From the NCBI GenBank assembly GCA_023512415.1, contig JAILZQ010000005.1:1-46821 (forward strand): 46,821 nt of DNA. Reading direction: 5' to 3'. Under the pieces are notes generated by a model that ran no database searches, had not been told where the DNA came from, and saw only the letters and a list, made by a program, of their open reading frames with translations. The position numbers and the translations under genes were made by a program. The first letter of the stretch is position 1; every line of letters begins with the position of its first letter. Source of the stretch: Geminicoccaceae bacterium (GTDB taxonomy: Bacteria; Pseudomonadota; Alphaproteobacteria; Geminicoccales; Geminicoccaceae). Shown piece after piece: positions 1 through 46,821 of the stretch.

Positions 1-597
1 CGTGGTCGCATCCTTGGGGGCAGCGCCATCCCCCGGAACAGCAGATTGGCGCGCCGCGGTTCGGCCAGCTTCACGTCGACCTCGACTTCTGGGCCTGGAC
101 ACCCGAAATCGGCGAGAACCAGGCGCAAGGGGCAACTTCCTGGCGATCGGCTGCCGAGACGGCGTTCAGAACCGAGCCCGCGCATCGAAAAGGCGCAAAT
201 CGAGTGCGGGGACCGCGACGAGCAGCCGGGCAGGCGAAAGCCGCAGCCGGCCCACGCTTACCGTGAGAGCGAAGATCGAACGGAAAACCGCGTCCGCCCG
301 CCGCTGGAACAGAGCGACGCCGGGGCAGCGAGCCGGAAGAACACGAAGACGGCGCTGTGCCGACCGAGGGCGTGGCGGCCGGCTACCAGACCGGGGAGCA
401 CGAACCAGCGGATCTCACGTGCCCAAGGCCGGCAGCTCGTCCACCGCAGCCGCGGGTCGCCGCTGGGCTCGCCGAACGCGGCGGCCCGGCGCTCCATCCT
501 GAACGACCCGAGGCTACGGGCCGCATCGACGCCGCTGCAGCGAGCCATGCCCAAGATCACACCGAGTATCGTGGGGCGGCGCCGTGGCCGCCAAGGT
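1..597. other. No supported gene
   Basis: Several open frames cross this stretch on both strands. Their translations are Arg/Pro/Ser-rich, show no family motif, and behave like shadows of GC-rich DNA. On the minus strand a frame running from about 185 off the left edge reads slightly more protein-like (residues LVLADF, VEVDVKLAEP), but it is cut by the window edge and unrecognised. A GC hairpin (GGCGGC / GCCGCC, 575-592) lies six bases past the htpX stop. It has no T-run, so it is at most a weak terminator or 3'-end stabiliser. Confidence 0.4.
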
Positions 598-1575
598 TCA
601 ATACCATACGCCGGTGCGATGCCAGCGAGGCGGGCCGCTCGCGATCCAAACGCTGCGAGGCCCGACGATCCGCTCCGGGACTTCGATCGGCGGTTCGACC
701 GGCTCGTAGAGGTCGAGAAGGCGACGGATCCGCTCTTCGGTCGGCGGGTGGGTGCGCAACAGAGAGGGGATCGGCATGCGCCGCCCCGGCATGAAGATCT
801 CTTCCCAAAAGCGCCCTTGGAAGCGCTCGAGCTTGGCGAGCGCCGAAGCGAGACCCTGCGGGTCGCCGGTGAGCGCCGCCGCGTCCAGATCGGCATCGAA
901 CTCGCGCGAGCGCGAAAGCGCGAGCTGGAGGAGGCCCACGAGCGTCGGCGCGAACACCAGCAGCAAGACGACGAGCCAAGGGACGGCGACTTCACCGGTC
1001 AAAAGGGCGGGCAGGTTGAAGATGAACAACAATTGACCAAGCCAAGACAGTAAGCTCGTAAGGCGGCTCACGACGTCAGCTAAGCCCATGATCCAAAGAT
1101 CGTCGTTGCGGACGTGGCTCAGTTCGTGGGCCAACACGCCGGCGAGCTCGCGGGGTGTCAGGGTCCGCAGCAGACCGTCGCTCAGCCCGATCGCGGCGCG
1201 ATCCGGCCGGCCCACGGCGAAGGCGTTCAAGATCGGTGTCGGGAGCCAAAAAAGACGCGGCAGCCGCTCCAGACCCGCCCGCGCGGCGAGCCGCCGCAAC
1301 AGCCCGTAACCTTCGGGAAAGTCCGCGGGCGCGAGTGGTCGGGCGCCGTAGGCGCGCATCACCCATTCGGGGGCGATCGAGGGGGCCAAAAGCAACGAAG
1401 CCCCGGTGAGTACGACGGCCCAAACGAGGCCGACCCAGCCCCAGACGAAAAAGGCACACAAGCCCAGGATACCCAGCATGCCGAGCACGAGGAGCGCGGA
1501 CTGGACGACGTTGCGCAGCTTGTGCAACCGCCGTTGGCGTTCGCTCAAGATCACGAGGGGGCGGCGAACGATCAT
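598..1575 (-). CDS. htpX: HtpX-like M48 family zinc metalloprotease
   Basis: Predicted membrane-bound zinc protease of the HtpX/M48 family, which in other bacteria degrades damaged or misfolded inner-membrane proteins. The 325-residue product has an N-terminal pair of hydrophobic segments (about residues 15-65). The zinc motif HELSH sits in VLAHELSHVRN, then comes a second hydrophobic block, and SREFDAD supplies the usual third zinc ligand (Glu). A family-typical LLRTHPPTEERIRRL stretch lies near the C-terminus. The ATG at 1575 is chosen because GAGGAG lies just upstream; a longer in-frame start exists but would run towards the divergent macrodomain gene. Only about 60 bp separates the two divergent genes, so their promoters must share that space. 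The chaperone-like quality-control role is inferred from the family. Confidence 0.93.
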   Translation of the reverse strand: MIVRRPLVILSERQRRLHKLRNVVQSALLVLGMLGILGLCAFFVWGWVGLVWAVVLTGASLLLAPSIAPEWVMRAYGARPLAPADFPEGYGLLRRLAARAGLERLPRLFWLPTPILNAFAVGRPDRAAIGLSDGLLRTLTPRELAGVLAHELSHVRNDDLWIMGLADVVSRLTSLLSWLGQLLFIFNLPALLTGEVAVPWLVVLLLVFAPTLVGLLQLALSRSREFDADLDAAALTGDPQGLASALAKLERFQGRFWEEIFMPGRRMPIPSLLRTHPPTEERIRRLLDLYEPVEPPIEVPERIVGPRSVWIASGPPRWHRTGVWY

Positions 1576-1634
1576 CTCTCCTCGCGGCGGCCTCGACCGT
1601 GCTAGGGAAGCTCGTGTGAGGGGGAGGTTGGGCG

Positions 1635-2195
1635 ATGGCCGAAGCCGGAGCAAGCCTGCGCCGCGCTCTCGAGCGGATCACGGTGGTCGAAGGCGACATC
1701 ACGACGCTCGACGTCGAGGCGATCGTCAATGCCGCGAACGAGCGCCTCGCGCCGGGAGGCGGTGTTTGCGGGGCGATCCATCGCGCTGCCGGGCCGGAGC
1801 TCGCCCGCGCCTGTGCGGCGATCGGTCATTGTGCAACAGGCGATGCCGTGATCACACCCGGGTTCGGGCTCAAGGCGCGTTCGGTGATCCATGCCGTGGG
1901 GCCGATTTGGCACGGCGGCGAGGTCGGCGAGGACTCGCTCTTGGCGAGCGCCTATCGCCGGTCGCTCGAGCTCGCGGCCGAAAAGGGGATCGCGAGCATC
2001 GCCTTTCCCGCCATTTCCACCGGCATCTACGGCTTCCCCGCGGAGCGCGCCGCCGCCGTCGCCGTGCGCACGGTGGCCGACACCCTCGCGCGGCAGGCGC
2101 TGCCGGAGCGGGTGCTGCTCTGCTGCTTCGGCGCCGCCTCGGCCGAGCTCCACCGCCGCGCGCTCACCGAGCTCATGGCCGCCGAGCCCCCATGA
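1635..2195 (+). CDS. Macrodomain protein (ADP-ribose/O-acetyl-ADP-ribose hydrolase family)
   Basis: Stand-alone macrodomain of 186 residues, resembling the YmdB/MacroD class that hydrolyses O-acetyl-ADP-ribose or removes mono-ADP-ribose from proteins. Diagnostic features are GDIT near the start, IVNAANERL (the ligand-binding Asn pair), the glycine-rich loop [13 protein letters not shown], and [11 protein letters not shown], which in the family binds the diphosphate. The start at 1635 has a GGGGAGG ribosome site eight bases upstream. It is the first gene of a run in which every junction overlaps: its stop overlaps the start of the downstream sugar kinase as ATGA. That coupling to three sugar-acid genes is unusual. 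Whether the protein acts on ADP-ribose adducts or on some other phosphorylated metabolite cannot be read from the sequence. Confidence 0.9.
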
Positions 2196-3121
2196 GCCTC
2201 GATCTCGTGTGTTTGGGCGAGCCTCTGGTCGAGCTCAACCAGACCCGGCCGGACGAGCCCTTGCTCCGGCTGGGTCACGGTGGTGACACTTCGAACTGCG
2301 CAATCGCCGCAGCGAGGCTCGGCCTCAAGGTCGGCTATTGGACCCGCCTCGGCGCCGACCCGCTGGGCGACAGTTTCTTGGAATTGTGGCGGCGGGAAGG
2401 CGTCGACGCCTCGCGGGTACCGCGCGACCCGGAGGCACCCACCGGGCTTTACGTCGTCACACACGGCCGCGACGGTCACCACTTCAGCTATTTGCGCCGC
2501 GGCTCGGCGGCCAGCCGGATGCGGCCGGAGGATCTCCCTGAAACCTGGCTTCGTGGAACGCGGGTCCTGCACGCCTCGGCGATCAGCCAGGCGATTTCCA
2601 CCTCGGCTTGTGACACCGTATTCCGCGCTTTCGAGATCGTCCGCGCGGCGGGCGGCGCAATCGCCTACGACACCAACTACCGCCCGGCGCTCTGGCCGGC
2701 AACGCGGGCCCGGGCGATCGTCCGCGAGGCGGCGCGGATGGCCGACATCTTGTTGCCCGGCCTCGAGGATGCGCGAGCTCTGTTCGGCCTCGAGCAGCCG
2801 GAAGCGATCCTCGACCATCTCCTCGACCTCGGTCCGAAGGTCGTGGCGCTGACTCTCGGCGCGGCAGGAGCGATCGTCGCGACGCCGCAGCGGCGCGAAC
2901 GATTGGCAGCACACCGTGTGGCGGCAGTCGACGCGACCGGCGCGGGCGATGCCTTCGACGGCGCCTTCCTCGCCGTCTATTTGCGCACAGGCGATCCGTT
3001 CGGCGCGGGTCGCTTCGCCAATGCCGCTGCGGCCCTCGCCACGACGGGATTCGGAGCAGTGGCACCGTTGCCGACCCGCGAAGCGGTCGAGGCGCTTCTC
3101 GATCGGGGGGACGTGGGTTGA
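2192..3121 (+). CDS. kdgK: PfkB-family sugar kinase, likely 2-keto-3-deoxygluconate kinase
   Basis: Ribokinase/PfkB-fold kinase of 309 residues, predicted to phosphorylate 2-keto-3-deoxygluconate (KDG) to KDPG with ATP. The N-terminus [11 protein letters not shown] and the [15 protein letters not shown] segment match the substrate-binding face of KdgK-like enzymes. [12 protein letters not shown] (about residues 246-257) is the PfkB signature 2, with the catalytic Asp at about 253. No Shine-Dalgarno sequence precedes the ATG, but it overlaps the macrodomain stop (ATGA), so translation is probably coupled. The KDG assignment rests on family resemblance plus the two downstream genes; a fructokinase or another sugar kinase is the main alternative. 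Confidence 0.82.
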
Positions 3122-4053
3122 GCCCGCCCGCCCTGATCGGTGTCGACTGGGGAACGAGCAGCTTCCGTGCCGCGCTGATCGACCGCGAGGGTGGGGTCCT
3201 CGAGCGGAGGGTGGCGGCTACCGGGATCCTCGAGGTGTCGGGAGGCGACTTCGAGACTCGCCTTCGCGAACTCTTGGGCTCTTGGCTCGACGCCCACCCC
3301 GGGCTGCCGATCGTTCTGTCCGGTATGGTCACGAGCCGGCAGGGTTGGCTCGAGGTCCCCTACCTTCCGTGCCCGGTGACGCCCGAACGCCTCGCCGATG
3401 CGCTCGCAGGTCTCCATCTCGAAGATGGCCTGGCGCTGCGCTTCGTCCCTGGGCTCTCGACACGCCGGCCCGATGGGTTGCCGGACGTGATGCGCGGCGA
3501 GGAGACCCAGATCCTGGGAGCCCTCGCCCAAGTGCCCGAAGCGCGCACGCTTCTGTTGCCCGGGACCCACAGCAAGTGGGTGAGGGTCGAGGCGGGTTGC
3601 GTGCTGAACTTTTCGACCTTCATGACGGGTGAGTTGTTCGCTCTCCTCAAGAGGTACTCGATCCTCGGTCGATTGGTCCAGGGCGAGACATGGGACGAAC
3701 CCGGCTTCGAGCGCGGGGTGAAGGTCGGGCTCGCGGCCGAAAGTCCGGCCGGTGCCAGCTTCGCTCGGCTGTTTTCGGCCCGAAGTCTCGTGCTCGCAGG
3801 GGAGCTCGGCACCAACGCGGTCGAGAGCTACCTCTCCGGGCTCTTGATCGGCAGCGAGCTTCGTGAGGCCGCGGCCATCGCCGCTGACGGCGAACCCGTG
3901 CTGCTCGTCGGCGAACCGACCCTCGCCGCGCGGTACGCTCGGGCGCTCGAGCTCGCGGGTCGGGCATTCGCCCTGGCCGCGCCGGATGCCGCGGCGCGTG
4001 GTCAGCACCGGCTCGCCCTCTTGGCCCGGTTGCTCGAGGGGCGAGGTCGATGA
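3118..4053 (+). CDS. dgoK: 2-dehydro-3-deoxygalactonokinase
   Basis: Predicted KDGal kinase of the DgoK family (311 residues), converting 2-keto-3-deoxygalactonate to its 6-phosphate in the De Ley-Doudoroff (DgoKAD) route of galactose or galactonate breakdown. The N-terminal phosphate loop reads GVDWGTSSFRAAL, followed by SGMVTSRQGWLEVPY. The block LLLPGTHSKWV and the segment FMTGELFALL are typical of the family. The apparent start is TTG at 3118, overlapping the kdgK stop, with a GGGGGGAC sequence about ten bases upstream. A TTG start at an overlapping junction is plausible but should be checked, since no better start lies close by. Confidence 0.9.
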   Translation: MSPPALIGVDWGTSSFRAALIDREGGVLERRVAATGILEVSGGDFETRLRELLGSWLDAHPGLPIVLSGMVTSRQGWLEVPYLPCPVTPERLADALAGLHLEDGLALRFVPGLSTRRPDGLPDVMRGEETQILGALAQVPEARTLLLPGTHSKWVRVEAGCVLNFSTFMTGELFALLKRYSILGRLVQGETWDEPGFERGVKVGLAAESPAGASFARLFSARSLVLAGELGTNAVESYLSGLLIGSELREAAAIAADGEPVLLVGEPTLAARYARALELAGRAFALAAPDAAARGQHRLALLARLLEGRGR

Positions 4054-4673
4054 GTTCGCTCGATGCCTGGTTCGACCCGCCGATCGTCGCGATCCTGCGC
4101 GGCGTGAAGCCGGAAGAGGTCGAGGCCGTCGGCGAGGCCTTGGTGGAAGCGGGGATCCGCGTCCTCGAGGTGCCGCTCAACTCGCCGAAGCCGCTCGAGA
4201 GCATCGGTCGCCTGGCGAGCACGCTCCTCGGCCGAGCGCTCGTGGGTGCCGGGACGCTCCGGCGGCCGGCCGAGGTGAACGATGTGGCCCGCGCCGGCGG
4301 TCGGCTGATCGTCACACCGCACGCCGATGCGAGCATCGTCCGCGAGGCCAAGGGACTGGGGCTCTTCGCGGTTCCCGGTGTGGCGACGCCCACCGAGGCC
4401 TTCGCCATGCTCGATGCAGGAGCCGACGCCTTGAAGCTCTTCCCTGCGGAGATGCTGGGGCCTCCTGTCGTCAAGGCACTTGCAGCCGTGCTGCCGGCGG
4501 GCACGAAACTTTTGCCGGTGGGCGGGATAACCCCGGAAGCGATGGCCGCGTTCCGCGCGGCGGGGGCTGCCGGCTTCGGCCTGGGCTCGGCGCTGTATCG
4601 ACCTGGCGCCCCGCCCGGACAGGTGCGGGACCGGGCTCGGGCGTTCCTCGCCGCCTGGCGGGACGTCGCCTGA
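4050..4673 (+). CDS. dgoA: 2-dehydro-3-deoxy-6-phosphogalactonate aldolase (KDPG-aldolase family)
   Basis: Class I aldolase of the KDPG/KDPGal family, 207 residues, splitting the 6-phosphate made by the upstream kinase into pyruvate and glyceraldehyde 3-phosphate. Visible active-site elements are VAILRG near the N-terminus, RVLEVPL with the catalytic Glu, VGAGTL, and ALKLFPAE with the Schiff-base Lys. GGITPEAM and GFGLGSALY form the phosphate-binding end. The ATG overlaps the dgoK stop by four bases (ATGA), completing a run of three overlapping junctions. The dgoA rather than eda label follows from adjacency to dgoK; family members may accept both epimers, so the single aldolase could serve both kinases. 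Confidence 0.9.
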   Translation: MSSLDAWFDPPIVAILRGVKPEEVEAVGEALVEAGIRVLEVPLNSPKPLESIGRLASTLLGRALVGAGTLRRPAEVNDVARAGGRLIVTPHADASIVREAKGLGLFAVPGVATPTEAFAMLDAGADALKLFPAEMLGPPVVKALAAVLPAGTKLLPVGGITPEAMAAFRAAGAAGFGLGSALYRPGAPPGQVRDRARAFLAAWRDVA

Positions 4674-4682
4674 GCAGACGGC

Positions 4683-5462
4683 TCAGCGGACCTGCAGGTT
4701 CAAAGGCGGTTGGGCGGCCGGAGCTTGTCCCTGGGCCTGCGCTCCGCCGCTGGTACCCTGGCGACTACCGGTCGGCTGACGCGCGGGCGCCGATTGTTGA
4801 CGCGTCGCCGGCTGTTGCGGGCGGGCGGCAGGGCTGGAGGAGGAGCCCTCGGAAAGACTAGCTTGCCGCGCCTCGAAGAAGAGCTTGAAAAGGGTCTCCT
4901 GGTCGGGAAGACCGGTCTTCTTCAGACCGGACCGCTCCTGGTAAGCCTCGAACGCCTGTTGGGTCTTCGGCCCCCATGCCCCGTCCGCCTTCCCCGTCAA
5001 GACACCCGCCTTGATGAGCAGCTCTTGCGCGCGCCGGATGGTGTCCTGGTAGTGGCGCATGGTCCGCTCGCCCACCTTGATCTCGACGACCGGCGACCGC
5101 TGGGTGAGGCGGAAGGGGCGAAGGACCTCCTCCACCGCCTTGGCGGCTTGGATCAGGCGGGCCTCCCTGTTCTGGTCGCAATACCGCGCAGTGAGCTCGA
5201 AAAGGATCACGGGTGAATGCCAGGGTGCCGTATCGTAGGTCTGCGGAGTCGCATCGTTGAGCCCAGTGAGAAAGCCTTCCAACCAGTTGATGTAAGCTTC
5301 CACACCCGGCTTCTTCTCTTTGAAGGCTTGGAGGAGGGCGCCACAGCTCTCGTTGCCGACGCCCTTGACCGCGAACGAGCCATCCTTGTCACGGGCCTCG
5401 GCCAACCCCGAAACCACAGCGACCAGCGCGAGCGCCACCGCTCCCGCCCAGGCAACCTTCAT
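4683..5462 (-). CDS. Secreted peptidoglycan-binding-domain protein
   Basis: Probable periplasmic protein of 259 residues. Residues 1-23 form a clear signal peptide (hydrophobic core then GLAEA). A globular part (about 28-125) contains two cysteines, at 40 and 95, that could form a disulfide; it loosely resembles small periplasmic HdeA/Rap1a-like domains, but I would not assert that. Residues about 141-194 (RRAQELLIKAGV...GAWGPKTQQAFEAYQ) match the PF01471 peptidoglycan-binding domain. The last 55 residues are Ser/Pro/Gln-rich. The ATG at 5462 is preceded by GAGGTG. No catalytic domain is visible. It lies 195 bp downstream of rpoH and converges on dgoA with a nine-base gap. Confidence 0.85.
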   Translation of the reverse strand: MKVAWAGAVALALVAVVSGLAEARDKDGSFAVKGVGNESCGALLQAFKEKKPGVEAYINWLEGFLTGLNDATPQTYDTAPWHSPVILFELTARYCDQNREARLIQAAKAVEEVLRPFRLTQRSPVVEIKVGERTMRHYQDTIRRAQELLIKAGVLTGKADGAWGPKTQQAFEAYQERSGLKKTGLPDQETLFKLFFEARQASLSEGSSSSPAARPQQPATRQQSAPARQPTGSRQGTSGGAQAQGQAPAAQPPLNLQVR

Positions 5463-5519
5463 TCCCACCTCTCGCTGGCTGGCCACGAACACGACCGCGG
5501 GTCCGTTCGACCCCGTAGG

Positions 5520-5575
5520 TGGTAAGCAGGAGCGCCCTTACCAACCCCAGGCCGCATGCATCTTCGCCAGATGCA
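5520..5575. repeat. Two tandem stem-loops between rpoH and the peptidoglycan-binding gene
   Basis: Two perfect 7-bp dyads occur close together in the 195-bp gap. One is TGGTAAG / CTTACCA with a 10-base loop (5520-5543); the other is TGCATCT / AGATGCA with a 5-base loop (5557-5575). Neither is followed by a T-run on the minus strand, so they are not classical terminators. They could be mRNA processing or stability elements in the leader of the downstream gene, or protein-binding sites. Confidence 0.45.
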
Positions 5576-5657
5576 GCCGATTGTCCAGGGCAGCCGGCCC
5601 TCGGATACCGCGATCGGCGACGGCCCGCCGCGGCTCCCGACGCGTGCGTTTCCCGCC

Positions 5658-6557
5658 TCAGCTGGGGGTTGCACCCAGGAACGCGAGATCGGCCGGATGA
5701 TCCACCTGGCGGAGGAGGGCGGCTTTGAGCTTCATGAGTGCGCGGTGCTCGATCTGTCGCACCCGCTCCTTGCTGATACCGAGCTTCACGCCGAGCTCTT
5801 CGAGGGTGCTCCCCTCCTCGCGCAGCCGCCGCTCCCGAATGATGATCCGCTCGCGCTCGCTCAGCTCCATGAGGGAAGAGGCGAGCCATTCGGACCGACG
5901 ACGGCTGTCACGGAGCTCGGCGACACTCTCCTCCGGATTCGGCCTTTCGTCGGCGAGGAAGTCCTGCCAAGCGTCGTCCCCGTCGGGACCGATCGTGGCA
6001 TTCAAGGACTGGTCGCCGCCCGAAAGACGCATCTCCATGTCCTCGACGTCCGCCCGGGTGACGCCGAGTTGCTCCGCGATCTGCGCGCGCCCGACATCGT
6101 CGAGCCTGCCACCCGTGCCTTCTTCGATCTTCGCCCGTAGCCGCCGGAGATTGAAGAAGAGCGACTTCTGTGCAGCCGTGGTGCCGGTGCGAACCACGGA
6201 CCAGTTGCGCAAGATGAAGTCCTGCATGGCAGAACGGATCCACCACGCGGCATAAGTGGAAAATCGCACGTCACGCTCGGGCTCGAAACGCGCCGCCGCC
6301 TGCATGAGGCCGACTACACCTTCTTGGACGAGGTCGGCCTGTGGCAACCCGTAATTTTTGAAGCGGCTGGCCGTGGCGATGACCAAGCGCATGTACGATT
6401 GGACCAGCTCGTGCAACGCCTTCTCGTCGCGATGCTGCCGCCACCGGACCGCGAGCTCGCGCTCGTGCTCGCGCTCCAGAAGGGGGGCGGCCATCGATTC
6501 GCGAACCAGCTTCCGGTTGGCGCGGGCGGTGTCCGCCGTCTCCGACAACGCCACCAT
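5658..6557 (-). CDS. rpoH: Heat-shock sigma factor sigma-32
   Basis: Sigma-70 family alternative factor, about 299 residues, directing RNA polymerase to heat-shock promoters. Region 2 is complete, with DLVQEGVVGLMQAAARF and the -10-recognising YAAWWIRSAMQDFIL. QKSLFFNLRRL matches the RpoH box that separates RpoH from other group members. Region 4.2 reads GISKERVRQIEHRALMKL. The ATG at 6557 is preferred over a further upstream frame extension because GGAGG lies four bases before it. The upstream 92 bp holds a promoter whose spacer is a perfect palindrome (listed separately). Sigma-32 is often tuned at translation by mRNA structure; the leader predicted here is only about 50 bases, so regulation at the promoter is at least as plausible. 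Confidence 0.95.
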   Translation of the reverse strand: MVALSETADTARANRKLVRESMAAPLLEREHERELAVRWRQHRDEKALHELVQSYMRLVIATASRFKNYGLPQADLVQEGVVGLMQAAARFEPERDVRFSTYAAWWIRSAMQDFILRNWSVVRTGTTAAQKSLFFNLRRLRAKIEEGTGGRLDDVGRAQIAEQLGVTRADVEDMEMRLSGGDQSLNATIGPDGDDAWQDFLADERPNPEESVAELRDSRRRSEWLASSLMELSERERIIIRERRLREEGSTLEELGVKLGISKERVRQIEHRALMKLKAALLRQVDHPADLAFLGATPS

Positions 6558-6612
6558 GGTGCCTCCGTCGCTCGGGTCGGCTCCGTGATCTCGATCGGGC
6601 CGACCACGCCCC

Positions 6613-6643
6613 ATCATACGGGACCAAATTGGTCCCGGATCAA
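6613..6643 (-). promoter_or_regulatory. Probable rpoH promoter with 19-bp palindromic spacer
   Basis: Read on the minus strand, a -35-like TTGATC (6638-6643) and a -10-like TATGAT (6613-6618) are separated by exactly 19 bp (6619-6637). Those 19 bp are a perfect dyad, CGGGACCAA - A/T - TTGGTCCCG. A second, outer pair of 8-bp arms (CGCCCCAT / ATGGGGCG) lies at 6607-6614 and 6643-6650. A 19-bp spacer filled by a dyad is the layout used by MerR-family activators. The predicted start is about 6605, giving a short leader. The CCCCATT in the outer arm also resembles a sigma-32 -10 element, but no matching -35 is evident. Sequence is direct observation; function is inferred. Confidence 0.55.
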
Positions 6644-6790
6644 TGGGGCGCCCGCTCACATGAACGCGACGGCACCGAACAACTCGTCGGCGCTACTGCC
6701 AACCCGTTGACCAATCGAGCTTTTCGATGAAGCCCCGCGGCATCTCCTGACGAGGATTTCACCTGAGGGACACGCCTCTCGCCAGCTGGC

Positions 6791-7393
6791 TCAAAGGATG
6801 CGGCAGGCCTCGTCGAAGGCGAGCCGTGGGTTGCGTGGCGGCAGTTTCGACGGATCCCCGTAGCCGAGGTTGCACAAGAAGTTCGAACGGTACCGGCCAT
6901 CCGGAAAGAACTCGGCGTCGACCCGCGCGCGATCGAACCCCGACATCGGCCCACAGTCGAGCCCGACCGCACGCGCTGCCAAGATGAAGTAGCCCCCCTG
7001 CAAGCTCGCGTTTCGAAAGGCGGTCTCCTCGGCAACCCCCTCCTTGCCCGGGCCGGTGAACCACGACACGGCCTCGGGCTCGTGCGGGAAAGTGCGCGGC
7101 AAGAGCTCGTAAAATCGCGTATCGTAGGCCAAGATGGCGGTCACCGGTGCGGTCATGGTCTTGTCCACGTTGCCGGGCGAGAGCGCGGGTCGGAGCCGCT
7201 CTTTCGCTTCCCGGCTCTTGAGGAAGAGGACGCGCAGCGGCAAGCTGTTGGCACTCGTCGGACCCCACTTGAGAAGGTCCCAGAGTTCGACGAGTTTCGC
7301 GTCCTCCACCGGTCGGTCGAGCCAGGCACTGTGGGTTCGGGCGGTGCGGAAAAGGAGATCGCGGCCCGCTTCATCAAGAATCGGTCGCTGCAT
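6791..7393 (-). CDS. RutE-like NAD(P)H flavin nitroreductase (putative malonic semialdehyde reductase)
   Basis: FMN-dependent nitroreductase-fold protein of 200 residues that closely resembles RutE, which reduces malonic semialdehyde to 3-hydroxypropionate in pyrimidine breakdown. Shared blocks are [83 protein letters not shown], and the C-terminal [22 protein letters not shown]. The ATG at 7393 has GGGAGAG upstream. No other rut gene is present in the window, so the physiological substrate may be a different aldehyde, enal or nitro compound. It is separated from rpoH by 233 bp and has no partner gene on the same transcript. Confidence 0.85.
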
Positions 7394-7819
7394 GTGCGGC
7401 ACTCTCCCTCTTGGACCTCCGCTGCTTACGACGCCAAGGCTCGACCGGACCAGCGGACGCCGGGCGCGTCCGCTCGTGGGAAAGATCGGGGCTGCTGCGG
7501 CGAAGCGAAGGCGGGCAGCGTCGACGATCACTCGGATGCGCGTGTACCGCGTCCAAGAGACGTTCGCCCCCGAAGCCTCGTGTCTGCATCCGTCCTCGTC
7601 GGGCTGGACGTTGCTACGGACGGCTCGCGACCGCGGCCGAGGCACCTCGGCACTCTCTGCACCCGAGGCGACGATCGGGGTCCATGGAGACGCCTATGCG
7701 TGCACTTGTGCCGCGACTGCGACACGGCGCACGGCGACCCGGCGATCGCAGCCGACGAGCCGAGGCGAAGGCCCGCGGGAGTTGATGCACCTCGCCCCCG
7801 AGCCTCGGAGCCGGCGGCG
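7394..7819. other. Intergenic stretch, no supported gene
   Basis: This gap lies downstream of acnA and upstream of the RutE-like gene, both on the minus strand. Open frames here are extensions of neighbours or antisense shadows without motifs. A short dyad (CCGAG / CTCGG, 7798-7808) follows the acnA stop but has no T-run. It presumably carries the promoter of the reductase gene, but no convincing -35/-10 pair stands out. Confidence 0.4.
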
Positions 7820-10531
7820 CTACGCTCGGCCGGCCGCCTCGCCCGATGCCAGGAGCATTCGCAGGACGTAGTGGAGGATGCCGCCGTGCCGGATGTACTC
7901 GACCTCGTCCGCGGTATCGACCCGGCAACGCAACCGGATGTGCTCGGTCGATCCATCCTTGCGATGGATCACCCCTTCGAGCGTCATGCGCGGCTGCAAG
8001 CCGCCAGCGAGGCCCAGAATGTCCACGACCTCGCTGCCGTCGAGCCCCAACGTCTTGCGACTTTGCCCATCCGTGAACTCGAGCGGCAACACGCCCATAC
8101 CCACGAGGTTCGAGCGGTGGATTCGTTCGAAGCTCTCGGCGATCACGGCTCGAACGCCGAGCAGCGCCGGACCCTTGGCGGCCCAGTCGCGCGAACTCCC
8201 GGCGCCGTATTCTTGGCCGCCGAACACCACCACGGGTATCCCGCGTTCCTTGTAACACATGGCAGCGTCGAAAATCCACATCTCCACCCCGTCGGGGTAG
8301 AGAATCGTCCGGCCGCCCTCTTTTCCACCAAGCATTTCGTTCTTGATACGTATGTTGGCGAACGTCCCGCGCATCATTACCTCGTGATTGCCGCGGCGCG
8401 CCCCATACTGGTTGAAGTCCTTCGGCTGGACTTGATAGCTCTGGAGGTAGAGCGCGGCCGGGCTGTCCCGAGGGATGCTACCCGCCGGGCTGATGTGATC
8501 AGTCGTGATGCTGTCGCCCAAGATCGCGAGGATCCGCGCACCCCGGATGTCTTCGAGTGCCGCCCGGGGCTCGCGAGACATTCCATCGAAGTAGGGTGGC
8601 CGACGCACATAAGTCGAGCGATCGTCCCAGCGGTAGGTGAGACCAGCTTCTCCCCCACCGATCGCCGCCCAACGCTCGTCGCCCGCGAACACCTCGGCGT
8701 AAGACTTGCGGAACAGATCCGCCGTGACGGCTCTCCGAACAACGTCGGCGACTTCGCGAGGGCTCGGCCAGATGTCGGCCAAATATACCGGACTGCCGTC
8801 GCGGCCGAGTCCGAGTGGCTCGCTCGCAAGATCGCGTCGCATCGAACCCGCGAGCGCGTACGCCACGACGAGCGGCGGTGAGGCCAGATAGTTCGCCTTC
8901 ACCTGCGGATGGACGCGACCCTCGAAATTGCGGTTGCCGGAAAGAACTGCCGTGACGACGAGCTTGCCCCGGTTGATCGCCTCGGCAATCGGCTCGGGCA
9001 AGGGGCCGGAATTGCCGATGCAGGTCGTGCAGCCGTAACCCACAAGACCGAAGCCGATCGCATCGAGATGTTCCTGGAGACCGGCTTTTACGAGATAATC
9101 GGTGACGACTTTGGAGCCCGGCGCGAACGAGGTCTTCACCCAGGGTTTCCTGCACAGCCCCTTTTCGTGGGCCTTCTTCGCGACCAGGCCGGCTGCCACG
9201 AGTACGCCGGGATTGGAGGTGTTGGTGCAAGAGGTTATGGCGGCAATGACCACGTCACCGTGACGCAAGCGGTAATCGGTGCCCTCCACCGGCACCTCGG
9301 CTTCCGGATCGGCGCCCGCGAGCAGGTTCGGCAGAGCGTCCTCGAAGCTCTTCCGTGCCGCCTTCAACGAAACGCGATCCTGTGGCCGCTTGGGACCAGC
9401 GAGCGACGGCTCGACGGTCCGGAGGTCGAGTTCCAGGATGTCGGTGAACACCGGATCCGGGGAGTCCGGAGAGCGCCAGAGTCCCTGCTCCTTGGCGTAC
9501 CGCTCGACGAGCGCGATACGCGCCGGATCACGGCCGGTTAGGCGTAGATAGTCGAGCGTCACCTCGTCGATCGGGAAGAAACCGCATGTCGCCCCATACT
9601 CGGGGGCCATGTTCGCGATGGTCGCCCGGTCGGCCAACGACAAGTGATCGAGCCCAGGCCCGAAGAACTCGACGAACTTGCCGACTACCCCTTTTCTCCG
9701 CAGCATCTGGGTCACGGTGAGGACGAGATCGGTCGCCGTGGACCCCTCGGGCAATTGCCCGACGAGCCGCACGCCCACGACCTCGGGGATCAACATCGAG
9801 ACCGGCTGGCCGAGCATCGCGGCTTCCGCCTCGATGCCACCCACACCCCAGCCGAGGACGGCAAGGCCGTTGATCATCGTGGTGTGGCTGTCGGTGCCGA
9901 CCAGGGTGTCGGGATAGGCGATCGCGCGATTCCCCTCCCTCGCGGTCCAGACGACCTGCGCCAGGTACTCGAGATTGACCTGGTGGCAAATGCCCGTCCC
10001 CGGCGGCACCACGCGGAAATTGTCGAATGCCTGCGAGCCCCAGCGCAAAAAGGCGTAACGCTCACGGTTGCGCTCGTATTCGAGCTCGACGTTTTTCTCG
10101 AATGCGTCTCGGCTGGCGAAGACGTCGACTTGGACGGAATGATCGATCACGAGGTCGACCGGAACCAACGGGTTGATCTTTCGCGGGTCACCGCCGAGTG
10201 CCAGCATGGCATCACGCATCGCGGCGAGATCCACGACAGCGGGCACGCCAGTGAAATCCTGCATGAGGACACGCGCCGGCCGGAAGGCGATCTCGTGTTC
10301 GCTCCTGCGGGTCTCGATCCAACGGGCGACCGCCTCGAGATCTGTCACGGTGACCGTCCGCCCGTCCTCGAAGCGCAACAGGTTCTCCAAGAGCACCTTC
10401 ATGGCGCACGGTAAGCGGTCGATCGGTCCGAGCCGGCGCGCCGCCTCGGACAGGCTGAAATAGTCGTAAGCGACGCCGTCGGCCTCGAGGGTGCGGCGGA
10501 CGCCCAGGCTGTCTTGACCGGTGATGCGCAT
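7820..10531 (-). CDS. acnA: Aconitate hydratase A
   Basis: Full-length AcnA/IRP-type aconitase of 903 residues, interconverting citrate and isocitrate in the TCA cycle. The three cysteines that bind the 4Fe-4S cluster are present: Cys435 in [10 protein letters not shown], and Cys501 and Cys504 in [14 protein letters not shown]. The swivelling C-terminal domain carries [15 protein letters not shown] and [20 protein letters not shown]. The ATG at 10529-10531 gives the expected N-terminus [10 protein letters not shown]. The 5' region (10532-10711) is shared with a divergent phosphoesterase gene and contains a good minus-strand promoter. The gene is monocistronic in appearance, with a 426-bp gap downstream. 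Confidence 0.97.
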
Positions 10532-10601
10532 GGCGGGGGAACCCTTTCGTCGGCCCAGGGTCCGCACGGCGGGGAGCGCCCCGAGCCGGCGGAGACGCCT
10601 C

Positions 10602-10631
10602 TTTATAAAGGGTCGGTCCCGGGTGGTCCAA
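10602..10631 (-). promoter_or_regulatory. Candidate acnA promoter
   Basis: On the minus strand TTGGAC (10626-10631) and TATAAA (10602-10607) are spaced by 18 bp, about 70 bp upstream of the acnA ATG. This is the best sigma-70-like match in the divergent region. The -10 lies inside CTTTATAAAG, itself a dyad, so it might serve both strands. Confidence 0.5.
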
Positions 10632-10711
10632 CGCGGCAGGTCGACACCGGATGACTCGCGCGGGCCAAGGGAACAAGCTAGACCGAGGTGGCCCATTTCG
10701 GAGAGAAGATC

Positions 10712-11521
10712 ATGCTCCTCGCCCAGATCACCGACTGCCACGTGACCTGCCCAGGCCGCAGAGCCTATCGGATCGTCGATACTGTCGACGCGCTGCGGCA
10801 GGCGGTGGACGCACTCCTTGCGCTCGCGCCGGCACCGGACGCCGTCATCGTCACAGGCGATCTCGCCTACGACGGGAGAACCGAGGAATACGAGGTCTTG
10901 GCAGCGGAGCTGGGCCGGTTACCGATGCCGGTGCTGGCATTACCAGGAAACCACGATGCGCGCGGTCCGTTTCGAGAAATTCTGGGGCGGCGGTTCTGCC
11001 CGAGCGAGGATCCCCAATTCCTCCATTTCGTCTACGAGTTCCCAGAAACGACCCTGATCGGGCTCGACACGCTCGTGCCCGGCGCGGACGGCGGCGTCCT
11101 CTGTTCTGCCCGGCTCGCTTGGCTTGCGAAGGCTTTCACGCGGGTCCGCGACAAACCGGTGATCCTCGCGCTCCACCACCCACCTTTCGCGACAGGCATC
11201 GCCCACATGGATCGAATCGGTCTCGCGAACCCCGAGGATCTCGAGGGGCTCGTCCGCCGACACGGTCGGGTCCAAAGGATCCTGTGCGGCCACGTCCACC
11301 GCGCGGTCCAGACCATCTGGGCCGGGACGATCGCCTCGATCGCTCCCTCGACCGCCCACCAAGTCGCTCTGAGCCTCGATCCAGCGGCTCCCTCCTCTTT
11401 CACGCTCGAGCCTCCGGGCCTGCATCTGCATGCCCGTCTGCCGAACGGCGCGATCGTCACCCATCTCCTTCCGCTCGGTGCCTGGCCGGGCCCTTATCGG
11501 TTCTCCGAGTACGCTGCATGA
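10712..11521 (+). CDS. Calcineurin-like metallophosphoesterase (CpdA-type phosphodiesterase family)
   Basis: Binuclear-metal phosphodiesterase of 269 residues, in the class III cyclic-nucleotide phosphodiesterase family (CpdA, GpdQ and relatives). All five metal motifs are visible: D8 and H10 in QITDCH, GD at 49-50, GNHD at 79-82, HH at 155-156, and GHVH at 193-196. The substrate could be a cyclic nucleotide or another phosphodiester; the sequence does not decide. The ATG at 10712 is chosen because GGAGAG lies eight bases upstream. It diverges from acnA and converges on the RND pump gene with a three-base gap. Confidence 0.88.
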
Positions 11522-11524
11522 GCT

Positions 11525-14500
11525 TCACTCGGCGGGCAGGGCGCGTCCCGCGACCGGCTGCGCCGTCTCTTCCAACTCACGCTCCGCAGCCTCGCGCACG
11601 TAGCGCGGCAGACTGCGGCGAGCGAACAAAGTGTAAGCGACCGGCACCACGTAGAGGGTGAAAAAGGTGCCGATCACGAGGCCTCCCACGATCACCCAGC
11701 CGATCGCCTGGCGCCCCTCGGCCCCCGCTCCGGTCGCCAGGGCGAGCGGGATCGACCCGAGTACCATGGCACCGGTTGTCATGAGGATCGGCCTGAGGCG
11801 CAGGACCGAGGCTTCGACCACGGCCTCGATCTTTTCGAGGCCGCGGGCGCGTAGCTGGTTGGCGAATTCGACGATCAGAATGCCGTGCTTGGTGATCAAC
11901 CCGACCAACGTCACCAAGCCGATCTGGCTGTAGACGTTGAGACTCTGACCGGTCAGCTGGAGCGCCAAGAGTGCCCCTGTCATCGAGAGTGGCACGGTGA
12001 GCATGATGACGAACGGGTCGACCCAGCTTTCGAACTGCGCTGCGAGAACGAGATAGATGAAAGCGAGCGCCAAGACGAAGACCACCGCGAGACCGACCGA
12101 CGACTGACGGAACTCGCGGCTCTGGCCGTCGAGGTCGCTCACGATGCCAGCCCCGAGCTTTTCCGCCTCGGCTTCGAGGAACGCCACCGCCTCGCCGAGC
12201 GAATAGCCCGGGGCCAAGGTCGCAGAAATCGTGGCAGAGCGTAACTTGTTGAAGTGGTTGAGCTCCTTCGGCGCCACCGTCTCCTCGATGCGCACCAGAT
12301 TGGCGAGGGGCACCATCACCCCGTCGGCACCACGGACGAAGATCTGCGAGAGATCGTCGGGCGTGGCTCGGTCCTCGGGCTTCACTTGAACGATCACATC
12401 GTACTGTTTACCCTCGCGTTTGAAGCGGGTGACCTGCCGGCCACCCAGCATGGTCTCGACAGCCTGACCGATCGTCCGCACGTCGATCCCCATCAACGCG
12501 GCCTTTTCCCGATCGATCGTGACGTTGAGCTGCGGTTTGTTGAGCTTGAGGTCGGTGTCGACGTTGACGAGGCCGGGATTACGTCGTGCACTCGCCAGGA
12601 GTTGGTCCACCGCCCGCTGGAGTTCCGTATAAGGCAACGAAGTTTGCAGGACGAACTGAACGGGCTTGCTCACCGGGCTCTGACCGAGCGAGGGTGGATT
12701 GTTCGGGAAAGCCAGCAAACCCGGGATGGCCGCCATCTTAGGGGCGAGCTCGCGCGTGATGTTCTGCTGCAGAACGCCCGGTCGTTCGTCCCAGTCTTTG
12801 AGCCTCCCGAAGCCGAGCGCCCGCGTGACGTCGTTGCCGAACCCGATGACCAAGAAGATCCGCTCGATCGCCGGATGTTCGCGGTAGGCTTGCTCGATCC
12901 GTCGGGCGTAGCGGTCCGTGAAGGCGAGGGTGCTGCCCTCGGGCGCGATGCCGATCGTGAGCACCGTGCCCCGGTCCTCCACGGGTGCGAGTTCGGACGG
13001 GAGGCTCTTGAAGAGGAGGCCCGCGAAGCTGGCGACGAGCAACATGAGAACGATCACGGCGGGACGCACCGTCATGGCGAAGCGCAAGCTCGCCCGATAG
13101 CCCGCGGTGAGCGCTGCCAAGCCCGTCTCGAACGCCCGGTAGAGGAAGTTGTGGCGTCCCTCGTGACGCAGCAGGATGGAACACATCATCGGCGACAGCG
13201 TGAGCGCCACGAAGCCCGAAACCAGCACCGCCCCGGCGAGCGTGAGGGCGAACTCGACGAAGAGGCGGCCGGTCCTGCCGGTCTGAAAGGCGATCGGCGC
13301 ATAGACCGCTGCCAGAGTGATCGTCATCGCTATCACGGCGAAGGCGATCTCGCGCGATCCCTTGAGGGCAGCTTCGAAGGGTCGCATGCCCTTCTCGACG
13401 TGCCGCGAGATGTTCTCTAGGACGACGATGGCATCGTCGACAACGAGTCCGACGGCCAAAACCATCGCGAGAAGGGTCAGTGTATTTATCGAAAAGTCGA
13501 AGGCCCACATGAAAATGAAGCCACCCACGAGTGAGACGGGAATGGTCACGAGCGGTACGAGGGTGGCTCGAATCGAGCGCAAGAACAGGAAGATGACGAG
13601 AACGACGAGAACGATGGCTTCGACCACTGCGTTTCGAACATTGCGGATCGCACGGTCGATGAACACCGTGCTGTCATATCCCACCTCCATCCGTACACCG
13701 TCGGGCAAGATCTCGAGCAGGCGCGGCATCACGTCGCGGACCGCCTCGGCCACCTCGAGCGGGTTCGCCGTCGCCTGCTTGACCACACCCACTGCCACGG
13801 ACGGATTGCCGTTGAAGCGCGAGCTCACCCGCTCGCTCACGGGCGCGATCTGCGCCTCCCCCACGTCCGAAAGGCGCACCAGATAACCATCGGCCTCGCG
13901 GATGATGAGCTGGTTGAACTGCTCGACGGTCCGCAGGTCGGTCTCGGCCAAGATCTCGAATTCGCGCCGATTGCTCTCGATTCGGCCGGCCGGCACCTCG
14001 ATGTTCTGCCGTCTTAACGCGTCCTCCACGTCCTGGGGCGTCAGCCCGTAGCCAGCGAGCCGCAAGCGATCCAACCAGATCCGCATTGCCGGTTGCCGCT
14101 CGCCGAAAATGCGGATTTCGGCGACTCCAGGAAGATTCTGAAGCCGATCTTTGACGATGCGGTCGGCAATTTCGCTGACCTCCATCGCACTGTGGCGATC
14201 CGAGGCCAAGGCCAAATAGATGATCGGCTGCGAGTCCGCTTCTACCTTTCGGATCACCGGCTCATCGGCGTCGGTAGGTAAGCGCGCACCGGCTTGGGCA
14301 ACACGATCGCGTACGTCCGCTGCCGCCCCCTCGGGGTCCCGGTCGATGCGGAAGCGCAAAGTGATTTGGCTTCGCTCGGGCCTGCTCGAGGAGGTGATCA
14401 CATCGACGCCCTCGATCCCGGAAAGTGCTTCCTCGAGAGGCTGAGTGACCCGGCTTTCGATGATGTCGGCGGACGCGCCCTTGTAGGTCGTGGTCACGGA

Positions 14501-14635
14501 GACCACGGGCTCGTCGATCTTCGGGTACTCCCGTACCGAAAGACGGCTGTAGGCCATCAGCCCGACGAGGAGAACGATCAGGCTCATCACGCTCGCCAGG
14601 ACCGGTCGACGGATCGACAGCTCCCAAAGGCTCAT
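11525..14635 (-). CDS. RND efflux pump inner-membrane transporter (AcrB family)
   Basis: Proton-driven RND exporter of about 1036 residues, the normal length for the HAE1/AcrB family. It has the expected layout of one N-terminal helix, a large periplasmic porter domain, a helix cluster, a second porter domain and a second helix cluster. GLVVDDAIVVLENI in helix 4 carries the adjacent Asp pair (about 400-401) of the proton relay. The C-terminal repeat GLITKHGILIVEFAN is also intact. ATG at 14635 is preferred over the adjacent GTG at 14638 because of spacing from a GGAAGG site. It is 18 bp downstream of the adaptor gene and surely co-transcribed. Substrates cannot be predicted; an outer-membrane TolC-like channel is encoded separately at 21.9 kb. 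Confidence 0.95.
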   Translation of the reverse strand: MSLWELSIRRPVLASVMSLIVLLVGLMAYSRLSVREYPKIDEPVVSVTTTYKGASADIIESRVTQPLEEALSGIEGVDVITSSSRPERSQITLRFRIDRDPEGAAADVRDRVAQAGARLPTDADEPVIRKVEADSQPIIYLALASDRHSAMEVSEIADRIVKDRLQNLPGVAEIRIFGERQPAMRIWLDRLRLAGYGLTPQDVEDALRRQNIEVPAGRIESNRREFEILAETDLRTVEQFNQLIIREADGYLVRLSDVGEAQIAPVSERVSSRFNGNPSVAVGVVKQATANPLEVAEAVRDVMPRLLEILPDGVRMEVGYDSTVFIDRAIRNVRNAVVEAIVLVVLVIFLFLRSIRATLVPLVTIPVSLVGGFIFMWAFDFSINTLTLLAMVLAVGLVVDDAIVVLENISRHVEKGMRPFEAALKGSREIAFAVIAMTITLAAVYAPIAFQTGRTGRLFVEFALTLAGAVLVSGFVALTLSPMMCSILLRHEGRHNFLYRAFETGLAALTAGYRASLRFAMTVRPAVIVLMLLVASFAGLLFKSLPSELAPVEDRGTVLTIGIAPEGSTLAFTDRYARRIEQAYREHPAIERIFLVIGFGNDVTRALGFGRLKDWDERPGVLQQNITRELAPKMAAIPGLLAFPNNPPSLGQSPVSKPVQFVLQTSLPYTELQRAVDQLLASARRNPGLVNVDTDLKLNKPQLNVTIDREKAALMGIDVRTIGQAVETMLGGRQVTRFKREGKQYDVIVQVKPEDRATPDDLSQIFVRGADGVMVPLANLVRIEETVAPKELNHFNKLRSATISATLAPGYSLGEAVAFLEAEAEKLGAGIVSDLDGQSREFRQSSVGLAVVFVLALAFIYLVLAAQFESWVDPFVIMLTVPLSMTGALLALQLTGQSLNVYSQIGLVTLVGLITKHGILIVEFANQLRARGLEKIEAVVEASVLRLRPILMTTGAMVLGSIPLALATGAGAEGRQAIGWVIVGGLVIGTFFTLYVVPVAYTLFARRSLPRYVREAAERELEETAQPVAGRALPAE

Positions 14636-14653
14636 CACGACCTTCCCTTCCGC

Positions 14654-15829
14654 TCAGCCCTGCCGGGGCGTGCCGTTGGCACCCCGGGCAGTCGGCGGCG
14701 CGGCGCCGTCCGGTGTATCCCGCGGCGCTGGAGCCGTCGCGGGAAGGAGCGTCACCGGGGCACCTTCGCGGACCTTCGTGATGCCGGCCACCACGACGAG
14801 ATCGCCGGCTCGAACACCGCTCGTGATCTCCACCTCGCCCGCCCGACGAAGGCCTGTGACCACCGCGACTCGCTCGACGGTTTTGGGCTTGCCCTCCCCT
14901 TGATCGACGACCCGGAACACGAACTGCTTCCCGGCCTGTGGCAAGAGCGCTTCCTCCGCCACCCAAAGCGCATCGGGCTTGATCGAGAGCGTCAACGAGA
15001 CGCGCGCGAACAATCCGGGTCGCAGCGCCTCGTCGGGGTTCGCGATCGACGCGCGGATCAGCAGTGACCTACCCCGCTCGTCGATCACGGGATCGATTGC
15101 CGTCACCCTGCCGGTGAAAGTCCGACCGGGAAAGGCATCGATGCCGATTCGGATCTCGTTGCCGACCTGGACAGTTGGCAAAAAGAGCTCAGGTATCCGA
15201 AAATCGACTTTGACCGGGTCGATCTGTTCCAGGCTGAAGAGCGGGGTCCCCGCGGTGACGAACTCGCCGACGCTGACTCCACGTAAAGTAGCCTTGGCAG
15301 CGAAGGGAGCGCGGATCGTCCGTTTTGCGAGCTGGGCACGGGCGAGTTCGACGGCAGCTTCCGCGATCCGGAAGCTCGCTTGCGCTTCGTCCAGGGCACG
15401 CTGCGTACCGACATTGCTCCGCCGCAACTCTTGAGCGCGCTCGAGGTTGGCGAGTGCGAGGAGCCGGCGGGCCTCGGCTTCGGCGAGTACTGCCCGTTCC
15501 ACCGAGGCATCGAGCTCAACCAGTAGCTGGTCCTTTTCCACTCGTCCCCCTTCGAGCACGTCGAGGGCGACGATACGACCGGCCACCTCCGGGCGGATCG
15601 TGACCCGTTCGTTCGACAAGAGAGTCCCGACCGCCTCTACCGTGCGTTCTGCGGGCGCCACCTTGACGGGCGCCACCTCGACCGCGACGGGTCCACCTCC
15701 GCCCCGCCCACCCGAGCCGAGCTGCTGCCGCTGCTGTTGCGCCGGAACGGCGGCGAACTTCCAATAAGCCGCAGCGCCGCCGCCACCGACGATCAGAACG
15801 ACGAGCACGGAAAGGATCGAACGCAGCAC
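14654..15829 (-). CDS. RND efflux periplasmic adaptor (membrane fusion protein)
   Basis: Adaptor subunit of about 391 residues linking the inner-membrane pump to an outer-membrane channel. An N-terminal hydrophobic anchor (LRSILSVLVVLIVGGGG) is followed by a Gly-rich linker. Then come the lipoyl-like motif VAGRIVALDVLEGGRVEKDQLLVEL, a helical hairpin rich in Ala/Arg/Glu, the second lipoyl half (RTIRAPFAAKATL) and beta-barrel and membrane-proximal regions. There is no lipobox cysteine. I choose GTG at 15829, preceded by a GGGGAAG site and giving a start directly at the anchor; an upstream ATG would add 28 residues of no clear character. It precedes the pump gene by 18 bp. Confidence 0.92.
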   Translation of the reverse strand: MLRSILSVLVVLIVGGGGAAAYWKFAAVPAQQQRQQLGSGGRGGGGPVAVEVAPVKVAPAERTVEAVGTLLSNERVTIRPEVAGRIVALDVLEGGRVEKDQLLVELDASVERAVLAEAEARRLLALANLERAQELRRSNVGTQRALDEAQASFRIAEAAVELARAQLAKRTIRAPFAAKATLRGVSVGEFVTAGTPLFSLEQIDPVKVDFRIPELFLPTVQVGNEIRIGIDAFPGRTFTGRVTAIDPVIDERGRSLLIRASIANPDEALRPGLFARVSLTLSIKPDALWVAEEALLPQAGKQFVFRVVDQGEGKPKTVERVAVVTGLRRAGEVEITSGVRAGDLVVVAGITKVREGAPVTLLPATAPAPRDTPDGAAPPTARGANGTPRQG

Positions 15830-15943
15830 GGCTTCCCCTTTCGGACCCAGCGCTGGACCGTGTCGAACACTACACCCGTGCCGACCTCGTGGGTAGCCCA
15901 GCAGCTGTAACAATGGGTCGTACGGAGGCAGCCCCGCCGAGGA

Positions 15944-17707
15944 TCACTGATTCATCGAATTCCAGAAATCCTCGTTGGTCTTCGAGTACTTCATCTTGTC
16001 GAGTAAGAATTCGATAGCGTCCACCGTACCCATCGGATTGAGGATTCGCCGGAGGACCCACATCCTGGCCAGAATGGCGCGATCCACCAGCAATTCTTCT
16101 TTCCGCGTCCCCGACTTGTTGATGTCGATCGCCGGGAAGACGCGCTTGTCGGCCACGCGACGATCGAGGACGATCTCGGCGTTGCCGGTCCCCTTGAACT
16201 CCTCGAAGATAACCTCGTCCATGCGCGAGCCCGTATCGATCAAGGCCGTCGCGATGATCGTCAACGATCCGCCATCCTCGATGTTGCGAGCCGCGCCGAA
16301 AAAGCGTTTGGGGCGCTGCAGCGCGTTGGCATCGACCCCGCCGGTCAAAACCTTTCCCGAAGAAGGCACCACGGTGTTGTAAGCACGAGCGAGCCGGGTG
16401 ATCGAATCGAGCAGGATCACCACGTCCCGTCCGTGCTCGACGAGTCGTTTCGCCTTTTCGATGACCATCTCGGCCACGGCCACGTGACGTGTCGCCGGCT
16501 CGTCGAAGGTCGACGAGACGACCTCGCCCCGCACGGTCCGCTGCATATCCGTGACCTCTTCGGGCCGCTCGTCGATGAGCAGGACGATGAGGAACACCTC
16601 TTTGTGATTGTGCATGATGGCATGGGCAATGTTTTGCAGGAGCATCGTCTTCCCAGTCCGCGGCTGGGCGACGATCAACGCACGCTGACCCTTTCCCAAC
16701 GGTGCGACGATCTCGATGATCCGGGTTGAAAGATCCTTTTGCCCTGGAATCTCGAGATTGAGCTTTCGTGTCGGGTAATAGGGGGTCAGATTGTCGAAAT
16801 GGACGCGGTGACGCGCAACTTCGGGCGGGTCGAAATTGATGGTGTCTGCCCGGAGCAGCGCAAAATATCGCTCACCTTCCTTCGGAGCCCGGACGAGCCC
16901 CTGGACGGTGTCACCGGTCCTCAGACCGAAGCGCCGAATTTGTGAGGGAGAGACATAAATGTCGTCGGGACCAGCAACGTAATTCACATCGGGCGATCGA
17001 AGAAAACCGAAACCATCCTGCAGAATCTCGAGCACACCTTCGCCGCGTATGGGCACCTCCGAAGCGGCGAGCTGCTTGAGAACGGCGAAGACGAGATCAC
17101 CCTTCTTTAAAGTTGCGGCTCCCTCGATTCCCAACTCTTCAGCATATTTCAAAAGTTGAGCAGGCGATTTCCGCTTGAGCTCGGTGAGGTTGATCGCCGG
17201 CACGTCCGGTCCGAGTGGTGGTGGCTCGACAGGCTCGCCGCGCTCTTCCGGCTGTCGCGCTTCGACACGCTCGCCCCCGAATCGACCATCCTGGCGCCGC
17301 TCGTCACGCCCTCGCTCACGCGAAAAGGGCGGCCGTCCGGAAAAGCGGGCCTCACGTCGCTCCGGCAAAGCTCGCTCGGGGCGCAGCTCGCGGGTTGTCG
17401 GACGCGGCGCCTCGGCTGGCTCCGAGAGCGTCTCGAAGCGCAGTTCACTCAAGGTATCCTCGTCGCCGCGTGGCGGCGAAGGCGGTGAGCTCGGGGGCGC
17501 TTCCGACTGCGGCTCGGCCCGCGACTCCCCCGGTGGTTGGAGGAACGCGGGGATGTGCTCCATCGCCGGCGCAGAGGGCTGCACCTCCGGAGCCCGCTCG
17601 GGCCGGGGCCGCCCGCGTCGACGGCGGGCCGTCGGGGTTGCTTCAGGCGAACCCTCGGAACCTTCCGGAAAGGGCAGCTTGCTGTCTGTCAAGTCGCTGT
17701 CGGCCAA
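15944..17707 (-). CDS. rho: Transcription termination factor Rho with long N-terminal extension
   Basis: Hexameric RNA helicase that ends transcription. Residues from about 172 onward form a complete Rho: [12 protein letters not shown], the RNA-binding DGFGFLRS (231-238), Walker A in [12 protein letters not shown] (about 347-358), [10 protein letters not shown], the Q-loop region [11 protein letters not shown] and the R-loop area [15 protein letters not shown]. The preceding 171 residues are low-complexity, rich in Pro, Arg, Glu and Ser, and absent from the usual 419-residue enzyme. The open frame begins at TTG 17707 without an obvious ribosome site. An internal ATG at 17563 is possible but also lacks one, so the true N-terminus is uncertain. 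It follows hemJ by 42 bp. Confidence 0.95.
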
Positions 17708-17749
17708 GGTCGCGATCCCAGCAGGCCGGCGAGGCTCATCCAGCCGGCA

Positions 17750-18181
17750 TCAGAAAGGCTTGAGCACAACCAAGAGGACGATACCGACGAACAGAACCGT
17801 CGGGACCTCGTTGAGGATCCGAAAGTAGCGGCCGGACCTCTCTCGGCGGTCGGCCGCAAACTCGCGAACGTGACGGGCAAGGAGACCGTAAACGGCCAGC
17901 ATCAACAGAACCAGGAGAAGTTTACCGTGGAGCCAGCCCTCGCGCCACTGGCCCTGCGCACTCGCCAGCCAAACGCCGACGATCACGGTTACGACCATGG
18001 CAGGCGTGACGATGGCCTTCAAGAGTCGGCGTTCCATGACCTTGAAGGTTTCCGAGCAAGGCGAGTCCACCGGCGCTTCGACATGATACACCATCAACCG
18101 CGGCAGGTACCACATGCCCGCCATCCAGGCCGCGAAGGCCATGATGTGCAAAGCCTTGAGCCAGAGCACCAAGCTCGTCAT
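17750..18181 (-). CDS. hemJ: Protoporphyrinogen IX oxidase HemJ
   Basis: Small membrane protein of 143 residues in the HemJ (UPF0093/CopD-like) family, which oxidises protoporphyrinogen IX to protoporphyrin IX. The signature WLKALHIMAFAAWMAGMWYLPRL is at the N-terminus, with the conserved His in ALH and YH after RLMV. Four hydrophobic stretches are visible, ending with a VLFVGIVLLVVLKPF helix typical of the family. The ATG at 18181 places the signature at residue 8, as in homologues; a longer frame upstream is not protein-like. Its position between hemE and rho supports the assignment. A short dyad (GTTCGG / CCGAAC, 18189-18215) sits directly upstream of the start. Confidence 0.92.
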   Translation of the reverse strand: MTSLVLWLKALHIMAFAAWMAGMWYLPRLMVYHVEAPVDSPCSETFKVMERRLLKAIVTPAMVVTVIVGVWLASAQGQWREGWLHGKLLLVLLMLAVYGLLARHVREFAADRRERSGRYFRILNEVPTVLFVGIVLLVVLKPF

Positions 18182-18323
18182 GTCGGGTGTTCGGACACTG
18201 CCACCACGCCCGAACGTCGGGATGGATGTTCGAGAGCGCGGGCCAAAGATGGAAATCCGACCCAAGCTGGTGTGCACGCCACCCATCAGCCCGGCCGGTG
18301 CCACGCCCCTCGCGTCAAATCGC

Positions 18324-19379
18324 TCATACGTCGCCGGATTTCAAGTAGCGCACCAGCGCCTGTACGCGCTCGGGCGCGGTCATGGGAAGGACGCCATGGC
18401 CGAGATTGAAGATGTGTGGCCGGGAAGCAGCGGCGCGCAGGATCGATCGCGCTTCGGCCAACAGGTCGGGCTCGGGCCCCAGCAGCGCCACGGGATCCAG
18501 ATTCCCTTGCAAGGCCGTGCACCCCGGTCCGTACACCTCCGCTGCGGCCCAAGCCATCGGGACGCTGGTATCGAGCGACAGCGCTTGGGCGCCGCTCTCG
18601 CTGGCGAACAACTTCAACGAGGCACCGACCCCGCGCGGGAACAGGATGATCGGGACCTCGGGATGGCGTCGGCGAAGGATCGAAACAATACGGCGCGCCG
18701 GCTCGATACACCATCGGCGAAGCTCGGCCTCCGGCAAAACCCCCGCCCAGCTGTCGAAGAGCTGCAGTGCCTCCGCACCGGCCTCGACCTGCGCGGAGAG
18801 GAACTCGGTAACGGCCTCGGTGAGGAGGTCGATCATACGGGCGAACAGGTTCGGGTCGCGACGCGCGAGGAGCCGGGGCTCCAGAAACTCTTTCGAACCC
18901 CGCCCCTCGACCAAATAGGCTGCGAGCGTCCAGGGCGCACCGGCGAAGCCGATCAACGCCACCTTCTCGGGGACACTCGACCGCAAGCGACGGACGGTTT
19001 CGTAGACCGGCGCCAGCCTCTCGTGCAAATGCGCCAGGTCGAGCCGAGCCAGGCCGGAGGCGTCCGTCACGGGCCTCACGCACGGACCCTCCCCCTCCTT
19101 GAACTTGATCTCGGCACCCAAGGCGTGAGGAACGACGAGGATGTCGGAAAAGAGGATCGCTGCATCGAGAGCGAAGCGGCGGAGAGGTTGTAGCGTGACC
19201 TCGACCGCCAAGTCAGGTGTGTAGCACATTTCCAGAAAGTCTCTGGTTCGCTTGCGGATCTCTCTGTATTCCTCCAAGTAACGCCCTGCTTGCCGCATCA
19301 GCCAGACTGGAGGAGGGTCAACTCGAGTTCCAGAAAGCACTGACAAAATTGGTTTCTCTGGTCGTGGTACGTTCGGCAT
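18324..19379 (-). CDS. hemE: Uroporphyrinogen decarboxylase
   Basis: Cytosolic enzyme converting uroporphyrinogen III to coproporphyrinogen III in haem synthesis, 351 residues (family-typical). Recognisable blocks are PPVWLMRQAGRYLEEYR near the N-terminus (substrate-binding arginines), AILFSDILVVPHALG with the essential Asp, GFAGAPWTLAAYLVEG, LQLFDSWAGVL and NLGHGVLP at the end. The ATG at 19379 is preceded by GGAGG. It is the first gene of hemE-hemJ-rho on the minus strand; hemJ follows after 142 bp. The upstream leader holds a 9-bp inverted repeat, listed separately. Confidence 0.96.
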   Translation of the reverse strand: MPNVPRPEKPILSVLSGTRVDPPPVWLMRQAGRYLEEYREIRKRTRDFLEMCYTPDLAVEVTLQPLRRFALDAAILFSDILVVPHALGAEIKFKEGEGPCVRPVTDASGLARLDLAHLHERLAPVYETVRRLRSSVPEKVALIGFAGAPWTLAAYLVEGRGSKEFLEPRLLARRDPNLFARMIDLLTEAVTEFLSAQVEAGAEALQLFDSWAGVLPEAELRRWCIEPARRIVSILRRRHPEVPIILFPRGVGASLKLFASESGAQALSLDTSVPMAWAAAEVYGPGCTALQGNLDPVALLGPEPDLLAEARSILRAAASRPHIFNLGHGVLPMTAPERVQALVRYLKSGDV

Positions 19380-19770
19380 CCTTCCTCCAATCTTTTTTCA
19401 GATAAGGAAACACGGTTGAGGTTGAAGAATATTGTCAGGGGCAAAACCGTGTTGCATCGTTGTCAAGGGTGATCCCCATACTGCTCCCCAACGCGTTGGC
19501 ACGTCGCGGCGCTCCGGACAAGAGGCGAATTCGAGCCGACAACCCCTTGGCCTCACGGCGTGATCGGGCAACTTGAAAGGGGAAAGGGATTGCGAGGATA
19601 ATCGGTTCGGCACACGTTGCGCCACGACGTCGCCGCACGCCCGTCCCTCGCTGAAATCCCTGTGGGTGATTGCACGGTGAAGGAGCCCCGGGCTCCGGGT
19701 GGCCTTGCCGATGTCGGGGCGAGTGCGGGTCTCCTCAGCGTTGTCCCGTGCCTTTCCTCGGAGGTGTTCT
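19380..19770. other. Divergent hemE / ppsR control region
   Basis: No supported gene lies in these 391 bp. The hemE side is noticeably AT-richer than its surroundings and contains a minus-strand TTGACA (19461-19466) without a well-placed -10. Nearer ppsR a perfect dyad GGAGCCC-C-GGGCTCC occurs at 19682-19696, 75 bases before the ppsR start; it could be an operator or leader hairpin. Open frames crossing the region have no recognisable content. Confidence 0.45.
19409..19453. repeat. Inverted repeat in the hemE leader
   Basis: AACACGGTT (19409-19417) and its exact complement AACCGTGTT (19445-19453) flank 27 AT-rich bases, 30-75 bases upstream of the hemE start. It could be a two-half-site operator or an RNA stem. 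The evidence is the repeat alone. Confidence 0.4.
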
Positions 19771-20649
19771 GTGCGCCTGCACTTGCACTTGATATCCGAT
19801 TCGACCGGCGAGACGGTGAGCACGGTAGCACGGGCCGTTGTCTCGCAGTTCGAGGACGTGGTCCCGGTCGAGCACGTCTGGTTCTTCGTCCGAACAAGGA
19901 ATCAATTGGAAAAAATTCTTCCTTTGATCGAAGCGTTACCGGGATTGGTGCTTTATACCCTGGTGTCACCGGATCTGAGACACGTTTTGCAAGAACGATG
20001 CCGAATCATCGGTGTTCCGTGTGTCTCGGTTCTCGACCCGGTCATGAATGCTCTCGCGAGCCTGCTGGGGTCGGCAGGAAAGCCGCAAATCGGCCGGCAG
20101 CACGCGATGGACGCCGGCTATTTCTCCCGCATCGAGGCGATGGAGTTCGCGATGCGCCACGACGACGGCCAGCTCCTCGAGGAGCTCGACGAAGCCGACG
20201 TCGTTCTGGTCGGGCCGTCGCGGACGTCGAAGACACCAACCTGTGTTTACCTGGCCCATCGAGGGATCAAAGCGGCGAACGTACCGCTGGTCGCCAACGT
20301 ACCGCATCCGCCGCTGCTCGAGACACTTCGGCGGCCGCTGGTCGTCGGCCTGACGGTGAATCCCGAGCTGTTGGCGGAGATCCGAGCCAACCGTCAAAGA
20401 ATGTTGGGCGTGCGTGCCGGTGACCACGGGCGTTACGGGGGAGACTACGCCGAGCTCCCGAGAGTGCGCGCCGAGCTCGTGGCCGCGAGGCGCCTCTATG
20501 CGCGGATGGGTTGGCCGGAGATCGACGTGACCAAGCGCTCGGTAGAGGAAACGGCAGCGACCATCTACCAGATGCTCCAGGCTCGGAAACGGCCCGAGGT
20601 CCAGGCACTGGTCGGTACGGTCGATCCTTCCAGGTCTGCGGAACCGTGA
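19771..20649 (+). CDS. ppsR: Pyruvate, water dikinase / PPDK regulatory protein (kinase-pyrophosphorylase)
   Basis: Bifunctional regulator of the DUF299 family, about 292 residues, which inactivates PEP synthase or pyruvate phosphate dikinase by ADP-dependent phosphorylation and reactivates it by phosphorolysis. The N-terminus LHLISDSTGETVSTVARA and the nucleotide-binding loop LVGPSRTSKTPTCVYLAHRGIKAANVPL are diagnostic. The GTG start at 19771 is chosen because GGAGG lies six bases upstream and because it gives the family-typical N-terminus. It diverges from hemE, as often seen in alphaproteobacteria. The next gene is an unknown membrane-anchored protein rather than the maf/aroE genes common at this site. 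No PEP synthase or PPDK gene is in the window. Confidence 0.93.
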   Translation: MRLHLHLISDSTGETVSTVARAVVSQFEDVVPVEHVWFFVRTRNQLEKILPLIEALPGLVLYTLVSPDLRHVLQERCRIIGVPCVSVLDPVMNALASLLGSAGKPQIGRQHAMDAGYFSRIEAMEFAMRHDDGQLLEELDEADVVLVGPSRTSKTPTCVYLAHRGIKAANVPLVANVPHPPLLETLRRPLVVGLTVNPELLAEIRANRQRMLGVRAGDHGRYGGDYAELPRVRAELVAARRLYARMGWPEIDVTKRSVEETAATIYQMLQARKRPEVQALVGTVDPSRSAEP

Positions 20650-20659
20650 GGTCCGACAG

Positions 20660-21400
20660 ATGACACCGTCGCGGGCCACCGGGCCCCTCGGGACAACGGC
20701 TCGGCGCCAGCGGCAGAGGTTGTTGTGGGCTCTTCTCCTCGGTGTGGTCGCGGCGGGAGGGCTGCTGCTCAGTCTCGGGGCGGCTTACCTCGTGGGGACC
20801 TCACAACGCGCGGCCGAGATCGTGCGTCTGCAGGCGGATCTGGAAGGTGCCCGGGCGATCGCACGCGATGCAACCGCTCGTGCCGCTGCGGCCGAGGAGC
20901 GGGCGGCGCGGTTGATCGAGCGGGGACAAAGCACGAGGGAAGCAGCGCGAACGGGCCGCTCGGCGGAGATCGATTCGCTCGTGCCCCTGCTCGCCGCCCG
21001 GCTTGCCGAAGGAGTATCGCGCGAGCGCTTGGCCCGGGCGATCACGGCTGTAACCGTCCAACAGGTGTGTGATCCTGGTATCGAGGAGCGGACTTTGACG
21101 GTCGCCGTGACACCGACGAGGGAAGCGGGCGGCCGTAGCTTCGGGGGTGGACGTTTCAGCGCGGTTGCGCGGGGCGTCCCCGCCAAGAGCCCGACCGGTC
21201 GAACCGAGGCTTGGTTCGATCCCGGTCAGCCCGTCCAGCTCACGATCCGGCAGGCCGGTCAGGAGCCGAAGATCGTGACGGGCAAACTTCCCCTCGTGGA
21301 GTCGCTCGTGCTCGATCGGCGCGAATACCGCTTCACGGCCCGTGTCGGAGATCGGCGGGGTACCATCGACCTCGTGCTCGAGACGTGCGACTACCCGTGA
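20660..21400 (+). CDS. Membrane-anchored coiled-coil protein of unknown function
   Basis: Unrecognised protein of 246 residues. A short Arg-rich cytoplasmic start (TTARRQRQR) leads into one membrane helix (about 21-46). An Ala/Arg/Glu-rich helix likely to form a coiled coil follows (about 50-95). The C-terminal part, probably periplasmic by the positive-inside rule, looks beta-rich and has two cysteines, Cys137 and Cys243, the latter four residues from the end, which may pair. The ATG has a GAGG about eight bases upstream. It starts ten bases after ppsR and is probably co-transcribed with it. I have no functional assignment. Confidence 0.7.
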   Translation: MTPSRATGPLGTTARRQRQRLLWALLLGVVAAGGLLLSLGAAYLVGTSQRAAEIVRLQADLEGARAIARDATARAAAAEERAARLIERGQSTREAARTGRSAEIDSLVPLLAARLAEGVSRERLARAITAVTVQQVCDPGIEERTLTVAVTPTREAGGRSFGGGRFSAVARGVPAKSPTGRTEAWFDPGQPVQLTIRQAGQEPKIVTGKLPLVESLVLDRREYRFTARVGDRRGTIDLVLETCDYP

Positions 21401-21860
21401 TCGGAGAAGCCGTTGAAGGGTTGGATGGAGCCTCCGGTGGCGTAGCCGCGAGCACCTTCGCCTGTCGAACGGATGCGGTCCGCAAGCCGCGATACGAGCG
21501 CGCCCGGGGAACGCCCCGGCTCGATGGGGCCGGCTTCGAGGGTTCATCTCGCGGCGCTGGCCCGGCTCGGCCTCGACCGGCGAACGGCCGCCAGTCGCCG
21601 AGCGGGGACGATGAGCATAGCGGACGCAAGATTGCCCTTCACTCCCCGGGATGAGCGGGGTTTGTCACCCTCACGTCTCGGCCATCACCGGGTCAACCAG
21701 GTGATGTGGCGATCGGTCCACGGCCAGGGAGAGGCCGTCTGGGCCGTTCCGAGATGTCCCGAGCAGGACTTGTCCACAGCAAGGACAGGAGCTTACGATC
21801 CGTGCGGCGGGCATCTGGCTCGACACCCGGGACCGCTGAGGGGTCATCGAGGAGGGAAGG
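21401..21860. other. Intergenic stretch before tolC, no supported gene
   Basis: No convincing gene is seen in these 460 bp; open frames are Arg/Ser/Pro-rich without motifs. The region should hold the end of the ppsR transcript and the promoter of the TolC-like gene. A CCCCG / CGGGG hairpin (21644-21660) is followed by TTTG and is the only terminator-like element. Confidence 0.4.
21644..21664 (+). terminator. Weak candidate terminator
   Basis: A 5-bp GC stem (CCCCG / CGGGG) with a 7-base loop is followed by three T residues, about 245 bases past the stop of the upstream gene. The stem and T-run are both short, so this is only a possibility. Confidence 0.25.
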
Positions 21861-23294
21861 GTGGGTCCGGTACGAACGCTGATGGCCATGGCTGCCCTCG
21901 CGTTTCTCCTTTGTGACTCGATCGCGCCCCGGGCCGAGACTCTCGAGGAGGCCTTGGTCGACGTTTACGTCGGTAATCCGGAGCTCGCGGCGGGTCGTGC
22001 TCGTTTGAGGGCCGCGGATGAGCTCGTACCCCAAGCTCTCGCGGGCTGGCGGCCTACGATCACCCTCGATACCGGGGTCGAAGGGGTGACAGGCCAGTCA
22101 CGTTCCTCGGTGACCGGCCAGCAGCTCGACATCGACCGAACCACCCGGCGGATCGGCGCCCAGCTTCGCCAAAACCTTTATTCGGGTGGCGCGACCACGG
22201 CGGCGACCAGCCGGGCCGAAAACTTGGTTAGGGCCGAGCGGGCCAACCTACTCGCCCTCGAGCAGCGTGTTTTGCTCGACGCCATCGATGCCTACACGGC
22301 AGTTTGGCGCGACCGGGCGGTGCTCGATCTCGCTTTGAACAACGAGCAGAGGCTTCGACGACAGCTCCAAGCGACGCGCGATCGTTTCGAGGTGGGCGAA
22401 GTGGCTCGCACGGACGTCGCGCAAGCGGAAGCTAGGCTGTCGCGGGCCCGGGCCGACGTCGAGGCCGCCAAGGCCAACCTCGCTGGATCGATGGCGTTTT
22501 ACGAACGGGTCGTAGGGAAGGAGCCCGGGCGTCTCGCGAAGCCGACTCGGCTGACGGCGCTTCCGAAGACACTCGCCGAAGCACGATCGATCGCGGTTCA
22601 AAATCCTCAGGTGATCGCTTCGACCTTCAGCCTCGCCGCGGCCCGGGACGAAGTCGACCTGTCTTTCGCCTCGCTCCTGCCGAGTGTCGACCTCGTGGCT
22701 CGTGCCGAGCGCGTCGAGGAGCCCCAGGCGACACTGAGCTGGCAGCGCAGTGCTTCCATCGGCTTGTCGGTGACCGTGCCTCTCTACCAAGGTGGTGCGG
22801 AGTACGCTCGGATCCGAGCAGCACGACAATCCGTCGAAGCCCGGCGCAACGATCTCGAGGCGGCACATCGGACCGTGCAACAGCAGGTCGCCTCGGCCTG
22901 GGACCGGCTGCTCGCGGCGACCGCGGCGATCGTGGCGCTGCGTGCCGAGGTGCGTGCCAACGACATTGCATTGAAGGGCGTTCAAGAGGAGAATCTCGTG
23001 GGAGCCCGTACCGTGCTGGACGTCCTCGATGCCGAGCAGGAGCTTTTCAGTTCGCGCGTCAACCTCGTTCGTGCCGAGCGCGAGGAAGTCCTGGCGAGTT
23101 TTCAACTCAAAGCGGCGATCGGCGAACTCACGACCGAAGGTCTCGGCCTCAAAGTCGAGCGCTACGACGCCGAGCGGAACTACCGGACCACGCGGGGCCG
23201 CTTGATGGGCTTGCAGATCGACCCGCCAGACGCGCTGACGCGCAGTTCGTCTGCCGGAACGGGAGGCGAATCTCCGACCCGAGCGGCTCGCTGA
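21861..23294 (+). CDS. tolC: TolC-family outer-membrane efflux channel
   Basis: Outer-membrane channel component of about 477 residues, forming a trimeric beta-barrel with a periplasmic helical tunnel for type I secretion or RND efflux. Residues 1-26 form a signal peptide ending APRAE. The internal duplication typical of TolC is visible: TLEEALVDVYVGNPEL with QNLYSGGATTAATSRAE, then TLAEARSIAVQNPQ with VPLYQGGAEYARIRAARQ. VGARTVLDVLDAEQELFSSRVNLV is the family-typical late helix. The GTG at 21861 has GGAGG five bases upstream. It is alone on its transcript and is the natural partner for the adaptor/pump pair at 11.5-15.8 kb, although many exporters may share it. Confidence 0.93.
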   Translation: MGPVRTLMAMAALAFLLCDSIAPRAETLEEALVDVYVGNPELAAGRARLRAADELVPQALAGWRPTITLDTGVEGVTGQSRSSVTGQQLDIDRTTRRIGAQLRQNLYSGGATTAATSRAENLVRAERANLLALEQRVLLDAIDAYTAVWRDRAVLDLALNNEQRLRRQLQATRDRFEVGEVARTDVAQAEARLSRARADVEAAKANLAGSMAFYERVVGKEPGRLAKPTRLTALPKTLAEARSIAVQNPQVIASTFSLAAARDEVDLSFASLLPSVDLVARAERVEEPQATLSWQRSASIGLSVTVPLYQGGAEYARIRAARQSVEARRNDLEAAHRTVQQQVASAWDRLLAATAAIVALRAEVRANDIALKGVQEENLVGARTVLDVLDAEQELFSSRVNLVRAEREEVLASFQLKAAIGELTTEGLGLKVERYDAERNYRTTRGRLMGLQIDPPDALTRSSSAGTGGESPTRAAR

Positions 23295-23329
23295 GCGTCA
23301 CACGATCTCCGGGCGGCCCTCCGTCGGTG

Positions 23330-24493
23330 TCAGACACCCTCGGTTGAGGGTTCTGCGGTGTGCCAAAGCCGGCCCCGCAAGACGATGCTGTCGACGACCA
23401 GGCGGCGATCCCCCTCCATCTTCTCACCGAGAACGTCCTCGTAGACGTGCCGGCCGGGGACGATCCGTATCACCGTGGCATCGCCGGTCGACCCGATCGA
23501 CAGATCGGCCAGATCCGGTCGGCCGAGGATCCGAGCCGGCGTGACGGTCACTGCACGAACGATTTCCTCGAGCGGCATCCCGAGGCAGAGGAACTTCGAC
23601 ATGGTGACGAGATTGTCGAAGGCCGGTCCGTCGATGCAGAGCGTGTGCACGTCCGAACTGATCACGTCCGGCCAGAAGCCGGCCGACAACATGGCGCGCG
23701 CAGTATGAAACGAGAAGGAGCCTTTGCCGTGGGCGATGTCGAAGATCACCCCTTTCTCACGTGCCCTCCAGACCTGTTCGCGGACCCGGCCGTCGGCGTA
23801 GCAGGGGGCGTTCGGAAAGGGCTTGAAGCAATGGGTGAGGATGTCACCGGGCCGTAAGACCTCGAGGACGTCGACGTAGCGGGGAGGCGGCCGGTCGATG
23901 TGGCACATCACGGGAAGGCCGGCGCGGTCTGCAGCCTCGATCGCGAGGAACAGGGGGGAGAGGCCGTTGGCGACAGAAGTGTTGGCGCCGATACGGACCT
24001 TGATGCCCTTGACGAGGTCGGGATGTTCGCGAGCGACGCGAGCACACGCTTCGGGGCTCAACAACCGGAGATCGCCGGCCTCGCCGACCATGACCTCGTG
24101 CGCGAAACCGAAGATGCCGGCGAACGAAATGTGAAGGTAGGCCAATATCCTGGTCTCGGACCGCTCGATCACGTGCTTGCGGAAGCCCAGGAAATTTCCG
24201 GGCCCGGCCGAGCCGACGTCGACCCACGTCGTCGTACCGGAGCGCCGGGCCAACCGATCGGCTTCCACACCGAGGGATGTACCCCCCCAATAGACGTGGG
24301 CATGCAGGTCGATCTGTCCCGGAGTGACGACGCAGCCGTCGACGCGGCGTTCGGTGGCGGCCGTACCGGCCGCCGCTTCGGTCCCGATCGCCGCCACCTT
24401 TCCATCGCCGAACGCGATGTCGGCGATCTCGTCGCGGCCGGTACCCGGATCCAAAACCCGCCCACCACGAAGGATCAGATCGAATCGCGCCAT
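23330..24493 (-). CDS. Amidohydrolase-superfamily metal-dependent deacylase (COG3964-like)
   Basis: Binuclear-metal hydrolase of 387 residues, in the group often labelled amidohydrolase/deacetylase or mis-labelled dihydroorotase. Metal ligands can be assigned: H64 and H66 in DLHAHVYWGG, the likely carboxylated Lys165 in GIKVRI, H198 in VMCHID, H221 in LTHCF, and Asp291 in SSDVHT. The N-terminal FDLILRGGRVLDPGTG strand and the late TVTPARILGRPDLADLSIGSTGDATV segment frame the barrel. From memory, characterised members of this group cleave acylated (R)-2-hydroxy acids such as acetyl-(R)-mandelate. ATG at 24493 is chosen over an in-frame TTG nine bases earlier. It is the last gene of the minus-strand array and lies 72 bp after the binding protein. 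Confidence 0.85.
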   Translation of the reverse strand: MARFDLILRGGRVLDPGTGRDEIADIAFGDGKVAAIGTEAAAGTAATERRVDGCVVTPGQIDLHAHVYWGGTSLGVEADRLARRSGTTTWVDVGSAGPGNFLGFRKHVIERSETRILAYLHISFAGIFGFAHEVMVGEAGDLRLLSPEACARVAREHPDLVKGIKVRIGANTSVANGLSPLFLAIEAADRAGLPVMCHIDRPPPRYVDVLEVLRPGDILTHCFKPFPNAPCYADGRVREQVWRAREKGVIFDIAHGKGSFSFHTARAMLSAGFWPDVISSDVHTLCIDGPAFDNLVTMSKFLCLGMPLEEIVRAVTVTPARILGRPDLADLSIGSTGDATVIRIVPGRHVYEDVLGEKMEGDRRLVVDSIVLRGRLWHTAEPSTEGV

Positions 24494-24565
24494 CGGCCCC
24501 AACCCCCCTTTCAGCCGAGGCCTAGCGCCGCCGGAAGCAGCCGGGAAGCGCCGATTGCGCGGAGC

Positions 24566-25591
24566 TCATCCTTTCCCGGAGCGATCGACGAAACGCGGAT
24601 CGAACGTTCGCGACAGGTCGATCTTGGCCTCGGCCAGCTCCTTGTCGAAGCGAACGAGCATGTCGAGGGCGTTGCGCATGCCTTCGGGCGGCACGACGCC
24701 GGTCCGCGAATAGGTTGGCTTGGACTTGGCCACCGCGGCGAGATAGAGCGAGCGATCGCCGAGATGGTACTCCTCGGGCACGGCCGCGGCGATCTCCTCG
24801 GGGCTCGCTTTCTCGATCCAACGCAGAGCCGCCAGGAAGGCGTCGACGAGCGCTTGGACCGTGTTCGGATACTTTTCGATGAACTCGCCACGCGTGTAGA
24901 GCACGGCTGCCGGGTTGGAGCCGCCGAAGATGGCTCTCGTTCCTTCTTCCGTCCGGCTGTCGGCCAAGACGAAGACATCACCGTCCTGTTCGAGTTTGGC
25001 GATCACCGGATCGAGATTGGCGATTGCGTCGAGCTCCCCTTTCTTCATGGCCGCCACCGCGGTGGGTCCGGCGCCGACGCCGATGAAGGCCACCTTATCG
25101 GGGCCCACCCCTTCCTTGGCAAGCAAGAAGTTCACGAAAAAGTTGGTGGAGCTGCCGGGAGCCGTCACCCCGACTTTCATACCGACGAGGTCCTTGGGAG
25201 ATTTCACTTTATTCTCGAGGCCTTTTTTCACCGCGAGGACGATCCCCGGGAAGCGCCCGAGCTCGACCACTGCCCGGATGTCCTGACCCTTGGCCTGCAT
25301 CCGGATGGTGTGTTCGTAGGCGCCCGTCACCACGTCGACCGACCCCCCGACCAACGCCTGTAAAGATTTGGCACCCCCGCCGAAATCGTTGATCTCGACT
25401 TCGATACCTTGGTCTTTGAAGAAGCCTTTGCGCTCGGCGATGGTCAGGGGAAGGTAGTAGAGAAGAGGTTTGCCGCCGACCCCGAGCACGACCTTCGTTC
25501 TTTCGAGCGTTCGAGCAGAGAGCGGGCGGCCTTCGAAGGCGAGCCGAGTACCGCTGATCACTGCCGTGGCGAGAAGTGTACGTCTGCGCAT
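24566..25591 (-). CDS. ABC transporter substrate-binding protein (SsuA/NMT1-THI5 type)
   Basis: Periplasmic solute-binding protein of 341 residues, of the class used for sulfonates, nitrate, taurine, pyrimidine precursors and similar small molecules. An N-terminal MRRRTLLATAVISG resembles a Tat-like or Sec signal. The mature part shows YYLPLTIAERKGFFKDQGIEVEINDFGGGAKSLQALVGGSVDVV, the standard NMT1/SsuA start. PKDLVGMKVGVTAPGSSTNFFVNFLL is the hinge region. GGGAGG lies just upstream of the ATG. The permease gene precedes it by 73 bp and the hydrolase follows, so it is part of the same array. The ligand is not readable; the neighbours point to a small organic acid, ester or amide. Confidence 0.9.
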   Translation of the reverse strand: MRRRTLLATAVISGTRLAFEGRPLSARTLERTKVVLGVGGKPLLYYLPLTIAERKGFFKDQGIEVEINDFGGGAKSLQALVGGSVDVVTGAYEHTIRMQAKGQDIRAVVELGRFPGIVLAVKKGLENKVKSPKDLVGMKVGVTAPGSSTNFFVNFLLAKEGVGPDKVAFIGVGAGPTAVAAMKKGELDAIANLDPVIAKLEQDGDVFVLADSRTEEGTRAIFGGSNPAAVLYTRGEFIEKYPNTVQALVDAFLAALRWIEKASPEEIAAAVPEEYHLGDRSLYLAAVAKSKPTYSRTGVVPPEGMRNALDMLVRFDKELAEAKIDLSRTFDPRFVDRSGKG

Positions 25592-25664
25592 CGCGACCTC
25601 CCGTCGTCACGATGGAGAGCTTGGCGACCCATGCCCGGATCTGCAAGGGTCGAAGACATCGAGC

Positions 25665-26447
25665 TCAGCCCTGAAGGGTCGTCGATGCGGCTTGCGGTCG
25701 CCAAACGAGCAGCCGTCGCTCGACGAAGGAGACGATACCGTCGATCAGCAGGACGAAGACGGCGAGGATCAGCATCCCCGAAAAAACTCCGGTGACGTCG
25801 AAACTGCCCTCTGCCTGTTGGATCCGGTAGCCCAAGCCTGCGGCGGAGCCCAGATATTCGCCGACGACCGCACCCACGAGCGCGAACCCTACCGCCGTGT
25901 GCAAACTCGCGAACATCCAGGAGAGGGCAGCGGGCAGGTAAAGGTGCCGCAACATCTGCCGTTCGTTCATGCCGAGAATCCGGGCGTTGGCGACGAGTAC
26001 CGGGCTGACCTCCCTCACCCCCTGATAGACTGCGAAAAAGACGATGAAAAAGACGAGTGTGACCCCGAGCGCCACTTTCGACCAGATGCCGAGCCCGAAC
26101 CAGAGCGCGAAGATCGGGGCGAGGACCACCCGTGGCATGGCGTTGATCGCTTTGAGGTACGGTTGCAGCACCGCGGAGAGCCTCTCTTTGCGGGCGAGCC
26201 AGAAACCGGTCATTACACCGGCTATCGAGCCGATCACGAAGGCGAGCACCGTCTCCACGAGCGTGATCCAGAGGTGCCGCCAGATCGTTCCGGAAACGAA
26301 ATCACGCCACGTTCGCACAAGCACATCCCATGGACGCGAGAAAAAGAAAGGATCCAATATTCCTATCTCCGTACCAACATGCCAAGCGCCCAAGAAAGAA
26401 AACAGGACGAAAATTTGCCAGAACACGAGCGAGAATTTCGATTTCAT
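25665..26447 (-). CDS. ABC transporter permease (SsuC/TauC type)
   Basis: Inner-membrane subunit of 260 residues with about six hydrophobic helices. The binding-protein-dependent permease loop that contacts the ATPase is visible around AILGMNERQMLRHLYLPAALSWMFASLHTAVGFALVGAVVGE. It shows the conserved Gly and the AhVGE end of the family EAA region. The ATG at 26447 overlaps the ATPase stop (ATGA), so it needs no ribosome site of its own; a longer frame upstream would intrude into the ATPase gene. It is followed by the binding-protein gene. Confidence 0.92.
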   Translation of the reverse strand: MKSKFSLVFWQIFVLFSFLGAWHVGTEIGILDPFFFSRPWDVLVRTWRDFVSGTIWRHLWITLVETVLAFVIGSIAGVMTGFWLARKERLSAVLQPYLKAINAMPRVVLAPIFALWFGLGIWSKVALGVTLVFFIVFFAVYQGVREVSPVLVANARILGMNERQMLRHLYLPAALSWMFASLHTAVGFALVGAVVGEYLGSAAGLGYRIQQAEGSFDVTGVFSGMLILAVFVLLIDGIVSFVERRLLVWRPQAASTTLQG

Positions 26448-27265
26448 GGTGACAGTTCCGATCGCTGGTAACCCTTGATGACCTCGTTCCGCAATTCGTG
26501 CCACAGTGTGCGATGGATCTCCAGAAAGTCCGGGGTGAGACGGACCTCGTGCGTATCACGCGGCCGGGAGATCGGTACCCGATGATCGCCGATGAGCCTC
26601 GCTTCGGGGCCGGCGGACATGATGACGACTCGGTCGGCAAGTGCGATCGCTTCCTCGAGGTCGTGGGTAACGAAAAGAACCGCCTTTTTCTCGGCACTCC
26701 AGAGTTCGAGCAAAAGATCGCCCATGATCGAGCGGGTTTGTGCGTCCAGTGGACCGAACGGCTCGTCCATCAAAAGGATTGCCGGGTCACAGGCCAAGAC
26801 CTGCGCAAGCCCGACCCGTTTTTTCTGGCCACCCGAAAGTTGGTGTGGATACCGGTCGGCGAAGGCGGCCAGACCCACGCGGCCCAACCAGTGCCGTGCA
26901 CGGTCTTCGCACTCGCGGCGCGGTAGACCGCGCACCTCGAGGCCGAGGGCGACGTTGGCGAGAGCGGTCTTCCAAGGGAAGAGGGCCTCCTGCTGGAAGA
27001 GGTATCCTGCCCTCCGGTTGATTCCGGCGAGGGGCGACCCGTCGATCAAGACCTGGCCGGCCGAGGGCGCGATCAGCCCCGCCACGACGTTGAGCAAGGT
27101 GGACTTGCCGCAGCCCGTTGGTCCGACGAGCGCGACGAACTCCCCGGGTGCTACCGCGAGGTCGATCCGCGCCACGGCGGCATAATTGGTACCGTCCGGC
27201 AATCGGTAAACGATCGAAACGCCTTCGAGGCGCACCGCTTCGGTCGGCGTCTGCGCCACACCCAC
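26444..27265 (-). CDS. ABC transporter ATP-binding protein (SsuB/TauB type)
   Basis: Nucleotide-binding subunit of about 273 residues energising the uptake system. Walker A is GPTGCGKST, the Q-loop is LFQQEALFPW, the signature is LSGGQKKRVGLAQ, Walker B is ILLMDEPFGPLD, and the switch His is in VTHDLEEAI. The start is uncertain. A TTG at 27304 would overlap the dehydrogenase gene; I prefer GTG at 27265, which begins 13 bases after the dehydrogenase stop with GAGGGAAG upstream. GTG at 27259 is a close alternative. The stop overlaps the permease start. Confidence 0.92.
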   Translation of the reverse strand: MGVAQTPTEAVRLEGVSIVYRLPDGTNYAAVARIDLAVAPGEFVALVGPTGCGKSTLLNVVAGLIAPSAGQVLIDGSPLAGINRRAGYLFQQEALFPWKTALANVALGLEVRGLPRRECEDRARHWLGRVGLAAFADRYPHQLSGGQKKRVGLAQVLACDPAILLMDEPFGPLDAQTRSIMGDLLLELWSAEKKAVLFVTHDLEEAIALADRVVIMSAGPEARLIGDHRVPISRPRDTHEVRLTPDFLEIHRTLWHELRNEVIKGYQRSELSP

Positions 27266-27278
27266 CGACGGTCTTCCC

Positions 27279-28208
27279 TCAATAACCCCGAGCGGGGTCG
27301 ACAAGGTGCAGGAGTGGCTCGCCGCGCTCCAGCCGGCGCAGCTGCTCGACGATCACGGCCGTGGCGGTGCGCGGGTTGGTGATGCCGGCGGCATGCGGCG
27401 TCACGAACACCTTCGGATGGCGCCAGAGGGGCGAGCTCTTCGGAAGAGGTTCGTGGGCGAACACGTCGAGCATCGCTCCCTCGAGCCTGCCGGTTTCGAG
27501 CGCCGCCAAAAGATGGGGCACGACGAGATGCTCGCCACGGGCGACGTTGACGATGTAGCTGCCGCGCGGGAGCTGCTCGAACAGCCGGCGATCGAGGATA
27601 CTCGCCGTGTCCGGTGTGAGCGGGAGGAGACAAACGAGAATCCGAGTACGAGCGAGGAAGGCGGGTAGGCCCTCCTCGCCGACGAACACCGGCACCTCGG
27701 CCTCGGGATGGGGCGAGCGGGCCCACGCGGCGACATTGTAGCCGAGCTGGCGCAGCAGCCGAACGGTGGCGCTGCCGATCGCACCCAGGCCCATCACGCC
27801 CACCCCGACCTCGCCCGGATCGGGGTGCTGGTGCCGCTCCCAACGGGCCTGGGCGAGCTGCCGCTCGTAGACGTCGAATTGCCGATGGAAGCGGAGCGTG
27901 GCGTAGAGGCAATACTCGGCCATCCGTTGCGACATGACCGGATCGACGAGCCTTGCCACCGGTACGGGCGGGAGTCGCGGATGGGAGCGCAACAGGCCGT
28001 CGACCCCCGCACCCAAAACCTGGATCAGCCGGAGGTTACGCATGCCGGCGAAGAGGTCGGGAGGCGGCTGCCAACAGAGAACAGCCTCGATCTCGGCCGG
28101 ATCACCGATTTCCGGCCAGACCCGGACGTCGAGGTCCGGGGCTTGGCGGAGGAGCTCGGCGCGCCATGCCGCTGTCGTGTTCCAGGTGGTTTGCAGGACG
28201 ACCTTCAT
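27279..28208 (-). CDS. ghrA: D-2-hydroxyacid dehydrogenase, glyoxylate/hydroxypyruvate reductase A type
   Basis: NAD(P)-dependent oxidoreductase of 309 residues that interconverts a 2-oxoacid and the D (R) 2-hydroxyacid. The dinucleotide site is VMGLGAIGSATVRLL (G140-x-G142-x-x-G145), and the catalytic triad is Arg224 in VARGEH, Glu253 in AHEPLP and His272 in TPHAAGI. It matches the GhrA subgroup, lacking the ACT-domain tail of SerA. A strong GGAGGGAGGGG precedes the ATG. Embedding between pxpC and a transporter ATPase suggests a dedicated catabolic role rather than general glyoxylate reduction; the direction may be oxidation of a D-hydroxyacid. This is inference from context. Confidence 0.88.
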   Translation of the reverse strand: MKVVLQTTWNTTAAWRAELLRQAPDLDVRVWPEIGDPAEIEAVLCWQPPPDLFAGMRNLRLIQVLGAGVDGLLRSHPRLPPVPVARLVDPVMSQRMAEYCLYATLRFHRQFDVYERQLAQARWERHQHPDPGEVGVGVMGLGAIGSATVRLLRQLGYNVAAWARSPHPEAEVPVFVGEEGLPAFLARTRILVCLLPLTPDTASILDRRLFEQLPRGSYIVNVARGEHLVVPHLLAALETGRLEGAMLDVFAHEPLPKSSPLWRHPKVFVTPHAAGITNPRTATAVIVEQLRRLERGEPLLHLVDPARGY

Positions 28209-28301
28209 CCCCTCCCTCCGCCCGCGGCCCGGGAGCTTTGCCCACCGCGCCCACGATCGGCAAGGCCCGCCCGCCGACGGAGCGGTGCAACTCTCGAGAG
28301 C

Positions 28302-29336
28302 TCAAGGCTCGCCAGCTGTGACCCCGCTCACGAGGTTGACGGACAGGAGAAAGCCCGCGTCCAGGCGTCCGCTACACGCCACCGGCTCGAGGCCGGCAAG
28401 CGCGGCCTCGAGCCGCGCCCTCGCTTCGGCTCGTGCCTGGAGGGCCTCTTCGAAGGTTACGGCTCGGAAACGGATCGCTCCACCGACGCCGACTTGCGCC
28501 AGCCGGCCGATATCGGCCCCGATCACGGTCGCGATTTTCGGATAGCCACCCGTGCTCTGGCGATCGGCCATCAAGACGATGGGCTGGCCCGACCCCGGAA
28601 CCTGGATCGCGCCCATGACGATGCCGTCGGAGACGATGTTCGGTGAGCGCGCGTGTTCGATTCGGGGCCCTTCCAAGCGATAGCCCATGCGGTCGCTGCG
28701 CGGCGAAACGCGCCAAGTTCCTTCGAGCAAAGTAGCGATGCCAGCTTTGCCGAACCAAGCTTCTTGCGGGCCGAGCACGACCCGGATCGGGCCTTCGGGC
28801 TCGGGTGGTGGCGCCGCCAAAGTCAGGTCGGGGAGACCGGCCCCGATCTCGGAATCGGTGAGCGGCAGGCGATCGCCAGCGCGCAACGCCCGCCCCTCGA
28901 GCCCCCCGAGGCGGGTCAGCGTGTGGGTGGCCAGGCTGCCCATCACGGGCGACAAACCGAGACCACCGGCGATGGCGACGTAGGACCAGACGCCGCGGAG
29001 AGCGGGCCCGATCTCGACCCGCTGGCTGCGCACCAAGCCGAGAACCGACCACCAAGGGAACGGCCGCCCGTCAACCGCCAACGCGCGTTCGGCGCCGCCG
29101 AAGGCGAGCCGAGCACGCTCCGCCTCGACACGGAGCACGAGGCCGCCAGGACCGAGCTCGAGTCCGGCGTCGTTGCCGGCCGCACCGACCAGACGCACGG
29201 CGAGGCGCCAGGCCCAAGGATCCATCGGCCCCGCCGGCGTCACGCCGAAGCGCTGATAGCCGAACCGGCCCACGTCTTGGACCGTGACGAGGGGCCCGCA
29301 GCGCTCGACGAGAAGGGAGGGGGTGGGGTCGATCAC
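28302..29336 (-). CDS. pxpC: 5-oxoprolinase subunit C (biotin-dependent carboxyltransferase-like)
   Basis: Subunit of the prokaryotic ATP-dependent 5-oxoprolinase PxpABC, which opens 5-oxo-L-proline to glutamate; formerly annotated as KipA or urea-amidolyase-like. The 344-residue protein begins LLVERCGPLVTVQDVGRFGYQRFGVTPAGPMDPWAWRLA, the diagnostic PxpC N-terminus. It continues with SYVAIAGGL, VVLGPQEAWF, SDRMGYRLEGP and the late GQPIVLMADRQSTGGYPKIATVI. The start is GTG at 29336, overlapping the pxpB stop by four bases (GTGA). The next gene, ghrA, begins 93 bp later. Confidence 0.94.
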   Translation of the reverse strand: MIDPTPSLLVERCGPLVTVQDVGRFGYQRFGVTPAGPMDPWAWRLAVRLVGAAGNDAGLELGPGGLVLRVEAERARLAFGGAERALAVDGRPFPWWSVLGLVRSQRVEIGPALRGVWSYVAIAGGLGLSPVMGSLATHTLTRLGGLEGRALRAGDRLPLTDSEIGAGLPDLTLAAPPPEPEGPIRVVLGPQEAWFGKAGIATLLEGTWRVSPRSDRMGYRLEGPRIEHARSPNIVSDGIVMGAIQVPGSGQPIVLMADRQSTGGYPKIATVIGADIGRLAQVGVGGAIRFRAVTFEEALQARAEARARLEAALAGLEPVACSGRLDAGFLLSVNLVSGVTAGEP

Positions 29337-30073
29337 GCGGGCTCCGGAGCGATCAGCGGGTCGTGCGCAGCGGCGCGGCGATCGAGCTCGTCGAAGGTCG
29401 CCGGATCGATCGGCACGAAGCGGACCCGATCCCCCGGCTCCAAGAGCAGGGGCGGCGTGCGCTCCGGATCGAAGGTGCGCACCGGCGTGCGGCCCAAGAG
29501 GTGCCAGCCCGAGGGGATTTCGAGCGAAGCGATCCCGGCCTGGATACCACCGATCGAGACGCTGCCGGCCGGTGTCCGCGGCCGTGGATCGTCGAGGCGG
29601 GGAGTGTACAATCGCGGATCGAGCCCGCCCAAGTAGGTGAAGCCCGGAACGAAACCCACCATGTAGACGCGGTAGGTTGGGCCCGTGTGCAGCTGCACGA
29701 CTTCCTCGGCGCGGAGGCCGTGCCGCCGGGCGACGGCCTCGAGGTCGATCCCGAACTCGCCACCGTAAGCCACCGGTACGGTCCAGAGCCGACCCTCGGG
29801 TGGTGTCCCGGGATGCTCAAGGTCGAGCTTCGAAAGACGGGCGAGCAGCACCCGTCCGTCTATGCGCTCGGGATCGTAATGGACGAGTAGCGAGCGGTAG
29901 GTCGGCACGAGTTCGATGACGCCCTCGAGCTCGAGGCTACGGATCTCCGCATCGAGCGCCAACACGGCCGCGTTGATCAGCGGATCGATGGTCTCGCCGA
30001 GCTCGAGCAGGACGGCCGAATCCCCGACCGGAACGACTCTCGGCCGAAACGGCTCGGACGCGGGCTCGCTCAT
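29333..30073 (-). CDS. pxpB: 5-oxoprolinase subunit B
   Basis: Partner subunit of PxpC (formerly KipI-like), 246 residues. Family features are VVPVGDSAVLLELGETIDP, LVPTYRSLLVHYDP, VPVAYGGEFGIDLEAVARRHGL, YRVYMVGFVPGFTYLGGLDPRL and the C-terminal GIQAGIASLEIPSGWHLLGRTP. The ATG at 30073 has an AGGTG about seven bases upstream. It leads the minus-strand array and diverges from pxpA across 104 bp, which must hold both promoters. In many genomes pxpA, B and C run in one direction, so the split here is of interest. Confidence 0.94.
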   Translation of the reverse strand: MSEPASEPFRPRVVPVGDSAVLLELGETIDPLINAAVLALDAEIRSLELEGVIELVPTYRSLLVHYDPERIDGRVLLARLSKLDLEHPGTPPEGRLWTVPVAYGGEFGIDLEAVARRHGLRAEEVVQLHTGPTYRVYMVGFVPGFTYLGGLDPRLYTPRLDDPRPRTPAGSVSIGGIQAGIASLEIPSGWHLLGRTPVRTFDPERTPPLLLEPGDRVRFVPIDPATFDELDRRAAAHDPLIAPEPA

Positions 30074-30093
30074 GCGCAACACCTAGCGCGCCA

Positions 30094-30119
30094 CGAGCGT
30101 GCCGTCAGCGGCACGTTCG
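30094..30119. promoter_or_regulatory. Candidate operator dyad between pxpA and pxpB
   Basis: CGAGCGTGCCG and CGGCACGTTCG, around a TCAG centre, form an almost perfect 26-bp dyad: 11-bp arms with a single mismatch and an uninterrupted 7-bp core at 30098-30115. It lies 20 bases from the pxpB start and about 60 from the pxpA start. That is a natural site for a regulator controlling both directions. No regulator gene is next to it. Confidence 0.5.
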
Positions 30120-30177
30120 GTTGCTCCTTCGCAGCGAGTGGTTAGGCTGGCCGCGACCAAGGTCGGAGAGCGCGGCG

Positions 30178-30954
30178 ATGCAAACCAAGGTGGATCTCAA
30201 CGCCGATCTCGGCGAGGGCTTCGGCGCCTGGACGATGGGCGAAGACGAGGCGATGCTCGCTGTCGTGAGTTCGGCCAACGTCGCCTGCGGTTTCCACGCT
30301 GGTGATCCTCTCGTGATGTGGCGGACCTGCGAGCTCGCCAAGGCCCACGGTGTCGCGGTCGGCGCCCACCCCTCGTTCCTCGACCTCTGGGGCTTCGGGC
30401 GACGGCCGATCCAAGGCGAGCGACCGGAGGACATCATGCGCCACTGCGTCTATCAGATCGGCGCCCTCCAGGCGGTGGCGGCGGCGGTCGGGCACCGGGT
30501 CACGCATGTGAAGCCGCACGGCTCGCTCGGCAACATGGCAGCCGAGGACGACGGGCTCGCCATGGCGGTAGCCGAAGCGACCAGCCTCTGCGGGCGCGAC
30601 CTCGTGCTCGTGGCCATGCCAGGGAGTGCTCTCGAGCGTGCCGGTGAGCGAAAAGGTCTCCGGGTCGCGCGAGAGGTCTTCGCCGATCGCGCCTACGACG
30701 ACCGCGGGATGTTGGTCAGCCGAAAGCTGCCCGGTGCGGTGTTGCACGACGCGGAAGAAGCCGCGCGCCGGATCCTTCGGATGCTCGAGGACCAGGCGAT
30801 CACGAGCCAGTCGGGAAACAAGGTGCCAGCCAGAATCGATACGATTTGTGTTCATGGCGACAATCCAGCGGCGGTCGCCATGGCACGCGCCGTGCGCTCC
30901 GCGATCGAACGGGCCGGCGTGACGATCCGGCCATTTCACGAATGGCTCGCTTGA
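30178..30954 (+). CDS. pxpA: 5-oxoprolinase subunit A (LamB/YcsF family)
   Basis: Subunit A of PxpABC, 258 residues. It opens with VDLNADLGEGFGAW, followed by SANVACGFHAGDP, VAVGAHPSFLDLWGFGRR, VKPHGSLGNMA and REVFADRAYDDRGMLVSRK, all family hallmarks. The central motif reads HGSLGN where HGALYN is commoner, a mild variation. The ATG at 30178 has GGAGAG eight bases upstream, and the motif DLGEGFG then starts at residue 10, as usual. It is transcribed away from pxpBC and ends 27 bp before a convergent gene. Confidence 0.94.
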   Translation: MQTKVDLNADLGEGFGAWTMGEDEAMLAVVSSANVACGFHAGDPLVMWRTCELAKAHGVAVGAHPSFLDLWGFGRRPIQGERPEDIMRHCVYQIGALQAVAAAVGHRVTHVKPHGSLGNMAAEDDGLAMAVAEATSLCGRDLVLVAMPGSALERAGERKGLRVAREVFADRAYDDRGMLVSRKLPGAVLHDAEEAARRILRMLEDQAITSQSGNKVPARIDTICVHGDNPAAVAMARAVRSAIERAGVTIRPFHEWLA

Positions 30955-30962
30955 CCCGCTGG

Positions 30963-30979
30963 GGGGATGACGCATCCCC
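30963..30979. terminator. Hairpin between convergent stops
   Basis: A perfect 7-bp stem (GGGGATG / CATCCCC) with a three-base loop fills most of the 27-bp gap between the pxpA stop and the convergent UbiB-like stop. No T-run follows on either strand, so it may act as a 3'-end barrier or Rho-assisted site rather than a classical terminator. Confidence 0.45.
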
Positions 30980-30981
30980 GA

Positions 30982-32334
30982 TCAGGTTCGTCCCGTGAGA
31001 CCTGCGACCTCGAGGGCGCGGGCTTGGCGGGCGGCGACCGCCTCGACATCGAAATTCTCGATCAAGCTCATGAAGAGCTCGTACCAATTGATCTCGGCGG
31101 CGAGGTGGAGAAAAACCGAGCCGAGACCGATGGCGGCACGATCCATGAAGACGAACTCGCGCGGGATGGTGACCCCACCCACTTCGCGCAAGCGTCGGTG
31201 CACCCGCTCGACAACCTTGCGGCCGACCTCCCCGCTGTTGGTCTCGTTGATCTTGCGGACCCGGTTTTCCATGAGCGGCCCGTAAAGAAAGGCTGCCCAT
31301 TCGTTGAGCACGTCGATCAGTTCGTGGGTGAGCCCGGTGAAGCCCCAGCTCTCGTAAGCCCGGACGGCGAGGTCTCGGTCGTTGCGCACGAGAGCCCAAT
31401 AGAGATCGATCACGCCCTGGACGAAGGTCGGCGGAAAGATCCGCACGCACCCGAAATCGAGAAGGTTGATCGATAGATCGGGCCGCACAGTGTAGTTGCC
31501 CAGATGTGGATCACCGTGGATCACCCCGTGCTCGTAGAAAGGCACGTACCAGGCCCTGAACATGGCGAGCGCGAGCTCGTTGCGCGTTTCCTGGTCGACC
31601 GAGCGATAGGTCATGAGCGGCCGGCCCTCGAGCCAGCTCATGGTGAGTAACCGACGGGTCGAAAGCTCCGGCACCGGCTCGGGCACGTGCACACGCGGCT
31701 CCGATGCGAGCATGTGACCGTAGAGCCGCATGTGTTTGGCCTCGAGCGAATAGTCGAGCTCTTCCCGGAGCCTTGCGGAGATCTCCTCGTAGATCCGGCT
31801 GGTATCGATCGCGCTGTCGAATCGTCGCCAGATCGAGAGGATCACGCCCAGCTGGGCCAGGTCGGCCTCGACCGCTGCTTCGATGTCGGGATATTGCAGT
31901 TTGCAAGCGACGATCCGGCCGTCGTGCAGTCGGGCGCGGTGCACTTGTCCGAGCGAGGCGGCGGCCGCGGCTTCGAGTGGGAACTCGGCGAAATATCGGT
32001 GCCAGTCGGGGCCGAGCTCGGCCGCCATGCGGCGCCGGACGAACGGCTTGCCCATCGGCGGCGCATTCGCCTGCAGCTGGGCGAGCTCCGCGGCGTATTC
32101 GGCGGGCAGCGCATCGGGGATGGTCGCCATCATCTGGGCAACCTTCATGAGCGGACCCTTGAGCCCACCGAGTGCGGCCTTGAGCTCGGCTGCATGCGTG
32201 CCGCGGTCGAAGGCACCCACGAGCCGCGCGCCGGCGAACTTCGCCGCTTGACCGGCGACGGTGCCGCCCACTTGGGCGTAGCGGCGCATCCGACCGCCGA
32301 GGGTGTTCTCGCTCCGGGTCTTGGGCGTCGCCAT
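30982..32334 (-). CDS. ABC1/UbiB (COQ8-like) atypical kinase family protein
   Basis: Protein-kinase-like ATPase of 450 residues in the UbiB/COQ8/ABC1 family, whose members support quinone and lipid metabolism. Visible motifs are GLKGPLMKVAQMMATIPDALP, which is the KxGQ region with Ala in place of Gly; AAAASLGQVHRA (the Ala-rich loop); VACKLQYP with the ATP-site Lys; EELDYSLEAKHM; HGDPHLGNY (catalytic Asp and Asn); and LLDFGCVRIF (metal-binding DFG). No ubiquinone genes are adjacent, so it is probably not UbiB itself. The ATG at 32334 starts eight bases after the oligopeptidase stop, implying co-transcription. Confidence 0.88.
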   Translation of the reverse strand: MATPKTRSENTLGGRMRRYAQVGGTVAGQAAKFAGARLVGAFDRGTHAAELKAALGGLKGPLMKVAQMMATIPDALPAEYAAELAQLQANAPPMGKPFVRRRMAAELGPDWHRYFAEFPLEAAAAASLGQVHRARLHDGRIVACKLQYPDIEAAVEADLAQLGVILSIWRRFDSAIDTSRIYEEISARLREELDYSLEAKHMRLYGHMLASEPRVHVPEPVPELSTRRLLTMSWLEGRPLMTYRSVDQETRNELALAMFRAWYVPFYEHGVIHGDPHLGNYTVRPDLSINLLDFGCVRIFPPTFVQGVIDLYWALVRNDRDLAVRAYESWGFTGLTHELIDVLNEWAAFLYGPLMENRVRKINETNSGEVGRKVVERVHRRLREVGGVTIPREFVFMDRAAIGLGSVFLHLAAEINWYELFMSLIENFDVEAVAARQARALEVAGLTGRT

Positions 32335-32342
32335 CCGGGTTC

Positions 32343-34163
32343 TCACCTGTTCAACGGGAGTTCGGCATCGAGCTGGTCGATCAGCCGATCCAAGAGGCCG
32401 AGCCCTTTGGCCCAGAAGGCCGGGTCGCTGGCATCGAGACCGAAGGGGGCCAGCAGCTCCCGGTGGCGCAAGGTGCCGCCGGCACGGAGCAGCCCGAGAT
32501 ACATCTCTTCGAAGCCGTCCGGCCGCTCCTCGTAGACCGCGTACAGCGAGCTCACCAGGCAATCGCCGAAGGCGTAAGCATACACGTAGAAAGGTACGTG
32601 GACGAAGTGTGGGATGTAGGACCAATACACACGATAGTCCTCACGCAATTCGAATGCCGGGCCGAGGCTCTCGCCCTGGACCTCCATCCAGATCGCACCG
32701 AGCTCTTCCGGCGTGAGCTCGCCCGCCTTGCGGCGATCGTGCACGCGGCGCTCGAACTCGCAGAATGCGATTTGGCGCACGACGGTGTTAATTTTGTCCT
32801 CGATCTTGGCGGCGAGCAACACACGCCGACGCGCCGGATCTCGCTCCTGGTCGAGCAGAGCCTCGAAAGCGAGCTGCTCCCCGAAGACCGATGCCGTCTC
32901 CGCGAGCGTCAAAGGGGTCCCGGACATCAAGTAGCCCTGTTCGGCCGCCAGGGTCTGGTGCACCCCGTGTCCCAGCTCGTGGGCTAGCGTCATGACGTCC
33001 CGTGTCTTGCCTTGATAGTTCATGAGCACGAACGGGTGGACCGAGGGTACCGTCGGGTGGCAGAATGCGCCGCTGTCCTTGCCCGCTCTGACCTCGGCGT
33101 CGATCCAACGCCGCTCGAAAAAGCGGTCGACGATCGAAGCAAGTCGCGATGAGAATCGACGATAAGCATCGAGGACGACGACTTTCGCTTCGGACCAAGG
33201 CCGGCGCCGATCGTCGTCTTCGGGCAAAGGCGCGTTGCGATCCCAGTATTGCAACTTGTCGAGACCGAGCCAGCGCGCCTTCAAGGCATAATAACGATGA
33301 GAGAGCCTCGGATAGGCGCTGCGGACCGCGCCGATCAGCGCGTCCACGACCTCGTCCTCGACCTGGTTGGCGAGGTTGCGGGCGCTGATCGGGCGTGGGA
33401 AGCTGCGCCAACCGTCCTCGATCTGCTTGTCCTTGGCGAGCGTGTTGGTGATACGCGAGAAGAGTTTGATGTTGGTACCGAGGACCTTGCCGATCGCGGT
33501 CGCGGCCGCCTCACGCTGCGCCCGATCCTTCGCTGACAGGAGATCGAAGGCCTGTTGGGCGGTCAATTCCCGACCGTCGATCGGAAAGCGCAAGGATGCC
33601 AGGGTCTCGTCGAACAACCGGACCCAAGCGGCACGCCCGGTGATCTGTTTCTCGTGTAGCACCCGCTCGATTTCGTCCGCGAGCTGGTGTGGACGGAAGG
33701 CGCGCACGTTGCGTATCCAAGGCCGATAGCGGGCGAGGACCGTGCTTGCGCCGATCTTGGAATCGAGTTCGGCATCATCCAGCTTGTTGAGCTCGAGCGT
33801 GACGAACAAAAGGCGGGTCTCGATTGCATTCACCCGCTCCTCGACGTCCTGATAGAAGCGACCGATTTCGGCATCGTCGCGGTGCGCCGCGAACAACAAC
33901 GAAGCGTAACTCGATACCCTTCCGAGCTTCTCCTCGAGCCGTTCGTATGCGCGTACGAGCTCGCCCAGCTCGTGGCCGGTGAGCGTGGCGAGCTTTCCCT
34001 TGTAGGTCGCCTCGAGGTTGATGGCCTCACTTGCCGCTTCGTCGAGCAGCGCCTTCGCCCGCGGGTCGTCCGGCCCGGCGAACAAATCCGAGAGGTCCCA
34101 GCGCGGTGCTTCGCTCAGGACCTCGTCGACGTTCGTCGCCAGTGCGGAAAGCCGCGCACTCAT
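32343..34163 (-). CDS. pepF: Oligoendopeptidase F (M3B family)
   Basis: Zinc oligopeptidase of 606 residues, expected in the cytoplasm and cleaving short peptides. The catalytic motif is TLAHELGHGVHQ (HELGH at 395-399), with the third ligand in LAETASVFGE further on. The N-terminal helical region (RWDLSDLFAG, AYERLEEKLGRVSSYASLLF) and the region KTRDVMTLAHELGHGV are typical of PepF. The ATG at 34163 is the natural start, with TTGGAG upstream. The UbiB-like gene follows after eight bases. Upstream it diverges from the acyl-CoA ligase within about 90 bp. Confidence 0.94.
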   Translation of the reverse strand: MSARLSALATNVDEVLSEAPRWDLSDLFAGPDDPRAKALLDEAASEAINLEATYKGKLATLTGHELGELVRAYERLEEKLGRVSSYASLLFAAHRDDAEIGRFYQDVEERVNAIETRLLFVTLELNKLDDAELDSKIGASTVLARYRPWIRNVRAFRPHQLADEIERVLHEKQITGRAAWVRLFDETLASLRFPIDGRELTAQQAFDLLSAKDRAQREAAATAIGKVLGTNIKLFSRITNTLAKDKQIEDGWRSFPRPISARNLANQVEDEVVDALIGAVRSAYPRLSHRYYALKARWLGLDKLQYWDRNAPLPEDDDRRRPWSEAKVVVLDAYRRFSSRLASIVDRFFERRWIDAEVRAGKDSGAFCHPTVPSVHPFVLMNYQGKTRDVMTLAHELGHGVHQTLAAEQGYLMSGTPLTLAETASVFGEQLAFEALLDQERDPARRRVLLAAKIEDKINTVVRQIAFCEFERRVHDRRKAGELTPEELGAIWMEVQGESLGPAFELREDYRVYWSYIPHFVHVPFYVYAYAFGDCLVSSLYAVYEERPDGFEEMYLGLLRAGGTLRHRELLAPFGLDASDPAFWAKGLGLLDRLIDQLDAELPLNR

Positions 34164-34206
34164 CTACCACGGACTCCAAGCTGTCTGCTGCGGCTCATAT
34201 ATGGCC

Positions 34207-34235
34207 GCGGCGGCCGCGATCCAGGCGGCCGCCGC
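34207..34235. repeat. Strong GC hairpin upstream of the acyl-CoA ligase
   Basis: GCGGCGGCCGC and GCGGCCGCCGC, separated by GATCCAG, form perfect 11-bp arms 20 bases before the acyl-CoA ligase start and 44 bases before the divergent pepF start. It would fold very stably in the ligase mRNA close to the ribosome site, or act as an operator. Low base complexity makes chance a real alternative. Confidence 0.4.
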
Positions 34236-34255
34236 CAGGGCGGGGAGGATGCGTG

Positions 34256-36046
34256 GTGGCGGCACCCGATCTCGGCACCAACTTGTGGGCGATGTTCGCT
34301 CGAGCCGTACAAAAGGGAAGCGATCGTCCGTTTCTCCGTCGGCGCGAGCGGAGCTCGTGGCGGGCACTCAGCTGGGCCGAGACCAATGAACAGGCACGCG
34401 CGCTCGGTGCCTGTCTCGCCGCGCACGGCGTACGGCCCGGTGACCGGGTAGCGATCGTCGCGGAGAATCGGCCGGAATGGTGTGTGGCCGATCTCGCTTG
34501 TCTGGCGCTCGGAGCGATCACCGTCCCGGCTTACACTACCTGGACGGCGGACGACCACGCCTATGTCTTGAGCCACAGCGAGGCGGTCGCCGTGATCACG
34601 GGCGGCGGGACGATCCCGGACCGCATCGCCCCCGCACTCTCTCGGCTTCCGCCGATGCGGCTGGTCGTGGCGCTGGAGCGGCCGCCCGAGGTTCCGTCCG
34701 GCACCCCTTGCTTGGGATGGCAGGAGGCTGTCGCGCGGGGTCGGGACGCGGGTGGAGAGCTCGCGGGGGAACGATCCACCGCCGACGATCTCGCTTGTTT
34801 CATCTACACATCCGGGACCGGCGGCCGCCCCAAGGCGGTGATGCTGAGCCACGGTAGCATCATGGCAAATCTCGAAGGCGCGTGGAGCTTGCTCGAGGAG
34901 GTCGGCATCGGGGACGACGTCTTCCTGTCGTTTTTGCCGCTCAGCCACGCCTACGAGCACACCGTCGGTCAGTTCTTGCCGATCGCGATCGGGGCCGAGA
35001 TCTGGTATTCGGACGGGGTGGAGCGCCTTTCGCAGGATCTGATCGAGGCACGGCCCACGATTTTCACTTGCGTCCCGCGCCTCCTCGAGGTGCTGCGTCA
35101 GCGCATCCTCGGGAGCGTCGAGCGACAGGGGGCATTTCGCGCGAAACTCTTTCGGCTGACGCTCGAGATGGGATTGCGACGGCTCGATCGCGGCGGCCGT
35201 CTCGACCCGATGCGCGCGATGCTCGACGGCTTGCTCGACCGCCTGGTCCGCACTCAGGTGCGGATGCGCTTCGGTGGCCGGCTCAAGGCGATGGTCTCGG
35301 GCGGGGCGCCGTTGAGTCCCGAGGTCGGCCGTTTCTTCTTGGCCCTCGGCGTACCGCTCCTGCAGGGTTACGGCCAGACCGAGGCGAGCCCGGTCATCAG
35401 TGCCAACCGGCCGCGACGCAACAAGGTCGAAACGGTCGGTCCGCCACTCGACGGGGTCGAGGTGCGGATCGCCGAGGACGGCGAGATCCTCGTTCGCGGC
35501 AAGCTCGTCATGAAAGGTTACTACAAAGATCCGGAGGCGACCGCGGCGGCGCTGCAAGACGGCTGGCTGCACACCGGTGACGTCGGCTCGCTCGATGCCG
35601 AGGGCTTTCTTTCGATCACCGACCGAAAGAAAGACATCATCGTTCTGTCGGGAGGCGACAACGTCGCCCCTCAGAAGATCGAGGGGGTACTCGCGTTGGA
35701 ACCCGAGATCGGTCAGGCGATGGTCTACGGGGACCGCCGCCCGCACCTGGTCGCCCTCGTCGTCCCGTCCAGAGAGCTGTTGGAAGCTGCGTCTTCGCGC
35801 ACCGGCCTGCCACCGAACAGTCCGCAGCTGGCTCACGATCCGGAACTGGAGCGCGCCGTCGAGGCCGCGGTCGCCCGAGCGAACGCCAAGCTCTCCTCGC
35901 TCGAGCGGATCCGCCGTGTCGGGATCCTGACCGAGCCCTTCACAGTGGAGAACGGCCTGATGACACCAACGATGAAATTGCGGCGGACGCGCATCGTCGA
36001 GCGTTACGTGGTGGCGTTCGAGCGCCTCTATGGTGCCGCCGGCTGA
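34256..36046 (+). CDS. AMP-forming long-chain fatty acid-CoA ligase (FadD15-like)
   Basis: Adenylate-forming enzyme of about 596 residues that activates a long-chain fatty acid with ATP and CoA. Motifs are FIYTSGTGGRPKAVMLSH (phosphate loop), LSFLPLSHAYEHTVGQF, QGYGQTEASPVIS (A5), the HTGDVGSLDAEGFLSITDRKKDIIVLSGG block (A7/A8) with the hinge Asp, and a C-terminal MTPTMKLRRTRIVERY with the catalytic Lys. Several in-frame starts are possible. I take the second of two adjacent GTGs (34256; the first is at 34253) because GGGGAGG lies seven bases before it. Physiologically it may feed beta-oxidation or lipid synthesis; no such genes adjoin it. Confidence 0.92.
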   Translation: MAAPDLGTNLWAMFARAVQKGSDRPFLRRRERSSWRALSWAETNEQARALGACLAAHGVRPGDRVAIVAENRPEWCVADLACLALGAITVPAYTTWTADDHAYVLSHSEAVAVITGGGTIPDRIAPALSRLPPMRLVVALERPPEVPSGTPCLGWQEAVARGRDAGGELAGERSTADDLACFIYTSGTGGRPKAVMLSHGSIMANLEGAWSLLEEVGIGDDVFLSFLPLSHAYEHTVGQFLPIAIGAEIWYSDGVERLSQDLIEARPTIFTCVPRLLEVLRQRILGSVERQGAFRAKLFRLTLEMGLRRLDRGGRLDPMRAMLDGLLDRLVRTQVRMRFGGRLKAMVSGGAPLSPEVGRFFLALGVPLLQGYGQTEASPVISANRPRRNKVETVGPPLDGVEVRIAEDGEILVRGKLVMKGYYKDPEATAAALQDGWLHTGDVGSLDAEGFLSITDRKKDIIVLSGGDNVAPQKIEGVLALEPEIGQAMVYGDRRPHLVALVVPSRELLEAASSRTGLPPNSPQLAHDPELERAVEAAVARANAKLSSLERIRRVGILTEPFTVENGLMTPTMKLRRTRIVERYVVAFERLYGAAG

Positions 36047-36653
36047 GCGAGGGCTCACCGCGACCCCACTCGACCAAAAAGAAACCGCCCTCGAGGGGCG
36101 GTGAACGGACAGAGCCGCGCTGCGATGTGGCGCCGGTCGGGGCACCGGCGGATCGTCGGGGCAACGGAACGTCGGTCCGTCGGGCCGATCGTCGAAGGTT
36201 TGTTCGAGCAACCCCCGGCCGACGGCGGAGCCTTCCTCGTTATTCTCCTCGACCCGATATCCTCACAACATGTCGGTCAAGTCAACCACGTGGGCCACAA
36301 ACTGTAGGAGTTATCCACCGAAAGTTGCGAGCACGCCAACCGGCACCAGCGCCCCGGGTCCGATCGGGCGGAGCTCGCGTTCGGCCGGACCGCTGGCCCC
36401 GCGGCGCCGGCGGTGGCGCCTGTCTGGACAGTGGCGCCGACCGGCCGGCTTCGTGTTGCCCCAGGCGTGGCGGCAAGCAGGAGGACAGGGAGAAACCTCG
36501 AGTGGAGAGGGATCGAAGAGCGAGATCAACAGCCGTCGCCCTTCCGCGCCGGAGAGACGGTCGCTCGTTGGGCCGATAGGTCGGTCCCCGGTCCGGGGAG
36601 TCGACCGTCGGCGCTCGGGTCCGGGTCGGCCGAGACCGCCCCCTCCGGGCTGC
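36047..36653. other. Long intergenic region with a possible minus-strand RNA unit
   Basis: No protein gene is supported here. On the minus strand a TTGACT (36280-36285) and a weak GATATC (36256-36261) are 18 bp apart. Downstream are a 7-bp hairpin (CGCCGGT / ACCGGCG, 36131-36150) and then a good intrinsic terminator at 36074-36102. Together they outline a transcript of about 175 nt. A plus-strand frame at 36101-36307 ends HVGQVNHVGHKL but shows no family. Towards uvrB (36310-36653) I see nothing specific. Confidence 0.4.
36074..36102 (-). terminator. Intrinsic terminator (minus strand)
   Basis: Read on the minus strand, ACCGCCC / GGGCGGT (36084-36102) forms a 7-bp GC stem with a five-base loop, followed directly by TTTCTTTTTG. 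This is the best Rho-independent terminator in the window. It is about 550 bp beyond the uvrB stop, so it serves either a very long uvrB 3' end or a separate small transcript. It also shields the convergent ligase gene. Confidence 0.75.
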
Positions 36654-38837
36654 TCACGCGCCGGTCCGCCGTCTTGCGCGCGCGCGACGCGAAGCCTCCG
36701 CCTTCTGGCGCTTCTCCTCGCGGAGGTTGCGCTTCTGCGGCGGGAGCGGGGCCGATTCGGCCGGGACGGCTAGCCCGAGCTCGCTGTTTTCGAGCCGGCG
36801 GATCTCGTCCCTGAGCCGCGCTGCCTCCTCGAACTCGAGCTCCGCAGCCGCTTCGCGCATTTTCCGTTCGAGTTCGGCGATGTACGCGGACAGATCTTTG
36901 CCAACGAGCGTCTTCGGCGCGTCCGGCCCGATCTCGACCGTGACGTAGTCGCGTTCGGCGACGGAGCCCAAGATATCGGCGATGTGCTTCTTGACCGACT
37001 GCGGCGTGATGCCGTTGGCCTCGTTCCAGGCGATCTGTTTCGCGCGCCGCCGGTTGGTCTCGCGGATCGCGGCCTCTAGCGAACGGGTCATGGTATCGGC
37101 GTAGAGAATAACGCGACCCTCGGCGTTGCGTGCAGCCCGGCCGATCGTTTGAACGAGTGAGGTCTCGGAGCGGAGGTAGCCCTCCTTGTCCGCGTCGAGG
37201 ATGGCGACGAGGCCGCATTCGGGAATGTCGAGGCCTTCGCGCAAAAGGTTGATCCCCACCAAGACATCAAACTTGCCCAAGCGCAAGTCGCGGACAATTT
37301 CGATCCTCTCGAGCGTATCGATATCGGAGTGCATGTAGCGCACCCGCACGCCCTGCTCGTGGAGATATTCAGAAAGGTCTTCGGCCATGCGCTTGGTCAG
37401 CGTGGTGACCAGGACGCGGTAGCCTTTTTCGCGTGCGGTCCGGCACTCGGCCAGGAGGTCGTCCACCTGGTGCTCGACCGGCCGTACGATGCATTCGGGA
37501 TCGACGAGCCCTGTGGGGCGGATCACCTGCTCGACGAACGCGCCGCCCGTGCGGGCGAGTTCAAACGGTCCGGGTGTGGCCGAGACGAAGATCGTCTGCG
37601 GTCGCATCGCGTCCCACTCTTCGAACTTGAGTGGGCGGTTGTCGCAGCAGGAGGGTAGGCGGAAGCCGTACTCGGCGAGCGTCGACTTACGGTGCCAGTC
37701 GCCGCGGAACATGCCGCCGAGTTGCGGCACGGTGACGTGGCTCTCGTCGACAAAGAGGAGTGCATTCTCGGGTAAGTACTCGAAGAGGGTCGGCGGCGGC
37801 TCACCGGGACGTCGTCCGGTCAAGTAACGAGAATAATTCTCGATGCCTGGGCAGGAGCCGGTGGTGAGGATCATTTCGAGATCGGCGTTGGTCCGCTGTT
37901 CCAACCGCTCGGCTTCGAGCAGCTTGCCTTGGGCACGGAACTCCGCCAGGCGCTCGGCCAATTCCTTCTTGATCGCCTCGACAGCTTGCTGAAGCGTCGG
38001 TCGCGGCGTGACGTAATGGCTGTTCGGGTACAGCCGGACCTGTTCGAGCTTGGCCGTCCGCTCACCGGTGAGGGGATCGACCTCGACGATCCGTTCGACC
38101 AGTTCGCCGAAGAGTGTCACGCGCCAAGCCCGATCCTCGAGGTGCGCGGGGAATATCTCGATCACGTCGCCCTTGGCTCGGAAGGTGCCCCGCGAGAAAT
38201 CGTGATCGTTACGACGATACTGGAGTTCGACAAGCGCCCGGAGGAAGTGTTGGCGCTCGATGCGCTGACCCTCGCGGATGGTCAACGTCATCCGCGCATA
38301 GACTTCGGGTGAGCCGATACCGTAGATGCAGGATACCGACGCGACGATGATCACGTCGTCACGCTCGAACAGCGCGCGGGTAGCGCTGTGGCGCATACGG
38401 TCGATCTGCTCGTTGATGCTGGCGGTTTTCTCGATATAGAGATCCGTTCGCGGAACGTAGGCCTCGGGTTGATAGTAATCGTAGTAGCTTACGAAATACT
38501 CGACGGCATTGTTCGGAAAAAAGCTCTTCATCTCGCCGTAGAGTTGGGCCGCCAGAATCTTGTTCGGCGCGAGTATCAACGTCGGACGTTGGACCCGGGC
38601 GATGACGTTGGCCATCGTGAAAGTCTTACCGGAGCCGGTCACCCCGAGCAGGACCTGATCACGCTCGCCGCGGCGCAACCCGTCGACGAGTTCTTCGATT
38701 GCCTGGGGCTGGTCCCCGGCCGGCCGGTAGTCGGCGACGAGCTCGAAAAGGCGCCCCCCCTCCGGCCGCGCGACGAACGCTGGCTCACCCGACAGATCCT
38801 TCAGCCTATCGAGGACGTTGAGAGCCTCGCCGAACAT
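36654..38837 (-). CDS. uvrB: UvrABC excinuclease subunit B
   Basis: Damage-verifying helicase-like subunit of nucleotide excision repair, 727 residues. Walker A is [10 protein letters not shown], then [17 protein letters not shown]. The beta-hairpin that probes the strand is in [35 protein letters not shown]. The helicase motifs include [34 protein letters not shown] and QTIGRAARN. The UVR domain that binds UvrC is near the C-terminus ([25 protein letters not shown]). After it comes a basic tail ([20 protein letters not shown]). The ATG at 38837 is preceded by GAGGAG. No uvrA or uvrC is in the window. Confidence 0.97.
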
Positions 38838-38970
38838 CGCGCCATCTCCTCACCGACGAGCGGGAATGATGGCGACGCGGTCGGCTCACCTCAAGGCCGC
38901 GCGGCCTGCCCGGCTGACGAAGCTCGTTCCGCCCGAAATGGGAAGAGCCCGCGCGAGCGCCCGACCGGGA

Positions 38971-39138
38971 TCAAAGGAGCCAGCCGAGCACAGCGAAGAT
39001 CCCGCTCCAAAGAAGTACCGAGCTCGTGACGACGAAGAACGCCGTCTTGTACAAGGGCCAGCGCTGCTCGTCGTCCGGCGCGGCTACCTGCCAGATGTTC
39101 GATCGATCGACGTCGGGGGTCTCCGTGGTCCGTGCCAT
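38971..39138 (-). CDS. Small single-pass membrane protein of unknown function
   Basis: Predicted 55-residue protein between queF and uvrB. A charged N-terminal half (about 1-30, including RSNIWQV and PDDEQRWPLYKTAF) leads into a C-terminal membrane helix of about 22 residues ending at the C-terminus (VVTSSVLLWSGIFAVLGWLL). The ATG at 39138 has AGGAG seven bases upstream, which is why I prefer it to an ATG 14 codons earlier. The sharp polarity of the protein and the good ribosome site argue that it is real. Function is unknown; a tail-anchored layout like this is common in small accessory membrane proteins. Confidence 0.65.
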   Translation of the reverse strand: MARTTETPDVDRSNIWQVAAPDDEQRWPLYKTAFFVVTSSVLLWSGIFAVLGWLL

Positions 39139-39242
39139 CGCCCGACTCCTGAAGGCGGCCGGGACCGTCCCGCCGCGCACGAGCTCGAACGTAGGCCGCG
39201 CCCGTTAACGGAGCCCTAACAGCCGATCGCTTGGTGTTGGCT

Positions 39243-39707
39243 TCAGCCGCGGCCGCGGTAGGGCGGTACGCCTTGTTCGGGGAGCCACAAGCCGGCCGGC
39301 GGTTCCCCGGTCTGCCAGAACACGTCGATCGGGATGCCGCCGCGCGGGTACCAGTAGCCGCCGATCCGCAGCCAGCGGGGAACCGCAGCCTCGACCAGCC
39401 GGCGGCCCACGAGAAGCGTGCAGGCTTCGTGGAATCCGCGATGGTTCCGGAAGCTCGCGAGGAAGAGTTTGAGCGATTTGCTTTCCACGAGCCGAGCATC
39501 GGGCGCGTAGTCGATCACCAGATGGGCGAAATCCGGCTGGCCGGTGATGGGACAGAGGGTCGTGAACTCGGGACAGGTGAACCGCACGAGGTAGAGCGCC
39601 CCGGGATCCGGGTTCGGCACGGTCTCGAGTGCCGCCGCTTCGGGCGACGGCGGGACCGGAACCGCCTGTCCGAGCTGGGTGAGCCGCGTTTCCGTTTCCA
39701 TCATCAT
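39243..39707 (-). CDS. queF: NADPH-dependent 7-cyano-7-deazaguanine reductase (type I QueF)
   Basis: Reduces preQ0 to preQ1 in queuosine synthesis, 154 residues, the short unimodular type. The catalytic Cys52 and Asp59 lie in [15 protein letters not shown]. The QueF signature is [21 protein letters not shown] (ESKS at 75-78), and a second conserved block is [13 protein letters not shown]. Three adjacent ATG codons occur at the start; I take the first (39707). None has a good ribosome site. No other que gene is nearby, so the pathway must be completed elsewhere. Confidence 0.95.
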
Positions 39708-39861
39708 GCCGCTCGCTGCAGCGGTACGCACGACCTTTAACGCGGCCTCGGCGCGCCCGTCGAGCATCGGCTCCCGCGCTCTGCGACCGATCGTCGCGGT
39801 AGCCTGCAGCGGGGCCGCTCCGCGCCGAGATGCGCACGAGGCAGAGCGCACGGGAGCCAGG

Positions 39862-41397
39862 GTGGCCGATCAAAAAGAGGTACTCTCTTTCCTGCAGGGC
39901 GGGGGCCTCGGTCAACCGATCGAGCGGATCGACACCCACGCCGCCACGGTTCTGCTGGTGGGAGATCGGGCTTTCAAGATGAAGCAGGCCGTGCGCTACA
40001 GCTTCCTCGATTTCAGGACCCTCGAGCAACGCCGCCGTGCCTTGGCAGCGGAACTCGAACTCAATCGCCGGACCGCGCCGAACTTGTACCGCAGGCTGGT
40101 GGCCGTCACTCGGCGGGCCGAGGGCGGCCTCGAACTCTCGGGCCCCGGCGAGGTCGTCGAGTGGTTGCTCGAGATGGCGCGTTTCCCTTCCGAAGCGCGG
40201 CTCGACGTAGTGGCGGCGCGTGGTGGTCTCGAGCGGGATGTGGCCGAACGGCTGGGACAGACCGTGGCTCGCTTTCACGGCCGACTGCCCCCCTGTCGCG
40301 CTCGCAGCGGGGCGGAGGCTCTAGCCGAGGTGATCGCCGGCAACGCCCGCGATCTCCGCACGCTGGTCCCGGATTTTTTCGAGCCCGATGTGGTCGACAC
40401 GGTGGTGCAAAAGATCGAGGCCTCGTTCGCCTGCGCCGCTCCGCACCTCGAGGCGCGCCGCGCGGCTGGCCTCGTGCGCCACGGTCACGGAGATCTCCAC
40501 CTCGCCAACATCGTGGTCCTCGAAGGCGAGCCGGTCCCCTTCGACTGTCTCGAATTCGACCGCGAGCTCGCGACCACCGACGTGCTCTACGACCTGGCCT
40601 TTTTGATCATGGATCTCTTGGCCCGGGGGCTCACCGAGGCGGCCTCTGCCACGTTACAGGCGTGGATCGATGCCCGGATCGAGGACGAGGAGCTCGCCGT
40701 CCTCCCGCTACTGGTCGCCGTCCGCGCGACCATTCGCGCCAAGGTCGAAGGCTTCACGGCGCGCCTCGCCAAGGCGGAACCGACCAAGGACGCGCACCGT
40801 TCGGCTGCCGCAACTTACCTCGAGCTGGCTCGACGCGTGCTCGAGCCGGGTCGACCGTGTCTCATCGCCATCGGCGGAAGGTCGGGCACGGGCAAGTCGA
40901 GCCTCGCCCGCGTCCTGGCCCCCGAGCTCGGTGCACCGCCAGGGGCTTTGGTTCTCCGCAGCGACGTTTTGCGCAAGCGGCTCTTCGGTACCCCGTTGGA
41001 TCGCCGCCTGCCCGACGACGCTTACGTTCCGGCCGTCTCGGAGCGCGTGTTCGAGGCTCTGGCGGAGCGGGCCGAACGCCTGCTCCGCGCTGGTTGTACC
41101 GTGCTGTGCGACGCGGTCTACGGCTTGCCCGGCCAACGCGCGCGTCTGGCCGCGGCGGCGCGGGCTACCGGAGTCCCGTTCGCCGGCCTTTGGCTGCAAG
41201 CCCCCGAAGAGGTCATGGAGGCACGTGTGGCGGCCCGCAGCGGCGATGCCTCGGACGCGGACGTGATGGTCGTCCGCCGGCAGGCGACGACCATCCTGCC
41301 GCCAACGCCGGAAGAGGGGTGGTGGACGATCGCGGCCGGCGACGGGCTCGAGCGCGTGCTGGCTCGAGCCCGCGCGATTATCGCGGCGGCCGTCTGA
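39862..41397 (+). CDS. Fused aminoglycoside-phosphotransferase-like kinase and P-loop kinase
   Basis: Two-domain protein of 511 residues. Residues about 1-310 have an APH/choline-kinase fold. [12 protein letters not shown] (Asp211, Asn216) supplies the catalytic loop, PFDCLEFD supplies the metal-binding Asp, and the N-terminal FKMKQAVRY carries a candidate ATP-site Lys. Residues about 335-511 are a P-loop small-molecule kinase domain with Walker [14 protein letters not shown] (338-350), [12 protein letters not shown] and a lid-like [10 protein letters not shown] near the C-terminus. This COG2187 + COG0645 fusion is widespread but, to my knowledge, functionally undefined; it need not confer antibiotic resistance. 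The GTG at 39862 has GGGAG six bases upstream. Its stop abuts the start of the next gene. Confidence 0.88.
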
Positions 41398-42093
41398 ATG
41401 TGCGGCCGGTTCGCACTGTCCCTCGTGGCGTCCGAGTTTGCGGACGTTCTGGGTGTGCCGCCGCCCGAGGGCTATCGACCGCGTTGGAACGTCGCCCCGG
41501 ACAGCCCGATCGTGATCGTTCGGAACACGGGGGAAGGCGACGTGGCGGTGTTCGCGCGCTGGGGTTTTCTCCCACCCTGGACCGCCGAACCGAACGACCC
41601 GGGCCGGCAGATCAACGCGCGGCTGGAGACCGCGGCGCAGAAGCCCATGTTCAGGGCGGCCTTCGTCAAGGGTCGCTGCCTCGTGCCGGCGACCGGCTTT
41701 TACGAGTGGCAGAAGCAGTCCGGAGGTCGGAACCGGCCGTTCTTCGTCCGGCGCGTCGACCGAGCCCCCGTGCTCATGGCCGGCCTCTGGCGACGCAACC
41801 GCCTGACCGATGGCAGCCTGCTCGAAACCGTGGCGATTCTGACGCGGCCCGCCGATCCCCTCTTGGCGCCGATCCACCACCGCATGCCGGTGGTCCTGCC
41901 TGCCCGTCTCGTCGGGCTTTGGCTCGCCACCGAATTTCCGGTCGGGCTGGTCGACGAACTCCTCCGCGGCGCTCCGGACGAGCCGAGCCTCGAGGCGTTC
42001 GAGATCGGCCGCGGGGTCAACGACCCTCGCAGCGATCACCCGGGGCTTGTCGAGCCCGTCCTTGAGGCCGACCCTCCGGCACGGCTCCTTTGA
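41398..42093 (+). CDS. SOS-response-associated peptidase, YedK/HMCES family (abasic-site DNA-protein crosslink)
   Basis: SRAP-domain protein of 231 residues that in studied members forms a thiazolidine crosslink with abasic sites in single-stranded DNA through its N-terminal Cys. All key residues are visible: Cys2 in MCGRF, Asn73 in NARLET, Glu103 in PATGFYEW and His160 in IHHRMPVV. The ATG directly follows the stop of the kinase fusion gene with no gap, so the two are almost certainly co-translated. Release of the initiator Met is needed to expose Cys2, consistent with the MCG start. A terminator-like hairpin follows. Confidence 0.93.
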   Translation: MCGRFALSLVASEFADVLGVPPPEGYRPRWNVAPDSPIVIVRNTGEGDVAVFARWGFLPPWTAEPNDPGRQINARLETAAQKPMFRAAFVKGRCLVPATGFYEWQKQSGGRNRPFFVRRVDRAPVLMAGLWRRNRLTDGSLLETVAILTRPADPLLAPIHHRMPVVLPARLVGLWLATEFPVGLVDELLRGAPDEPSLEAFEIGRGVNDPRSDHPGLVEPVLEADPPARLL

Positions 42094-42761
42094 GGGGCCA
42101 GTAGGCAACAGGCTGGGGAGCCTGTCGTTTCAAAGAGTTCTGTGTCGCGGCTCTCCCGGTCGGCGTCGGTCCCGGGTCCGAGGTGGTGGGGCAGAGGTGC
42201 GGTTTTCCCGCTGCCTCTTCGTTCGGTCCGAACCGACGTCTCGCTCTCGAATGGCCAGACACGAGAGACGGCATCGAGGCCGTTCGAAGCCACGATCGCA
42301 GCCGGCCACGGCACGTCCGCGTTGGAGACCGCTCGACGGCCGGCAAGGAGGTGAGAACGTCGGTCGAGTGGCGTAAGCGCGGGGGAGCGAGCCGCCCGCG
42401 AAAGGGATTTCGCCATCTACTGATGTCAAAGACAATTCATCAACAGCACTTTCGTGACTTCGACCGCCGAACATTCTTCCCAAGTCGCCGATGTCGTATC
42501 CGCATTTGAGGTGATGAGGAGTATCACGCTTTGGCTTTCTCGAACGATGATTGCCCCCGACACCGCAAGCGGCACCGGTTTTCAGATCACGCGCTCGTTC
42601 CGAGCCCCGCGCCGGGACGAGGCGACGATTGAGACCCGGTAGTCGGTTGCCTACCGCCGAAACGTCGAAAAGGTCACCGCTTGCGACGCGGCGGGCTCTG
42701 GCGTCCGTTCGACGGATCGCAGACACTCCGGCGCGGGTCGTTCCAACCGGGCAACAGTCGA
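42094..42761. other. Long intergenic region upstream of mutA, no supported gene
   Basis: These 668 bp include an AT-richer patch (about 42400-42560) unlike the surrounding coding DNA, as expected for a promoter region. Open frames on either strand lack motifs and are interrupted or antisense to mutA. A small hairpin (CGGTAG / CTACCG, about 42638-42657) lies 105 bases before mutA. I see no B12-box-like sequence that would suggest a cobalamin riboswitch. Confidence 0.4.
42108..42130 (+). terminator. Candidate terminator after the YedK-like gene
   Basis: ACAGGCT / AGCCTGT with a GGGG loop (42108-42125) begins 15 bases past the stop and is followed by CGTTTC. The stem is perfect but the T-run is short. 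Confidence 0.5.
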
Positions 42762-44660
42762 ATGAGGTCGAGCGGGCGGCGATCCCTGGCCGATCAGTTC
42801 CCCGCTGCGGACGCCGAAGCGTGGCGGGCTTCGGCGGCCCGTGCGTGCGGTGGAGCAGGTTTGGAGACACTCGTCTCGCACGCCGATGACGGGATCGAAA
42901 TCGCGCCTTTGTACGCACCGCCGCTCGGCAACGCGGTCGCCGACCGGACGCCGGGATCGGGATGGCCGACGGCCTGGGAGATCGCGCAGCCACACTCCCA
43001 CCCGGATCCTGCAGAGGCCGGACGTCGGGCACGGGAGGATCTCGAGGGCGGTGCCACCTCGGTGCTGTTTCGCTTCGACCGAGCGATCGGGCGCGGAGCC
43101 GATCGGCCCGACGGCGTACTGGTCTACGACCGCGTCGCCCTCGAGCGGCTGCTGCGGGAGCTGCCGCAAGAACAGGTCCCGGCTCGTTTCGAGGCCGGTG
43201 AGTGGACGTTCGAACGGCTCGCCGACCTGGAGGCTTTGGGCGCGCACCGGGGCGGTCCGGAAGCCTGCGCCTGGCGCATTTTCGCCGATCCCATCGGCGA
43301 TGCCCTCGAGGGCGCGAAGGTCGATCTCCGGGAACGAATCGAGGCGGTGGTCGCTTCGCTGGCGGACCGCCCACTGCTCTACTTGATGGCTGACGGCCGG
43401 CCATGGCACGAGGCCGGTGCGAGCGAAGCCCAGGAGATCGCAGCTGCGCTCGCATCGGTCGTGCTCTGGTTGCGGGCTGCCGAGGCGGCGGCCGTCCCCA
43501 TCGAGACGGCGCTTTCCCGGATGGAACTCGTCTTGGCGGTCGACGCGGATCTGTTCCTCTCGCTCGCCAAGCTGCGAGCCGCACGTCTTTGCTTCGAGAG
43601 GGTCTTGGAGGCTGCGGGCCTCGGCCGGTGGTCGACGACCATTCGGATCCGGGCCGAGACCAGCTCCCGCATACTCGCGCGTCTCGACCCTTGGGTGAAC
43701 ATCCTGCGTACGACCGTCGCGGCACTCGCAGCGATCACGGGCGGTGCGGACGTGCTGACGGTGCAGCCGTTCGACCTTCCGCTCGGTGATGTCGGCCCGC
43801 TCGCGCGGCGGCTCGCACGCAACATTCAATTGATCCTGCGCGAGGAAGCGGGCCTCGGCCGCGTCCGCGACCCGGCCGGCGGATCGTGGTACGTTGCGCA
43901 CCTCACGCGCGCGCTCGCCGAGACCGCCTGGGCCCGCTTGCAGTCCATCGAGGCGCAGGGTGGCCTTCTGGCAACGCTGCAGGCGGGCGGCCTGCAAAAC
44001 GAGGTCGAAGGACTCGCGCGGTCCCGTCTGACGCGCCTCGCCGATCGGCGGGATCGGCTCGTCGGCGTATCGGCCTTCCCCGCGCTCGAGGAGAGGGCGC
44101 CTCCATCGACGGCCTTCGACATCGGCCCGGCATTGGAAGCCGCCCGGCGGGCGCTGGCCGGATACCGCCCGCTTTCGGGGGCAACCCCTTTCCCGCCCTT
44201 ACGCCGCATCCGCCTGGCCGAGCCCTTCGAGCAGCTGCGGGACCGAGCCGATGCCGCTCGGCAACGTGACGGCGTTCCGCCCCGGGTCCTTGTGGTCGGG
44301 CTCGGCCGCGCCGGCGAGCTGCACGAACTCGTGACCGAGGTCGAAAACCTGCTCGCGGCCGGTGGGCTCGTCGCGGTCCGCAGCCCGAATGGCGAACCCG
44401 GTGCCGCCGTCGAAGCGCTGCTCCGGCTCGGGGGCCGGTCGGCGATCCTCTGCGTCGGCGCGAGCGCGGCTCCGCGGGCTGCCGAAGTCGCTGCCGCACT
44501 GCGCGCGGCTGGAGCCCGAAGGATCTGGCTCGCAGGTTCGGCCGAACCCTGGCCGGCGGACGTGGCGGCGATCGGCCGGGAGATGAACGTGGTCGCGTTT
44601 CTCGAGGAACTGCACACACTGCTGGGTATCCCGCAATCGGCGTCGGGAGGCTCGTCGTGA
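42762..44660 (+). CDS. mutA: Methylmalonyl-CoA mutase small (beta) subunit
   Basis: Non-catalytic partner of MutB, about 632 residues, in the heterodimeric B12 mutase. The start ([20 protein letters not shown] then [14 protein letters not shown]) and the barrel segment [39 protein letters not shown] with [31 protein letters not shown] match MutA. The C-terminal Rossmann-like part ([28 protein letters not shown]) lacks the DxHxxG cobalamin motif, as expected for this subunit. The ATG at 42762 is the best in-frame start but has only a weak ribosome site. It overlaps mutB by four bases (GTGA). Confidence 0.92.
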
Positions 44661-46816
44661 ACAGTCGGATCCCGGATCTGAGCTCGGTGCCACTCTGGGA
44701 AGGGGCACAGAGCCGGACGACGTCGGTCGATGGCGAGCCGTTCATCACGCCGGAGGGGATCGCGCTCGCGCCTGTATACGGCCCTTCCGACAGAGACGGG
44801 CTCGACTTCGTCGAGGGGCTGCCGGGGTTGCCGCCTTTCGTGCGGGGCCCCTATCCCACCATGTATACCACCCAGCCTTGGACGATCCGGCAATACGCCG
44901 GGTTTTCGACCGCTGAAGAGTCGAACGCTTTTTACAAGCGGAACCTCGCGCAGGGGCAGCGAGGACTCTCGATCGCGTTCGACCTGGCGACCCATCGCGG
45001 CTACGACAGTGACCATCCCCGGGTCGTCGCGGATGTCGGCATGGCCGGCGTGGCGATCGATTCGATCCTCGACATGCAGGTGCTGTTCGACGGCATCCCC
45101 TTGGATCGGATCAGCGTGAGCATGACCATGAATGGCGCGGTCTTGCCGATCCTCGCGCTGTTCGTGGTTGCCGGCGAGGAGCAAGGTGTTCCTTCCGAAA
45201 AGTTATCCGGAACCATCCAGAACGACATTCTCAAAGAATTCATGGTACGAAACACGTACATTTTCCCGCCTGAACCCTCGATGCGTATCGTTGCCGATAT
45301 CTTCGCCTGGACAGCGAATAATATGCCGAGATTCAATCCTATCAGTATTTCAGGTTATCATATGCACGAAGCGGGAGCGCCCGCGGACCTCGAGCTCGCC
45401 TATACGATCGCGGATGGTCTCGAGTACATCCGTACGGGACTTCGTGCTGGTCTCGACGTGGACAGCTTCGCGCCGCGCCTGTCGTTCTTCTGGGCGATCG
45501 GGATGAACTTTTTCATGGAGATCGCCAAGCTGCGCGCGGGCAGGCTTTTGTGGGCCAAGCTCGTCCAGGAGGAGTTCCGCCCCAAAGACCCGCGTTCCTT
45601 GATGCTCCGCTGTCATTGCCAGACGTCGGGCTGGAGCCTCACGGCTTGCGACGTCTTCAACAATGTCACGCGCACGGCTATCGAGGCGCTGGCCGCAACC
45701 CACGGCCACACCCAATCCCTGCACACCAACAGTTTCGACGAGGCGCTCGCGCTCCCCACCGACTTCAGCGCGCGCATCGCGCGCAACACCCAGCTCTTGA
45801 TCCAACACGAGACCGGCGTGACGCGGACGATCGACCCCTGGGGCGGCAGCTATTACGTCGAGAGATTGACAGGCGAGCTGGCCAACCGCGCCCTCGACCA
45901 TATCGCCGAGATCGAGGCGTTGGGCGGCATGGCTGCAGCCATCGAAGCTGGCCTGCCGAAGCTGCGGATCGAGGAGGCGGCCGCGCGCACTCAGGCGCAG
46001 ATCGACAGTGGTCGGCGGATCATCGTTGGGGTCAACCGCTGGCCGCCGCGCGAGGAGGCGCCGATCGAAGTCCTCAAGATCGACAATCGAGCGGTGCGCG
46101 AGGCGCAGCTCGCACGCTTGGCCCGGCTCAAGGCCGAGAGGGACGAACTCGCCGTGCGGCGCGCACTCGACGCGCTCACCCTCGCGGCGGAGACCGGCCG
46201 GGGCAATCTCCTCGAACTTTCGATCGAGGCAGCGCGACGACGGGCGACGGTCGGCGAGATGACTGCCGCGCTCGAGAAAGTTTGGGGACGCCACGTGGCG
46301 CCTATACGGGCGGTCAGCGGGGTCTATGCGCGTGAGATGGCCACGGCCGAGAAAGTTCAGAAGGCGCGGCGCATGGTCGAACGATTCGCCGCACAAGAGG
46401 GTCGGCGCCCGCGCATCCTGATCGCCAAGATGGGACAGGATGGCCACGACCGGGGCCAAAAGGTGATCGCCACCGCCTTCGCCGACCTCGGCTTCGACGT
46501 CGACATAGGCCCCCTGTTCCAGACGCCGGCCGAGGTCGCCCGACAAGCGATCGACAACGACGTCCACATCATCGGCGTGAGCTCCTTGGCGGCCGGCCAT
46601 CTCACGCTCGTACCGGAGCTCGTGGCAGCGCTCGAGGCCGAGGGCCGCGGCGACATCATCGTGATCGTCGGCGGTGTCATCCCGCCGCAAGACGTTCCCG
46701 CGCTCAAAAAAGCCGGAGCCCGGGCGATCTTCCCGCCGGGGACCGTCATCGCCGATGCGGCCGTCGAGCTGCTGGAGATCCTCGCGGGTGAGCTCGGCTA
46801 CGAGCTGGCGGCCTGA
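44657..46816 (+). CDS. mutB: Methylmalonyl-CoA mutase large (catalytic) subunit
   Basis: Adenosylcobalamin-dependent enzyme of 719 residues interconverting succinyl-CoA and (R)-methylmalonyl-CoA in propionate metabolism. The substrate barrel has [15 protein letters not shown] with the equivalent of catalytic Tyr89. PSMR is expected to bind the substrate carboxylate, and SGYHMHEAG holds the active-site His. The cobalamin domain carries MGQDGHDRG (cobalt-binding His597), followed by [17 protein letters not shown] and GGVIPPQDV. Retained Tyr and Arg favour methylmalonyl-CoA over isobutyryl-CoA. The segment before it reads YTTQPW, with Gln where the Propionibacterium enzyme has Arg82. The start is GTG at 44657, with GGGAGG seven bases upstream. 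Confidence 0.96.
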
Positions 46817-46821
46817 GCGGC

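Follow-up and report, generated by a model that had tools for sequence, protein, structure and literature searches.

The window analysed here, a 46,821-nt stretch of a Geminicoccaceae genome, carries at 23330–30954 an eight-gene divergent array made up of seven minus-strand open reading frames and the divergent pxpA (Table 1), and the open reading frame calls bear out the first-pass annotation on this point. The small gaps and overlaps that it described on the minus strand are also found: pxpB and pxpC overlap by 4 nt (29333–29336), and the larger gaps lie between pxpC and the dehydrogenase gene (93 nt), between the genes for the permease and the solute-binding protein (73 nt), and between the latter and the hydrolase gene (63 nt). 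The further overlap claimed between the ATPase and permease genes depends on the choice of permease start, being present with ATG 26447. For pxpA, ATG 30178 is a more likely start than TTG 30121, and for the hydrolase ATG 24493 is the more likely start. No RNA families were found within the window.

Table 1. Genes and predicted regulatory elements of the array, with family assignments and scores.
Feature	Position	Strand	Support and remarks
pxpA (LamB/YcsF), 5-oxoprolinase subunit A	30178..30954	+	PF03746 325 bits; NCBIfam NF003814 371 bits, cut-off exceeded; ATG 30178
Divergent pxpA/pxpB intergenic region, 95 nt	30083..30177		Gap of 85–96 nt in every congener; candidate promoters
pxpB	29333..30082	-	PF02682 242 bits; TIGR00370 equivalog cut-off met
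pxpC (biotin-dependent carboxyltransferase-like)	28302..29336	-	PF02626 281 bits; TIGR00724 met; PxpC equivalog cut-off missed
Paired boxes CTTGCCG-N-GGGCAAAGCT, 5' of dehydrogenase	28234..28264	-	Conserved; candidate promoter, function inferred
GhrA-like D-2-hydroxyacid dehydrogenase	27279..28208	-	PF02826 151 bits; PRK15469 GhrA 265 bits vs cut-off 403
ABC importer ATPase	26444..27304	-	PF00005; best match TauB type, below all equivalog cut-offs shown
ABC importer permease	25665..26504	-	PF00528; start GTG 26504 or ATG 26447
Boxes CTTGNC...CCAAGCT, 5' of binding protein	25618..25647	-	Conserved; possible internal promoter, function inferred
NMT1/SsuA-like solute-binding protein	24566..25591	-	PF13379/PF09084; TIGR01728 109 bits vs cut-off 163.5; nearest solved 3qsl
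COG3964-type (PRK09237) metallo-amidohydrolase	23330..24493	-	PRK09237 402 bits vs cut-off 371; 2ogj E 1e-58

The gene identities first proposed hold at superfamily level but not for the exact names PxpC, GhrA and SsuA; because the curated cut-offs for these are not reached, "PxpC-like", "GhrA-like" and "SsuA-like" are the right wordings. Homologues of PxpA, PxpB and PxpC are encoded together by adjacent genes, with PF03746, PF02682 and PF02626 above their cut-offs; the PxpC-like protein meets the domain model TIGR00724, misses the equivalog model NF045499 (224 vs 500 bits), and is assigned to its family by context. The dehydrogenase belongs to the D-2-hydroxyacid dehydrogenase superfamily, having a 2-Hacid_dh_C domain, a GxGxxG motif and the Arg/Glu/His triad, with R224, E253 and H272 conserved, and falls short of the GhrA equivalog model. 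A second GhrA-type paralogue is encoded elsewhere in the same genome (C145). The genes for the solute-binding protein, permease and ATPase form one cluster, as in NMT1/SsuA-like ABC importers, but the encoded proteins score below the SsuA family, TauA, TauB and SsuB cut-offs, and the models of SsuABC/TauABC sulfonate importers are missed at TauA (45 vs 304 bits) as well as at TIGR01728. The closest solved relative of the binding protein is 3qsl (E 4e-98), which we take to be a Bordetella bronchiseptica protein. The hydrolase scores above the PRK09237 family cut-off, and its HxH, Lys, His, His and Asp residues follow the pattern seen in the solved relative 2ogj; the metal ligands H67, H69, K168, H224 and D284 are invariant in 41 relatives, and H201 is kept in 39. 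Score and ligand pattern are thus shared with the COG3964 amidohydrolase family (2ogj, 8wzy, 8je0, 2ics), although similarity to the solved members is only distant.

PxpABC enzymes open 5-oxoproline in an ATP-dependent reaction that yields glutamate. As judged from sequence, the pxp genes of the window are an ordinary alphaproteobacterial PxpABC locus, in which pxpA, pxpB and pxpC occur together as they do in E. coli, B. subtilis (ycsF-kipI-kipA) and C. glutamicum (pxpTABC). Known pxp operons bring their own uptake gene, PxpT, and known PxpABC loci often adjoin uptake genes (PMC13274462), as the window array does. Unlike those loci, the array has a divergent pxpA, carries no GntR regulator gene, and adds the GhrA-like dehydrogenase, the NMT1-type ABC importer and the COG3964 hydrolase. 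A random draw of 289 alphaproteobacterial genomes gave 40 PxpB-type loci, and none of these has a COG3964 hydrolase, an NMT1-type binding protein or a D-2-hydroxyacid dehydrogenase nearby; TRAP genes lie near nine, relatives of D-glutamate cyclase near five, and BCAA-type binding proteins near two.

Within the genus, all five congeners keep the order pxpA, then divergently pxpB-pxpC-dehydrogenase and, farther on, the hydrolase, at 67–94% protein identity, and four of the five have the importer at the same site. In the remaining congener, L031 (SKYG96), the dehydrogenase gene is followed directly by the hydrolase gene after a gap of 74 nt; the importer is cleanly missing, and the rest of the genome yielded no copy of its binding protein. 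With the sister-genus locus L037 as root, a tree built from seven array and flanking proteins nests L031 among its congeners (splits 0.987 and 1.000), which is most simply read as an importer loss. In another congener (L032) two genes, CP_ATPgrasp and Alpha-E, are inserted between pxpC and the dehydrogenase gene. Conservation of the order across five congeners, with one importer loss and one insertion, indicates that the array is more than chance, and a gene order so tightly held argues for some shared advantage. It is very improbable that the genes are chance neighbours, still together only because the synteny of a young genus has not decayed: although flanking genes, among them tolC-like and pepF-like ones, are also syntenic in the genus and the components separate outside it, close co-directional spacing is kept despite protein identities that fall to 80–90% over the genus, and the sister genus still has pxpB and pxpC, dehydrogenase and hydrolase in this order, though the genes between the last two differ.

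The conserved boxes before pxpB, the dehydrogenase gene and the binding protein gene look like promoters. The pxpA/pxpB gap contains a sigma73-like element of Caulobacter type directed toward pxpB (CTGACGG...GCTAG, 30083–30108), the only match of this type within the window, and TTGCTC...TAGGCT directed toward pxpA. The boxes CTTGCCG and GGGCAAAGCT that precede the dehydrogenase gene occur in all six members of the genus and are absent in L037, and a similar pair precedes the binding protein gene in all five importer-bearing genomes; within the window the box motif lies mostly upstream of genes. Standard scans for sigma70-type promoters and for terminators performed no better than on shuffled sequences. 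If these boxes act as they appear to, the minus-strand genes would split into several units.

At the same site in the sister genus, as identified by the tolC-like gene, Marinimicrococcus flavescens (L037) has pxpA, a DctPQM TRAP transporter, pxpB, pxpC and a GhrA-like dehydrogenase, followed by a PGDH-like dehydrogenase, an M20 carbamoylase-family hydrolase, an iron-ADH/G1PDH-like gene and the COG3964 hydrolase. The ABC importer is absent there, and the GhrA-like dehydrogenase and COG3964 hydrolase are 63–71% identical to those of the window genus. Between the sister genera the TRAP transporter and the ABC importer thus alternate, and the gene content of the stretch from dehydrogenase to COG3964 hydrolase changes likewise. 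The DctP of L037 is closest to 2pfz and 2pfy, which we take to be the two Bordetella DctP proteins whose crystals contained pyroglutamic acid. Two Bordetella pertussis DctP proteins have been crystallised with bound pyroglutamic acid (PMC5812351; PMC12344293).

An alternative is that the ABC importer is the 5-oxoproline uptake system of the window genus, replacing pyroglutamate-type TRAP or APC-type transporters, with the hydrolase as an unrelated neighbour. Such a replacement would agree with the uptake gene of known pxp operons, with the TRAP transporter of L037 and the lack of any TRAP within the array of the window genus, and with an arrangement on Thermus plasmids that runs from the importer binding protein (50–53% identical) through a pyroglutamate-type TRAP and an MBL-fold gene to pxpA. 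The Thermus run is an exception; it makes a functional tie between importer and pxp possible, and the two may be linked after all. Elsewhere the importer lay near neither pxp nor the hydrolase at any of the 20 proteobacterial loci that could be read, of which 18 came from a 397-genome sample of the phylum and two (L058 and L061) from another Geminicoccaceae genus, in which the importer stands alone; one further locus (L160), unreadable by the simple gene caller, was left out. Moreover, the importer genes follow the dehydrogenase gene, downstream of separate promoter-like boxes, L031 retains pxp without them, and relatives of DctP are present in the five congeners and in Thermus as well. The replacement is, on balance, rather improbable. 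The other neighbours of the importer, read by eye in the lineages sampled (dnaX-ybaB-recR, a gene of the phosphomethylpyrimidine-kinase family resembling pyridoxal kinase, CoA-transferase and HMGL-like genes), are of housekeeping type, and were set aside as uninformative about its substrate.

The hydrolase separates from pxp in a similar way. Outside the two genera, none of 35 hydrolase loci has pxpA, pxpB or pxpC, any of five query dehydrogenases, an M20 hydrolase or the importer binding protein within 8 kb; 24 of these loci have at least 5 kb on both sides, and some represent the same genome fetched twice. In the relative L067 the hydrolase gene adjoins the same tolC-like gene with no pxp there, so its adjacency to the tolC-like gene looks older than its adjacency to pxp. 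Across the family, hydrolase and pxp co-occur in genomes above expectation (Fisher p 0.002, or 0.03 without the two genera, with ancestry and genome size uncontrolled).

The first-pass annotation had proposed that the importer and hydrolase are dedicated parts of a single catabolic module. In the form considered here, a cyclic or an N- or O-acylated conjugate would be imported and then split by the hydrolase, with PxpABC acting on the lactam product and the dehydrogenase on the D-hydroxyacid. The conserved order, the intact catalytic residues of hydrolase and dehydrogenase, and the Thermus association of importer and pxpA are consistent with this scheme, as is the activity of the relative Atu3266 (2ogj), which reportedly hydrolyses acetyl-(R)-mandelate, a D-hydroxyacid ester. 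Against it, pxpABC, hydrolase and importer are not kept as a unit beyond close relatives, and the behaviour expected of unlinked blocks, independent movement together with putative separate promoters, is largely found: the importer is missing from L031 and L037 and alone in L058 and L061, the hydrolase is without pxp, dehydrogenase or this importer at those 35 loci, and promoter-like elements precede separate parts of the array. Since importer and hydrolase move independently, a single obligate pathway was rejected as the main reading and is unlikely, if not negligibly so; what stands of the module is the conserved neighbourhood and the link between PxpABC and the dehydrogenase.

That link is the part of the joint-pathway idea that gains support from sequence comparison, as three or more PxpABC lineages show it, though none of the 40 randomly drawn loci does. 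In a set of 12 plasmid pxp loci that was selected by PxpB similarity and is not random, a D-2-hydroxyacid dehydrogenase lies within 8 kb in nine and an M20 hydrolase in eight. In the PxpABC tree, loci with an associated dehydrogenase occupy three or more separate positions. Rhizobiales/Rhodobacterales plasmid loci form a supported clade that includes G018 (1.0), Terrarubrum groups with two dehydrogenase-less loci (0.98), and the window genus joins Marinimicrococcus (1.0). Clusters in Agrobacterium, Rhizobium, Shinella, Paracoccus, Salipiger and Terrarubrum, for which no description was found in the literature searched, have the arrangement pxp, PGDH-like 2-hydroxyacid dehydrogenase, M20 hydrolase and M24, and so share with the window pxpABC, a D-2-hydroxyacid dehydrogenase, a hydrolase and a transporter. 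They differ in the dehydrogenase subfamily (25–36% identity between the window type and the other pxp-linked ones), in having M20/M24 in place of COG3964, in a PxpABC of another lineage and, in many cases, in carrying D-amino-acid transaminase and GntR genes. The repeated joining of PxpABC and a dehydrogenase suggests a functional reason, but the plasmid sampling was non-random and the PGDH–M20 pair has likely been transferred horizontally. In other genomes PxpABC is found with a D-amino-acid transaminase, with M20/M24 hydrolases or with D-glutamate cyclase as well. Such loci might represent a D-specific branch of 5-oxoproline/glutamate catabolism that has so far gone undescribed, in which D-5-oxoproline or D-glutamate would yield a 2-oxo acid plus a D-2-hydroxy acid; the window array would then be a reduced form with its own importer. 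This is a doubtful proposal at present.

The preferred reading, held at a probability of roughly two in three, is that the array combines a standard alphaproteobacterial 5-oxoprolinase locus with lineage-specific accessory scavenging genes and is not one obligate pathway. PxpABC would open 5-oxoproline with ATP to glutamate, as the chemistry of the family predicts. The common ancestor of the window genus and Marinimicrococcus would have recruited a D-2-hydroxyacid dehydrogenase beside pxp; this enzyme probably interconverts a 2-oxo/D-2-hydroxy acid pair that arises alongside. The NMT1/SsuA-like importer would have been added only in the window genus; because Marinimicrococcus has a pyroglutamate-type TRAP instead, the most likely cargo of the importer is a small carboxylate that feeds the same scavenging metabolism. 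The dinuclear-metal hydrolase would be an older resident of the site, acting independently on small acylated acids. Several promoters are probable, with predicted units pxpA, pxpBC, dehydrogenase-ATPase-permease and binding protein-hydrolase. Points that weigh against this reading are the tightly held gene order of the genus, the Thermus pairing of importer and pxpA, and the family-wide co-occurrence of hydrolase and pxp.

The array itself offers no clear new chemistry, and as a whole it is classed here as a variant form of pxp neighbourhoods. The single-module interpretation is partly supported, in that the neighbourhood is real while the case for one pathway is weak. It shows a common 5-oxoprolinase locus exchanging transporters and hydrolases between lineages, and the association of importer and pxpA in Thermus plasmids could help to guide ligand screening. 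The pairing of PxpABC and a D-2-hydroxyacid dehydrogenase, which recurs and seems not to have been described, provides a testable lead on the compounds that these loci degrade.

The window genome carries additional pxp genes on two other contigs (see table), and the congener genomes G001 and G003 hold the window-type pxp set only. In one congener the array itself is interrupted, with genes for an Alpha-E protein and a circularly permuted ATP-grasp protein separating pxpC from the dehydrogenase.

Locations of the additional pxp genes and of the insertion in a congener array
Feature	Locus	Location	Orientation
Extra pxpA, window genome	L073	G000:C37:29555-30253	
Extra, divergent pxpB, window genome	L074	G000:C242:7-543	
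Alpha-E and ATP-grasp genes, congener	L032	L032:3648-6090	opposite strand

In several alphaproteobacteria (loci L083, L089, L097, L106, L108, L117 and L174) pxpABC is adjoined by a D-glutamate cyclase gene (PF07286), annotated as "putative hydro-lyase", with the family confirmed for L083. No gene of this type was found in the window genome; in three congeners one adjoins a DctP gene, away from the array.

A cluster with the arrangement pxpA | pxpB pxpC and a PGDH-like 2-hydroxyacid dehydrogenase gene recurs on plasmids and chromosomes at nine loci (L168, L169, L170, L171, L172, L173, L175, L084 and L063). Its usual members include an M20 carbamoylase-family hydrolase and an M24 peptidase-family gene, many of the nine also contain a D-amino-acid transaminase, GntR regulators and a VOC gene, and the transporter is of either TRAP or ABC type. 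The papers that were searched contained no description of these clusters.

On Thermus thermophilus plasmids (L081, L147 and L148) a window-type ABC importer, a pyroglutamate-type TRAP transporter, an MBL-fold gene and pxpA form a single gene run, and pxpB and pxpC are absent from the stretch examined around it. At four loci from one alphaproteobacterial family (L149, L150, L151 and L153) importer relatives adjoin a PhzF-like gene and a member of the phosphomethylpyrimidine-kinase family whose sequence by eye resembles pyridoxal kinase, neighbors that offer a possible hint that the ligand there is vitamin-related.
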